NCBI GenBank assembly: GCA_017617235.1
Contig: JAFZWQ010000050.1
Coordinates: 1-45,188 of the forward strand
Reading direction: 5' to 3'
DNA length: 45,188 nucleotides
From: Bacteroidaceae bacterium
GTDB taxonomy: Bacteria > Bacteroidota > Bacteroidia > Bacteroidales > Bacteroidaceae
The translations under genes were made by a program, and so were the position numbers. The notes under the pieces are model-generated. The model saw nothing but the letters and a program-made list of their open reading frames with translations, did not search any database and had not been told where the DNA came from. Within the stretch, counting starts at the first letter, position 1, and the number at the start of each line of letters is the position of its first letter. Positions 1 to 45,188 of this stretch are shown piece after piece.

Positions 1-590
1 ACTACATCTTCCATCTCGTAACGGGTGTAGAGCTTTACCTTGCCGGCCTTCACCTGACAGCTCAGTGAGCTATAGGCACCCAGCAGCAGCTGCTGACCCG
101 TCTGACCCTTAGCGTAGAAGGTACGGCTTACCTGAGCACCACCGAAAGAACGGTTAGCCAGCATGCCACCGTACTCACGAGCGAAGGGAACGCCCTGAGC
201 CACGCACTGGTCGATGATATTGTTTGAAACCTCAGCCAAACGATAAACGTTGGCCTCGCGAGCACGATAGTCACCACCCTTTACGGTGTCGTAGAACAGA
301 CGGTAAACAGAGTCGCCATCGTTCTGATAGCACTTGGCGGCGTTGATACCACCCTGAGCAGCGATAGAGTGAGCGCGACGGGGAGAGTCCTGAATACACA
401 GGTTGATAACGTTGAAGCCCATCTCACCAAGTGAAGCAGCTGCAGAAGCACCAGCCAAACCAGTACCAACGACGATGATGTCGAGCTTCAGCTTGTTCTT
501 GGGGTTAACCAGACGCTGATGAGCCTTATATTCCTTCCATTTCTCAGGCACTGGACCTGCGGGAATCTTTGAATCTATTACTTTTGCCAT
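1..590 (-). CDS. frdA: Fumarate reductase/succinate dehydrogenase flavoprotein subunit, partial
   Basis: Flavoprotein subunit of the membrane-associated quinol:fumarate reductase or succinate dehydrogenase. In anaerobic Bacteroidales the complex mainly makes succinate from fumarate. About 196 N-terminal codons are visible; the rest lies beyond the left edge. Seen directly: the FAD Rossmann segment [12 protein letters not shown] (about residues 40-51) and [13 protein letters not shown] (about 70-82), whose His is the covalent FAD attachment point in this family. The ATG at 590 is chosen because the protein begins [18 protein letters not shown] and runs directly into the FAD domain. The gene follows frdC after a 40-base gap, the usual C-A-B order, so frdB is expected off the left edge. 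Direction of catalysis cannot be decided from sequence. Confidence 0.95.
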
Positions 591-630
591 AATATCCTTA
601 TAATTATGAGTTACGAATTAGAAGTTACGA

Positions 631-1332
631 TTAGCAAGCACCGCAGCCACCGCAGCACAGCGAGGGAGCGCAGCCGAAAGCAAACGCCAGGACTACGGCC
701 AGGAACATAAGCACTACCAAAGTTACATAGATGGTGCCAATGCAACGCCAGCGATTGAACCAAATCTTACCGCTCCAACCCAGCGTTTGCAGGGCTGACC
801 AGAAACCGTGGGTCAGATGGAACCACAGGGCCAGCAGCCAAACAATGTACAGGGCCACGAAGACGGGGCACGAGAAGGTTTCCACAATCCAACCAAAACC
901 ATCGGTGGGAGAGCATGCGAGGCCTTCCCAGCCCATAAGTTCGGCAAACATCATGTTGTACCAGAAGTTGAACAAGTGCAGGCACAAACCCAGGCAAACG
1001 ATAATGCCGAGCACCAACATGTTCTGGCTGGCCCACTCTACCTTCTCAGGTTTCTCGGTAACAGCATAACTGCTGGCTCCACGAGCACGACGGTTCTGGA
1101 TTGTCAGCACGAAGGCATAGACAATGTGCAGCGCAGCCAGTGCGGCCAGTCCCAGAGTTGCTGCAACAGCATACCAGTTGGCACCCAGCAGTTCACAAAT
1201 CGTGTTATAGGCCTCCTTCGAGAACAGGGCCGCCACGTTCATGCTGCCATGAAATGTCAGGAACAGGATAAGTGCCACACCGGTAACGGACATGATTACT
1301 TTCCTGCCGATTGATGAATTAGTTAACCACAT
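631..1332 (-). CDS. frdC: Fumarate reductase/succinate dehydrogenase cytochrome b subunit
   Basis: Membrane anchor of the fumarate reductase complex; it binds heme b and quinone and passes electrons to the FrdAB subunits. The protein has 233 residues, starts MWLTNSSIGRKVIMSVTGVALI and has about five hydrophobic segments with conserved membrane histidines (for example FLTFHGSMN and WFHLTHGFW). It is first in the operon, 40 bases before frdA, and is preceded by a very good Bacteroidetes promoter at 1397-1428. The odd part is the C-terminus: the last 16 residues are AFGCAPSLCCGGCGAC, with six cysteines after the final membrane helix. This tail is not part of the cytochrome b fold as I know it; its role is unknown. 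Confidence 0.93.
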   Translation of the reverse strand: MWLTNSSIGRKVIMSVTGVALILFLTFHGSMNVAALFSKEAYNTICELLGANWYAVAATLGLAALAALHIVYAFVLTIQNRRARGASSYAVTEKPEKVEWASQNMLVLGIIVCLGLCLHLFNFWYNMMFAELMGWEGLACSPTDGFGWIVETFSCPVFVALYIVWLLALWFHLTHGFWSALQTLGWSGKIWFNRWRCIGTIYVTLVVLMFLAVVLAFAFGCAPSLCCGGCGAC

Positions 1333-1396
1333 AAAATTAGGATTGATTTAAGTTATTAATAAATTATTGTTACTTACTTTTAGGTATTATCGCCTA

Positions 1397-1428
1397 CAAA
1401 GATACGATTAAGTGAGCGAAAAAACAAA
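1397..1428 (-). promoter_or_regulatory. Bacteroidetes promoter of frdCA
   Basis: On the minus strand TTTG (1425-1428) is followed after 20 bases by TATCTTTG (1397-1404), a full match to the primary sigma factor consensus TTTG-N19-21-TAnnTTTG. Transcription would start near 1390, about 58 bases before the frdC ATG. The 25 bases 1397-1421 recur exactly in the polA promoter (17862-17886). Confidence 0.8.
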
Positions 1429-1458
1429 TTTAAGGCTACGATTCTCGTGGAAATTCAT

Positions 1459-1466
1459 TATTTTTG
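1459..1466 (+). promoter_or_regulatory. Probable -7 box of mnmG
   Basis: TATTTTTG fits the TAnnTTTG -7 consensus. No good TTTG is seen at the -33 position. Transcription would start near 1473, which places the GTG at 1447 outside the message and supports the ATG at 1489 as the mnmG start. Confidence 0.45.
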
Positions 1467-1488
1467 CAGTGAAATCCGATTGAGAACA

Positions 1489-3390
1489 ATGAAGGAACAT
1501 TACGACGTCGTTGTGGTGGGGGCAGGACATGCAGGTTGCGAAGCGGCCTGTGCTGCTGCTCAAATGGGAGCGCAGACGCTACTCATCACAATGGACATGA
1601 ACAAAATAGCACAGATGTCCTGCAATCCTGCGGTAGGCGGCATTGCAAAGGGACAGATTGTGCGCGAGATTGATGCGCTGGGGGGGCACATGGGTCAGGT
1701 GACGGATAGTACCACCCTTCAATTCCGTATGTTGAACCGTTCGAAGGGACCAGCCATGTGGAGCCCGCGTGCCCAATGCGACAGAGGACGCTTCATCTGG
1801 GCCTGGCGACAGGTGGTGGAAAACCAGCCGAACCTCAGCATCTGGCAGGACCAAGTGAAGGAACTGCTGGTGGAAGACGGACGTGTGACGGGTGTCGAAA
1901 CTTACCTGGGTGTAACCTTCACGGCTCGCTGTGTCATCATTACAGCAGGAACGTTCCTCAATGGTCTCATGCATATCGGACGCACCAAGTTGGCAGGAGG
2001 ACGCTGTGCCGAACCGCCTTCGCTCCGACTGTCGGAAAGCATAGCCCAACATGGCATTACGGTGGGACGTATGAAGACGGGAACACCTGTCCGCATCGAT
2101 GGGCGCAGTGTGCATTTCGACGAGATGACTCTGCAGCCTGGCGACCACGACTTTCACAGGTTCTCGTATTTCCCTGAATCTAATAAGGCTTATGAGGCTC
2201 ATGGGGCTCATGAGACTCTCAGGTCTCTCCCCTGCTGGATAACCTATACCAACCCTGCTGTTCACGAGAGGTTGAGACAAGGTTTGCCCGACTCTCCGCT
2301 CTTCAACGGGCAGATACAATCCATAGGCCCACGTTACTGTCCCAGTATCGAAACGAAACTGGTAACCTTTGCCGACAAGGAACAGCACCAACTTTTCCTG
2401 GAACCGGAAGGCTTGCACACGCAGGAATATTATTTGAATGGGTTCTCCTCGTCGCTTCCCATCGATGTGCAGTTGGAGGCCCTGCGATTGATTCCTGCCT
2501 TCCGCGACCTGAAGGTGTACCGTCCAGGTTATGCCATCGAGTATGATTACTTCGACCCTACCCTGCTCCACCACACATTGGAAAGCAAGAAGGTCGAGGG
2601 ACTCTATCTGGCAGGTCAGGTAAATGGTACCACGGGCTATGAGGAAGCCGCAGGTCAAGGTCTGGTGGCTGGCGTGAATGCTGCCCTCAAGTGCAGCGGT
2701 GGTGGTGAATTTGTGATGCATCGCGATGAGAGTTATATTGGTGTGCTTATCGACGACCTGGTGACGAAAGGCGTTGACGAACCTTATCGTATGTTTACCA
2801 GTCGTGCGGAGTTCCGCATCCTGCTTCGTCAGGACGATGCTGATGCACGCCTCACCCCACGTGCCTACGAACTGGGTCTTGCCACTAGTGAACGATACAA
2901 TCATTGGACAGAGAAACGCGACGAGATTGAGCGCATCCTGGCGTTCTGTAAGGATTTTTCCGTCAAGGCTGCGCTCATCAATCCCTACTTGGAGAACCTG
3001 GGAGTTGCACCGTTGGCAAAGGGATGTAAACTTATCGACTTGCTAAGTCGTCCGGGACTCTCTTTCGAGAACCTCTCCCCTGCCCTGAACCGCTTGGCAG
3101 AGACGCTCGATGCCACACCCAACCGTAAGGAGGAAATAGCAGAGGCGGCAGAGATTCAAATCAAGTATCAGGGTTACATCGAACGCGAACGACAGATGGC
3201 AGAGAAGATGCAACGGCTGGAGGGGTTACACATTCGTGGGCGCTTCCGTTATGAGGAGATTCAGTCGCTCTCGACGGAGGCTCGTCAGAAGTTGGCCCAC
3301 ATCGACCCAGAGACACTGGCACAGGCCAGTCGCATACCAGGTGTGTCGCCCAGCGACGTGAACGTATTACTGGTACTTTTGGGTCGATAG
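1489..3390 (+). CDS. mnmG: tRNA uridine-5-carboxymethylaminomethyl modification enzyme MnmG
   Basis: With MnmE, MnmG (GidA) installs the carboxymethylaminomethyl group on U34 of tRNAs reading split codon boxes; it is an FAD enzyme. Seen in the 633-residue product: the FAD fingerprint VVVGAGHAGCEAA near the N-terminus, GGIAKGQIVREIDALGG, LNRSKGPAMWSPRAQCDR, PGYAIEYDYFDP, the second nucleotide-binding segment LYLAGQVNGTTGYEEAAGQG, and YRMFTSRAEFRILLRQD. The ATG at 1489 is preferred over the in-frame GTG at 1447, which would add 14 unrelated residues and lies upstream of the likely transcription start. Residues about 230-243 (NKAYEAHGAHETLR) are encoded by a 9-bp tandem repeat and look like an insertion in a surface loop. 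A parS-like palindrome overlaps the stop codon. Confidence 0.97.
   Translation: MKEHYDVVVVGAGHAGCEAACAAAQMGAQTLLITMDMNKIAQMSCNPAVGGIAKGQIVREIDALGGHMGQVTDSTTLQFRMLNRSKGPAMWSPRAQCDRGRFIWAWRQVVENQPNLSIWQDQVKELLVEDGRVTGVETYLGVTFTARCVIITAGTFLNGLMHIGRTKLAGGRCAEPPSLRLSESIAQHGITVGRMKTGTPVRIDGRSVHFDEMTLQPGDHDFHRFSYFPESNKAYEAHGAHETLRSLPCWITYTNPAVHERLRQGLPDSPLFNGQIQSIGPRYCPSIETKLVTFADKEQHQLFLEPEGLHTQEYYLNGFSSSLPIDVQLEALRLIPAFRDLKVYRPGYAIEYDYFDPTLLHHTLESKKVEGLYLAGQVNGTTGYEEAAGQGLVAGVNAALKCSGGGEFVMHRDESYIGVLIDDLVTKGVDEPYRMFTSRAEFRILLRQDDADARLTPRAYELGLATSERYNHWTEKRDEIERILAFCKDFSVKAALINPYLENLGVAPLAKGCKLIDLLSRPGLSFENLSPALNRLAETLDATPNRKEEIAEAAEIQIKYQGYIERERQMAEKMQRLEGLHIRGRFRYEEIQSLSTEARQKLAHIDPETLAQASRIPGVSPSDVNVLLVLLGR
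2187..2213 (+). repeat. 9-bp tandem repeat inside mnmG
   Basis: Three tandem units GGCTTATGA, GGCTCATGG and GGCTCATGA. The 9-bp period keeps the frame and encodes the triplets AYE, AHG and AHE (about residues 234-242). Related units occur in reverse orientation in the gap after mnmG (3411-3436). Confidence 0.8.
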
Positions 3391-3404
3391 TTTCACGTGA
3401 AACA
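3389..3404. promoter_or_regulatory. parS: parS-like ParB binding site
   Basis: AGTTTCACGTGAAACA matches the widely conserved chromosomal parS consensus TGTTTCACGTGAAACA at 15 of 16 positions and contains a perfect 14-bp palindrome (3390-3403). It overlaps the last bases of mnmG. In many bacteria mnmG (gidA) lies close to oriC and the parAB genes, so the position is plausible for a centromere site. No parA, parB or DnaA-box cluster is visible in the window. Confidence 0.6.
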
Positions 3405-3410
3405 AGCATT

Positions 3411-3436
3411 ATCCCATAAGCCCTATAAGCCTTGTA
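3411..3436. repeat. 9-bp repeat relic between mnmG and apt
   Basis: The stretch from CCCATAAGCC to CTTGTAAG reads on the minus strand as degenerate GGCTTATAG/GGCTTATGG units, the same 9-bp family as inside mnmG at 2187-2213. Confidence 0.5.
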
Positions 3437-3463
3437 AGAACCAAAAATCAAAAACAATAAATC

Positions 3464-3994
3464 ATGAACAATCCAATTTTACTTAAGAACCTTCGCAATG
3501 TCCCTGACTTCCCCATCAAGGGTATCCAGTTCAAGGACGTGAGCACCCTATTCAAGGATGCCGAATGCCTGCGCATTATGGTCGACGAACTGTACGAAAT
3601 GTACAAGGACAAGGGCATTACCAAGGTGGTAGGTATAGAGAGTCGAGGCTTCATCGTGGGCGCAGCGTTGGCTTTGCGACTGGGTGCCGGCTTTGTTATG
3701 TGTCGCAAGCCTGGCAAGCTGCCAGCTGAAACGCGACAGGCTTCGTATATGAAAGAGTATGGTAAGGACACCATCGAGATTCACTCGGATGCCATTAGCG
3801 AGGATGATGTGGTGCTGTTGCACGACGACTTGCTGGCTACAGGCGGTAGCATGAAGGCTGCCTATGGGTTGGTGATGGAATTCAATCCCAAGAAGGTCTA
3901 TATCAACTTTATTATTGAACTGACCATTGAGGGTTTGAACGGACGTGCTGTATTCGATGATGATACAGAAATAACGACGCTGCTTACAATTTGA
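3464..3994 (+). CDS. apt: Adenine phosphoribosyltransferase
   Basis: Purine salvage enzyme: adenine + PRPP gives AMP + PPi, in the cytosol. The 176-residue length is usual. Seen: the N-terminal KNLRNVPDFPIKGIQFKDVS typical of bacterial APRTs, the adenine-binding IESRGFIVGAALALRLGAGF, the conserved RKPGKLPAET loop, and the PRPP-binding motif VVLLHDDLLATGGSMKAA. It begins 73 bases after mnmG. Its stop codon overlaps the TTG start of uvrC (TTGA at 3991-3994), so the two are translationally coupled. Confidence 0.96.
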   Translation: MNNPILLKNLRNVPDFPIKGIQFKDVSTLFKDAECLRIMVDELYEMYKDKGITKVVGIESRGFIVGAALALRLGAGFVMCRKPGKLPAETRQASYMKEYGKDTIEIHSDAISEDDVVLLHDDLLATGGSMKAAYGLVMEFNPKKVYINFIIELTIEGLNGRAVFDDDTEITTLLTI

Positions 3995-5817
3995 AGAAAG
4001 AGGTAAGTGAATACCTGAAAGGCATTGTCAGCAACCTGCCCGACCTGCCTGGTTGCTACCAGTATCTTGATGATACGGGTACCATTATTTATGTAGGTAA
4101 GGCAAAACGATTGAAACGGCGCGTCTCGTCGTACTTTCAAAAGGAGCACCAGAGTCTGAAGACGGCACGTTTGGTTGAGAATATTCGCGACATCAAATAC
4201 ATCGTTGTGAATACAGAGGAGGATGCGCTGTTGCTCGAGAACAATCTCATCAAGCAATGGAATCCCAAATACAACATCCTGCTGAAAGATGGCAAGACAT
4301 ATCCCAGCATTGTTGTTACGAATGAATATTTCCCACGTATCTTTCAGACGCGCAAGATAAACAAACGTTTTGGTACATACTTCGGGCCGTACAGTCATGT
4401 GCAGACGATGTACATGTTGCTCGAACTTATCCAGAATCTCTATCCCTTGCGACGCTGCAAAATGCCTATCACGGCAGACGGTGTTGCCCAAAAGCGTTAT
4501 AGGGAGTGCCTGGATTATCACATCCACAACTGTGCTGGAATGTGTATTGGCAAGGTTGACCACGAGGAGTATATGCGTTGGATTGATGAGGCCAAGGAAA
4601 TATTGAAAGGAAATACACGCGATTTGGAACGGCAAATGCGCGATGAAATGATGCAATTGGCTGCGGAATTACGCTTCGAGGAAGCTGAACAATTGAAGCG
4701 CAAATATCAATTGCTCGAGAATTACAGAAGTAAGAGCGAGGTGGTAAGCAATACCGTCAGCAATGTCGACGTGTATAATATAGAGGTAGGCGAAAAAGAG
4801 GTCTATGTAAACTATCTGCATGTGGTGAATGGTTGCATCACCCAGGCCTTTACCTTCGAGATTCGGAAACGGCTTGATGAATCGCCAGAGGAACTTTTGG
4901 TGTTAGGTATTGGTGAAATGCGTGAACGCTATCCCAGTGATAGTAAGGAAGTTATCATACCGTTCCCCGTGGAACTTTCACTCGAAAATGTGGAACTAAC
5001 GGTGCCACAACGTGGTGATAAGAAGACTTTGTTGGAACTGTCTCGACTGAATGTATTACAATACAAGAAGGATCGATTGAACCAGGCGGATAAGTTGAAT
5101 CCAGAGCAGAAGGGCGTGCGTCTGATGAAGGATTTACAAACTCTATTGGGGTTGGAACGAATGCCTATGACCATCGAATGCTTCGATAATTCCAACAGTC
5201 AAGGTACGGATGCTGTGGCAGGATGTGTTGTATTTCGTATGGGTAAACCGTCGAAAAGAGACTATCGACGCTACATAATTAAAACCGTAGAAGGTCCCGA
5301 TGATTATGCCTCGATGCAGGAGGTGGTTCGACGCCGCTATATTCGTATGATGAAGGAGCAGACTCCCCTACCCGACTTGATTATAACTGACGGTGGAAAG
5401 GGACAAATGGAAGTTGTGCGCAAAGTTGTGGAGGAAGAATTGCATTTGGATATTCCTATTGCAGGTTTGGCCAAAGATAGCCGCCATCGTACACATGAAT
5501 TGCTGTATGGATTTCCTCCACAAGTGATAGGATTGAAGATGGATTCGCCACTTTTCCGTCTGCTCACCCAGATTCAGGACGAAGTACATCGTTATGCCAT
5601 TACGTTTCATAGGGAAAAACGAAGCAAGCATCAGGTGGCATCGGAGCTGGATGAAATCAAGGGAATTGGCCCCCGTTCGCGTGAACTGTTGATAAAGCAT
5701 TTCCGCAGCGTTAAGCACATCCGTGAGGCATCGCTTGAAGTGTTAAGCGAAGTTATAGGGGTTAATAAAGCTAAAATTCTGTACGATGCGCTTGCTCGGA
5801 ACAAAGAAAATACGTAA
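3991..5817 (+). CDS. uvrC: Excinuclease ABC subunit C
   Basis: UvrC makes both incisions around bulky lesions during UvrABC nucleotide excision repair. The 608-residue product has the N-terminal GIY-YIG nuclease (DLPGCYQYLDDTGTIIYVGK, KAKRLKRRVSSYF), a UVR domain that contacts UvrB (about residues 210-245, with LRFEEAEQLKRKY), the C-terminal RNase H-like nuclease (MTIECFDNSNSQGTDAV) and a terminal helix-hairpin-helix pair (IKGIGPRSRELLIKHF). The start is a TTG at 3991 overlapping the apt stop. No ATG or GTG lies between it and the GIY-YIG domain, so the rare start is well supported. It is followed by dtd after 9 bases. Confidence 0.97.
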   Translation: MKKEVSEYLKGIVSNLPDLPGCYQYLDDTGTIIYVGKAKRLKRRVSSYFQKEHQSLKTARLVENIRDIKYIVVNTEEDALLLENNLIKQWNPKYNILLKDGKTYPSIVVTNEYFPRIFQTRKINKRFGTYFGPYSHVQTMYMLLELIQNLYPLRRCKMPITADGVAQKRYRECLDYHIHNCAGMCIGKVDHEEYMRWIDEAKEILKGNTRDLERQMRDEMMQLAAELRFEEAEQLKRKYQLLENYRSKSEVVSNTVSNVDVYNIEVGEKEVYVNYLHVVNGCITQAFTFEIRKRLDESPEELLVLGIGEMRERYPSDSKEVIIPFPVELSLENVELTVPQRGDKKTLLELSRLNVLQYKKDRLNQADKLNPEQKGVRLMKDLQTLLGLERMPMTIECFDNSNSQGTDAVAGCVVFRMGKPSKRDYRRYIIKTVEGPDDYASMQEVVRRRYIRMMKEQTPLPDLIITDGGKGQMEVVRKVVEEELHLDIPIAGLAKDSRHRTHELLYGFPPQVIGLKMDSPLFRLLTQIQDEVHRYAITFHREKRSKHQVASELDEIKGIGPRSRELLIKHFRSVKHIREASLEVLSEVIGVNKAKILYDALARNKENT

Positions 5818-5826
5818 TTTCGCAGT

Positions 5827-6279
5827 ATGAGAGTCGTAATTCAACGTGTAGGTGAGGCCAGTGTAAGCATCGGTGGCCGTGTGAAAAGCCAAATCCAAGG
5901 GGGTATGCTCATCCTTTTGGGTATCGAAGATGCAGACACACAGGAAGATATTGAATGGCTCTGTCGCAAAATTATCGGCTTGCGTATCTTCGATGATGCA
6001 GAAGGTGTGATGAATAGGAACATTTTGGATGCAGGAGGCGACATCATTGTGGTCAGTCAGTTCACCTTGATGGCCAGCACGAAGAAAGGAAACCGTCCCA
6101 GTTATATACGTGCAGCACGACCCGAAACGGCCATTTCGCTCTACGAAGCATTCTGTCAGCACCTCTCTGCCCTACTGGGAAAACCTGTTGGAATGGGCGA
6201 ATTTGGAGCCGACATGCAAGTATCACTCCTGAACGATGGTCCTGTAACCATCTGTATCGACACTAAAAATAAGGAATAA
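5827..6279 (+). CDS. dtd: D-aminoacyl-tRNA deacylase
   Basis: Dtd hydrolyses D-amino acids (and Gly misattached to tRNA-Ala) from tRNA, protecting translation fidelity. The 150-residue length is usual. Seen: the N-terminal MRVVIQRVGEASVSI, the active-site motif SQFTLMASTKKGNRPSY around residues 78-95, and the C-terminal NDGPVTICID, the NxGPVT motif of the cross-subunit active site. It lies 9 bases after uvrC, and its TAA is directly followed by the ATG of the next gene with no intervening base. Confidence 0.96.
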   Translation: MRVVIQRVGEASVSIGGRVKSQIQGGMLILLGIEDADTQEDIEWLCRKIIGLRIFDDAEGVMNRNILDAGGDIIVVSQFTLMASTKKGNRPSYIRAARPETAISLYEAFCQHLSALLGKPVGMGEFGADMQVSLLNDGPVTICIDTKNKE

Positions 6280-6624
6280 ATGACAATAAAGGAAGCACAG
6301 GAACGCGTGGATGCGTGGATAAAGGAATATGGCGTACGCTACTTTGGCGAACTGACAAATATGACCGTTTTGACCGAGGAAATTGGCGAAATGGCTCGCG
6401 TTATGGCTCGTCGCTATGGCGAGCAATCGTGGAAGGCCAGTGATCCACGTGCTGCGGACAACGGAGCTCAAGCTCTGAAGGAAGAGATGGCCGACGTGTT
6501 GTGGGTGCTCCTCTGCCTGGCAAATCAGACAGGTATCGACCTGACCGAAGCTTTGGAGCAGAGCATAGAAAAGAAGACAAATCGCGATAAAACCAGACAT
6601 ATTAATAACCCTAAACTACAATAG
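6280..6624 (+). CDS. MazG-like nucleotide pyrophosphohydrolase
   Basis: A 114-residue all-alpha NTP pyrophosphohydrolase of the MazG/MazG-like type, which typically hydrolyses non-canonical or excess (d)NTPs to NMP and pyrophosphate. Seen: the metal-binding helix LTEEIGEMARVMAR (ExxE pattern) and the second acidic helix LKEEMADVLWVLLCLANQTG, together giving the EExxE...ExxD signature. It starts directly at the dtd stop and ends 4 bases before deoC, so it is in the middle of a tightly packed operon of tRNA and nucleotide housekeeping genes. The exact substrate cannot be read from sequence. Confidence 0.85.
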   Translation: MTIKEAQERVDAWIKEYGVRYFGELTNMTVLTEEIGEMARVMARRYGEQSWKASDPRAADNGAQALKEEMADVLWVLLCLANQTGIDLTEALEQSIEKKTNRDKTRHINNPKLQ

Positions 6625-6628
6625 CACT

Positions 6629-7564
6629 ATGAGCGAACATTGCAACTGTGGTTGCGAACACCACGACCACCACATGGAAGAAATGAGCAAGTACGAACAG
6701 GCACTTGCGTTGTATGACACAAACATCAGCGATGAGGAAGTAGCACAGAAAGTAGCCCGTCTCATCGAGGATAAAGTACCTGAAAATGATACTTTGGAGG
6801 TAAAGAAATTCCTGATGGGCAGTGTAGAACTGACCACATTGAAGACTACGGATTCCGAGGAAAGTGTGTTGGCTTTTACAGAACGCGTGAACAAGTTCCA
6901 GGATGCCTACCCTGCCCTGCCTCACGTTGCCACTATCTGCGTATATCCCTGCTTCGCCAGCATCGTTAGCCAGAGCCTGGAAATCGAAGGTGTAGAGGTT
7001 GCCTGCGTTAGCGGAAGTTTCCCCTCTTCTCAAGCTTTGCTCGAAGTCAAGGTGGCTGAAACAGCCCTTGCTCTGAAAGATGGTGCAACGGAGATAGATA
7101 TGGTTATGAGTGTGGGAAAATTCCTCTCTGGCGACTATGAAACCGTATGCGACGAAATCTTCGAACTGAAGGCACTCTGTGGCGAAAAGAAGCTGAAATG
7201 TATTCTGGAAACTGGCCTTTTGCCAAGTGCTTCCGACATCAAAAAGGCAAGCATCCTGGCCATGTATGCTGGAGCCGATTACATAAAGACGAGCACAGGT
7301 AAGGAGAAACCGGCAGCAACTCCTGAGGCAGCCTACGTGATGTGTCAGGCCATCAAGGAGTACTACGACAAGACGGGAATCCAGATTGGTTTTAAACCCG
7401 CTGGCGGACTGAACACCGTTCACGATGCACTCGTGTACTACACAATTGTAAAAGAAATTCTCGGCGAGAAATGGCTCACGAATCAGTACTTGCGTCTGGG
7501 CACTTCCCGACTGGCGAACCTTCTGCTGAGTGAAGTCGAGGGCAAGGAGATTAAATTCTTCTGA
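6629..7564 (+). CDS. deoC: Deoxyribose-phosphate aldolase
   Basis: DeoC cleaves 2-deoxyribose-5-phosphate to acetaldehyde and glyceraldehyde-3-phosphate in deoxynucleoside catabolism. Seen: VELTTLKTTDSEESV, HVATICVYPCFASIV, the ATEIDMVMSVGKFLSGDYE segment, CILETGLLP, and the Schiff-base lysine region ADYIKTSTGK, followed by IGFKPAGGLNT. The product has 311 residues. The first 15 (MSEHCNCGCEHHDHH) form a Cys/His-rich tail with three cysteines and five histidines before the ordinary DeoC N-terminus MEEMSKYEQALALYD. The ATG at 6629 lies 4 bases after the upstream stop, which suggests coupled initiation there; the in-frame ATG at 6674 would remove the tail. Confidence 0.93.
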   Translation: MSEHCNCGCEHHDHHMEEMSKYEQALALYDTNISDEEVAQKVARLIEDKVPENDTLEVKKFLMGSVELTTLKTTDSEESVLAFTERVNKFQDAYPALPHVATICVYPCFASIVSQSLEIEGVEVACVSGSFPSSQALLEVKVAETALALKDGATEIDMVMSVGKFLSGDYETVCDEIFELKALCGEKKLKCILETGLLPSASDIKKASILAMYAGADYIKTSTGKEKPAATPEAAYVMCQAIKEYYDKTGIQIGFKPAGGLNTVHDALVYYTIVKEILGEKWLTNQYLRLGTSRLANLLLSEVEGKEIKFF

Positions 7565-7714
7565 TTTTCCCCTCTGAGAGCGCCGTATTTCCGTACTCCC
7601 CTTGGGAAAAACGATTCTGCGCGATTCTCAGCGAGTTAAAACTTGATGTAAATGATTGATTTTCGGGCAGTAAAGCCCATAATGTTAACAACAATATTTT
7701 AAGTGAAATAGAAC

Positions 7715-8560
7715 ATGAAGACCCTGAAATTACTGTTTTTGGCCACATTGCCCTTCTTTTTCAGTTCATGCCTGGTCACACGTAAGAAATATGACATTGC
7801 CGAGTCAGGAAGACTGGCTGCACTCTTCAGTCGTGACAGTGTGAACGATTTGCTTTCCAACAATCGGGCTGCTTATGCAAACCTCGAAAAATTATTCAAT
7901 GGTTTGAAGCAAGACACGGCTCAGTTGCGTAGTGGCATCCGTAACTATCAATCGTTGCTTAATGCCAACAAGAACGAACGCGATCAACTGACGAATCAGC
8001 TCAACGATAAGCTGAAGGAGTTGAATGAAAGTGCTGAGACCATCCGACAGCTTCGAGCTGTTATCGACGAGCAGAACTCTCGCGTGAAGTCGCTGCTTGA
8101 TAATGTGAAGTCCGCACTTACCGGATTCAGTAGCGACGAGTTGACCGTTCGCGAAGAAAATGGAAAGGTTTACGTGGCTATGAGTGATAAGCTGCTCTTC
8201 GAATCTGGTAGTGCAACGGTGAACGACTTGGGTAAATCGGCTCTGGGCAAACTGGCTAACGTGCTGAACCGCCAGACGGACATCGATGTTTACATCGAAG
8301 GACACACCGATTCCGTACCCATCAAGACGGCTGTCTTCAAGGACAATTGGGACCTCTCCGTTATTCGTGCTACCAGCGTAGTGCGCATACTTACAGAGAC
8401 TTACGGTGTCAGCCCGTTACAGATTCAGCCCTGTGGACGCAGCGAATTCAAACCCGTCGACACCAACAAAACTCCTGAGGGACGTGCCCGCAATCGTCGT
8501 ACGGAAATCATCATTGCACCCAAGTTGGATAAGCTGTACGACCTGATTACAGCACAATAA
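7715..8560 (+). CDS. OmpA-family peptidoglycan-binding lipoprotein
   Basis: A 281-residue outer-membrane lipoprotein that probably tethers the outer membrane to peptidoglycan. Seen: a lipoprotein signal (MKTLKLLFLATLPFFFSSC, lipidated Cys about 19), a long polar helical region about residues 50-135 with spaced leucines that looks like a coiled coil, and a C-terminal OmpA/Pal-like domain about 150-275 with DVYIEGHTDSVPI, NWDLSVIRATSVVRIL and TPEGRARNRRTEIII; the conserved Asp and Arg of the diaminopimelate-binding motif are present. The gene stands alone, 150 bases after deoC, and converges on the polyprenyl synthase gene. Confidence 0.9.
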   Translation: MKTLKLLFLATLPFFFSSCLVTRKKYDIAESGRLAALFSRDSVNDLLSNNRAAYANLEKLFNGLKQDTAQLRSGIRNYQSLLNANKNERDQLTNQLNDKLKELNESAETIRQLRAVIDEQNSRVKSLLDNVKSALTGFSSDELTVREENGKVYVAMSDKLLFESGSATVNDLGKSALGKLANVLNRQTDIDVYIEGHTDSVPIKTAVFKDNWDLSVIRATSVVRILTETYGVSPLQIQPCGRSEFKPVDTNKTPEGRARNRRTEIIIAPKLDKLYDLITAQ

Positions 8561-8587
8561 AAAAGAAGAGCGTCTTTACAACGCTCT
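8559..8587 (-). terminator. Terminator of the polyprenyl synthase gene
   Basis: A perfect 7-bp stem (AGAGCGT at 8567-8573, ACGCTCT at 8581-8587, 7-base loop) is followed on the minus strand by a T-rich run (complement of 8559-8566). The stem contains the last codons and the loop holds the stop codon of the minus-strand gene, so the coding end and the terminator are the same bases. Confidence 0.7.
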
Positions 8588-9553
8588 GCCTACAACAAAT
8601 TGAACATAGGATAACAGGGATTCGGCAATGTCCGGATTCCTGTTTTCTTGTGTAAGCATGGCGGCAGCTTGGCGCGCCAGGTTGTACATATTTTTTTCGG
8701 TATATTCTATGCCGCCCTGTTCGTGGGTGAATGTAACCAGACGGGTCACTTCTTCGTCGCTGGCCTCTCCCCTACGCACCTTGATGGCTAAATCCATCAT
8801 CGCCGCATCGTTGGTCGAAAGCAGGGCGTGGATGACGGGCAGAGTCAGCTTTCCCTCCTTCATATCGTTGCCACTTGGCTTGCCCGTATCGTGCTGATTA
8901 TCATAGTCTAACAAGTCATCGCGCATCTGGAAGCATAGGCCCACCATTTGTCCATATTCTGCCATCCGGCGAATCTCCTCTTCCCCACCCCCAGCCAGCA
9001 TGGCGCCAGCCTTGGCACAGGTCTCGAATAGCGAGGCGGTCTTCTTTCGGATTACTTCGTAGAAATCGTCCTCAGATACGCTTGTCTTGTCAAGATTTGC
9101 GAGTTGCAACAGTTCACCATCCGACAGCGTTTGACCCAGTTCGGAAACCCACGTCACTACCCTATTCGAACCCGTTGCAGCCGAATGGTACAGCGCTTTC
9201 GACAGCAGGAAATCGCCCACCAGAACAGCCGCCTGGTTGTTCAGCAAGGCATTCACCGACTTCTGTCCACGCCGACGGTCACTCTCGTCCACCACATCAT
9301 CGTGCACCAGGCTGGCCGTATGCAACAGTTCCAGGGCAACGGCAGCATGCAGCACCTCCTGACCCACTTGCCCCACATAACGGGCCGCCAGCAGCACCAG
9401 CATGGGACGCATCATCTTTCCTTGCCGTTGCAACAGATGATTCAGGGCCAACTGCAGCAGCGGATTTTCCGTCTGCAACGTCTCCTCGAATATCCGTCGG
9501 TAGGCTTTCAGCTCAGCCTCAATGGGTTGTCTTATTTCTGCCAGTTTATCCAT
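8576..9553 (-). CDS. ispB: Polyprenyl diphosphate synthase (all-trans)
   Basis: Long-chain trans-prenyl diphosphate synthase that extends FPP with IPP; in Bacteroidales the product supplies the menaquinone side chain used by fumarate reductase. The 325-residue protein shows both aspartate-rich motifs: LVHDDVVDESDRRRG (first, DDxxD-like) and FQMRDDLLDYDN (second), plus GKMMRPMLVLLAARY. The start is set at 9553 (MDKLAEIRQPIE): a longer open frame to 9646 would add 31 unrelated residues and lies upstream of a -7 box at 9572-9579. Chain length (hepta- or octaprenyl) cannot be read from sequence, so the symbol is by family only. Confidence 0.9.
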   Translation of the reverse strand: MDKLAEIRQPIEAELKAYRRIFEETLQTENPLLQLALNHLLQRQGKMMRPMLVLLAARYVGQVGQEVLHAAVALELLHTASLVHDDVVDESDRRRGQKSVNALLNNQAAVLVGDFLLSKALYHSAATGSNRVVTWVSELGQTLSDGELLQLANLDKTSVSEDDFYEVIRKKTASLFETCAKAGAMLAGGGEEEIRRMAEYGQMVGLCFQMRDDLLDYDNQHDTGKPSGNDMKEGKLTLPVIHALLSTNDAAMMDLAIKVRRGEASDEEVTRLVTFTHEQGGIEYTEKNMYNLARQAAAMLTQENRNPDIAESLLSYVQFVVGRAL

Positions 9554-9571
9554 TTTCTCGCAATTCCAATG

Positions 9572-9579
9572 CAAAAATA
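9572..9579 (-). promoter_or_regulatory. Probable -7 box of the polyprenyl synthase gene
   Basis: On the minus strand TATTTTTG fits TAnnTTTG; only a weak ATTG is seen upstream at 9602-9605. The start of transcription would be near 9566, 13 bases before the chosen ATG. Confidence 0.45.
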
Positions 9580-9737
9580 CGAAATTATCCTCAAATAAAC
9601 CCAATTCTTGTGTTCCGCATTTCGCTTTTATTTGAAAAAATATCAACTCCCGTGTTTTCTTCTCCTCTCGCCGCCCCTGTTCAATTCCTAAATCATGCTT
9701 AACGAACTTAACCTTTGCTAACTTCCTCCCGTTAATA

Positions 9738-9769
9738 TTTGTTACTTTGCGGATTATTCCCTAAATTTG
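9738..9769 (+). promoter_or_regulatory. Bacteroidetes promoter of the secreted orphan
   Basis: TTTG (9738-9741), 20 bases, TAAATTTG (9762-9769): a full match to the consensus. Transcription would start near 9776, about 50 bases before the ATG at 9825. Confidence 0.75.
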
Positions 9770-9824
9770 CGAAGTAGGACATAAATCCCAATAGTAATTT
9801 TATATACTATACATAGCATTAAAA

Positions 9825-10796
9825 ATGAAAAAGAGGTTTTTTGTGATAACATTTTTATTATCAATGGTGCTAACCTGTTTTTGTCAAATAGGGACTACTA
9901 ATGTTGCCCAGCCTATCAAGGAGGACATAACAGAAATAGTTTTTGATAGTACAAGAAATTATTGGGGTAGAGTAAATATAAGCAGTTATACAGGTCAATT
10001 ATTATTTGTCCTACCTCAAGCAAAAGGACTTGAAAAATGGGGCTATAGTAATTTTAAGCCAATTGATTATAACCATTCTTCTTACGAAAACGTACATTAT
10101 GGAAGAAATTCCGAAGCAAGTGAATATAACACAAAATATGAGGATCTTGCAAACAAATACTTTCATGTGGATAGTGTTGTCCGTTATAAAAATAAGCTTT
10201 TATCATTGGAAGACGATAACATATTCTACCTGACGGAAAAGGACAACCCTGCAAATCGTTGTTGTTTTGTTTATGACTCAGAATATAAACACAACTTCCC
10301 ATTTATGGTTGTTTCTCATTTTAATTATCTAAAAAACAAATTCATTGGAAAAAAGTTTATTATTGCAGGACACTTACTAAAAATGCATGATATCATTACT
10401 GGTAACCATATAGTAATTTCCAATGAAACTAAAGTATTTTGGACTGTCATGGATATTACTATTGTCAATGACGATAATCGAAAACTTAGTGTGATTGTTA
10501 CGAATAGAGATATGACGTCATGCGTTTCTATAGATAATTTTGAAGATGCACTAAATCTAGATGGAAGAAGGCAGATATTTGAAAAGAACGAGTGGGACAA
10601 GCTGGTATTAACTTATGGATTACCAATGATGCAAACAGTTATGTCGAGGAAAATCAAAGTTGGTATGCCATCAAAATTGTTAATTATGTCTTGGGGAAAG
10701 CCAGATAGAATTCATTCTGCTTCATACGGTGATCAATATGTATATGGGAATCAGTATGTGTATGTAAAAAAGGGGAAAATAACATCTTGGAATTGA
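9825..10796 (+). CDS. AT-rich secreted protein of unknown function with a BamE-like C-terminus
   Basis: I do not recognise this 323-residue protein. It has a signal peptide (MKKRFFVITFLLSMVLTCFC), no membrane helices after it and many Tyr, Asn and Lys residues. The last ~50 residues (KVGMPSKLLIMSWGKPDRIH, then a Tyr-rich strand and KKGKITSW) follow the pattern of BamE/SmpA-like domains (G-M-x...-W-G-x-P...Y-x-x-x-G-K-I). Base use differs strongly from its neighbours: much more A/T and many TTA, AAA and AAT codons, a sign of recent acquisition. It has its own promoter (9738-9769) and is followed by a long inverted repeat (10814-10866). No mobile genes flank it. Confidence 0.75.
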   Translation: MKKRFFVITFLLSMVLTCFCQIGTTNVAQPIKEDITEIVFDSTRNYWGRVNISSYTGQLLFVLPQAKGLEKWGYSNFKPIDYNHSSYENVHYGRNSEASEYNTKYEDLANKYFHVDSVVRYKNKLLSLEDDNIFYLTEKDNPANRCCFVYDSEYKHNFPFMVVSHFNYLKNKFIGKKFIIAGHLLKMHDIITGNHIVISNETKVFWTVMDITIVNDDNRKLSVIVTNRDMTSCVSIDNFEDALNLDGRRQIFEKNEWDKLVLTYGLPMMQTVMSRKIKVGMPSKLLIMSWGKPDRIHSASYGDQYVYGNQYVYVKKGKITSWN

Positions 10797-10813
10797 GCCT
10801 GCTATTTTCTTGA

Positions 10814-10866
10814 GACAGGCACTTGATTGATTTTCCGAATCGCATAGATTTCGTCAAGTGCCTGTC
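10814..10866. terminator. Long inverted repeat after the secreted orphan
   Basis: Perfect 13-bp arms GACAGGCACTTGA (10814-10826) and TCAAGTGCCTGTC (10854-10866) enclose 27 bases. It lies between convergent genes and may end transcription, but there is no T-run after it, so it could also be a remnant of a small mobile element. Confidence 0.5.
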
Positions 10867-10900
10867 CTTGTGATTCTCTTTAATATGATTGGGTGTAATA

Positions 10901-11416
10901 TTACTCCTGCTTCACCCAGATGAGTTTGCTGGTGTCGTAACCGCGTCGCTGGGCTTCGTTGAGGATTAGTGCCTTGGCCTCGTCAGAGAGGCGGGGCGTG
11001 CGGGAGAGAATCCACAGGTATTTGTCGCTGCCACTGCCGATAAGGGCGTACTGATAATCGGCAGCGAGTAGCATGACGCGGTAGTCGGCATAGAACGGAC
11101 CGAAGAAGGAAACGCGGAGCAGGGCAGGGGTGTCGGTCAGTTTGGCCTTGCCCTTCGCTTCCTTGGGCTTACCATCCTTGATGCCCGTGTTCAGCACACT
11201 TACCTTGCCGTCCTCGCGAAGCGTGTAGTTGGCCTTTGTATACTCCACGCCACGCTCAAAACGGTGGTCGAAGCGGGCAATCTCGTACCAGTCGCCGAGG
11301 TAGCGGTTCAGGTCGAGGTCCGACACTACAGAGTTATCCACGGTCAGTTTCGTGCTGCATCCCGTCAGCAGACTGGCTATTAGTGTGACCACCACGATAA
11401 ATAATACTTTCTTCAT
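10901..11416 (-). CDS. blc: Lipocalin family lipoprotein (Blc-like)
   Basis: Outer-membrane lipocalin of the Blc/apolipoprotein D type, which binds lysophospholipids or fatty acids in the envelope. Seen in the 171-residue product: lipoprotein signal MKKVLFIVVVTLIASLLTGC, the lipocalin GxW motif DLNRYLGDWYEIARFDHRFE, the YTLREDGKVSVLN strand, YRVMLLAADYQYALIG and YLWILSRTPRLS. The longer reading from 11428 adds four residues, but the promoter at 11438-11469 would start transcription near 11432, leaving almost no leader for that start; the ATG at 11416 is therefore preferred. The gene is monocistronic. Confidence 0.92.
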   Translation of the reverse strand: MKKVLFIVVVTLIASLLTGCSTKLTVDNSVVSDLDLNRYLGDWYEIARFDHRFERGVEYTKANYTLREDGKVSVLNTGIKDGKPKEAKGKAKLTDTPALLRVSFFGPFYADYRVMLLAADYQYALIGSGSDKYLWILSRTPRLSDEAKALILNEAQRRGYDTSKLIWVKQE

Positions 11417-11437
11417 CTTTTCAGTCATTTATATCGG

Positions 11438-11469
11438 CAAAGTTACGAATAGTTATTGGTATTCGCAAA
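11438..11469 (-). promoter_or_regulatory. Bacteroidetes promoter of the lipocalin gene
   Basis: On the minus strand TTTG (11466-11469), 20 bases, TAACTTTG (11438-11445): a full consensus match. Transcription would start about 15 bases before the ATG at 11416. Confidence 0.78.
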
Positions 11470-11601
11470 TCTGATATGCTTTTTAAAGGAACGTAGTCGG
11501 CTTGTATGACCAGTTGTGCAAAATGGTTGCCCCTGCTATCCTCACGGACGGCAGGGGGCTTGCACGTGCTTACTAACAAAATCTGTTCATGAAAAACAGT
11601 A

Positions 11602-14562
11602 TTATTTCTTTTTGGGTACCTTGCTCCATTGGTAGGTGAGATGGAGCATGAGATAGCGGGGTAGGGTGTTTCGGATGGTTTCGGTGCGTCCTTGTCCGTT
11701 GATGAAGATGCTGGTAGAGGAGAGTTGACCAAGGATGTCGAAGCCTTCGAGGCGGGCAACAAGGGTACCACCGGCTTTCTTGCCGAAAGGATTGAGGAAG
11801 GAACGGGTGATAGAGGCATTCCATACTATATCATCGCGGTTCATCGACCTATCGCCATAACCCCGACGTGAGAACATTTTGAGGTCGGTGGCCAGCGTGA
11901 ATCCTTGCAACCATCTTGGTGCCTTGGAGCCTTCCTCGCGTTTGAAGTTATAGTTCATCGTAATGCCGTACTGGTAGTTATAGGCATTAATTGTCTCTAT
12001 GGTATGTTCCTCGTTCGTCGTGTGACGGTACTCGAAGTTGGTGGGCAGACCCAATGTCAAATCACGCCAAGTATATGAGAGTGTCAGTCGGTTCTCAAGG
12101 AAATAATTGTTGACATGCGAGAGCCCATTCAGAATATCCACGTTTCGGCTGTAGTCGCCGTGCGTGTAGATGTTCATCATCAGGCGGCGGGGCTTGTCGA
12201 GCGGCATGTTATAGAAGTTGAAGAAGTAGGTTTGCCAATTGCCTTCGACATTCTCAGGGCGATAGGTGGTAATTCCTGTTGTGGCATCGTAGCTTTGTCC
12301 CTGCGAAACCTGATGACGGAAGAAACGGAGACCTCCACCGAATCGTTCCGATATGCGCTTCTCACGCCAGTTCCGATTGATTCCGAACTGCATACGATGG
12401 TTGGTGGCACCACGCAAGTTAGGATTACCATAGCGTCGTATCAAGGGATTCTCGTTGTTTAGGATGTTCACCTTCTGGAACAGGTCAGGCGTCTGGAACT
12501 CAATACCATAGAAATAGTCGAACGACTGTGACCAGTTGTCCCAGGCATACTGAACATGCAGTTCGGGCGACATCGTCCAGCAATGTTGCACCAGAGTCGT
12601 ATCGGTGTAGGCACTATGATAATGCAGACGTTCGTTCACATTGTAGAAGTGCATCTGATAATAGACCCGGGCATACTTCCCATTCTTATCGTATGAATAG
12701 CCTGGGGTGAGTGCTACGCGGTTCTCCACGCGACGGTGCATACGGTCGTAGGCGTTCTGCAGGTCCAGCGTATCGGCTAGAAACACATCGTTTGTATTGT
12801 CGCGTTGTCGGTAGAGGAAACGGTACTCGGCATAGAGGTATGGACCATTGAGCCAGCTGATGCGGTAGTTGGGTGCTACAGACACATTTACGTCACTTGA
12901 TGGGGTGGAAGAGTGGCGGTTCAGTATGCTGTTCAGCGAGGGCGTGAGCTCGTAGCGTAGTTGCTGCTTCGAAGTGCTGTGACTGCGTCCACGGTTGTAC
13001 GAGGCATTGAAATCAACCCCTGCATTGTCGCCAGACGCCAGTTTCTTGGTCAGATAGTTGTCGGTCTCTGCGGTGAGGTTATTTCCATCGCTGTTGGCAT
13101 TCTGCAGGTTACTGTTGATGAGCGTCTGTTGCATCTCGGTACTGAGTGTGGCGGAGAACACGCTATCTAATATGGCCGTGGTGCTCCCGTATTTGGAGGG
13201 GTCGCTGCTAAACTGCGCCGAACGGGTGCGTGTGTTGTTGTCGTAGGGGTTGTACTTAAAGAATGATGAGGAGAAAAGGAAGAAGGGCTTGTTCAGTTGG
13301 AAGATGTTCGTCGCACTAAGACTGAAATCATTATTGCGATGATAGTACGTCTGCCGGTTGAAGGTGGAGGCGGCATTGGTGTGAAACTGCTCGGCGTTGG
13401 TCAGCGTTTGGTTTGTCGATTGTTTCCATTGCACACTCACTTGTGCATTCTCCTTCCACTTCTTATCTTTCTCTTCGATAAATAAATCAGCACCTGCCAT
13501 ACGTTGTTCCTGTAATCCCTCTGGTGCATTGCTGGGTTCCCATTCGCCGTTACTTCCTGGTCGTCGGCTTTCGTTCACATTGTTTGCATTGCCATAAATG
13601 GAAAGGCGCGAATTGTTGGTGTAGCGCAGAGCGAAGAAGCGACCCAGATAACGAACAGCCCCCCTGTCGTTTCCCGAGGGAGACAGGTTACTCAGGCCAT
13701 CTCCTCCCCTCGGGGAGGTCGGGTAGGGGCTGGCCGCTCCTTCCACATTGGCTATCCAGCCTTGGTTGTATTCCTTCTTTAGTTGTACATCCATTACGAA
13801 GTGCTTCTTCTCGTAGTCGCGTCCCAGATATTCGCTCAGTTCCGTGCTTTTGTGGTAGGTTTGCACCTTCTGCACCGTATAGGCAGGCAGGTTGTCGAGC
13901 ATCACTTTATTATTTCCCTTGAAGAAGTCTTTGCCGTTTAGCATCAGTTCCTCTACCTGCTCGCCCTGTACGAATATCCGTCCGTCGTCCTTCAACTCTA
14001 CACCGTCCATCTGACGGATGAGTGCATCCAACATCGACCCCTCGGGTAGATTGAAGGCATCGGCATTGAAGGTTATCGTATCACCTCGATACGTCATCTT
14101 TATCTTCGTTGCTTTTATCACCACTTCTTTCAGAGAGTCTGCCATTTCCCCCATTAAGGTGGGCTTTTTCTTCATATAGTGCCACGGGGCATCAAAGTAG
14201 TCGTTTCGGGCAATGTGGCGTATAGCGTAGTTGACGTATGTAGTCTCGTAGTCGGGATGCTCGGCACGGATGATGTACTGCTGCTCGCGTGCAGGAATTT
14301 TGAAGCGGTAGAGATAGTCGTCCTTGCCACGACCTGACCACTGTTTGAACACATGCATGGTATCAACTACGGTGCTATCTTCCTTCATCAGCGTTATCAG
14401 CACATCGGGAATGCCGATACGCGTCAGAGAGTTCTTTACATGTCCATAAAGGGCGATGGTGCGTTCCTTCTTCAGCGAATCGTTTTTCTCCTTTTCCTGT
14501 GCCGACAAGGGCATAGCGAGGGTGGCCATCAGGGTGATGGCCACTAAACTGATATGTTTCAT
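11602..14562 (-). CDS. Outer-membrane beta-barrel protein with carboxypeptidase-like N-terminal domain
   Basis: A 986-residue outer-membrane protein of the TonB-dependent-receptor-like class common in Bacteroidetes. Seen: signal peptide ending PLSAQ; an N-terminal beta-sandwich (about 35-120, ALYGHVKNSLTRIGIPDVLI), a plug-like region (about 145-250, EVVIKATKIKMTYRGDTITF, GVELKDDGRIFVQGEQVEEL) and a long C-terminal barrel rich in aromatic strand ends, finishing HLTYQWSKVPKKK. No TonB box was recognised. Residues about 277-300 are encoded by the GC-rich palindromic repeat (13660-13733) and interrupt the first barrel strands. It lies 15 bases after the small secreted protein gene, so it shares the TTTGCA-controlled promoter at 15119-15150. 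The substrate is unknown; import of a peptide or metal compound is only a guess. Confidence 0.85.
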   Translation of the reverse strand: MKHISLVAITLMATLAMPLSAQEKEKNDSLKKERTIALYGHVKNSLTRIGIPDVLITLMKEDSTVVDTMHVFKQWSGRGKDDYLYRFKIPAREQQYIIRAEHPDYETTYVNYAIRHIARNDYFDAPWHYMKKKPTLMGEMADSLKEVVIKATKIKMTYRGDTITFNADAFNLPEGSMLDALIRQMDGVELKDDGRIFVQGEQVEELMLNGKDFFKGNNKVMLDNLPAYTVQKVQTYHKSTELSEYLGRDYEKKHFVMDVQLKKEYNQGWIANVEGAASPYPTSPRGGDGLSNLSPSGNDRGAVRYLGRFFALRYTNNSRLSIYGNANNVNESRRPGSNGEWEPSNAPEGLQEQRMAGADLFIEEKDKKWKENAQVSVQWKQSTNQTLTNAEQFHTNAASTFNRQTYYHRNNDFSLSATNIFQLNKPFFLFSSSFFKYNPYDNNTRTRSAQFSSDPSKYGSTTAILDSVFSATLSTEMQQTLINSNLQNANSDGNNLTAETDNYLTKKLASGDNAGVDFNASYNRGRSHSTSKQQLRYELTPSLNSILNRHSSTPSSDVNVSVAPNYRISWLNGPYLYAEYRFLYRQRDNTNDVFLADTLDLQNAYDRMHRRVENRVALTPGYSYDKNGKYARVYYQMHFYNVNERLHYHSAYTDTTLVQHCWTMSPELHVQYAWDNWSQSFDYFYGIEFQTPDLFQKVNILNNENPLIRRYGNPNLRGATNHRMQFGINRNWREKRISERFGGGLRFFRHQVSQGQSYDATTGITTYRPENVEGNWQTYFFNFYNMPLDKPRRLMMNIYTHGDYSRNVDILNGLSHVNNYFLENRLTLSYTWRDLTLGLPTNFEYRHTTNEEHTIETINAYNYQYGITMNYNFKREEGSKAPRWLQGFTLATDLKMFSRRGYGDRSMNRDDIVWNASITRSFLNPFGKKAGGTLVARLEGFDILGQLSSTSIFINGQGRTETIRNTLPRYLMLHLTYQWSKVPKKK
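13660..13733 (-). repeat. GC-rich palindromic repeat inside the outer-membrane protein gene
   Basis: Contains the stem CCTCCCC-TC-GGGGAGG (13703-13718) and a tail GGGTAGGGGC like the copies at 40744-40776 and 38687-38717, plus a second part with a CCTGTC/GACAGG pair. On the minus strand it is read in frame as SPYPTSPRGGDG and NLSPSGNDRGAV. Confidence 0.75.
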
Positions 14563-14577
14563 AAAGTTTAGGGAAAC

Positions 14578-15069
14578 TTACTTGAACATATGCTGCTTGA
14601 TGAGTTGCTGTTCATCGTCGGACGTGTCCTTCATCTTGCAGCGATCCACGATGCACTTCGTCACCTTATCGGGCAAGGTGACTTTCTTCCAAATGTCGTG
14701 ACGAGTAAACCATGTGCCTTTGTACGTATTCTTGTCCGTCAGGATAACAGCGTCCTTAAGGGTAGGACGTCCCATTTCCACATACCAACCATCCTTAAAG
14801 GAATAGGTGCCGTATTCATGTGGATAAATCACGAGCTGCCCATCTTTTTTCAAGACAATCTCGGCACAGGCGTACTCACCGTCTGGACCATAGTATTTGA
14901 ATTGCGTGTATCCCTTCTCCTTGCCACACTTGATTACTTTCTCACCTTCCCATTGCATCGATTCCATAATCCAGGTACCGATGATTTCTTTGTCGGGAAC
15001 TTGGCTCTTTTGAGCATTCATACTGACTGTGCACATGAGCAACAGCGCCATCGTAAGCATCTTTTTCAT
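14578..15069 (-). CDS. Small secreted protein, lipocalin-like, function unknown
   Basis: A 163-residue exported protein with a signal peptide ending SMNAQ. The body begins EIIGTWIMESMQWEGEKV and continues with alternating strands (GYTQFKYYGPDG, QLVIYPHEYGTYSFKDG), a pattern of small lipocalin-like beta-barrels such as the DUF4488 group; this assignment is a guess from the GTW start and strand pattern. It is the first gene of the second transcription unit of the 11.6-17.3 kb locus, 15 bases before the outer-membrane protein gene. Its promoter is flanked upstream by four TTTGCA boxes with 11-bp phasing. It could present or bind the ligand handled by the barrel; no evidence fixes this. Confidence 0.72.
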   Translation of the reverse strand: MKKMLTMALLLMCTVSMNAQKSQVPDKEIIGTWIMESMQWEGEKVIKCGKEKGYTQFKYYGPDGEYACAEIVLKKDGQLVIYPHEYGTYSFKDGWYVEMGRPTLKDAVILTDKNTYKGTWFTRHDIWKKVTLPDKVTKCIVDRCKMKDTSDDEQQLIKQHMFK

Positions 15070-15118
15070 AGTCGTAAGATTAAGTTTTGTGAGTTAATGA
15101 GTTTTAAGTTTGTGAGGG

Positions 15119-15150
15119 CAAAGTTAGAGATGCTATTTCGAACAGCCAAG
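15119..15150 (-). promoter_or_regulatory. Promoter of the secreted protein/outer-membrane protein unit
   Basis: On the minus strand the -7 box is a perfect TAACTTTG (15119-15126) and the -33 element is a weak CTTG (15147-15150), 20 bases away. A weak -33 beside phased upstream boxes is what an activator-dependent promoter looks like. Confidence 0.7.
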
Positions 15151-15158
15151 ACTTTCGG

Positions 15159-15197
15159 TTTGCATCTCCTTTGCATCGCATTTGCATCTCCTTTGCA
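15159..15197 (-). promoter_or_regulatory. Four TTTGCA operator boxes, 11-bp period
   Basis: TTTGCA (TGCAAA on the transcribed orientation) at 15159, 15170, 15181 and 15192, exactly 11 bp apart, so all four face the same side of the helix. The first box begins 33 bp from the outer edge of the -7 box, the same distance as in the regulator promoter (17299-17355). Confidence 0.75.
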
Positions 15198-15204
15198 GCG
15201 TGTT

Positions 15205-16239
15205 TCATTCTTCGAATATCTTTGTGAGTTCCTTTTCTATTTCTTTGCCACGAAGACCACGGGCGAGGATAGTGCCATCGGGAGCGAAAAGGATGATTTC
15301 AGGGATGCCGCTGATGCCGTAAGTATTGGTGGCAATTTTCTGTGAGTTAATAATTTGCGGATAGGGAATCTTATGTTCCTTAATGGCTTTCAATGTGGAT
15401 TCGGGCTTGTCGCTGACGGCAATGCCGAGTACCTCCAGTCCCTTTTCCTTATAATTCTCGTAGGCGGCGATAATGTTGGGAATCTCCTGAAGACAAGGGC
15501 CGCACCACGAAGCCCAGAAATCGACGAGTACATATTGACCGCGCCCCACATAATCGCTAAGGCGAATGGTCTTGCTGTCGTATTCCACAGCGAAATCTAC
15601 GAACTTGTCCCCGACAGCGGTGGGCGGAAGTGCCATCAGGCGTTCTAATCTCCTTTGAATACGGTAATCGGCCTTCCCATCAGCGGCAAGAGAAAGGATA
15701 AGCTTCTTCTCTGTTGTCGCGGGCAGGTCTATGGGAGATGCCATCAACAGTAACGCAACTCCAAGCGCATCGTCACGATGCTGCTCTATCAACGATATAT
15801 ACTTGCTTCTCGCTTCGTCGCCATCTTCTTCTGCCATCTTGTAGATTTCAGCTCTTTTCTCACAAAACAACTCATTCATGGGCATCCCCGTCATCTTACC
15901 TTTGGAGTAATTGAAAGTTCCTGCTTCAAGGATGAAGGACATGGTGGCTGTGTCTGTTTTCTCGCCATTTAAGTAGGGAATCTTCAGTTCGGAATATTGG
16001 GGTTTGTCCACATGCCCCGTGAAAAAGAATGAACCTTCATGAATAGCACTTTTCTGTTGAATACCCACCCTATGATTTGCGTCATTCTCGAGAATGACAG
16101 AGTCGAGGTCGTTCAAACTCTCCACAAGTGCTCCGACGAAAGGGGACAAGTCGCCACTGATAGTATAGTTGTTTTCTTGTCCCCTGCCTACAATTACGAC
16201 GAGGGCAAGCAGGGCGGCTGTGATAATGGTTTTCTTCAT
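15205..16239 (-). CDS. TlpA-like thioredoxin-fold protein with DUF4369-like N-terminal domain
   Basis: A 344-residue exported thiol-disulfide oxidoreductase of the Bacteroidetes TlpA type. Seen: signal peptide ending VGRGQ, an N-terminal beta-sandwich (about 24-110) resembling DUF4369, a helical linker, and a C-terminal thioredoxin domain with the active site ASWCGPC (Cys about 246 and 249), the cis-proline SGIPEIILF and FAPDGTILARG. Such proteins work in the periplasm as reductants or lipid-anchored redoxins. It begins 8 bases after the regulator gene, so both come from the promoter at 17299-17330. This association suggests that the system senses or repairs a thiol/redox state, an inference only. 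Confidence 0.9.
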   Translation of the reverse strand: MKKTIITAALLALVVIVGRGQENNYTISGDLSPFVGALVESLNDLDSVILENDANHRVGIQQKSAIHEGSFFFTGHVDKPQYSELKIPYLNGEKTDTATMSFILEAGTFNYSKGKMTGMPMNELFCEKRAEIYKMAEEDGDEARSKYISLIEQHRDDALGVALLLMASPIDLPATTEKKLILSLAADGKADYRIQRRLERLMALPPTAVGDKFVDFAVEYDSKTIRLSDYVGRGQYVLVDFWASWCGPCLQEIPNIIAAYENYKEKGLEVLGIAVSDKPESTLKAIKEHKIPYPQIINSQKIATNTYGISGIPEIILFAPDGTILARGLRGKEIEKELTKIFEE

Positions 16240-16247
16240 ATTTATTC

Positions 16248-17279
16248 TCAGCTTTCAATTTTCAATATGAACTCGTCCCACTCTTTAGCTCCACCTTTGT
16301 GGCCGAACACCTTCTGGTAAAGCCTACTGCGCACGGTGCTGATGGTGCTGACATCGCGGAATAGTATATTAGCGATATCCTTTGGGGCAATGCGCAGTTT
16401 GATGAGCAGGCAGACCTGATATTCCAACTCCGACATACGGTAAAGACTTCGTAGTTTACTTGTGAAGCCTGGATAGACCAGCTTCAACTGTCGTTCCACT
16501 TCTTCCCAATCTTCCTCTTTTAGGTGCTCTCCGTTGGCGATGCGTTTGTGCAGAAAGGCGTATTCGTCGGAAACGAAGAAGGCCTGCTCCACCTCCATCA
16601 TGGCTTGCCGTATGGGTTGCGGTCGCGTGTCGTGCTCCTCTTGAATCTGTTGGAGTTGCCGTTGGAGGCGGCGTTTGCTTCGCTGACTGGCAAAGGCCCT
16701 CTGTGCCAGAATCATCAACACGAATACAAGACCCAATAGAGTATAGACGAATTGGTGGATGGTGCTTTCCTGTTGCCGTTCAATGGAGGAAAGCACATAA
16801 TGTCGGACTTCCGATTCGCCTTTCGAATCCAGTTCGCTTGCTATCAGGTCGCGCATCTCCGCACCCCACTCTTGTGTCATCTTATCATCGCGCACCCAGG
16901 TGTTTCGTACGCCGTTCTTCTGAATGATGATAGTGGAGTCGTTGATGATAGTAAGGGGATGAGGGTCGCCGTCTTCCAGGTACAGGATATCGTTTCTGCC
17001 CTTGTTTATCAGCGTTACTTCGCATTTTTCGAGAGGGAGCACAACCATACTGCCACCTGTAACGGACAGACGGCATTTGTAGGTCATGCTGTCACCGTCG
17101 AATATTCGGCAGAATATATTTCCGTTCTCCGTGGGATAGTCCCATGTCTCTCCTGTGGGGAACTCCCCATGGCGCGCTGTCCATACGCCTTGAAGTAGGA
17201 ATTCCTTTTGTTTCTTCTCCACTTTGCTGCATCCCAATAGCAGCGAACACATCGATAGAATAAACAGTATCTTTTTCAT
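16248..17279 (-). CDS. Membrane-tethered HTH (LuxR-like) regulator with exported sensor domain
   Basis: A 343-residue protein with an unusual order: lipoprotein-type signal MKKILFILSMCSLLLGC (Cys 17), an exported beta-rich domain (about 25-130) with three cysteines (about 57, 69, 86), a linker helix, one transmembrane helix (about 176-196, FVYTLLGLVFVLMILAQRAF), a basic coiled region (RSKRRLQRQLQQIQEEH) and a cytoplasmic helix-turn-helix (about 281-340, MSELEYQVCLLIKLRIAPKD then IANILFRDVSTISTVRSRLY). That makes a one-component transmembrane transcription factor. It heads the operon with the TlpA-like gene and its own promoter carries TTTGCA boxes, so autoregulation is likely. The ligand is unknown; the cysteines and the TlpA partner would suit redox sensing. 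The C-terminal codons (ILKIES) lie in AT-rich repeat-like sequence. Confidence 0.85.
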   Translation of the reverse strand: MKKILFILSMCSLLLGCSKVEKKQKEFLLQGVWTARHGEFPTGETWDYPTENGNIFCRIFDGDSMTYKCRLSVTGGSMVVLPLEKCEVTLINKGRNDILYLEDGDPHPLTIINDSTIIIQKNGVRNTWVRDDKMTQEWGAEMRDLIASELDSKGESEVRHYVLSSIERQQESTIHQFVYTLLGLVFVLMILAQRAFASQRSKRRLQRQLQQIQEEHDTRPQPIRQAMMEVEQAFFVSDEYAFLHKRIANGEHLKEEDWEEVERQLKLVYPGFTSKLRSLYRMSELEYQVCLLIKLRIAPKDIANILFRDVSTISTVRSRLYQKVFGHKGGAKEWDEFILKIES

Positions 17280-17298
17280 CTTTCCAGTTTTTCGTTTG

Positions 17299-17330
17299 CA
17301 AACATACTATAATAACGTAAAGAGACCAAT
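17299..17330 (-). promoter_or_regulatory. Promoter of the HTH regulator/tlpA unit
   Basis: On the minus strand ATTG (17327-17330, weak -33), 20 bases, TATGTTTG (17299-17306, full -7 match). Transcription would start near 17293, 14 bases before the ATG at 17279. Confidence 0.68.
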
Positions 17331-17338
17331 ATTCAGTA

Positions 17339-17355
17339 TTTGCATTTTGTTTGCA
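17339..17355 (-). promoter_or_regulatory. Two TTTGCA operator boxes, 11-bp period
   Basis: TTTGCA at 17339 and 17350. The first box begins 33 bp from the outer edge of the -7 box, exactly as at 15119-15197. A third TTTGCA within the palindrome GTTTGCAAAC (17294-17303) overlaps the -7 box and could serve for repression. Confidence 0.7.
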
Positions 17356-17394
17356 TCGTTGCTTCCTTGTGAACAGGACGGGGAGAGCTGGATA

Positions 17395-17712
17395 ATGCGG
17401 CGTTTAGGGGAGGGGGACGTGGGGATATGCGGACGACGACGTGTAATTATGGGGGCAACGACGTGTAGTTAGGAGGGTGACGGTGTGTGGATATGGGGGC
17501 AGTGAAGTGTAGTTGTGAGGAGGGTGACGTGTCGCAGGGCGTGTAAGACGCGCGTCTTACACGTGAAAGACGCGCATCTTTCAGCATAAAGACGCGCGTC
17601 TTGCAGGACAAACATCACCAAGCGGCCTCTCATGGAACAGCAAGCAGGCTGTCAAGGGACAGCAAGTGGCCTGAAAAGGGGCACTAGGCGGCCTGAAAAG
17701 GAACACGAAGCG
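17395..17712. repeat. Repeat-filled intergenic region upstream of polA
   Basis: The 628-base gap between the regulator and polA has no credible gene. It holds three kinds of repeat. First, degenerate 22-bp G-rich units at 17436-17457, 17458-17479, 17480-17501 and 17502-17526 (core ACGACGTGTAATTATGGGGG). Second, three palindromes built on AAGACGCGCGTCTT: 17541-17562 (22 bp, perfect), 17564-17583 (one mismatch) and 17589-17602. Third, degenerate 22-23 bp units at 17634-17656, 17657-17678 and 17679-17700 (core GACAGCAAGTGGCCTGAAAA). Confidence 0.75.
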
Positions 17713-17855
17713 TCGAGCGCAGGATTACTTGCTTTTTTGCTCACTTATTCTTGCTCCATTGTATTACGCAAGCGTTGCCGAGCAACGATTACGTAACTTT
17801 GACCTGCCGTCGAAGATACTTTCGTTCGGAAATGAAAAGAAAAACAGGCTTTTCT

Positions 17856-17886
17856 TTTGCATTTCGCTCACTTAATCGTATCTTTG
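17856..17886 (+). promoter_or_regulatory. Bacteroidetes promoter of polA
   Basis: TTTG (17856-17859), 19 bases, TATCTTTG (17879-17886): full consensus. Transcription would start near 17893, 15 bases before the ATG. Bases 17862-17886 are identical to the frdC promoter (1397-1421, minus). A partial relative, TTTTGCTCACTTATTC, lies at about 17736-17751. Confidence 0.8.
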
Positions 17887-17907
17887 ACTTCGTAAAACGA
17901 AGAAATC

Positions 17908-20721
17908 ATGGAAAAACTGTTCCTGCTGGATGCATACGCACTCATTTATCGCGCCTATTACGCCTTCATCAAGAACCCTCGAATCAACTCGAAGGGTCTG
18001 AACACATCTGCCATCATGGGCTTTGTGAACACGCTGGAGGAGGTGCTCGAGAAGGAGCATCCAACGCATATCGGTGTGGCCTTTGACCCTTCGGGACCTA
18101 CTTTCCGTCACGAGGCCTATCCTGAATACAAGGCCCAGCGCGAAGAGACGCCAGAGGCCATTCGAACCGCTGTACCTTATATTAAGAAGATTCTGGCGGC
18201 CTATCGCATCCCTGTCCTCGAGACACCTGGATTCGAGGCAGACGATGTAATCGGCACGCTGTCCACCCAAGCCGATGCAGCCGGCATTCCCACCTTTATG
18301 ATGACGCCCGATAAGGACTACGCCCAGTTGGTGACGGAGAACATCCGCATGTACCGACCCAGCTTGGGAAAACAGGAAGCCGAGATACTGGGCCCTGCTG
18401 AGGTGAAAGCCAAATACGGGCTTACGGATTGCCGTCAGGTCATCGACATGCTGGGCCTGATGGGCGATGCGGCGGACAACATCCCAGGTTGTCCTGGGGT
18501 GGGGGAGAAGACGGCCCAGAAGCTCATCCAGCAATTCGGCAGCGTGGAAAGCCTGCTGGAGCGGACAGGTGAGCTGAAAGGCGCCATACAGCAGAAAGTG
18601 GAGGAAAACCGCGAACAGATACAGTTCTCGAAATGGCTGGCCACCATCAAGACGGACGTGCCCATACAGTTGGATATGGAAGCCCTGAAGAAGGAAGAGC
18701 CCGACCTGGATGCCCTGCGACAGTTGTACGAGGAACTGGAGTTCCGTGCCTTGCTGGCGAAGCGCACAGAGCGCGCAGAGAAGACAGAAGTCACAGAGAA
18801 AAAGAAGGTGGAGAAGCCCCAAACCGGGCAGCTCGACCTCTTCGGATTTGACACAGACAGCACAGAGCACACAAAGGAGACAGAGGGCACAGAGACGTTG
18901 TTCACATCGAGACAAACGTGGAAGGACCTGAATCCCGATTATCAGCTGGTAGATACGCCAGAAGGCATGAATGCCCTGCGCGACACCCTGCTGGGGGCAG
19001 AGGCCATCTGTCTGGACACCGAAACCACCAGTGCGGAAAGCATGCGAGCCCGTCTCGTGGGCCTCTCGTTTGCCATTCGCGAGGGTCAAGCCTGGTACGT
19101 GCCTGTTCCCCAGAGCCGCGAAGGAGCGAGTAGGGTAGTGGAGGTGTTCCGCCCCGTCTATGAGTCTGGCATTCAGAAGATTGGACAAAACCTGAAATAC
19201 GACCTCATGGTGCTGCAGAACTACGGCATCCAACTGCAAGGCCCTATGGTGGACACCATGATTGCCCACTACCTCATCAGCCCCGAACTGCACCACGGAA
19301 TGGACTATATGGCAGAAACCCTGCTCGACTACCAGACCATCCACATCGAGGAACTGATAGGGCCCAAGGGCAAGAAGCAGAAGTCGATGGCAGACCTCGC
19401 ACCAGAGGAAGTGTACATCTATGCCTGCGAGGATGCCGATGTGACCCTTCGCCTGTGGAATGTCCTGCGTCCCCGACTGACGGAACTGGGCTGCGACAGC
19501 CTGTTCTACGACATCGAAATGCCCCTGATGCCCGTGCTGGCCTATATGGAACGAAACGGAGTGCGCGTCGATACCGAAGGCCTTCGCGAAACCAGTCGCC
19601 TCTTCACAGAGCGCATGACGCAAATCGAGGACGAAGTGCACCAGTTGACAGGTGTTCCCGACCTGAACATCTCGTCGCCGAAACAGGTGGGCGAGGTGCT
19701 CTTCGAGCGACTGAAAATCGTTGACAAAGCCAAGAAGACGAAGACGGGACAGTATGTTACCAGCGAAGAGATACTGGAATCGTTGCGTTCCAAACACCCC
19801 GCTGTCGAGAAGATTCTGGCCTATCGCGGCCTGAAGAAACTGCTGAGCACCTACATCGACGCGCTGCCCCTGCTCATCAACCCCCAGACGGGACACATCC
19901 ACACGTCGTTCAACCAGACCGTTGCCGCCACAGGGCGCCTATCGAGCAGCAATCCCAACCTGCAGAACATCCCTGTTCGCGACGCTGAAGGCAAGGAAGT
20001 CCGCAAGGCCTTCATCCCAGAACCCGGACAGGAGTTCTTCTCTGCCGACTACAGCCAAATCGAACTGCGCATCATGGCCCACCTGAGCCAGGATCCAGCC
20101 CTCATCGAAGCCTTCCGCTCTGGTCACGACATCCACGCCGCCACAGCAGCCAAAATCTTCCATAAGGCCATAGAAGAGGTCACTAGCGACGAACGTCGGA
20201 AGGCCAAGACGGCCAACTTCGGCATCATCTACGGCATCAGCGCCTTTGGACTTGCCGAACGCATCGGCTGCAGTCGCACAGAGGCCAAGGAACTCATCGA
20301 CGGATACTTCGTCACCTATCCCAAAGTAAAGGAATACATGAACCGCAGCATACAGATGGCTCGCGACAGAGGCTACACGGAGACCCTGTTCCATCGTCGT
20401 TTGGTGCTGCCCGACATCAACAGTCGCAATGCCGTAGTTCGCGGTTATGCCGAGCGCAACGCCATCAACGCCCCGATTCAGGGCACCGCTGCCGACATCA
20501 TCAAGATAGCAATGGTACGCGTCTATCGTCGCCTCATGAGCGAGGGATTCCAAAGCAAGATGATTCTGCAGGTACACGACGAACTGAACTTCACCGTCGT
20601 ACCCGAAGAGAAGGAACGCCTGCAGCAGATGGTCATCGAGGAGATGCAAGCCGCCTGTCAGCTCAGCGTGCCTCTGGTGGCCGACTGCGGCTGGGGCACC
20701 AACTGGTTGGAAGCACACTAG
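17908..20721 (+). CDS. polA: DNA polymerase I
   Basis: PolA fills gaps and removes RNA primers in replication and repair. The 937-residue product has all three domains. The 5' nuclease (about 1-280) shows LLDAYALIYRAYYAF and GDAADNIPGCPGVGEKTA. The 3'-5' exonuclease (about 350-540) has the acidic residues intact: ICLDTETTS, IGQNLKYDLMVLQ and YACEDADVTLRLW; it therefore looks proofreading-competent, unlike some bacterial PolA. The polymerase (about 560-937) has motif A (YSQIELRIMAHLS), the O-helix region (RRKAKTANFGIIYGIS) and motif C (QVHDELNF). The linker between the nuclease domains (about 286-330) is longer than usual and consists of two 9-bp repeat arrays encoding (x-T-E)n triplets. Confidence 0.97.
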   Translation: MEKLFLLDAYALIYRAYYAFIKNPRINSKGLNTSAIMGFVNTLEEVLEKEHPTHIGVAFDPSGPTFRHEAYPEYKAQREETPEAIRTAVPYIKKILAAYRIPVLETPGFEADDVIGTLSTQADAAGIPTFMMTPDKDYAQLVTENIRMYRPSLGKQEAEILGPAEVKAKYGLTDCRQVIDMLGLMGDAADNIPGCPGVGEKTAQKLIQQFGSVESLLERTGELKGAIQQKVEENREQIQFSKWLATIKTDVPIQLDMEALKKEEPDLDALRQLYEELEFRALLAKRTERAEKTEVTEKKKVEKPQTGQLDLFGFDTDSTEHTKETEGTETLFTSRQTWKDLNPDYQLVDTPEGMNALRDTLLGAEAICLDTETTSAESMRARLVGLSFAIREGQAWYVPVPQSREGASRVVEVFRPVYESGIQKIGQNLKYDLMVLQNYGIQLQGPMVDTMIAHYLISPELHHGMDYMAETLLDYQTIHIEELIGPKGKKQKSMADLAPEEVYIYACEDADVTLRLWNVLRPRLTELGCDSLFYDIEMPLMPVLAYMERNGVRVDTEGLRETSRLFTERMTQIEDEVHQLTGVPDLNISSPKQVGEVLFERLKIVDKAKKTKTGQYVTSEEILESLRSKHPAVEKILAYRGLKKLLSTYIDALPLLINPQTGHIHTSFNQTVAATGRLSSSNPNLQNIPVRDAEGKEVRKAFIPEPGQEFFSADYSQIELRIMAHLSQDPALIEAFRSGHDIHAATAAKIFHKAIEEVTSDERRKAKTANFGIIYGISAFGLAERIGCSRTEAKELIDGYFVTYPKVKEYMNRSIQMARDRGYTETLFHRRLVLPDINSRNAVVRGYAERNAINAPIQGTAADIIKIAMVRVYRRLMSEGFQSKMILQVHDELNFTVVPEEKERLQQMVIEEMQAACQLSVPLVADCGWGTNWLEAH
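18763..18798 (+). repeat. 9-bp repeat array 1 in the polA linker
   Basis: Four units CGCACAGAG, CGCGCAGAG, AAGACAGAA and GTCACAGAG in frame, encoding RTE, RAE, KTE, VTE (residues about 286-297). Confidence 0.75.
18853..18897 (+). repeat. 9-bp repeat array 2 in the polA linker
   Basis: Five units of the same ACAGAGxxx family (for example ACAGAGCAC, ACAAAGGAG, ACAGAGGGC), encoding TDS, TEH, TKE, TEG, TET (residues about 316-330). Confidence 0.75.
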
Positions 20722-20723
20722 CT

Positions 20724-20762
20724 AAATGAAAAATTAAAAATGAAAAGTTAAAAATTAAAAGG
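20724..20762. repeat. AT-rich 7-bp-period repeat between polA and the GH27 gene
   Basis: Repeated AAAAATT/AAAAATG/AAAAGTT heptamers. Most of this stretch matches the right arm of the inverted repeat inside the methyltransferase gene (44114-44145), read on the opposite strand. Confidence 0.7.
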
Positions 20763-20770
20763 TTAATGCT

Positions 20771-22369
20771 ATGAAACGTCTAATGCTTTACGTGACAATT
20801 GTTCACTTCTCACTTTTCGTTTTTCAATTAACTGCGAAAGCACAGTTGGGTCCCACCATGGGCTGGAGTTCGTGGAACACATTTGCCCTGAACATTAACG
20901 AGGAGCTCATCAAGGGTCAGGCCGATGCTATGGCCAAGAGTGGGTTGAAGGATGCTGGCTATCAGTTCATTAACATCGACGACGGTTATTGGGACGGACG
21001 TGGCGAGGACGGTCACCTGCGCCTGAATACCAAGCTGTTCCCATCGGGCATGCGTTCGTTGGTCGACTACATCCATTCGCTGGGCCTGAAGGCTGGCATC
21101 TATAGCGATGCTGGCGACAACACCTGCGGTTCGGGCAATCGTCATGCGTGGGGAATCGGCGTTGGCTTTGCCGGACATGAGGACCAAGACTGTAAGCTGT
21201 ACTTCATTGATTGGGACTTCGACTTCATCAAGGTCGATTACTGTGGTGGCGCCCACATGAAGCTGGACGAACAGGAGCAGTACACCAAGATTTCCAACGC
21301 CATCAAGAACTGCGGCAAGCCTGGCATCGTCTATAATATGTGCCGCTGGGCCTATCCAGGCACCTGGAGTGCTGATGTGGCTGACTCGTGGCGCACCACA
21401 GGCGACATCTACGATGCTTGGAGGTCGGTTCGCGGCATTCTGGCAGAAAACCTGTACCTCGCTGCCTACTGCAAGCCCGGTCACTACAACGATATGGACA
21501 TGTTGGAGGTGGGCCGTTCCATGAGTCAGACCGAGGACGAGACGCACTTCGGCATGTGGTGCATCATGAACTCGCCCTTGCTCATCGGCTGCGACATGCG
21601 CAACATCCGCAAGGAACCTCTCGAATTGATGAAAAACGCCGATCTCATCGGTATAAATCAGGATAAGACCTTCCAGCAGGCCTATCTGGTGAAGCGCACC
21701 AACGATTGCTACATCCTGACGCGAGACATCGAGAAACTGCAGGGCACAAAGCGCGTCTTTGCCATCTATAATCCTACGGACGAGCCTCGCTATGTAACGG
21801 TGAACTTCCGCGACATCGAGCTGGAGGGTAGTGTGCAGCTGCGTGATTGCTTTGCCCAGCGCGAGATTGGCACCTTTGCCACAGGTTTCCAGGTAACGGT
21901 TCCTGCCCATGGAACACGCATCTACAAGGCTACTGGCGAAAAACGCATCGAGCGCATCCGCTACGAAGCAGAGACAGCTTTCATCAGCGACTATCAGGAG
22001 ATTCGCAACAATCAGGCCGAGAAGACGGGAATCTATGTTGCCAACAACGTTTGCTCGTCGGGCTACAAGGCCTGCTGGCTGGGACAGAGCGAGAAGAACG
22101 ACTTGGTGTGGGATAACGTGTATGTCCAGAAGGGCGGTAAGCGCAATCTCACCATTGCTTACATGTCGGCTGAAGACCGCCAGATTACCGTCAGCGTGAA
22201 CGGTCAGAAGGTGCAGACGCTGACTGCCAACAGCGGCGACTGGGGCAGGGTAGGGCAGACCTCCATCCCCATCAAACTGAAGAAGGGGCGTAACACCATT
22301 CGCCTGTCCAATGCCGATGGCTGGATGCCGGACATCGACTATATCAACGTGGAGCCGTTGAAAAAATAA
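20771..22369 (+). CDS. GH27 alpha-galactosidase with C-terminal carbohydrate-binding module
   Basis: Exported glycoside hydrolase that removes terminal alpha-galactose (or alpha-N-acetylgalactosamine) from oligo- and polysaccharides. The 532-residue product starts with a signal peptide, then GPTMGWSSWNTF typical of GH27. The nucleophile Asp lies in DFIKVDYCGG (about 156) and the acid/base Asp in DSWRTTGDI (about 212), by analogy with characterised GH27 enzymes; GHYNDMDMLEVG is the conserved follow-up motif. Residues about 395-530 (IRYEAETAF ... GWMPDIDYINVEP) form a CBM6/CBM35-like beta-sandwich. The signal-peptide core (TIVHFSLFVFQLTAKA) is encoded by a stretch resembling the AT-rich 7-bp repeat. 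It lies 49 bases after polA with no promoter seen in between. Confidence 0.92.
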   Translation: MKRLMLYVTIVHFSLFVFQLTAKAQLGPTMGWSSWNTFALNINEELIKGQADAMAKSGLKDAGYQFINIDDGYWDGRGEDGHLRLNTKLFPSGMRSLVDYIHSLGLKAGIYSDAGDNTCGSGNRHAWGIGVGFAGHEDQDCKLYFIDWDFDFIKVDYCGGAHMKLDEQEQYTKISNAIKNCGKPGIVYNMCRWAYPGTWSADVADSWRTTGDIYDAWRSVRGILAENLYLAAYCKPGHYNDMDMLEVGRSMSQTEDETHFGMWCIMNSPLLIGCDMRNIRKEPLELMKNADLIGINQDKTFQQAYLVKRTNDCYILTRDIEKLQGTKRVFAIYNPTDEPRYVTVNFRDIELEGSVQLRDCFAQREIGTFATGFQVTVPAHGTRIYKATGEKRIERIRYEAETAFISDYQEIRNNQAEKTGIYVANNVCSSGYKACWLGQSEKNDLVWDNVYVQKGGKRNLTIAYMSAEDRQITVSVNGQKVQTLTANSGDWGRVGQTSIPIKLKKGRNTIRLSNADGWMPDIDYINVEPLKK

Positions 22370-22416
22370 GGAAAACAGGAACGCAAGCATACATCTTAAT
22401 CTAATACACACACATT

Positions 22417-23754
22417 ATGGACGTTAAACAAATTATGAACCGGCTGGAGGCCAAGCATCCAGGCGAGAAGGAATACCTGCAGGCTGTGCACGAGGTGCTG
22501 CTCAGCATCGAAGAGGTTTATAACCAGCACCCCGAGTTCGAAAAGGCCAAACTCATCGAGCGACTGGTGGAGCCCGAACGCATCATTACGTTCCGTGTGC
22601 CCTGGGTCGACGACAAGGGCGAGGTACAGGTGAATCTGGGCTATCGCGTGCAGTTCAACAGCGCCATTGGCCCCTACAAGGGCGGCCTGCGTTTCCACGC
22701 CTCTGTCAACCTCAGCATCCTGAAGTTCCTTGGCTTTGAGCAGACCTTCAAGAATGCCCTCACCACTTTACCCATGGGCGGTGGAAAGGGCGGCAGCGAC
22801 TTCTCGCCTCGTGGCAAGAGCGATGCGGAAGTGATGCGTTTCTGCCAAGCCTTCATGAACGAACTGTATCGCTACATCGGGCCGGAAATCGACGTGCCTG
22901 CTGGCGACATCGGTGTGGGAGCCCGCGAGGTGGGTTACCTCTTTGGACAGTACAAGAAGCTGACGCGCGACTGGAGCGGTGTCCTCACGGGCAAGGGCCT
23001 GGAATATGGCGGTTCGCTGGTGCGGCCCGAAGCTACTGGCTTTGGTGGTCTGTACTTCGTGAACGAAATGCTGCAGACCAAGGGAATCGACATCAAGGGC
23101 AAGACGGTGGCCATCAGCGGCTTTGGCAATGTGGCCTGGGGCGCTGCGACAAAGGCTACTCAGCTGGGAGCAAAGGTTGTCACCATCAGTGGCCCCGATG
23201 GCTATATCTATGACCCAGAGGGCATTAGCGGCGAGAAGATAGATTACATGCTGGAACTGCGTGCTTCGGGCAACGACGTCTGTCAGCCCTATGCCGACGA
23301 GTTCCCAGGTTCCACCTTCGTGCCCGACAAGCGTCCTTGGGAGGTGAAGTGCGACATCGCCCTGCCTTGTGCCACGCAGAACGAGCTGAATGGCGACGAT
23401 GCCCAGCAGCTCATCGCCAATGGCGTAACCTGTGTGGGCGAAATCTCTAACATGGGCTGTACGCCAGAGGCCATCGACGCCTTCGTAGCGGCAGAGATGC
23501 TCTATGCGCCAGGCAAGGCTGTGAATGCAGGCGGTGTAGCCACCAGCGGACTCGAAATGAGTCAGAACGCCATGCATCTTTCGTGGTCGGCAGAGGAAGT
23601 TGACCAGAAATTGCACCAAATCATGCATGCCATCCACGCCCAGTGTGTCCGCTACGGCAAGCAGCCTGACGGCTACATCAACTATGTCCGAGGCGCCAAC
23701 GTTGCAGGTTTCATGAAAGTGGCAAAGGCCATGATGGCCCAAGGCATCGTATAG
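22417..23754 (+). CDS. gdhA: NADP-type glutamate dehydrogenase
   Basis: Hexameric GDH that reductively aminates 2-oxoglutarate with ammonia to glutamate, the main ammonia-assimilation route in many Bacteroidales. The 445-residue length is that of the bacterial NADP-dependent class. Seen: the substrate-binding LPMGGGKGGSDFSP and FNSAIGPYKGGLRFH segments, PAGDIGVGAREVGYLFGQYK, the YGGSLVRPEATGFG region, the nucleotide-binding fingerprint VAISGFGNVAWGAA, and the C-terminal AGGVATSGLEMSQNA. It begins 47 bases after the GH27 gene. The cofactor preference is inferred from family length and similarity, not proven. No promoter or leader structure was recognised. Confidence 0.95.
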   Translation: MDVKQIMNRLEAKHPGEKEYLQAVHEVLLSIEEVYNQHPEFEKAKLIERLVEPERIITFRVPWVDDKGEVQVNLGYRVQFNSAIGPYKGGLRFHASVNLSILKFLGFEQTFKNALTTLPMGGGKGGSDFSPRGKSDAEVMRFCQAFMNELYRYIGPEIDVPAGDIGVGAREVGYLFGQYKKLTRDWSGVLTGKGLEYGGSLVRPEATGFGGLYFVNEMLQTKGIDIKGKTVAISGFGNVAWGAATKATQLGAKVVTISGPDGYIYDPEGISGEKIDYMLELRASGNDVCQPYADEFPGSTFVPDKRPWEVKCDIALPCATQNELNGDDAQQLIANGVTCVGEISNMGCTPEAIDAFVAAEMLYAPGKAVNAGGVATSGLEMSQNAMHLSWSAEEVDQKLHQIMHAIHAQCVRYGKQPDGYINYVRGANVAGFMKVAKAMMAQGIV

Positions 23755-23772
23755 ACTCTCACATGGGGTCCC

Positions 23773-23862
23773 AATCCTACCTACGGAGCGTTACTAATCC
23801 TACCCACGGAGCGTTACAACGCTAGGCGTCTAACGATGCGACGCTCCGCCCCTCGCGTTGGG
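23773..23862. repeat. Tandem and palindromic GC-rich repeats after gdhA
   Basis: Two tandem 23-bp units (23773-23795 and 23796-23818; 21 of 23 identical, core TACGGAGCGTTAC), then the palindrome AGCGTTACAACGCT (23810-23823) and further GCGACGCTCCG-type inverted pieces. The same palindrome and flanking CTACCC recur near the right end (44770-44835). Confidence 0.75.
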
Positions 23863-23949
23863 ACGCGGGTCGTTGTATCGAGATGAGGGAGGAAATGGAA
23901 AAGACTATGTGGACTGACGAAGGTGTAGGGTACTTTTTGAGGAGATTTC

Positions 23950-23980
23950 TTTGATAATAGTAACAAAACCATTAACTTTG
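23950..23980 (+). promoter_or_regulatory. Bacteroidetes promoter of the GH20 gene
   Basis: TTTG (23950-23953), 19 bases, TAACTTTG (23973-23980): full consensus. Transcription would start near 23987, about 43 bases before the ATG at 24030. Confidence 0.78.
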
Positions 23981-24029
23981 CCCATAATATAAACTTCCGG
24001 CTGTGGAAAATCGGTAAAACTGGCTGAAG

Positions 24030-25628
24030 ATGAAAGCAAGAATAACATTATGGATGGTGGGTCTGTTGCTGTGTGCAACAAGTGCTTGGACTCAGGTGAA
24101 CATCATTCCCAAACCAACCTCGCTGATTGTACGCGAGGGGGTATTTCCCTTGAAGGACGGGCTTACCATCGGCTGCAATGATGCCTCGCTGGCTCCTGCC
24201 GCCCAGTATCTGCAGGAGATGCTGACGACGGTCACGGGCCTGACTATTAAGACAGGCAAGAAGGGAAAGATACAGTTGATGCTTGTCGACCCCAACGAGA
24301 ATGACGAGAGCTACGAGTTGGTAGCAGACAAATCGGGTGTCCTCATCACGGCCCCCAGTTATCGTGGCATCGTAAACGGCATTGCTACGCTACGCCAGTT
24401 GCTGCCTCCAGTCCTCTCCCAAGGTGGAGAGAGTGGTAAGGTTGCCATTCCTGCTGTGACTATTAAGGACTGTCCCAACTTTCATTGGCGCGGACTGATG
24501 CTCGACCCCGTGCGCCACTTCTTCTCCGTAGAGGAGACCAAGGCGCTACTCGACCAGATGGCGCTTTACAAGCTCAATAAATTTCACTGGCACCTTTCTG
24601 ACAACGAGGGTTTTCGCATGGAGGTGAAGGCCTATCCGGGTCTGACTTCCGATACCGTGGCATGGCGCCGCTTCAATTACCACGATCGCCAGTGCCTGGA
24701 ACGTGCCTCGAAGGAGAACAATCCTGCCATGCTCATCCCCTGGAAGTATTTCAAGGAGGTGGAGGGCTATGGAGAATTGTACGGCGGCTACTACACGCAG
24801 GACGATATTCGCGATGTGATAGCTTATGCAGCAGTTCGTGGCATCGACATCATTCCTGAAATTGACATGCCCGGCCACAATGGTGCTGCGTGCTACTGCT
24901 ACAAATGGCTCAGTTGCACCCAGAACGGCGTGGAGCCGCTCTGCCTGGGCAGACAATCGACCATAGAGTTTGCCGAGAAGGTATATGACGAGGTGTTCCA
25001 GCTCTTCCCTTACGAGTATGTGAGCATCGGAGGCGACGAGGTGAACCGTCGGAGATGGTCGGAGTGCAGCGAGTGCAAGAAGCGCATCGAGAGTGAGGGC
25101 TTGAAGGATGTCAATGAACTGCAGGCATGGTTTACCAAGCGGATGGAGAAGTACTTCAACGCCCACGGCAAGCGCATCCTCGGATGGGACGAGATATTGG
25201 AGGGCGGACTTTCCAAGACGGCTACCGTACATTGGTGGCGTGGCGATCATCCCGATGTGACCCAGAAATCTACCGCTATGGGCAACGAGGTTGTGCTCTG
25301 CCCCTTTACCTTCCTGTATTTCGACTATGCTCAGGACGACAATACCCTGCGCCATATCTACGACGGCGACATTGTGCCCGTTGACCTCACAGCCGAGCAA
25401 TTGAAACTCATCAAGGGCATGCAAGGCAACATTTGGTGCGAGCGCATCCCTACTGAGGCTCGACTGCAGTGGATGGTATTTCCACGTGCCTTGGCACTAG
25501 CAGAGAAAGCATGGACACCTCGCAAGGACCAGCAGTGGGATGACTTCCTTCCCCGCCTGCAGGCACACCTCAAGCGCCTTGATGCAATGGGTATTCAGTA
25601 CCGTCCCTTGCAGACAAAAAGACCTTAA
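24030..25628 (+). CDS. GH20 beta-N-acetylhexosaminidase
   Basis: Exported beta-hexosaminidase removing terminal GlcNAc/GalNAc from host glycans, glycosaminoglycans or chitin-type oligomers by substrate-assisted catalysis. The 532-residue product has a signal peptide ending SAWTQ, the small N-terminal GH20b domain (about 22-140, VNIIPKPTSLIVREGVFPL) and the catalytic barrel (about 148-500) with FHWRGLMLDPVRHFF, KFHWHLSDNEGFRMEV and the catalytic Asp-Glu pair in VSIGGDEVNRRRW (about residues 334-339). Residues about 131-137 (LSQGGES) are encoded by a short palindrome resembling the GC-rich repeats. It has its own promoter and is followed within 24 bases by an orphan secreted protein. Confidence 0.93.
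   Translation: MKARITLWMVGLLLCATSAWTQVNIIPKPTSLIVREGVFPLKDGLTIGCNDASLAPAAQYLQEMLTTVTGLTIKTGKKGKIQLMLVDPNENDESYELVADKSGVLITAPSYRGIVNGIATLRQLLPPVLSQGGESGKVAIPAVTIKDCPNFHWRGLMLDPVRHFFSVEETKALLDQMALYKLNKFHWHLSDNEGFRMEVKAYPGLTSDTVAWRRFNYHDRQCLERASKENNPAMLIPWKYFKEVEGYGELYGGYYTQDDIRDVIAYAAVRGIDIIPEIDMPGHNGAACYCYKWLSCTQNGVEPLCLGRQSTIEFAEKVYDEVFQLFPYEYVSIGGDEVNRRRWSECSECKKRIESEGLKDVNELQAWFTKRMEKYFNAHGKRILGWDEILEGGLSKTATVHWWRGDHPDVTQKSTAMGNEVVLCPFTFLYFDYAQDDNTLRHIYDGDIVPVDLTAEQLKLIKGMQGNIWCERIPTEARLQWMVFPRALALAEKAWTPRKDQQWDDFLPRLQAHLKRLDAMGIQYRPLQTKRP
24412..24436 (+). repeat. Possible short palindromic repeat in the GH20 gene
   Basis: CTCTCC-CAAGGT-GGAGAG with a following AGTGG resembles the stem of the GC-rich element. 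It sits in frame at a domain boundary (LSQGGESGK). The match is short, so it may be coincidental. Confidence 0.35.
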
Positions 25629-25652
25629 TTGAAATCAATAAATGTGACAGAT

Positions 25653-26726
25653 ATGAAGAAGATACTTGTGGCCGCAGTTGCCTTAATCTGCATAACGACG
25701 AATGTTGTTGCACAACAGAAGACAAGTGTGTTTAAACAAAAGGGTGACCAATTGATAAAAGCCGCTGATGCCGACCCGCAGAACTGGCGTAAGCAGTACG
25801 ACGCCGGAGATTTCTTTATTTCGATAGATGATACGGTACAAAGTGCGAAGTACGCACAACGTGCTTTTGAAATCGCACAGAAGATGCAGGCCAAGAAAGA
25901 TACCATCATGCCCAAGACTCTGGAACTGTTGGCCGGAGTTTTTATGAAGAAGAACGACTATGAGCGGGCAATCTTTCACTTGGATATGGCCATTCGTGCT
26001 TATGTCGAGGAATTCGGATATCAGAACAAACTGATTCCGCCAGCCATTGCCAATGTTGGTTGTATGAGGTATTTGACGTACATGATGAGGCTTTATCCCT
26101 ATGGTGACGTTGATGCCTTGAAAAACCTGCGCGAGGCAAACATCCTGAACAGTCAACTGCCTGAGGGGCAACGTGCCATTGGCTTAGAGGAATCCGAAAC
26201 CATAGCAGCCCTCGCCAGCGAAAATCTACTGGGGGAGCATCGGAACAGGATGAAGGACAAGGTTTGGAAGTGGACGAACCATGTTGATGGCAAAACCTAT
26301 ACGATTCTGGCCTTCAACAACTGGACACTGGAGCAACCTGAGGGTTTTATCGCTGAATTATTGAAGGTGCAAAATGACGAAAATGCTGCGGAGAACATGA
26401 AACACGGGCTGATTCTGATGGACGAACAGGGCAAAGTGATAGAACAGATACATGGAGAATTTACTTGGAATGTGTGGTGGAATGTCCTAAAGGAAAAATT
26501 CACCCTTAACGAAAACAGCACCCTCCGTCTTGCTACCGTCACTCCCGAACAACGTCAGCAAATGATAGATGCCCTGAACGGACGACGCCAACAAATCATG
26601 GACAACTTCAAGAAGAGGTTGGAAGAACCAAAGACGCCCTCGTCGATGAGTATCTCACCGGGTGCATTAAACATCAACAAATCCTTAAATAATAACAAGA
26701 GCCTTCAATTCCGATTTAAGCCCTAA
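25653..26726 (+). CDS. Secreted protein of unknown function, helical/TPR-like
   Basis: I do not recognise a named family. The 357-residue product has a signal peptide (MKKILVAAVALICITTNVVAQ). Residues about 30-170 are helical with spacing reminiscent of tetratricopeptide repeats (QNWRKQYDAGDFFISID, ALKNLREANI), the middle (about 200-300) is mixed with many Trp (KVWKWTNHV, FTWNVWWNVL), and the C-terminus is Asn/Ser rich (NINKSLNNNKSLQFRFKP). The ATG at 25653 is chosen over the TTG at 25629, which would put eight residues before the signal peptide. It follows the GH20 gene by 24 bases and is probably cotranscribed; no functional link is evident. Confidence 0.75.
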   Translation: MKKILVAAVALICITTNVVAQQKTSVFKQKGDQLIKAADADPQNWRKQYDAGDFFISIDDTVQSAKYAQRAFEIAQKMQAKKDTIMPKTLELLAGVFMKKNDYERAIFHLDMAIRAYVEEFGYQNKLIPPAIANVGCMRYLTYMMRLYPYGDVDALKNLREANILNSQLPEGQRAIGLEESETIAALASENLLGEHRNRMKDKVWKWTNHVDGKTYTILAFNNWTLEQPEGFIAELLKVQNDENAAENMKHGLILMDEQGKVIEQIHGEFTWNVWWNVLKEKFTLNENSTLRLATVTPEQRQQMIDALNGRRQQIMDNFKKRLEEPKTPSSMSISPGALNINKSLNNNKSLQFRFKP

Positions 26727-26779
26727 TTCGTGAATTTTGTCCTTCCCAAAGGTGCGTGGCATAAAAAATGGAGCAAGAA

Positions 26780-26811
26780 TTTCCGAGTTTTAATTAATTT
26801 AGTTAACTTTG
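26780..26811 (+). promoter_or_regulatory. Promoter of the corA leader transcript
   Basis: TTTC (26780-26783, 3 of 4), 20 bases, TAACTTTG (26804-26811, full -7 match). Transcription would begin near 26818, giving a leader of about 140 nt before corA. Confidence 0.68.
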
Positions 26812-26848
26812 CGCTGATTTTAACAAATAACCCTAATTAATAACCACT

Positions 26849-26890
26849 ATGGACGACTATCCGGCGGAGAATGATAAACGCTTAGGGTAG
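26849..26890 (+). CDS. Putative 13-residue leader peptide upstream of corA
   Basis: Open frame ATG to TAG encoding MDDYPAENDKRLG. Its first codons are acidic with an early proline (D, D, Y, P, then A, E, N, D), the type of N-terminus that destabilises translating ribosomes when Mg2+ is low; this principle is known from the proline/acidic leader peptide of enterobacterial mgtA, and Salmonella corA also has a short leader ORF (corL). The stop codon lies inside the first arm of a predicted hairpin (26889-26915), and the alternative partner of that hairpin pairs with the corA Shine-Dalgarno sequence. Whether it is translated is not shown by the sequence alone. Confidence 0.5.
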   Translation: MDDYPAENDKRLG

Positions 26891-26950
26891 GGTGGCGAAG
26901 AGGCCGCTCTCCCTTGAAATTCATTTCTCTCATACAAACATTCAAGGAGG
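26889..26950 (+). promoter_or_regulatory. Mutually exclusive hairpins controlling the corA ribosome binding site
   Basis: Segment 1 (26889-26897, AGGGTGGCG) overlaps the leader stop codon and can pair with segment 2 (26905-26914, CCGCTCTCCCT region) with one mismatch and one bulge. Segment 2 together with the next bases (26908-26918, TCTCCCTTGAA) can instead pair with segment 3 (26941-26950, TTCAAGGAGG) in about 10 bp with one bulge. Segment 3 holds AAGGAGG, the only strong Shine-Dalgarno sequence I noticed in the window, 8 bases before the corA ATG. Confidence 0.5.
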
Positions 26951-26958
26951 AAAGGCCA

Positions 26959-27885
26959 ATGCTAACATTCTGGAACACCAATCGTGGTCTGCGCACCATC
27001 GAACAATGGGAACCTAATTGCTGGGTTCAGGTGACTTGTCCCTCACAGGACGATGTAAATTTCCTGCAAAACACACTACACGTGCCCGATTACTACATTT
27101 CGGACATCGCGGATACCGACGAGCGTGCCCGTTACGACATCGACGAGGGCTGGGTGCTCATCATTCTGCGTATCCCATACGTCAAGGAAGTAAAATCGCG
27201 CACACCGTACACCACCATCCCTCTGGGTATCATACTGAAGGGCGATGTTTGCATCACGCTGTGCAACTTCGAGACAAACATGATGATAGACTTCGTTACC
27301 TATCAACAGCGGCGAGGTCTGGGCTTCACGGACTCGGTGGATATGGTGTTCCGCCTGTTCCTGTCAAGTGCTGTGTGGTATCTGAAGCGACTGAAACAGA
27401 TTTCGGCCCGCATAGAGCAAGCCAAACTGAATCTGGACCGCAATGTCGATAATGTGGACCTCATCGCCCTTAGTCGTCTGCAGGACAGCCTGACGTACTT
27501 CATCACCTCTATTCGTGGCAACGAGAACCTGCTGTCGAAACTGAAGTTCAAACTGCCCGTCGACGAGTTGGATGCCGATATGATTGAAGACGTAAACATC
27601 GAGATGAGTCAGGCCCGTGAAACGACTAGCATCTACGCCAATATTCTGGAGTCGACAATGGAGACCTATGCCAACATCATCAACAACAATATGTCGAAGG
27701 TGATGAAGATGCTGACCAGCATTTCCATTATCCTGATGTTCCCCACGCTCATTGCCAGTTTGTTCGGCATGAACCTGATAAACGGTATGGAGGCGTGGGC
27801 ATGGGGCTTCCCCATCGCACTGGTACTGTGCGTAGTTACCACTGTCCTGTTCTTCTGGTACTTCAAACGTAAATCTTGGTTCTAA
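26959..27885 (+). CDS. corA: CorA family Mg2+/Co2+ transporter
   Basis: Inner-membrane divalent cation channel/transporter, normally the main Mg2+ uptake route. The 308-residue product has a cytoplasmic N-terminal alpha/beta funnel (about 1-160), the long stalk helix with KQISARIEQAKLNLDRNVDN, and two C-terminal transmembrane helices with the signature GMN between pore helix and loop (LFGMNLINGMEAW, about 268-280), ending in a basic tail KRKSWF. The start is fixed at 26959 by AAGGAGG at 26944-26950; a longer frame from TTG 26914 runs through the leader hairpin and is rejected. It is preceded by a ~140-nt leader with a short ORF and followed after 24 bases by a membrane protein gene likely on the same transcript. 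Confidence 0.93.
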   Translation: MLTFWNTNRGLRTIEQWEPNCWVQVTCPSQDDVNFLQNTLHVPDYYISDIADTDERARYDIDEGWVLIILRIPYVKEVKSRTPYTTIPLGIILKGDVCITLCNFETNMMIDFVTYQQRRGLGFTDSVDMVFRLFLSSAVWYLKRLKQISARIEQAKLNLDRNVDNVDLIALSRLQDSLTYFITSIRGNENLLSKLKFKLPVDELDADMIEDVNIEMSQARETTSIYANILESTMETYANIINNNMSKVMKMLTSISIILMFPTLIASLFGMNLINGMEAWAWGFPIALVLCVVTTVLFFWYFKRKSWF

Positions 27886-27909
27886 CCCTTTATTCCTATA
27901 TTTAATACG

Positions 27910-28938
27910 ATGAAAAAGATGTTCGCAATGCTGACGACGCTGCTGACCACGATGGGTCTGTGGGCGCAAGAGGTGGCAGAAGAAGTAACGGATACTATAC
28001 CGCAGAAGGCCGAAGACCTGAACCAATTTATGTCTGTAGCGACTAAGTTCGGCTCGGGTTTCATGAGTGTTCACCACTGGTGCACGGAAAACCTGACGGG
28101 ATTCTATCACACGCTGTGGCCCTATCTGTTTATTGCCATCGTCTCGATTCTGACCATTCCATCGTTCTGGTGGGCCGATGAGGAGAAAGGCTGGGGTGTA
28201 AAGCTGGTGCGTGCCTTATTCGTATTGTTCCCTCTGGCCATGCTGCTGGAGTTGGGCGCGCTGATGACGTTAGGCTTCTATGGCAGTATCTGGTGGTGCA
28301 ATCCTGATAAAATAGGCCTGTTAACTGCTGTTTTCCGCGTAAGTCTGTTGCTGATATTCCTGCTGTTGCAGATTGTGGCCATGTTCATCTTTACTGTCTA
28401 TATGCCTAAGCAGTTGGGCGCAGTAGAGGATGAAGACGACGAAAACGTGCCTACATTCCATATGCTTACGGCATTTCTGAGCATCATAGCCATCTATCCC
28501 CTGTTCTGGTTGGGTGGATTTGCTGTGGCCATGTTTGGTTTATCGGGAACGGTGGGCAGTCTGATTGAATGGGGCTTGCCTCTGTTGGGATTGCTGTCGT
28601 TGCTGTACAAGAATATACGCACATTTGGTCCGCTTCGTGGATTCGTAGGTGCTGCATTGAGCCTGATAATCGTGTTGGGATTCCTCGGTGGATTGGGCAT
28701 TTTCTTCATCACGGTGCTGAAATTGTTCCTCTCTTTCATTCTGGCTTGTCCATTGGTTATCGTATTCATCGTGATGGGTTCGGCAACGTTCAAGGATATG
28801 AAGTACATATACAGCAACGGCGATGTCGAGATTCACAGCGTCTTTGCTGGTTTCCAGCGACTGCCTTGGCAGGCCTATGTATTGCTGACGTTGTTGGGCG
28901 TTATCGTATCCCTATCCTTGGGTTGGAGCCTGAAATAG
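27910..28938 (+). CDS. Polytopic membrane protein of unknown function next to corA
   Basis: I do not recognise a family. The 342-residue product starts with a signal-peptide-like segment (MKKMFAMLTTLLTTMGLWAQ), an acidic exported stretch (EVAEEVTDTIPQKAEDL) and then about seven hydrophobic helices: near 70-85, 97-117, 130-155, 180-215, 220-240, 245-290 (two) and 320-340. A very acidic loop (AVEDEDDENVP, about 172-182) sits between helices. It begins 24 bases after corA with no promoter, so it should share the corA leader control. A part in divalent-cation or envelope homeostasis is possible from context only. It is followed by 131 bases with a weak promoter for the next gene. Confidence 0.75.
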   Translation: MKKMFAMLTTLLTTMGLWAQEVAEEVTDTIPQKAEDLNQFMSVATKFGSGFMSVHHWCTENLTGFYHTLWPYLFIAIVSILTIPSFWWADEEKGWGVKLVRALFVLFPLAMLLELGALMTLGFYGSIWWCNPDKIGLLTAVFRVSLLLIFLLLQIVAMFIFTVYMPKQLGAVEDEDDENVPTFHMLTAFLSIIAIYPLFWLGGFAVAMFGLSGTVGSLIEWGLPLLGLLSLLYKNIRTFGPLRGFVGAALSLIIVLGFLGGLGIFFITVLKLFLSFILACPLVIVFIVMGSATFKDMKYIYSNGDVEIHSVFAGFQRLPWQAYVLLTLLGVIVSLSLGWSLK

Positions 28939-28990
28939 GCCCAACATCAAGTATTTTAGGGTTTAAAAGGCATTTTTATTGCGAAATATT

Positions 28991-29020
28991 AGCAAGTTAT
29001 TGTTTTTTTGCATTAATTTG
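28991..29020 (+). promoter_or_regulatory. Possible promoter of the DUF349 gene
   Basis: TTAATTTG (29013-29020) matches TAnnTTTG at 7 of 8 positions; no good -33 TTTG is present. It lies about 50 bases before the ATG. Confidence 0.35.
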
Positions 29021-29069
29021 CACCCCGTATGTGTGTTATGTAACCCGAATCATTACCTAAAAACAAAGA

Positions 29070-31028
29070 ATGATGGACTCTTTAGATCAGACCAAAGTGA
29101 ATGAGGCCGCCGAGGAAGTAGTTCCTGTGGAGACCGTAGAAACCGTGAATGAAACCGTTGAAGTTCCTGTAGTTGAGGCAGAAGCCCCCATAGTAGAGGA
29201 AACTCCCGAAGTAGTGGAGGAAGCTCCCGCAGAAGAAACCCCTGCAGAGGAAGTTCCCGTTGTTGAAGATGCACCTGTTGCCGAAGAAACTCCAGAGGCG
29301 GAGCCGCAGATCCCCCTGATGAAGACAAAGGAGGAAGTATTGGCCCGTGCGCAGGAAATTGCCGCACAGGGTGATGGAGGCAACAAGCAGGAATTGGAAT
29401 TACTGAAACAACTTTATTATAAATATCACAAGGCGGAAATCCTGGCTGCCCAGCAGGCTTTTGTTGATGCTGGTGGAGATCCCGAGACATATCAGCCCGA
29501 ACTCGATCCCACAGAAGAACCTTTCAAGGAAGCTATGCAGCAGATTCGCCAAAGCCGTGCTCAGCTCATGGCTGAACAGGAGCAGCAGCGTGCCGAGAAC
29601 CTGGCCAAGAAGCAGGCCGTAATCGAAAAGATTAAGCTGCTGGCAACCACCCCCGAGGAGGCCGGAAAGTCGTACGATGCCTTCAAGGAACTGCAGGCCG
29701 AATGGCGCGAAATAGGTCCTGTGCCTGCTGAACATGTATCGGAAATCTGGAAGAACTATCAGTTGTATGTAGAGCAGTTCTACGATATGCTGAAGCTGAA
29801 CATTCAGTTCCGCGAATATGACTTCCGCAAGAATCTGGAGGCAAAGACGCTGTTGTGCGAACAGGCCGAGAAACTTGCAGAGGAGAAGGATGTGGTGACG
29901 GCCATCAACCGCCTGCAGACCTTGCACCAGGAATGGAAGGAGATTGGCCCCGTAGCCAAAGACCTGCGCGAAGAGATATGGAACCGTTTCAAAGAGGCCA
30001 GCACCGTTATCCGCAAGCGTCATCAGGATTTCTTCGTGGCTCGCAAGGCTCAGGAAGAAGAAAATCTGCAGAAGAAGACGGAGTTGTGCGAACAGGTTGA
30101 GGCTATTCCTACGGATGGGCTGAAAACTTTTGCCGACTGGGATGCCAAGACAAAGGAAATCATCGATCTGCAGGCCGTTTGGAAGACCATCGGCTTTGCC
30201 CCGCAGAAGGTGAATACCCAGATATTCGAACGTTTCCGTGCAGCTTGCGACAAGTTCTTTGCCGAGAAGGCAGCCTATTTTAAGTCCGTCAAGGAGGAAC
30301 TGAACCAGAATCTGCAGAAGAAAAAGGAACTGGTAGAAAAGGCCGAGGCCCTGAAGGACAGTACGGAATGGAAGCAGACAAGCGATGCCTTGATAGAATT
30401 GCAGAAGCAGTGGAAGACCATCGGTGCCGTTCCCCGCAAGGTGAGCGATGAACTGTGGAAGCGTTTCGTGGGTGCCTGCGACCACTTCTTCGAGGCCAAG
30501 GGTGCTGCCACAGCCGAAGAACGCGGCGAACAGCAGGAGAACCTGAAGAAAAAGCAAGATATTATTGCCCGCCTGAAGGGATTGTTGGAAGATGCTGCCG
30601 AGGCCACCGGCCAGAAGGTTCGTGAATTACAGCAGGAATGGAACGAAGTAGGCTTTGTGCCCATCCGCGATAAGGATAAGATTTACAAGCAGTACCGCGA
30701 AGTGGTGGACGAATTGTACAAGAAACTGAACCTGAGTCAGGCCGAGCGTCGACTGAACAGTTTCAAGACCACCCTGAAGGTAAGTGCCGAGGCAGGTGCC
30801 AATACGTTGGCTCGCGAACGCGACCGACTGGCTCGTGCTTACGAAATCATGAAGGGCGAATTGCAGACCTATGAGAATAACATCGGCTTCCTTTCTGCCA
30901 GCAGCAAGACGGGTAATTCCTTGGTTCAGGAAATCCAGAAGAAGGTGGATAAGCTGAAAGATGAGCTGGAACTCTTGAAGCAGAAGATAAAGGCAGTAGA
31001 ATCAGAAATGAAAAAGTCGCTCGATTGA
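29070..31028 (+). CDS. DUF349 repeat protein
   Basis: A 652-residue, highly charged, mostly helical cytoplasmic protein with five DUF349 repeats. The repeat signature (Q-x-x-W-x-x-I/V-G-x-V/A-P) is visible as LQAEWREIGPVP, LHQEWKEIGPVA, LQAVWKTIGFAP, LQKQWKTIGAVP and LQQEWNEVGFVP, spread over about residues 200-560. DUF349 proteins are universal in Bacteroidetes but their function is not established. The first ~75 residues form an acidic low-complexity tail of V/E/P/A motifs (VEEAPAEETPAEEVPVVEDA), and the last ~60 residues are a coiled coil. Two ATGs overlap at 29070 and 29073. The last codons form one arm of a terminator that also serves the opposite tRNA gene. Confidence 0.9.
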   Translation: MMDSLDQTKVNEAAEEVVPVETVETVNETVEVPVVEAEAPIVEETPEVVEEAPAEETPAEEVPVVEDAPVAEETPEAEPQIPLMKTKEEVLARAQEIAAQGDGGNKQELELLKQLYYKYHKAEILAAQQAFVDAGGDPETYQPELDPTEEPFKEAMQQIRQSRAQLMAEQEQQRAENLAKKQAVIEKIKLLATTPEEAGKSYDAFKELQAEWREIGPVPAEHVSEIWKNYQLYVEQFYDMLKLNIQFREYDFRKNLEAKTLLCEQAEKLAEEKDVVTAINRLQTLHQEWKEIGPVAKDLREEIWNRFKEASTVIRKRHQDFFVARKAQEEENLQKKTELCEQVEAIPTDGLKTFADWDAKTKEIIDLQAVWKTIGFAPQKVNTQIFERFRAACDKFFAEKAAYFKSVKEELNQNLQKKKELVEKAEALKDSTEWKQTSDALIELQKQWKTIGAVPRKVSDELWKRFVGACDHFFEAKGAATAEERGEQQENLKKKQDIIARLKGLLEDAAEATGQKVRELQQEWNEVGFVPIRDKDKIYKQYREVVDELYKKLNLSQAERRLNSFKTTLKVSAEAGANTLARERDRLARAYEIMKGELQTYENNIGFLSASSKTGNSLVQEIQKKVDKLKDELELLKQKIKAVESEMKKSLD

Positions 31029-31038
31029 GCGACTTTTT
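31011..31038. terminator. Bidirectional terminator between DUF349 gene and tRNA-Gln
   Basis: Perfect 12-bp arms AAAAAGTCGCTC (31011-31022) and GAGCGACTTTTT (31027-31038) around GATT. Both strands give a hairpin followed by a T-run. The stop codon of the DUF349 gene (31026-31028) is inside it. Confidence 0.85.
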
Positions 31039-31046
31039 TCTTTTTG

Positions 31047-31117
31047 TTGGGCTACCCGGACTCGAACCAGGAAAGGCAGGACCAGAATCTGCAGTGTTAC
31101 CATTACACCATAGCCCA
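31047..31117 (-). tRNA. tRNA-Gln (anticodon CTG)
   Basis: A 71-nt cloverleaf on the minus strand: acceptor TGGGCTA/TAGCCCA, D-arm GTGT-AATGGTA-ACAC, anticodon arm GCAGA-TTCTGGT-CCTGC with anticodon CTG (reads CAG), T-arm CCTGG-TTCGAGT-CCGGG. No CCA is encoded. The anticodon stem has one A-C mismatch next to the loop. The acceptor pairs resemble other bacterial tRNA-Gln (U1-A72 type). Transcription ends in the terminator at 31011-31038. Confidence 0.9.
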
Positions 31118-31171
31118 ATTCTTGATTGCGACTGCAAAGGTAAGTACTTTTTCCGAATCAACAAAACTTTT

Positions 31172-31218
31172 CCTTCACTTTTTTAATTTTTAACTCTTAA
31201 CTTTTTATGTTTTAACTT
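31172..31218. repeat. AT-rich repeat upstream of rsfS
   Basis: Degenerate heptamer array of the CACTTTT/AATTTTT/AACTCTT/AACTTTT type, related to those at 20724-20762, 36523-36560 and 44067-44145. It overlaps the region just upstream of the rsfS -7 box. Confidence 0.6.
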
Positions 31219-31234
31219 TAAATATGTACCTTTG
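31203..31234 (+). promoter_or_regulatory. Promoter of rsfS-ftsH-cdsA
   Basis: TTTT (31203-31206, 3 of 4), 20 bases, TACCTTTG (31227-31234, full -7 match). Transcription would begin near 31241, 18 bases before the rsfS ATG. Confidence 0.65.
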
Positions 31235-31258
31235 TGCTTTAATATATTGTAATAAGGA

Positions 31259-31618
31259 ATGAACAACACGGAACTGTTGATAGACAAAATTGTTAAGGGC
31301 ATGCAGGACAAGAAGGCCCACGATATTGTTGTGGTGGACCTGAGTCCTATCGAAGATACCATCTGTAAAGCTTTTGTTATTTGCACGGGCAACTCGCCTT
31401 CGCACATCCAGGCGCTATCGGATAGTGTTGCCGATACGGTACGAAAGGAGGCACAGAGTAAACCTACAGCTGTTGCCGGACTCCGTAATTCACAATGGGT
31501 GGCGATGGACTATAGTGATGTTATCGTCCATATTTTCTTGCCGGAGGAGCGTGACTTCTACGACTTGGAACATCTGTGGGCAGATGCACGTCTGACTGAG
31601 ATTGCCGATTTGGATTAA
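31259..31618 (+). CDS. rsfS: Ribosomal silencing factor RsfS
   Basis: RsfS binds L14 on the large subunit and blocks joining of the two ribosomal subunits during starvation. The 119-residue product shows the family pattern: KIVKGMQDKKAHDIVVVDLS, DTICKAFVICTGNSPSHIQAL, GLRNSQWVAMDYSDVIVHIF and the C-terminal FLPEERDFYDLEHLWADA. It starts the conserved Bacteroidetes block rsfS-ftsH-cdsA; ftsH begins 18 bases after its stop. Confidence 0.95.
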   Translation: MNNTELLIDKIVKGMQDKKAHDIVVVDLSPIEDTICKAFVICTGNSPSHIQALSDSVADTVRKEAQSKPTAVAGLRNSQWVAMDYSDVIVHIFLPEERDFYDLEHLWADARLTEIADLD

Positions 31619-31636
31619 CTCTTGAACTCACTACGA

Positions 31637-33643
31637 ATGGCTGAAAAAAAGAATAATAAGAAGAATAACAAGAAGATGCCCCGTTTCAACCTGACGTGGC
31701 TTTATGTCATCATTGTCGTGGTGCTGGGTTGGATGTTTTTCAACAGTGAAGGCAACGGCATGATTGGCGCTATGTCGAAACAGGCCACATATAGCGAATT
31801 TAAGGAATATGTGGAACGTGGCTACGCTTCTCGTATCGAGGTTTATAAGGACCAGGGCCCGCTGAACATGTATGTCAAGGGCGAACATATACGGGATGTC
31901 TTCCACAAGGGCAACGACAGCGAGAAAGGTGTGGAGCCTTATGTTACGGTAAAGTACGGTTCCATCGATAAATTGGAGGAATTCATTGATGAACAGCAGA
32001 AGGAGGGTCACTTCAAAGGCGAGCTCATCTACAAGGAACAGGACAATATGTTCTGGCGCATTATTGGAAACTTCGGTCCCTTCCTGTTGCTTATCTTCTT
32101 TTGGATATTTATTATGCGTCGTATGGGCGGCGGCTCTTCTTCGTCTAATGGTGGCATGAACATCTTCAACGTGGGGCGCAGTCGTGCTCAGAAGGTGGAA
32201 GTAGATGAGAAGACGAAGGTGACTTTTGCCGATGTGGCTGGTCAGGCCGGAGCCAAGCAGGAGGTCCGCGAGATTGTGGAGTTCCTGAAGAACCCCAAGA
32301 AGTTCACGGATTTGGGTGGTAAGATACCCAAGGGTGCCCTGTTGGTAGGTCCTCCTGGAACGGGTAAGACGTTGTTGGCCAAGGCTGTTGCCGGAGAGGC
32401 CGATGTGCCTTTCTTCTCGATGTCGGGTTCCGATTTCGTGGAGATGTTTGTAGGTGTCGGCGCCAGTCGTGTGCGCGACCTTTTCCGTCAGGCTAAGGAG
32501 GCTAGTCCGTGCATCATTTTCATCGATGAAATCGATGCTGTGGGACGTGCCCGTTCACGTAATACCATGATGGGTGGTAATGACGAACGCGAAAGTACAT
32601 TGAACCAGTTGCTGACCGAGATGGACGGTTTTGGTACAAATAGCGGTGTCATTATTCTGGCAGCCACGAACCGTGCGGATATCCTGGACAAGGCTTTGCT
32701 GCGTGCAGGACGTTTCGACCGTCAGATACATGTGGATTTGCCCGATGTAAACGAACGTAAGGCCATCTTTAAGGTTCATCTGCGTCCCCTCAAGATTGAG
32801 AAGGATTTGGATATCGATTTCCTGGCTCGTCAGACGCCAGGCTTCTCGGGTGCGGATATAGCCAATGTCTGCAACGAGGCAGCGCTGATTGCTGCACGTC
32901 ACAACAAGAAGAGCGTTACGAAGGACGACTTCCTGTCTGCTGTGGACCGTATTATTGGCGGATTGGAGAAGAAGACCAAGGTGTTGACAGTAGAGGAAAA
33001 GCGTACTATAGCCCTGCATGAGGCTGGTCACGCCACCATCAGCTGGAATCTGCAATATGCCAACCCGTTGGTGAAGGTAACTATTGTGCCGCGAGGTCGT
33101 GCGCTGGGAGCTGCGTGGTATCTGCCCGAGGAACGACAGATTACGACGAAAGAACAGATGCTCGACGAAATGTGTGCCCTGCTGGGTGGACGTGCTGCAG
33201 AGGAGCTGTTCACCGGACACATCTCCAGTGGTGCTATGAATGACCTGGAGCGTGTAACCAAGCAGGCCTATGGCATGATTGCCTACATGGGTATGAGCGA
33301 CCGTTTGCCCAACCTATGTTATTATAATAATGAAGAATACCAGTTCGCAAAACCCTATAGCGAAGATACGGCCCGTCTGATTGATGAAGAGGTGCAGAAG
33401 ATGGTGAACGAGCAATACGAGCGTGCGAAGGCCATTCTGACAGAAAAGAAGGACGGACACGCCCAACTGGCTCAACTGCTGGTGGAGCGCGAAGTAATCT
33501 TTGCTGAAGATGTGAAGGAAATCTTCGGTCCGCGCCCCTGGGCAAGTCGTGCCGACGAGATTATAGAGGAGATGGACGAGGAGAACGAAAACGAAAACCT
33601 TAACGAAAACGATAGCGAAAACCATGACACCGAAACAGAGTAA
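31637..33643 (+). CDS. ftsH: ATP-dependent zinc metalloprotease FtsH
   Basis: Membrane-bound AAA+ protease that degrades misfolded membrane proteins and regulatory targets. The 668-residue product has a basic N-terminus, a first transmembrane helix ([17 protein letters not shown], about 20-37), an exported domain, a second helix ([19 protein letters not shown]), the AAA module with Walker A GPPGTGKT (about 237-245), Walker [12 protein letters not shown] and the arginine-finger region [15 protein letters not shown], and the zinc protease motif HEAGH (about 461-465). The ATG at 31637 is used; a TTG at 31622 would add five residues. The C-terminus is a poly-acidic E/N/D tail. The last 20 bases overlap the start of cdsA. 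Confidence 0.97.
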
Positions 33644-34478
33644 CCTGATTGTACGCACCCTCACGGGCATTGTCTTCTTGGCAGCCATGATTGGCGGCAT
33701 TGTGTATAGTCCCCAGTCGCTGGCAATTTTGTTTACCATTATTACAGTTCTTGCCGTTCATGAATTCTGCGATATCGTGTCGGAACGCGAGGATGTAGAG
33801 ATTAACCCCCTGATATGTTCCGTATCGGGTGCATACCTGTTTCTGGCTTTCTTTGGCTATTGCAGCGGATGGACACCAACGCCTGCCGTCTTCATTCCCT
33901 ACCTTATCAGCATCGTATATCTGTTGATTAGCGAATTATACCTCCAGCGCGAAAGTCCCATCAACAACTGGGCCTACACGATGATGAGTCAGATGTATGT
34001 GGCATTGCCTTTCGCTTTGATTCCCGTATTGGCCTTTATGACCGACCCGGCTCATCCTCAGGAACTCCACTATCGTTGGATATTCCCCTTGTCGGTATTC
34101 ATATTCCTGTGGACCAGCGACACGGGTGCCTATTGCTTTGGTTCGCTGTTTGGCAAACATCGCCTGTTCGAGCGCATATCGCCCAAGAAGTCGTGGGAAG
34201 GTTCGATAGGCGGAACAGCGGTCAGTCTGGGTGCTGCCTGTGTGTTGGCATACTACGACCAGAGCCTGACCCTGCCCCAATGGCTGGGCTTCGCCTTTGT
34301 GGTTGTGGCCTTTGGCACGTGGGGCGACCTGGTGGAAAGCTTGCTGAAGCGTCAGTTGGGTATCAAGGACAGCGGTAACATACTGCCGGGACATGGTGGC
34401 ATGCTCGACCGGTTCGATTCCAGCCTGCTGGCCATCCCTGCTGCTGTGGTGTATCTTTACACCCTGAGCATTTTCTAA
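33624..34478 (+). CDS. cdsA: Phosphatidate cytidylyltransferase
   Basis: Inner-membrane enzyme making CDP-diacylglycerol from phosphatidic acid and CTP, the branch point of phospholipid synthesis. The 284-residue product has about seven or eight hydrophobic helices and the family signature at the C-terminus: KRQLGIKDSGNILPGHGGML followed by DRFDS, with the metal-binding aspartates. SDTGAYCFGSLFGKH and SPKKSWEGSIGG are also conserved CdsA segments. It overlaps ftsH by 20 bases and ends 8 bases before the convergent sulfatase gene. Confidence 0.95.
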   Translation: MTPKQSNLIVRTLTGIVFLAAMIGGIVYSPQSLAILFTIITVLAVHEFCDIVSEREDVEINPLICSVSGAYLFLAFFGYCSGWTPTPAVFIPYLISIVYLLISELYLQRESPINNWAYTMMSQMYVALPFALIPVLAFMTDPAHPQELHYRWIFPLSVFIFLWTSDTGAYCFGSLFGKHRLFERISPKKSWEGSIGGTAVSLGAACVLAYYDQSLTLPQWLGFAFVVVAFGTWGDLVESLLKRQLGIKDSGNILPGHGGMLDRFDSSLLAIPAAVVYLYTLSIF

Positions 34479-34486
34479 ACGATACT

Positions 34487-36082
34487 TTATTTTTGCTGTA
34501 ACTCCTGCTCGATGGGGTCGTCGTAGTGTTGCTGGAGTTGGGTCAGACGCTTGTGCATCTGCTGTTGCACCTTGCGGTATGCTGGATTGCCGTATAGGTT
34601 ATGCATCTCCGTGGGGTCGGTCTTCAGGTCGTACAATTCCCATTGGTCGATGTCCTGATAGAAGTGGATGAGTTTGTAGCGTCCGGTACGGATGCCGTAG
34701 TGCCGCTTCACCATGTGCTCGGCTGGGAACTCGTAGTAGTGGTAGTAGATTGCATTGCGCCACTTCTTTGGACTCTTCTCGCCCTTGAGCAATGGGGTAA
34801 GTGACATACCCTGTATGTCCTCGGGAATATTGGCTCCAGCCATATCGAGGAAGGTGGGAGCGTAGTCGATGTTTTGTACCATTTCATCGATGATTCCGCG
34901 TCGTTCGTAACCCTTGGGAAGGCGCATGACAAGTGGGGTGTTGAGGCTTTCCTCGTACATAAACCGTTTGTCGAACCATCCGTGTTCACCCATATAGAAA
35001 CCCTGGTCGCTGGTATAGACTACAAGCGTGTTATCGAGCAGACCGCTGTCCTCGAGATATTTCATCAGTCGTCCTACATTGTCATCCAGACTCTTGGTTA
35101 CTTTGCAGTAGTCGCGCATGTAGCGCTGGAACTTGTATTCGGTAAGGGCACGTCCGCGAGGGGGATAGGCCTTGAAAGCAGCGGTGATGGAATCGTGGAA
35201 TTCGAAGTATCGTGCACGGTCGGCAGAATCCAAGCGGTTGACGTAGTTCAGATAGGACCAAGTAAGGCGTGTCTTATCGCCAGGAGAATAAATCTTGTTA
35301 TCGTAGACAATGTCCATATCGTGGGCCGATCCGATGCTCATCTCCTGCTGTTGGGCAGCCACACGTCCTTCCCACGTATCCCAGAAATTGTCGGGCAATG
35401 GGAACACTTGATCCTCGAAGAGACGCATGTCCTCCAACTTGGGAAGCCAATCGCGGTGACAAGCCTTGTGGTGGACGAAGAGGATGAAGGGTTTTGTCTT
35501 GTCCCTTTCCTCCATCCATTGGATGCTTTTGTCCGTGATAATGTCGGTACAGTATCCTTTTTCTATGCTGCGTGTTCCATTGTCGTGAATGAAGGTGGGG
35601 TTGTAATATTCGCCCTGACCCGACAGAATGTCGTAGTGATTGAATCCTGTCGGCGTGCTCACCAGATGCCATTTGCCAATGAGGGCAGTCTGGTATCCGG
35701 CAGCCTGCATCAGTTTGGGCATGGTCTGTTGCGTACCGTCGAAGACGCCGTGTTCGTTGTTGGTGAACCCGTTTTTGTGACTAAGTTTACCTGTAATCAT
35801 GCAGGCACGACTGGGACCGCTGAGCGAGTTGGCCACAAAACTGCGGGTAAAGCGGACACCTTCGTTGGCAATACGGTCCAGGTTGGGAGTCTGGATGGGG
35901 CTGTTGCCATAGCACGACATCATTTGTGCCGTGTGGTCGTCCGTCATGATGTACACGATATTCGGGCGCTGCTGCTGCGCCCAAAGAGATTGAGATATTG
36001 AGAGAATGAGAAAATGAGAAAACACACTTCCCCTATTTAACAATAAAGAATTAGCTGACAGTAACAAATCATAAGTCTTCAT
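34487..36082 (-). CDS. Ser-type sulfatase (family S1, possibly S1_11)
   Basis: Exported arylsulfatase-family enzyme that removes sulfate esters from glycans such as heparan, chondroitin or mucin. Seen in the 531-residue product: metal-binding YIMTDDHTAQ, the maturation motif S-G-P-S-R-A (Ser about 88, oxidised to formylglycine by an anaerobic sulfatase-maturating enzyme), ALIGKWHL, YTSDQGFYMGEHGWFDKRFM and the C-terminal subdomain WELYDLKTDPTEMHNL. The assignment to S1_11 (N-acetylglucosamine-6-O-sulfatase type) is a tentative recollection of overall similarity. The signal peptide (VFSHFLILSISQSLWAQ) is encoded by an 8-bp-period repeat. It follows ybeY by 29 bases on the same strand, an unexpected partner for a housekeeping operon. 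Confidence 0.88.
   Translation of the reverse strand: MKTYDLLLSANSLLLNRGSVFSHFLILSISQSLWAQQQRPNIVYIMTDDHTAQMMSCYGNSPIQTPNLDRIANEGVRFTRSFVANSLSGPSRACMITGKLSHKNGFTNNEHGVFDGTQQTMPKLMQAAGYQTALIGKWHLVSTPTGFNHYDILSGQGEYYNPTFIHDNGTRSIEKGYCTDIITDKSIQWMEERDKTKPFILFVHHKACHRDWLPKLEDMRLFEDQVFPLPDNFWDTWEGRVAAQQQEMSIGSAHDMDIVYDNKIYSPGDKTRLTWSYLNYVNRLDSADRARYFEFHDSITAAFKAYPPRGRALTEYKFQRYMRDYCKVTKSLDDNVGRLMKYLEDSGLLDNTLVVYTSDQGFYMGEHGWFDKRFMYEESLNTPLVMRLPKGYERRGIIDEMVQNIDYAPTFLDMAGANIPEDIQGMSLTPLLKGEKSPKKWRNAIYYHYYEFPAEHMVKRHYGIRTGRYKLIHFYQDIDQWELYDLKTDPTEMHNLYGNPAYRKVQQQMHKRLTQLQQHYDDPIEQELQQK
36007..36030 (-). repeat. 8-bp-period repeat forming the sulfatase signal peptide
   Basis: On the minus strand CTCATTTT and CTCATTCT followed by CTCAATAT and CTCAATCT-like octamers (extending to about 35990). 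The same octamers recur at 36095-36122 and 44604-44640. Confidence 0.65.
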
Positions 36083-36094
36083 AGTATTATATAT

Positions 36095-36122
36095 TAAGAT
36101 TTCTCATTTTCTCATTCATTCA
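36095..36122. repeat. 8-bp-period repeat between ybeY and the sulfatase gene
   Basis: TTTCTCATTTTCTCATTCAT: octamers of the CTCATTTT type, overlapping the last codons of ybeY. Confidence 0.6.
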
Positions 36123-36537
36123 ATATCTCCAGCGCCTTGTCTTCACAGGCTTCCATAATCTCGCGTTCGCCAGGCCCTTTGTCGTTAATGCCGCACAGGT
36201 GCAACACGCCGTGAATGATGACGCGATGCAGTTCCCGCTCGTAGGGTACGGCCAGTTGTTGGGCGTTGGTGCGTATGGTGTCGAGTGAGATGTAAAGGTC
36301 GCCCGATATGTACCGTCCTTCGGTATAGTCGAAGGTAATGATGTCGGTGTAGTAATCGTGCCCCAGGAACTGGCGGTTGACTTCCAGGATGCGTTCGTCG
36401 TCCACAAAGACATAGTTGATCTGTCCTACGTTTTTATCGTAGCTGGCGGCCACATCGCGCACCCATTGTGTGATGCGTCCCTGGTCGATGTCTGGCATCT
36501 GTACGTTCTCTGTATTAAAAGTAACTATCACTTTCAA
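36112..36537 (-). CDS. ybeY: Endoribonuclease YbeY (16S rRNA maturation)
   Basis: Zinc-dependent endoribonuclease needed for 16S rRNA 3'-end maturation and ribosome quality control. The 141-residue product has INYVFVDDERILEVNRQFLG, DIITFDY and the metal motif HGVLHLCGIND. Two metal histidines are present (about 109 and 113), but the third ligand, His in most YbeY, is Asp here (about 119); I recall the same feature in other Bacteroidetes homologues, so it is probably lineage-specific, not a defect. The start is a TTG at 36535-36537, inside an AT-rich repeat; an in-frame stop lies just upstream and no ATG fits. It follows the S41 protease gene by 24 bases. Confidence 0.9.
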   Translation of the reverse strand: MKVIVTFNTENVQMPDIDQGRITQWVRDVAASYDKNVGQINYVFVDDERILEVNRQFLGHDYYTDIITFDYTEGRYISGDLYISLDTIRTNAQQLAVPYERELHRVIIHGVLHLCGINDKGPGEREIMEACEDKALEILNE

Positions 36538-36560
36538 TTTTCAACTTTCATTTTTCAATT
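36523..36560. repeat. AT-rich 7-bp-period repeat at the ybeY start
   Basis: Heptamers CACTTTC, AATTTTC, AACTTTC, ATTTTTC, AATTTTT. The TTG start codon of ybeY lies inside this array. Confidence 0.65.
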
Positions 36561-36561
36561 T

Positions 36562-38133
36562 TTAATTATTTAGCAGCTCTACTGCTTTCAGCACCATGGG
36601 GTCGTCCTCGTAGATAATGGAGAAATATTCGCTCATATCCCACAGGTCGCGAGCTGTCAGCGCCTTCAATATCCGACGCAATGCGGGTATGGTCAGTTCG
36701 CGTTCTTCCTCGTTCTTGGGCTTGATGTTCAGCTTCTCTCCTTCCTTGAAGATGCGTTCAATCATTTCATCGGGCACCTCGTACTGGGCCTTGAATTCCT
36801 CGAAGTCTTTCCATTGTTTGCTCAACTTCTTACGGTTTTTATCGAGGTTGTGCAGGTTGGCATTGATGATGAGGCTCTTGGCCGACAGTTCGCGATAATA
36901 TTTGGTATATTTCGTCGTATCCAACGGAATGAAATAGTCGGGCATGATGCCGCCACCGCCATAAACCGTACGTCCCAGCCTACGTGTCTTGTAACGCAGG
37001 GAATCCGGGAAGTGTATGCTGTCGGCGTGGATAAGTTCGCCGCTGTTGTATCGGTTGATTACGTCTTTCGAGTAGCTCTCCTTGTCGCCTTTGGTGTATG
37101 GTTTCTGGATGCATCTGCCGCTGGGGGTGTAGTAGCGTGCTATGGTCAGGCGTATCATGCTGCCATCGGGCAGTTCTACGGGTTGCTGCACCAGACCCTT
37201 TCCGAAGGAACGTCTGCCAATAACGATTCCGCGATCGTGGTCTTGGATGGCTCCCGTCAGGATTTCTGCTGCCGAAGCCGTATATTCATCGATGAGAACG
37301 GCCATTTTTCCACTCTGCCACCCTTTGCTACCCGTGCTGAGGAACACTTTCGAGGGCACGTTGCGTCCCTTGGTATAGACGATAGTATCGCCCTTGGGCA
37401 GGAACTGGCTGGAAATCTCTGCTGCTGCACCCAACAGGCCGCCGCCGTTTTGCTGCAGGTCTATGATGAGTTTCTTCATGCCCTTCTCCTTCAGTTTGTC
37501 CATCGCCTGCGTCACTTCGTCGAGGGTGGTTTGTCCGAAACTGCTGAAGCGTATCAAACCGATTTCCGGCGTTACCATATAGGCTGCATCAAGGGTATTT
37601 ACGGGAATTTTGTCGCGCTTTACAACGAAGTACGAAATGCCCTCTACGCCATTTCGCACGATGCCCAATTTTACTTTTGTGTCCTTGGGACCGCGCAAAC
37701 GACTCATAATCTCCTCACGACTCATCTTCACGCCAGCAATGGCGGTATCGTTGACGGACACGATGCGGTCGCCAGCCAGGATACCCACACGTTCCGATGG
37801 ACCTTTCGATACGGGTTGGATAACGATAAGGGTATCGTCCAGCATGTTGAACTGCACACCGATGCCTTCGAAACTACCCTCCAGCGATTCGTTCATGCGC
37901 TTTGTCTCCTTGGCATTCGAATACTGGGAGTGGGGGTCGAGTTTACTGAGCATACCGTTGATGGCATCCTCCACCTGACGCTCGATGCTCACGCTGTCCA
38001 CATAGTAGATGTTGGTCATTATGGTGGCCATATTCAGTTTGCGTATGGCCTTGTCATATACTTCGTTTTGTGCTTTCAACACAATGTTGGAAGCGAATAG
38101 GATAAGCAGTATGGATATAAGTTTTTTTGTCAT
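36562..38133 (-). CDS. S41 family C-terminal processing peptidase
   Basis: Exported serine protease of the CtpA/Prc type, which trims C-termini of envelope proteins. The product from ATG 38133 has 523 residues: signal peptide TKKLISILLILFASNIVLKAQ, a helical N-terminal domain, a PDZ domain (about 85-165, FEGIGVQFNMLDDTLIVIQ, ILAGDRIVSVNDT), and the S41 catalytic domain with LIDLQQNGGGLLGAAAEIS, the nucleophile Ser in YTASAAEILTGAIQDHD and the Lys in GRRSFGKGLVQQ. The reading from 38163 would place ten residues before the signal peptide and is rejected. Its ATG overlaps the coaD stop (ATGA), so the two are translationally coupled. Confidence 0.93.
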   Translation of the reverse strand: MTKKLISILLILFASNIVLKAQNEVYDKAIRKLNMATIMTNIYYVDSVSIERQVEDAINGMLSKLDPHSQYSNAKETKRMNESLEGSFEGIGVQFNMLDDTLIVIQPVSKGPSERVGILAGDRIVSVNDTAIAGVKMSREEIMSRLRGPKDTKVKLGIVRNGVEGISYFVVKRDKIPVNTLDAAYMVTPEIGLIRFSSFGQTTLDEVTQAMDKLKEKGMKKLIIDLQQNGGGLLGAAAEISSQFLPKGDTIVYTKGRNVPSKVFLSTGSKGWQSGKMAVLIDEYTASAAEILTGAIQDHDRGIVIGRRSFGKGLVQQPVELPDGSMIRLTIARYYTPSGRCIQKPYTKGDKESYSKDVINRYNSGELIHADSIHFPDSLRYKTRRLGRTVYGGGGIMPDYFIPLDTTKYTKYYRELSAKSLIINANLHNLDKNRKKLSKQWKDFEEFKAQYEVPDEMIERIFKEGEKLNIKPKNEEERELTIPALRRILKALTARDLWDMSEYFSIIYEDDPMVLKAVELLNN

Positions 38134-38660
38134 AACTTGTAATTCAGGTTTTCGGGCAGCCAACGTCGGATGTCGTGGCCGAAATGGGCCAGTTCGCGCA
38201 CCACGCTGCTCGAGATGTTGGCCAGGTTGGCTTCTGTAAACAGCACTACCGTTTCAATATCCGTATCCAGTTGACGGTTCACATCGGCCATTCCCAACTC
38301 GTATTCGTAGTCCTTATGGGTACGCAGGCCGCGCAGAATGAATTGGGCACCCTGCTGATGGGCAAAGTCGATGGTCAGGCAACGATAGCTTTCCACACTA
38401 ATGCGTGGTTCGTCCTTGTACAGCTCGCGCAGGGCTCTTACCCGTTCCTCGACAGGTATCCACCCCTGCTTCTGTTCATTTATGCCAATGGCAATCGTGA
38501 TATGGTCGAAAATCCGCAAGCCACGTCGCACGATGTCTGCATGACCGCGTGTAAAGGGGTCGAACGACCCGGGAAAAAGCGCTTTTGCGGCCCCTCTCCC
38601 AACCTCCCCCGAGGGGGAGGAGTAGTCACTACTGCTAATGATGTTTTTACTCTTATCCAT
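38130..38660 (-). CDS. coaD: Phosphopantetheine adenylyltransferase with repeat-encoded N-terminus
   Basis: CoaD adenylates 4'-phosphopantetheine to dephospho-CoA. The enzyme core shows ALFPGSFDPFTRGHADIV (nucleotidyltransferase motif with GxxFDPxTxGH), ILRGLRTHKDYEYELGMADV and ISSSVVRELAHFG. The core normally starts at the residue before LFPG; here 24-25 extra residues precede it ([20 protein letters not shown], then GRG). They are encoded by the GC-rich palindromic element (38591-38650). No ATG, GTG or TTG lies between the ATG at 38660 and the core, so the element must be translated. The product has 176 residues against the usual ~150. It ends in ATGA overlap with the protease gene. Confidence 0.95.
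   Translation of the reverse strand: MDKSKNIISSSDYSSPSGEVGRGAAKALFPGSFDPFTRGHADIVRRGLRIFDHITIAIGINEQKQGWIPVEERVRALRELYKDEPRISVESYRCLTIDFAHQQGAQFILRGLRTHKDYEYELGMADVNRQLDTDIETVVLFTEANLANISSSVVRELAHFGHDIRRWLPENLNYKL
38591..38650 (-). repeat. GC-rich palindromic element inside coaD
   Basis: Stem CCTCCCCC-GA-GGGGGAGG (38603-38620) in a 34-bp block (38591-38624) identical to the block in parE (40661-40694); the next ~26 bp are also similar. Translated in frame as [11 protein letters not shown]. Confidence 0.88.
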
Positions 38661-38686
38661 AAATTATCTTTATGTCAGTATATACG

Positions 38687-38720
38687 CCCCTCCCTCGGGA
38701 GGGGATTGGGGGTGGGGCTA
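38687..38720. repeat. GC-rich palindromic element between parE and coaD
   Basis: Stem CCCCTCCC-TC-GGGAGGGG (38687-38704) and a G-run tail ending at the parE stop codon (complement of CTA, 38718-38720). It is oriented opposite to the copy in coaD, so the two form an inverted pair around the coaD start. The four G-runs between 38697 and 38717 meet the G-quadruplex pattern. Confidence 0.8.
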
Positions 38721-40730
38721 TTCCTCTTCTTCTGCGAGGTCTTCCTCGATAACCAGGTTGTTGATGATGAATTCCTGACGGTCCATGGTATTCTTGCCCA
38801 TGTAGTATTCCAGCAGTTCACCCACTTGGTCGCTTTTGTGCAGGCTGACCTGTTCCAGGCGGATGTCGGAACCGATGAAGGTCTTGAACTCTTCGGGGCT
38901 GATTTCACCCAAGCCTTTGAATCGGGTGATTTCGGGGTCTGGTCCCATATCTTCGATAGCCTGCACACGCTCTTCCTCGCTGTAGCAATATTGTGTGATG
39001 AAATCGGCATTTTCTGATATCTGCCGACGCACCTTTGCCTCTTGGTCCTGAGCTGCTTCCTGCAATTCCTTCACCTTGGCCTTGCCCAGTTTTGATTTGC
39101 GGGCACGAACGCGGAACAACGGGGTCTGCAGGATGTAAACATGTCCCTTCTTGATGAGCTCGGGGAAGAACTGCAGGAAGAAGGTAATCATCAGCAGGCG
39201 GATGTGCATGCCATCGACATCGGCATCGGTGGCCACGATAACCTTGTTATAGCGCAATCCGTCCAATCCGTCCTCGATGTTCAGGGCGGCTTGCAACAGG
39301 TTGAACTCCTCGTTTTCGTACACCACCTTCTTGGTCAGTCCGAAACAGTTCAGGGGTTTGCCTCGCAGCGAGAATACGGCCTGTGTGTTCACATCGCGGC
39401 TCTTGGTGATACTTCCGCTGGCCGAATCGCCCTCGGTAATGAATATCGAGGTGTCTTCTTGCAATTCGCCCTTTGCATCCGTCAGGTGCACACGGCAATC
39501 GCGCAGTTTGCGATTGTGCAGGTTGGCCTTCTTGCTGCGTTCGCGGGCCAGTTTGGCCACACCGGCCATTGCCTTGCGTTCGCGTTCGCTTTCCAGCACC
39601 TTCTGCAGGATGACGTTGGCCACATCGGTATTTTTGTGCAGATAGTTGTCCACCTGTACCTTCACAAAGTCTCCGATGAACTTATCTATCGATATGCCGC
39701 CTTCTGGGGCTGTGGTCAGCGAACCCAGCTTCACCTTGGTCTGGCTCTCGAACAGGGGCTCCTGGATGTTGATGCTGATGGCACCCACCAGTCCGTTGCG
39801 GATGTCGGCATAGTCGTAGTTCTTGCCAGAGTAGTCCTTAATCACTTCGGCAATGTATTTCTTGAAGGCTGCCTGGTGTGTTCCGCCCAGGGTGGTGTGT
39901 TGACCGTTGACAAACGAATAGTACTCTTCGCCGTTCTGGTTACAATGGGTGAAGGCAATCTCTATGTCCTCGCCTTTCAGATGTACGATTTCGTACAGTG
40001 GGTTGTTGGTCATGCGGTCGGAAAGCAGGTCCGACAAACCGTTGCGCGACACGATGCGCCTGCCGTTGAACATGATGGTCAGTCCGGTGTTCAGGTAGGT
40101 ATAGTTGCGCAGCAATGTCTCTATGAATTCCGACTGGAAACGGTAATGTTTGAAGAGCGTGGGATCTGGCTCGAAGAATACATAAGTTCCGTTCTCCTCG
40201 TCGGTACGGGCAATCTGGTCGTCTATGAGCTGTCCTCTCTCGAATATGGCACGACGCAGTTCTCCGTCGCGTACCGAATATACTTCGAAACGGGAACTCA
40301 GGGCGTTCACAGCCTTCAGACCTACGCCATTCAGTCCGACACTCTTCTGGAAGGCCTTCGAATCGTACTTACCACCTGTATTCAGCATCGATACGGCATC
40401 GATGAGTGAACCCAAGGGGATGCCACGACCATAGTCGCGAACGCTGACACGCAGATTCTCGCTCATATCCACCTCGATGCGCCGTCCGGCATTCATCTTG
40501 AATTCGTCGATACTGTTGTCGATGACCTCCTTCAGCAGGACGTAGATACCGTCCTCGGCATGACTTCCATCACCCAGACGACCGATATACATACCCGGTC
40601 TGAGCCGGATGTGCTCCATATCGGAGAGGTGCTTTATGTCTTCTTCGCCATAGTCGGCGACCCCTCTCCCAACCTCCCCCGAGGGGGAGGAGTATTCATT
40701 ATTGCTATTAATGTTATTTTCTACTTCCAT
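38718..40730 (-). CDS. parE: DNA topoisomerase IV subunit B with repeat-encoded N-terminus
   Basis: ATPase subunit of a type IIA topoisomerase (topoisomerase IV; partner ParC not in the window). The 670-residue product has the GHKL ATPase ([44 protein letters not shown]), the transducer domain and the TOPRIM domain ([34 protein letters not shown]). The ~65-residue shortness and the [16 protein letters not shown] start resemble Bacteroidetes ParE more than GyrB. Residues 1-25 (with [12 protein letters not shown]) come from the GC-rich element also found in coaD; no start codon lies between it and the ATPase domain until a Met inside the domain, so it is almost certainly translated. It precedes coaD in an operon-like run. 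Confidence 0.93.
40661..40722 (-). repeat. GC-rich palindromic element inside parE
   Basis: 34-bp block (40661-40694) identical to that in coaD, plus a similar AT-rich flank (40695-40722). Translated in frame as [12 protein letters not shown]. Confidence 0.88.
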
Positions 40731-40743
40731 AATTTTTAATTAT

Positions 40744-40776
40744 CCCCTCCCCTCGGGGAGGGTAAGGGTAGGGGTT
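40744..40776. repeat. GC-rich palindromic element between the GNAT-like gene and parE
   Basis: Stem CCCTCCCC-TC-GGGGAGGG (40745-40762) and tail TAAGGGTAGGGG, in opposite orientation to the copy in parE, repeating the arrangement at coaD. The tail plus stem gives four G-runs (G-quadruplex pattern). Confidence 0.8.
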
Positions 40777-41940
40777 TTATAATGCTTTCTTGAAGGCGCA
40801 GCGGCGCTTGTGGATTTCACATTCCAGATATTTCCACTGGCTCTGGCTGGCCGCATTGTCCTCCAGTTGGTGATGGGTTTCGGCCCACTCATAACCGTCT
40901 TTGATGGTCTGTGGAATGATATCGGCAAAGATGAGCGCATTGGCTCCCTTGTCTTGATATTCGGGGGCGATGCCCACCAGCAGCATGTCGAGCACCTGCG
41001 GATGTTTGTTGAACCACAGGGCCTTGGCCATGTGCCACCAGCCGAAGGGCCACAGCTTGGCCTTGGCCTTCTGGATGGCGCGGCTCAGGCTGGTGATGCA
41101 GATTCCCATGCCGATGACCTCTCCCTCTGCGGTCTCCACTACGGAGAGGTAGCGTTTGTCGAGGTAGGCCAGGTATTGGTTGGCATAGGTCTCCATCTGT
41201 TCGCGGTCCAGTTCGCAGTAACCATACAGGTTGGCATACGAACGGTTCACCACGTCCAGAACCTTCTGGATGTAGCCACCTTCGCGGATTTCGCTCTTTT
41301 TGTTGAACTTGCGCAGGCGGAAGCCGTAGCGTTTCTTCACCATCTCGGCAATCTTGAAGTACTTTTCGATTTGTGCCTCATGGCCTTTCTTGGGAACGGT
41401 AACCTTGCGCTCTACCCATCCCACTTCCTTCTCGTAACCCAACTGACGCATGTGCTCGGGATAGTAGGGATAGTTGTAGATGCTGTTCATCGTGGACAGC
41501 TGGTCGTAGCCGTCGGTGAGCATGCCTTCCAGGTCCATATCGGTGAATCCCAACGGGCCCACGATGGTGTCCATGCCCCTTTCGCGTCCCCATTCCTCTA
41601 CTGTCTCCAGCAGTTTCTTGGTAACTTCCAGGTCATCGATGAAATCTATCCATCCGAAGCGTACGTGCTTCTCGTTCCAATGTTCGTTGGCACGGCGGTT
41701 GATGATAGCAGCCACGCGTCCCACGATTTGCTCGCCGCGAAGGGCCAGGAAGCATTGCACGTCGCAGAACTTCAGCGCGGGATTCTTCTTGGGATTGAAG
41801 GTGTCCAGCGTGTCTTCCAGAAAATCGGGTACGGCATACGGACAATCCTTGTACAGTTCCCAGTTGAAGCGAACGAATTTTTTCATTTCCCGTTTCGTGG
41901 TCACGGGTCTTATGGTAATCGCGGTGTTGTTGTTTTCCAT
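40777..41940 (-). CDS. GNAT-like N-acetyltransferase of unknown substrate
   Basis: A 387-residue cytoplasmic protein that resembles Bacteroidetes proteins usually labelled GNAT-family or hypothetical. Seen: an N-terminal half with YKDCPYAVPDFLEDTLDTFN, FLALRGEQIVGRVAAIINRR, FGWIDFIDDLEVTKKLLETV and VGPLGFTDMDLEGMLTDGYD, which match the strand/helix order of a GNAT fold, and a C-terminal half with VVETAEGEVIGMGICITSLS and MLLVGIAPEYQDKGANALIF, again GNAT-like. So two GNAT-type halves in tandem are likely. The acceptor is not known. It is the first gene of the minus-strand run to parE, 46 bases upstream of parE, with the repeat at 40744-40776 in the gap. Confidence 0.75.
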   Translation of the reverse strand: MENNNTAITIRPVTTKREMKKFVRFNWELYKDCPYAVPDFLEDTLDTFNPKKNPALKFCDVQCFLALRGEQIVGRVAAIINRRANEHWNEKHVRFGWIDFIDDLEVTKKLLETVEEWGRERGMDTIVGPLGFTDMDLEGMLTDGYDQLSTMNSIYNYPYYPEHMRQLGYEKEVGWVERKVTVPKKGHEAQIEKYFKIAEMVKKRYGFRLRKFNKKSEIREGGYIQKVLDVVNRSYANLYGYCELDREQMETYANQYLAYLDKRYLSVVETAEGEVIGMGICITSLSRAIQKAKAKLWPFGWWHMAKALWFNKHPQVLDMLLVGIAPEYQDKGANALIFADIIPQTIKDGYEWAETHHQLEDNAASQSQWKYLECEIHKRRCAFKKAL

Positions 41941-41992
41941 AAGGCAAAAAGCAAAATTTTGTAGATGATGGTTCTAATTATTATTCAAATGA

Positions 41993-42000
41993 CAAAAATA
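41993..42000 (-). promoter_or_regulatory. Possible -7 box of the GNAT-like gene
   Basis: On the minus strand TATTTTTG fits TAnnTTTG, but no -33 element is seen. It lies about 50 bases before the ATG at 41940. Confidence 0.35.
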
Positions 42001-42082
42001 CAAAAAAATGTCGAGTTAAGGGATTTTTCGCTCCGTTTTTTGGGATATTTTAGGATTAATCCCGTATTTGTGCCCATTTTTA

Positions 42083-42114
42083 TTTGGATGAACACGAAAA
42101 AGGTGTTAATTTTG
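42083..42114 (+). promoter_or_regulatory. Bacteroidetes promoter of the OmpA-type gene
   Basis: TTTG (42083-42086), 20 bases, TAATTTTG (42107-42114): full consensus. Transcription would start near 42121, 27 bases before the ATG. Confidence 0.78.
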
Positions 42115-42147
42115 CCCTATAAAGTGTAAACTTTAAAGCGAATTGCT

Positions 42148-43323
42148 ATGTTGAAGAAAATCTTTACTATTTGCCTGTTTGCAGCCACCGCTCTTACCGT
42201 CAGCGCCCAGGAGGAAACCGCCGATGGCAAGGACTACAAACCATTCCCCCACATGTTTGTCGGCCTTCAGGGTGGAGGTCAGACCACGCTTACCGATTAC
42301 AATAACCTGAAGATTGCCACCCCCACGGCATCCGTCTATTTCGGTGCATGGTTTACTTCCTTCGTGGGTGCCCGTCTGCATTTCAACGGTATTTGGAATA
42401 AGGGCGGTTACAGCAAGGGACCCGATTTCAAGTACAGCTACAAGTATTTTACCCCCAACGTCGACCTGTTGGTAAACGTCGTAACGCTCTTTGGCAAGAA
42501 AGATTACTATCCTGTCAATGCCTACCTAATTGGCGGTATGGGTATCAACTATGCCTGGGACAACGACGATGCTGTAGCTCATAAGGCCGTGTTGCCAGGG
42601 GTGTGGTCGGACGGTCGTCTCAGCCACAATGCCCGTGTGGGCGCCATGGTCGATTGGAACGTGGCCAAGCATTGGAGCATCAACCTGGAACTGGCTGCCA
42701 ACAGTCTGAACGACCGCTACAACAGCAAGGTTAACGAAAAGGACGACTGGAGCCTGACGGCCCAGATAGGTGTCACCTATAAGTTCGGTTTCAAGAAAAA
42801 GAAGGTGGTTCCCGTTGTCGAGCCGACGCCTGTGGTCGAGCCTGAACCCGTTCCCGAACCTGTATGGGAAACCCGCATCGACACCATTTGGTACGATGAT
42901 GTTACCTTCAAGGATGTCACTGCCGACCGTCAAATCAAGAAGGAAATCTTCTTTGGCCTGAAGTCCGATGGCGTGAACCAGGACGATGCACAGATTACGG
43001 CCGTTGCCAACTTCCTGAAAGGCGTGAAGGATGGCGAAATCACCATCACATCCTATGCCGACAAGGGTACGGGCAATTCCAAGAACAACATGGCCTATTC
43101 CAAGAAACGTGCCGAAAGCACCAAGAAGGCACTCATTGCCAAGGGCGTTGACCCGAACATGATAAAGAAAGTGGAGTGGAAGGGCGATACCGTTCAGCCT
43201 TATCCCAACGACAACGACAAGAACCGCCTGTCCGTCATCACAGGTCATGGTGTCTATACCGATAAGGAGAAGGTGGTTTCCAAGAAATTCCGCACCAGAG
43301 AAGTTCGCTATCAGGTTCAGTAA
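42148..43323 (+). CDS. OmpA-type outer-membrane protein (barrel plus periplasmic domain)
   Basis: A 391-residue outer-membrane protein: signal peptide ending TVSAQ, an eight-strand-type beta-barrel (about 30-215, from HMFVGLQGGGQTTLTDYNNL to WSLTAQIGVTYKFGF), a Pro/Glu/Val hinge (VVPVVEPTPVVEPEPVPEPV, about 219-239) and a C-terminal OmpA-like domain (about 265-360) with FFGLKSDGVNQDDAQITAVA and YSKKRAESTKKALIAKGVDP. The usual G-H-T-D and N-x-x-L-S-x-x-R-A motifs are partly changed (TSYADKGTGN, NMAYSKKRAES), so peptidoglycan binding is uncertain. It has a good promoter of its own and overlaps the convergent methyltransferase gene by 7 bases at the 3' end. Confidence 0.9.
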   Translation: MLKKIFTICLFAATALTVSAQEETADGKDYKPFPHMFVGLQGGGQTTLTDYNNLKIATPTASVYFGAWFTSFVGARLHFNGIWNKGGYSKGPDFKYSYKYFTPNVDLLVNVVTLFGKKDYYPVNAYLIGGMGINYAWDNDDAVAHKAVLPGVWSDGRLSHNARVGAMVDWNVAKHWSINLELAANSLNDRYNSKVNEKDDWSLTAQIGVTYKFGFKKKKVVPVVEPTPVVEPEPVPEPVWETRIDTIWYDDVTFKDVTADRQIKKEIFFGLKSDGVNQDDAQITAVANFLKGVKDGEITITSYADKGTGNSKNNMAYSKKRAESTKKALIAKGVDPNMIKKVEWKGDTVQPYPNDNDKNRLSVITGHGVYTDKEKVVSKKFRTREVRYQVQ

Positions 43324-44543
43324 CTTTCTTCTGCCCGCCTGCAGCGGATGAGCACGTGGGTGCCGTCGGCTTGTGTGGTGGCAAACAGATAATCCTCGCC
43401 TCCCTCGTTCAGTCTCAACCGACGACGCAGGGAGGCGACGTCTGTTGGGAAGTTACGTACCGTCAGGTTGGCCTGTCGCAAATCGCCCAACAATTCCTTT
43501 AAACCCCGTTTCGAGAAATCGCTCCAGCCCGTAATGCGGAAGCGGCGACCAGGGAAGTGTGGAATCATCGTGTCGCCCACGAAAAGATGACTCATGGGGT
43601 GCAGTTTCCGCACGGGATACCTCTCTGTCAGCATGTCCTGCAAACCTGCCTTTTGTATCGATGAATTGGGCTCATAAAGAAATTGAAAATTGAAGATTGA
43701 AGATTGAAAATTTTCTTCAAGTGGCTCATGCCCCCTCTTTGGGAGGGGGTAGGGGGAGGTTACTATATCGTCATCCGTCTCCAGATTCACGCAGTAAATC
43801 GTGGGGCTATTGGGGGTGGGGGAGTTGGCAGTAGCCAGAAACAGCAATTCCTTGCACTCGCCACGCACACTCACCACATGCACCTCGCTTACGCCGTGCA
43901 GCTGTCGCAGGGCCTCTGTAATGTCCAGCATGGGCGACAACTTCACCATCACCCATTGGGCGTGTGCCAGCAGTTCGTCCTGAATCTCCAGCAGGTTGGG
44001 GGTGCAGTCGCCAATACCCACTGTCTTGCGGCCTGCTGTATCGCGCCTCGCCGGGTCGATGAATATAAATGAAAAATGAAAAGTTAAAAGTGAAAAATTG
44101 TCAGACTCTGTGGCACTTTTAATTTTTAACTTTTCATTTTTAATTCCTAATAAAGGCATATTGTGCTGGGCCAGCTGCTGCAATTCGGGCACTATTTCCA
44201 CATACGTTGCCTCTTGGAACAACGGCGCCAGGAACGAGAAATCCACACCCAGTCCACCCGTCAGGTCCACCATGCTCTTCCGCTGGTCTTCGCTGAGCAG
44301 CCGCTCCACCACCTGCTGTTTGTATTGGGCAGTAGCTTCGCTCGAACATTGCTCCATCGACAGTCGCACGGGATACCACAGCCCCTCCGTTGCAGCCCAT
44401 CGTGGCAACTTGCGGCGGGCCAGCTGCCAACCCTCTATCTGCTGCAGGCACCATCGCATGTCCACCCCTTCGGGTGCACGTTTCAGGGCCAACTGCCGCA
44501 CATCCTCTTCCCGATGTTCTGCTATATACTCTTCGTTCGTCAT
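43317..44543 (-). CDS. Class I SAM-dependent methyltransferase (THUMP-like type) with in-frame repeat inserts
   Basis: A 408-residue protein that matches Bacteroidetes class I methyltransferases with a C-terminal THUMP-like domain, probably acting on RNA. Seen: SAM-binding VDLTGGLGVDFSFLAPLF (about 92-109), the catalytic-loop motif FIDPARRDTAGRKT, WVMVKLSPMLDI, and a C-terminal domain with FRITGWSDFSKRGLKELLGD and LRRRLRLNEGGEDYLFAT. The ATG at 44543 is preferred over 44561. The core is interrupted by three repeat-encoded stretches: about residues 133-159 (AT-rich inverted repeat, just before FIDPARRD), 239-247 (SPTPNSP) and 261-288 (TSPYPLPKRGHEPL, then an FNFQF stretch). All preserve the frame, so the gene is probably functional. 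Confidence 0.85.
   Translation of the reverse strand: MTNEEYIAEHREEDVRQLALKRAPEGVDMRWCLQQIEGWQLARRKLPRWAATEGLWYPVRLSMEQCSSEATAQYKQQVVERLLSEDQRKSMVDLTGGLGVDFSFLAPLFQEATYVEIVPELQQLAQHNMPLLGIKNEKLKIKSATESDNFSLLTFHFSFIFIDPARRDTAGRKTVGIGDCTPNLLEIQDELLAHAQWVMVKLSPMLDITEALRQLHGVSEVHVVSVRGECKELLFLATANSPTPNSPTIYCVNLETDDDIVTSPYPLPKRGHEPLEENFQSSIFNFQFLYEPNSSIQKAGLQDMLTERYPVRKLHPMSHLFVGDTMIPHFPGRRFRITGWSDFSKRGLKELLGDLRQANLTVRNFPTDVASLRRRLRLNEGGEDYLFATTQADGTHVLIRCRRAEESY
43681..43718 (-). repeat. AT-rich 7-bp-period repeat inside the methyltransferase gene
   Basis: On the minus strand heptamers TTTTCAA, TCTTCAA, TCTTCAA, TTTTCAA, read as ENFQSSIFNFQF. Confidence 0.7.
43726..43762 (-). repeat. GC-rich palindromic repeat inside the methyltransferase gene
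   Basis: CCCCCTC-TTT-GGGAGGGGG (43731-43749) with tail TAGGGGGAGGTTA, read on the minus strand as VTSPYPLPKRGHEPL. Stem and tail match the family at 13660, 38687 and 40744. Confidence 0.75.
43804..43826 (-). repeat. G-run repeat tail inside the methyltransferase gene
   Basis: GGGGCTATTGGGGGTGGGGG resembles the tail of the element at 38701-38720 (ATTGGGGGTGGGGCTA); read on the minus strand as NSPTPNSPT. Confidence 0.5.
44067..44145 (-). repeat. AT-rich inverted repeat inside the methyltransferase gene
   Basis: Left arm 44067-44099 and right arm 44114-44145 (about 27 of 32 positions complementary), both made of AAAAATG/AAAAGTT-type heptamers. The whole 79 bp is in frame and encodes GIKNEKLKIK-SATESDNFS-LLTFHFSF. 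Confidence 0.8.
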
Positions 44544-44560
44544 CACGCCACGAAGGTACA

Positions 44561-44598
44561 AAAAAAGATGCTACTCCCCAAGGAATAGCACCTTTTTT
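44561..44598. terminator. Hairpin with T-runs upstream of the methyltransferase gene
   Basis: Stem GCTACTCC/GGAATAGC (one mismatch, loop CCAA) flanked by A6 (44561-44566) and T6 (44593-44598), so it can act on both strands. On the minus strand it ends only about 17 bases before the methyltransferase ATG, so it either stops transcription entering from the right or acts as an attenuator. Confidence 0.6.
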
Positions 44599-44603
44599 CT
44601 TGT

Positions 44604-44640
44604 GATTCTCATTCTCTCATTTTCTCATTCTCTCATTTTT
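44604..44640. repeat. 8-bp-period repeat CTCATTCT/CTCATTTT
   Basis: Four to five octamers, alternating CTCATTCT and CTCATTTT, the same family as in the sulfatase signal peptide (36007-36030). Confidence 0.7.
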
Positions 44641-44835
44641 GCCGTTAGCCCTTAGCCTTTCGCCATTAGTCGAGCGTTAGCCCAGCATCACGGTCGCGTG
44701 AACTGGCGCGGAGCGACGTGTCGCTCCGCTTGTCACACAGCTGTGTGTCAAGCCAAGCGATACTATCCCTACCCGCCTAGCGTTACAACGCTCCGCGTCT
44801 AGCGTTGTGACGCTCCGTCGGTAGCGTTGAGACGT
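44638..44835. repeat. Repeat-rich non-coding region at the right end, part 1
   Basis: No gene is seen. It holds GCCxTTAG-type short repeats (44641-44692), a perfect palindrome with arms GCGGAGCGAC/GTCGCTCCGC (44708-44729), a near-perfect 24-bp palindrome around CACACAGCTGTGTG (44729-44752), and AGCGTTACAACGCT (44779-44792) with AGCGTTGTGACGCT copies, shared with the gap after gdhA (23773-23862). Confidence 0.7.
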
Positions 44836-44888
44836 TAGTCCTTCACAGTTACCAGCAACTCATTGTGGTTTATGAATAATAGGGCGAG

Positions 44889-45188
44889 TATTTTAAACTT
44901 TGTTTAAAATAAATTCCACCAGCGTTGCGCGTTGCAGCGTTGCAGTCCTCGAACTTCATTTCCGAATTCACGAAAATACTCCAATATTAATAATATATAA
45001 TATTGAGCTTATTTTAACTTCCCCAAATTGAGTTTTGGGAGCTGCAACGCTGCAACGCTGCAACAGCGAGTTTTATAATTATTTAAATATCAGCGATTTA
45101 GGTAAATGGCGCTACAGCGTTACAGTTGTTACAGTTCTCGAAAAGCCTTTCCACATTTCCACAACACCTTTATATCTATATCTATATA
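44889..45188. repeat. Repeat-rich non-coding region at the right end, part 2
   Basis: A perfect 10-bp AT-rich hairpin (TATTTTAAAC at 44889-44898, GTTTAAAATA at 44902-44911) is followed by a 17-bp inverted repeat GCGTTGCAGCGTTGCAG (44929-44945) and CTGCAACGCTGCAACGC (45042-45058), separated by about 96 AT-rich bases containing AATATTAATAATATATAA. The right copy extends into a third CTGCAAC unit. Related GCTACAGCGTTACAG lies at 45111-45125, and the window ends in TATATC repeats. No gene or promoter was recognised. Confidence 0.65.

Follow-up and report, generated by a model that had tools for sequence, protein, structure and literature searches.

An acidic leader peptide gene ahead of corA in rumen, gut and related Bacteroidales appears to be a ribosome-driven switch

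The window analysed here is a stretch of 45,188 nucleotides from the genome of a Bacteroidaceae bacterium. It carries a corA gene whose leader, lying between an upstream ORF and corA, contains a short upstream open reading frame (uORF) and three segments that are predicted to form two alternative stems. The features of the locus are as follows.

24030-25628: GH20 beta-hexosaminidase (Pfam), a neighbour of the leader
25653-26726: ORF without Pfam match, the upstream neighbour
26804-26811, + strand: Bacteroides-type -7 box TAACTTTG (TAnnTTTG), by sequence match
26849-26890, + strand: 13-codon leader ORF MDDYPAENDKRLG with TAG stop (26888-26890), the proposed sensor
26884-26896, + strand: segment 1, overlapping the uORF stop, pairs with 26903-26914
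26902-26918, + strand: segment 2, common to both alternative stems by pairing
26941-26957, + strand: segment 3, with the corA Shine-Dalgarno AAGGAGG (26944-26950), pairs with 26902-26918
26959-27885, + strand: corA, CorA-family divalent cation channel of 308 aa (PF01544, E 2.4e-47)
27910-28938: ORF without Pfam match, downstream of corA
29070-31028: DUF349 repeat protein (Pfam), a neighbour

The uORF begins 37 nt past the -7 box and 110 nt ahead of corA, which starts with an ATG at 26959; at E <= 0.001 the source genome (85.5% complete) has no second PF01544 match. The -33 element is imperfect, matching at three of four positions (TTTC at 26780-26783). Among 66 representatives of the leader clusters described below, 48 have TAnnTTTG at most 60 nt upstream of the uORF (shuffled mean 1.9, maximum 7). 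The strict uORF motif occurs only once in the source genome. In the predicted stem 1:2, bases 26884-26887 and 26889-26896 pair with 26903-26914; in the predicted stem 2:3, 26902-26905 pair with 26954-26957, 26908-26910 with 26949-26951 and 26912-26918 with 26941-26947. The folding energy of the leader is ordinary (z -1.28). A first-pass annotation of this DNA had proposed the -7 box, the 13-codon ORF with its stop overlapping segment 1, and the two pairings that share segment 2; the box and the ORF are confirmed in the sequence and both pairings are predicted where it had placed them. Its remark that AAGGAGG is the sole strong Shine-Dalgarno sequence does not hold, as the window contains 12 matches (4.85 expected) when these are counted regardless of gene starts.

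The corA upstream regions of related genomes were picked by CorA protein homology alone and not by the uORF motif. At the genus level, 127 of 139 genomes have a CorA homology match, and the uORF is present in all 30 of the best loci, the window's included. At the family level a match was found in 154 of 201 genomes; 59 regions were examined, 8 of them again from the genus, and 50 carry a short uORF that starts with MDD. Together, the short MDD uORF precedes corA in 80 of 89 homology-chosen regions and is absent from nine (L194, L204, L205, L206, L214 and L216-L219). There were 39 loci without a computed CorA start: 21 were pattern-chosen (rsmA type, cut contigs and chance hits) and were excluded, and the other 18, homology-chosen, were placed by hand, 11 with the uORF and 7 without. 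L205 and L217-L219 belong to one genus, with corA leaders that lack the MDD uORF; in L205 and L218 a basic start, MLRGKRD, stands at -91 in its place. L194 is the second corA copy of its genome, with a leader from which uORF codons 1 and 2 are missing. L005/L106 has two uORF copies 76 nt apart, and the spacers of L005, L007 and L014 contain ATTGGACAATT-like repeats.

Across the order, a CorA match was found in 94 of 124 genomes, and 30 loci were examined: the window's own and 29 more, no two of them from one family; CorA matches beyond these 30 are far weaker (E 1e-21). A short ORF starting with MDD, MDE or MDG lies at most 260 nt upstream in 23 of the 29 families (shuffled 0.34, maximum 5), and L310, L314, L315, L328, L329 and L332 are without one. 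In the phylum, the uORF occurs in 7 of 28 homology-chosen corA regions (shuffled 0.30, maximum 2). These carriers all come from one genus (7 of 7 genomes), presumably of the Flavobacteriaceae, in another order of the same class; in the rest of that family, only distant CorA paralogues were matched. L358, in which no ATG was found, is excluded from the order and phylum counts. A motif scan of named genomes, covering at least 120 loci, found the uORF ahead of corA in Prevotella, Hallella, Hoylesella, Paraprevotella (P. xylaniphila being a named carrier) and others. Among the matches listed for these named loci, there are 99 leader instances and four MDD ORFs of 7-20 codons that are not leaders, over 1529 kb-strand; being motif-chosen, the named loci were kept out of the uORF rates. 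Absence of conservation in relatives, the outcome that the first-pass annotation had named as speaking against its reading, did not occur at either the family or the order level. To judge from these comparisons of sequence, the leader ORF is real, conserved and far older than the source genome.

Conservation is concentrated at the beginning of the uORF. All 80 family-level uORFs encode Asp2-Asp3. In the 66 representatives the share of acidic residues falls from 41% over codons 2-8 to 6.5% beyond them; order-wide the values are 35% and 6%, and 17 of the 29 order-wide leaders have Pro within codons 2-8. The family uses GAC or GAT at codon 3, to which the order adds GAA, GAG and in one case GGT; position 7 uses GAA, GAG and GAT, and the frame is kept although uORFs differ in their 3' half and in length (8 to 31 codons). 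The D/E swaps, the early acidic enrichment and the variable 3' half look like selection on an early acidic peptide. The conserved C-terminal residues that are the signature of an arrest peptide are not seen in these uORFs, in which the N-terminus is conserved and the C-terminus variable. Codon 2 (26852-26854 in the window) is GAC in 80 of 80 family-level and 27 of 29 order-wide uORFs, 107 of 109 in total. At codon 6 (26864-26866), 76 of 80 have NCG although the encoded residue differs between them; order-wide only 10 of 29 do. Judging by these counts, GAC at codon 2 and NCG at codon 6 are more fixed than the peptide alone requires. In the long ORFs of the window (called mechanically on both strands), no Ala codon is rarer than GCG and no Pro codon rarer than CCG, and our guess would be that a slow codon is placed at the point of ribosome drop-off.

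With a ribosome placed on the uORF, we computed how much energy it takes to open the corA start region (-16 to +3) in 165 unique leaders with spacers of 45-150 nt, chosen partly by motif and partly by homology, and in 20 sets whose spacers had been dinucleotide-shuffled. The difference between a ribosome at the stop and one at codon 6 is +3.05 kcal/mol, against -0.19 in the shuffles (-0.43 to +0.05). Average linkage was used in place of single linkage, which at 60% identity lumped 163 of the 165 leaders together, and its three thresholds gave cluster means of +3.62 (94 clusters), +3.91 (66) and +3.59 (31). At 65% identity, 53 of the 66 clusters lie above +0.5 (26% in the shuffles) and 7 below -0.5 (36% in the shuffles). 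As long as the P site is on any of codons 1-7 the opening cost stays at 6.1-6.7 kcal/mol, and it is 10.3 at the last sense codon, so that the rise falls just after the conserved acidic stretch. A second set of 29 leaders, 22 from other families of the order and 7 from the second order, gave +4.93 kcal/mol (shuffles -0.37), with 24 above +0.5 and 2 below -0.5; it left out L304, the same gene as L160, and L333, the window. Because some uORFs have 8 codons, the reference ribosome in this set stood at codon 2 instead of codon 6.

For the window itself the difference is +7.15 kcal/mol, a value reached by one of 600 shuffles (mean -0.46, SD 2.41). The layout and the sign of the switch in the first-pass annotation, with the corA start closed when the uORF is read to its stop, are supported by the window and by both sets of leaders. 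Its further claim, that the Shine-Dalgarno sequence is free when stem 1:2 forms, stands in part. Opening the Shine-Dalgarno of the window takes 2.7 kcal/mol in the free RNA and 4.7 with the ribosome at codon 6 versus 11.4 at the stop, but with segment 1 free the best fold still pairs it weakly with UUUCUCU at 26924-26930. In the 165 leaders with segment 1 free, the start region opens at 6.62 kcal/mol versus 6.05 in the shuffles; it is no easier to open than shuffled sequence, which indicates that the switch adds closure and not unusual openness. Among the 7 clusters of opposite sign are a 19-leader rumen clade (L019 and kin, -0.81), a 5-leader clade (-0.67) and L007/L014 (-3.23). In the L019-L031 rumen clade, which is without the predicted switch, 9 of the 11 loci scanned have a tRNA-Gln gene ahead of the corA leader. 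Compensatory changes, proposed earlier as a check on the stems, were looked for in the ten closest leaders. The pairings are kept, with stem 1:2 paired in 96.7% of cells and stem 2:3 in 89.2%, but all changes are one-sided, and for stem 2:3 a slid control had more two-sided changes.

From its conservation we infer that the uORF is translated, with ribosomes initiating at 26849. A ribosome that reaches the stop at 26888 would cover segment 1, and segment 2 would then pair with segment 3, hiding the corA Shine-Dalgarno sequence so that little CorA would be made. Fall-off in the acidic first codons (MDDYPAE), or failure to start, would let stem 1:2 form and make the corA start easier to open; this step and the one before it have computational support in many genomes. 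Low cytosolic Mg2+ would favour fall-off by intrinsic ribosome destabilization (IRD), and CorA would rise when Mg2+ is short. In enterobacteria, early acidic or Pro residues are described as causing the ribosome to fall off, more so at low Mg2+, which alters the leader RNA (PMC11282234, PMC9718836, PMC11552253, PMC8092293); IRD is described as being suppressed by Mg2+ and used by MgtL (PMC9718836, PMC11282234). The Mg2+ step is proposed because of the acidity of codons 2-8, the identity of the gene that follows and these precedents, and by analogy we infer that Mg2+ sensing through ribosome destabilization would be the likeliest signal. IRD was defined with long runs of acidic residues, and the uORF, with one DD and one acidic residue more, is a milder case. 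A ribosome-gated switch ahead of corA is supported by the fold models. The whole reading, in which a ribosome-read translational switch shuts corA upon full reading of the uORF and is opened by drop-off that low Mg2+ favours, we regard as fairly probable.

The fold test shows only that the position of the ribosome matters, and the same ribosome-gated switch might answer to a signal other than Mg2+, such as translation trouble, a factor of the ABC-F or EF-P type, or the charging or modification of the early-codon tRNAs. The uORF core is rich in Asp, Tyr, His and Asn, and the NCG at codon 6 in 76 of 80 leaders includes the rare GCG and CCG. However, only 10 of the 29 order-wide leaders retain NCG, and the downstream gene is a divalent-cation channel, so we give this alternative a minor chance. 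Sensing of queuosine-tRNA was rejected as a candidate signal, the excess of its residues D/N/H/Y beyond codon 8 being weak (25% versus 21% in CorA N-termini). Control of corA transcription by the uORF, through a terminator or Rho instead of start-site access, is how MgtL and CorL are described to act, through Rho (PMC11282234; PMC11552253), and T-rich stretches (6/8) occur in 33% of the spacers of 66 relatives as compared with 16% of shuffled ones. Against it, 26600-27100 of the window contains no terminator-like site (a GC stem followed by a U run) and the computed effect falls on the corA start region itself, and we think it improbable. A riboswitch, with an aptamer that includes part or all of the ATGGACGAYTAT..GCGGA motif and the ORF as a by-product, would suit the fixed GAC (107 of 109) and NCG (76 of 80) codons of homology-chosen leaders but is very improbable, as Rfam gave no match at gathering score in the window (26500-27200) or in 16 relatives, residue 3 shifts from Asp to Glu, position 7 varies between GAA, GAG and GAT, and the frame persists while length and 3' half change.

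Beyond the translational switch that we prefer for the corA leaders, the same acidic start is found in other layouts. In family f42, which by its similarity to named loci is probably akin to the Paludibacteraceae, rsmA is followed by a CorA-like gene. A match was found in 54 of 61 genomes, and of the 30 loci examined (L274-L303), 27 have a GMN motif downstream and 17 have an out-of-frame uORF that overlaps the rsmA start and encodes DD in residues 2-7. The overlapping peptides include MDDYHAEN, MPDDYHQ, MSDDYHQ, MTDDYHS, MDDPAGK and others. L052, L070, L076, L103 and L158 have an acidic mini-ORF over the rsmA start of such an rsmA-corA operon too. Loci with rsmA ahead of mgtE were considered as carriers and rejected (0 of 14 with an overlapping acidic mini-ORF). 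In L161 (1501-1630), MDDYHAER opens a 41-codon ORF that ends just ahead of a CNNM/CorC gene (PF01595, PF03471); the corA region of that genome (L314) is without the uORF. CNNM/CorC was rejected as a regular carrier, with a single case among 12 genomes of that family. That different layouts share this acidic start speaks for the peptide, and not one RNA shape, as the sensor. It is conceivable, though we lean slightly against it, that the acidic mini-ORF is a portable, class-wide sensor of Mg2+ or ribosome stability with several outputs (the corA hairpin, the rsmA overlap and CNNM/CorC), distinct from that of enterobacteria. On this reading, a ribosome that does not abort at the rsmA overlap would block the 16S rRNA methyltransferase and CorA together.

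Mg2+ control by ribosome drop-off from a leader ORF is, in the literature found, described for enterobacteria. The first-pass annotation knew of no such leader in Bacteroidetes, and in agreement with it, no description of such a corA leader in Bacteroidota was found in the main texts of the open-access literature searched. A transcriptome paper on B. thetaiotaomicron describes short ORFs in long 5' UTRs generally, its main text being without corA (PMC7366714), and the accessible text of a Flavobacterium psychrophilum paper describes leader-peptide attenuation for amino-acid operons, not corA (PMC9723704). If true, the present reading would add the Bacteroidales and some members of a second order, where the peptide is unrelated, the start site is locked directly and another layout lies over rsmA, and it would make ribosome stability look like a general gauge of cytosolic Mg2+. 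The leader offers genetic access to Mg2+ homeostasis in bacteria that dominate the gut and rumen, and the leaders are a natural peptide library in which to ask which early residues destabilise a non-enterobacterial ribosome.

The corA leader has features of IRD-type leader ORFs: it is a short ORF ahead of a Mg2+ transporter gene, its first codons encode acidic residues or Pro, and, by computation only, the extent of its translation selects between exclusive structures. Like MgtL of mgtA in E. coli and Salmonella, as described in PMC11282234, it is a short ORF in the leader of a Mg2+ transporter gene and has acidic or Pro residues near its start (EPDP in MgtL), and the same direction of control is proposed here, with full reading lowering the transporter and drop-off at low Mg2+ raising it. 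MgtL differs in its unrelated peptide and its Rho-dependent terminator, whereas the predicted output here is the corA start region. CorL of corA in E. coli and Salmonella is similar in that translation of the uORF is inverse to corA expression and two alternative structures are formed, but it is described as Rho-dependent and is gammaproteobacterial (PMC11552253). MgtQ of mgtB in Salmonella and others has 8 codons, with acidic codons 2 and 5, and acts at the translational level through alternative stems that hide or free the ribosome binding site of a Mg2+ transporter (PMC8092293). MgtQ lies between operon genes, however, and loss of its start codon is described as lowering mgtB (PMC8092293), whereas an untranslated uORF is predicted here to leave corA open.
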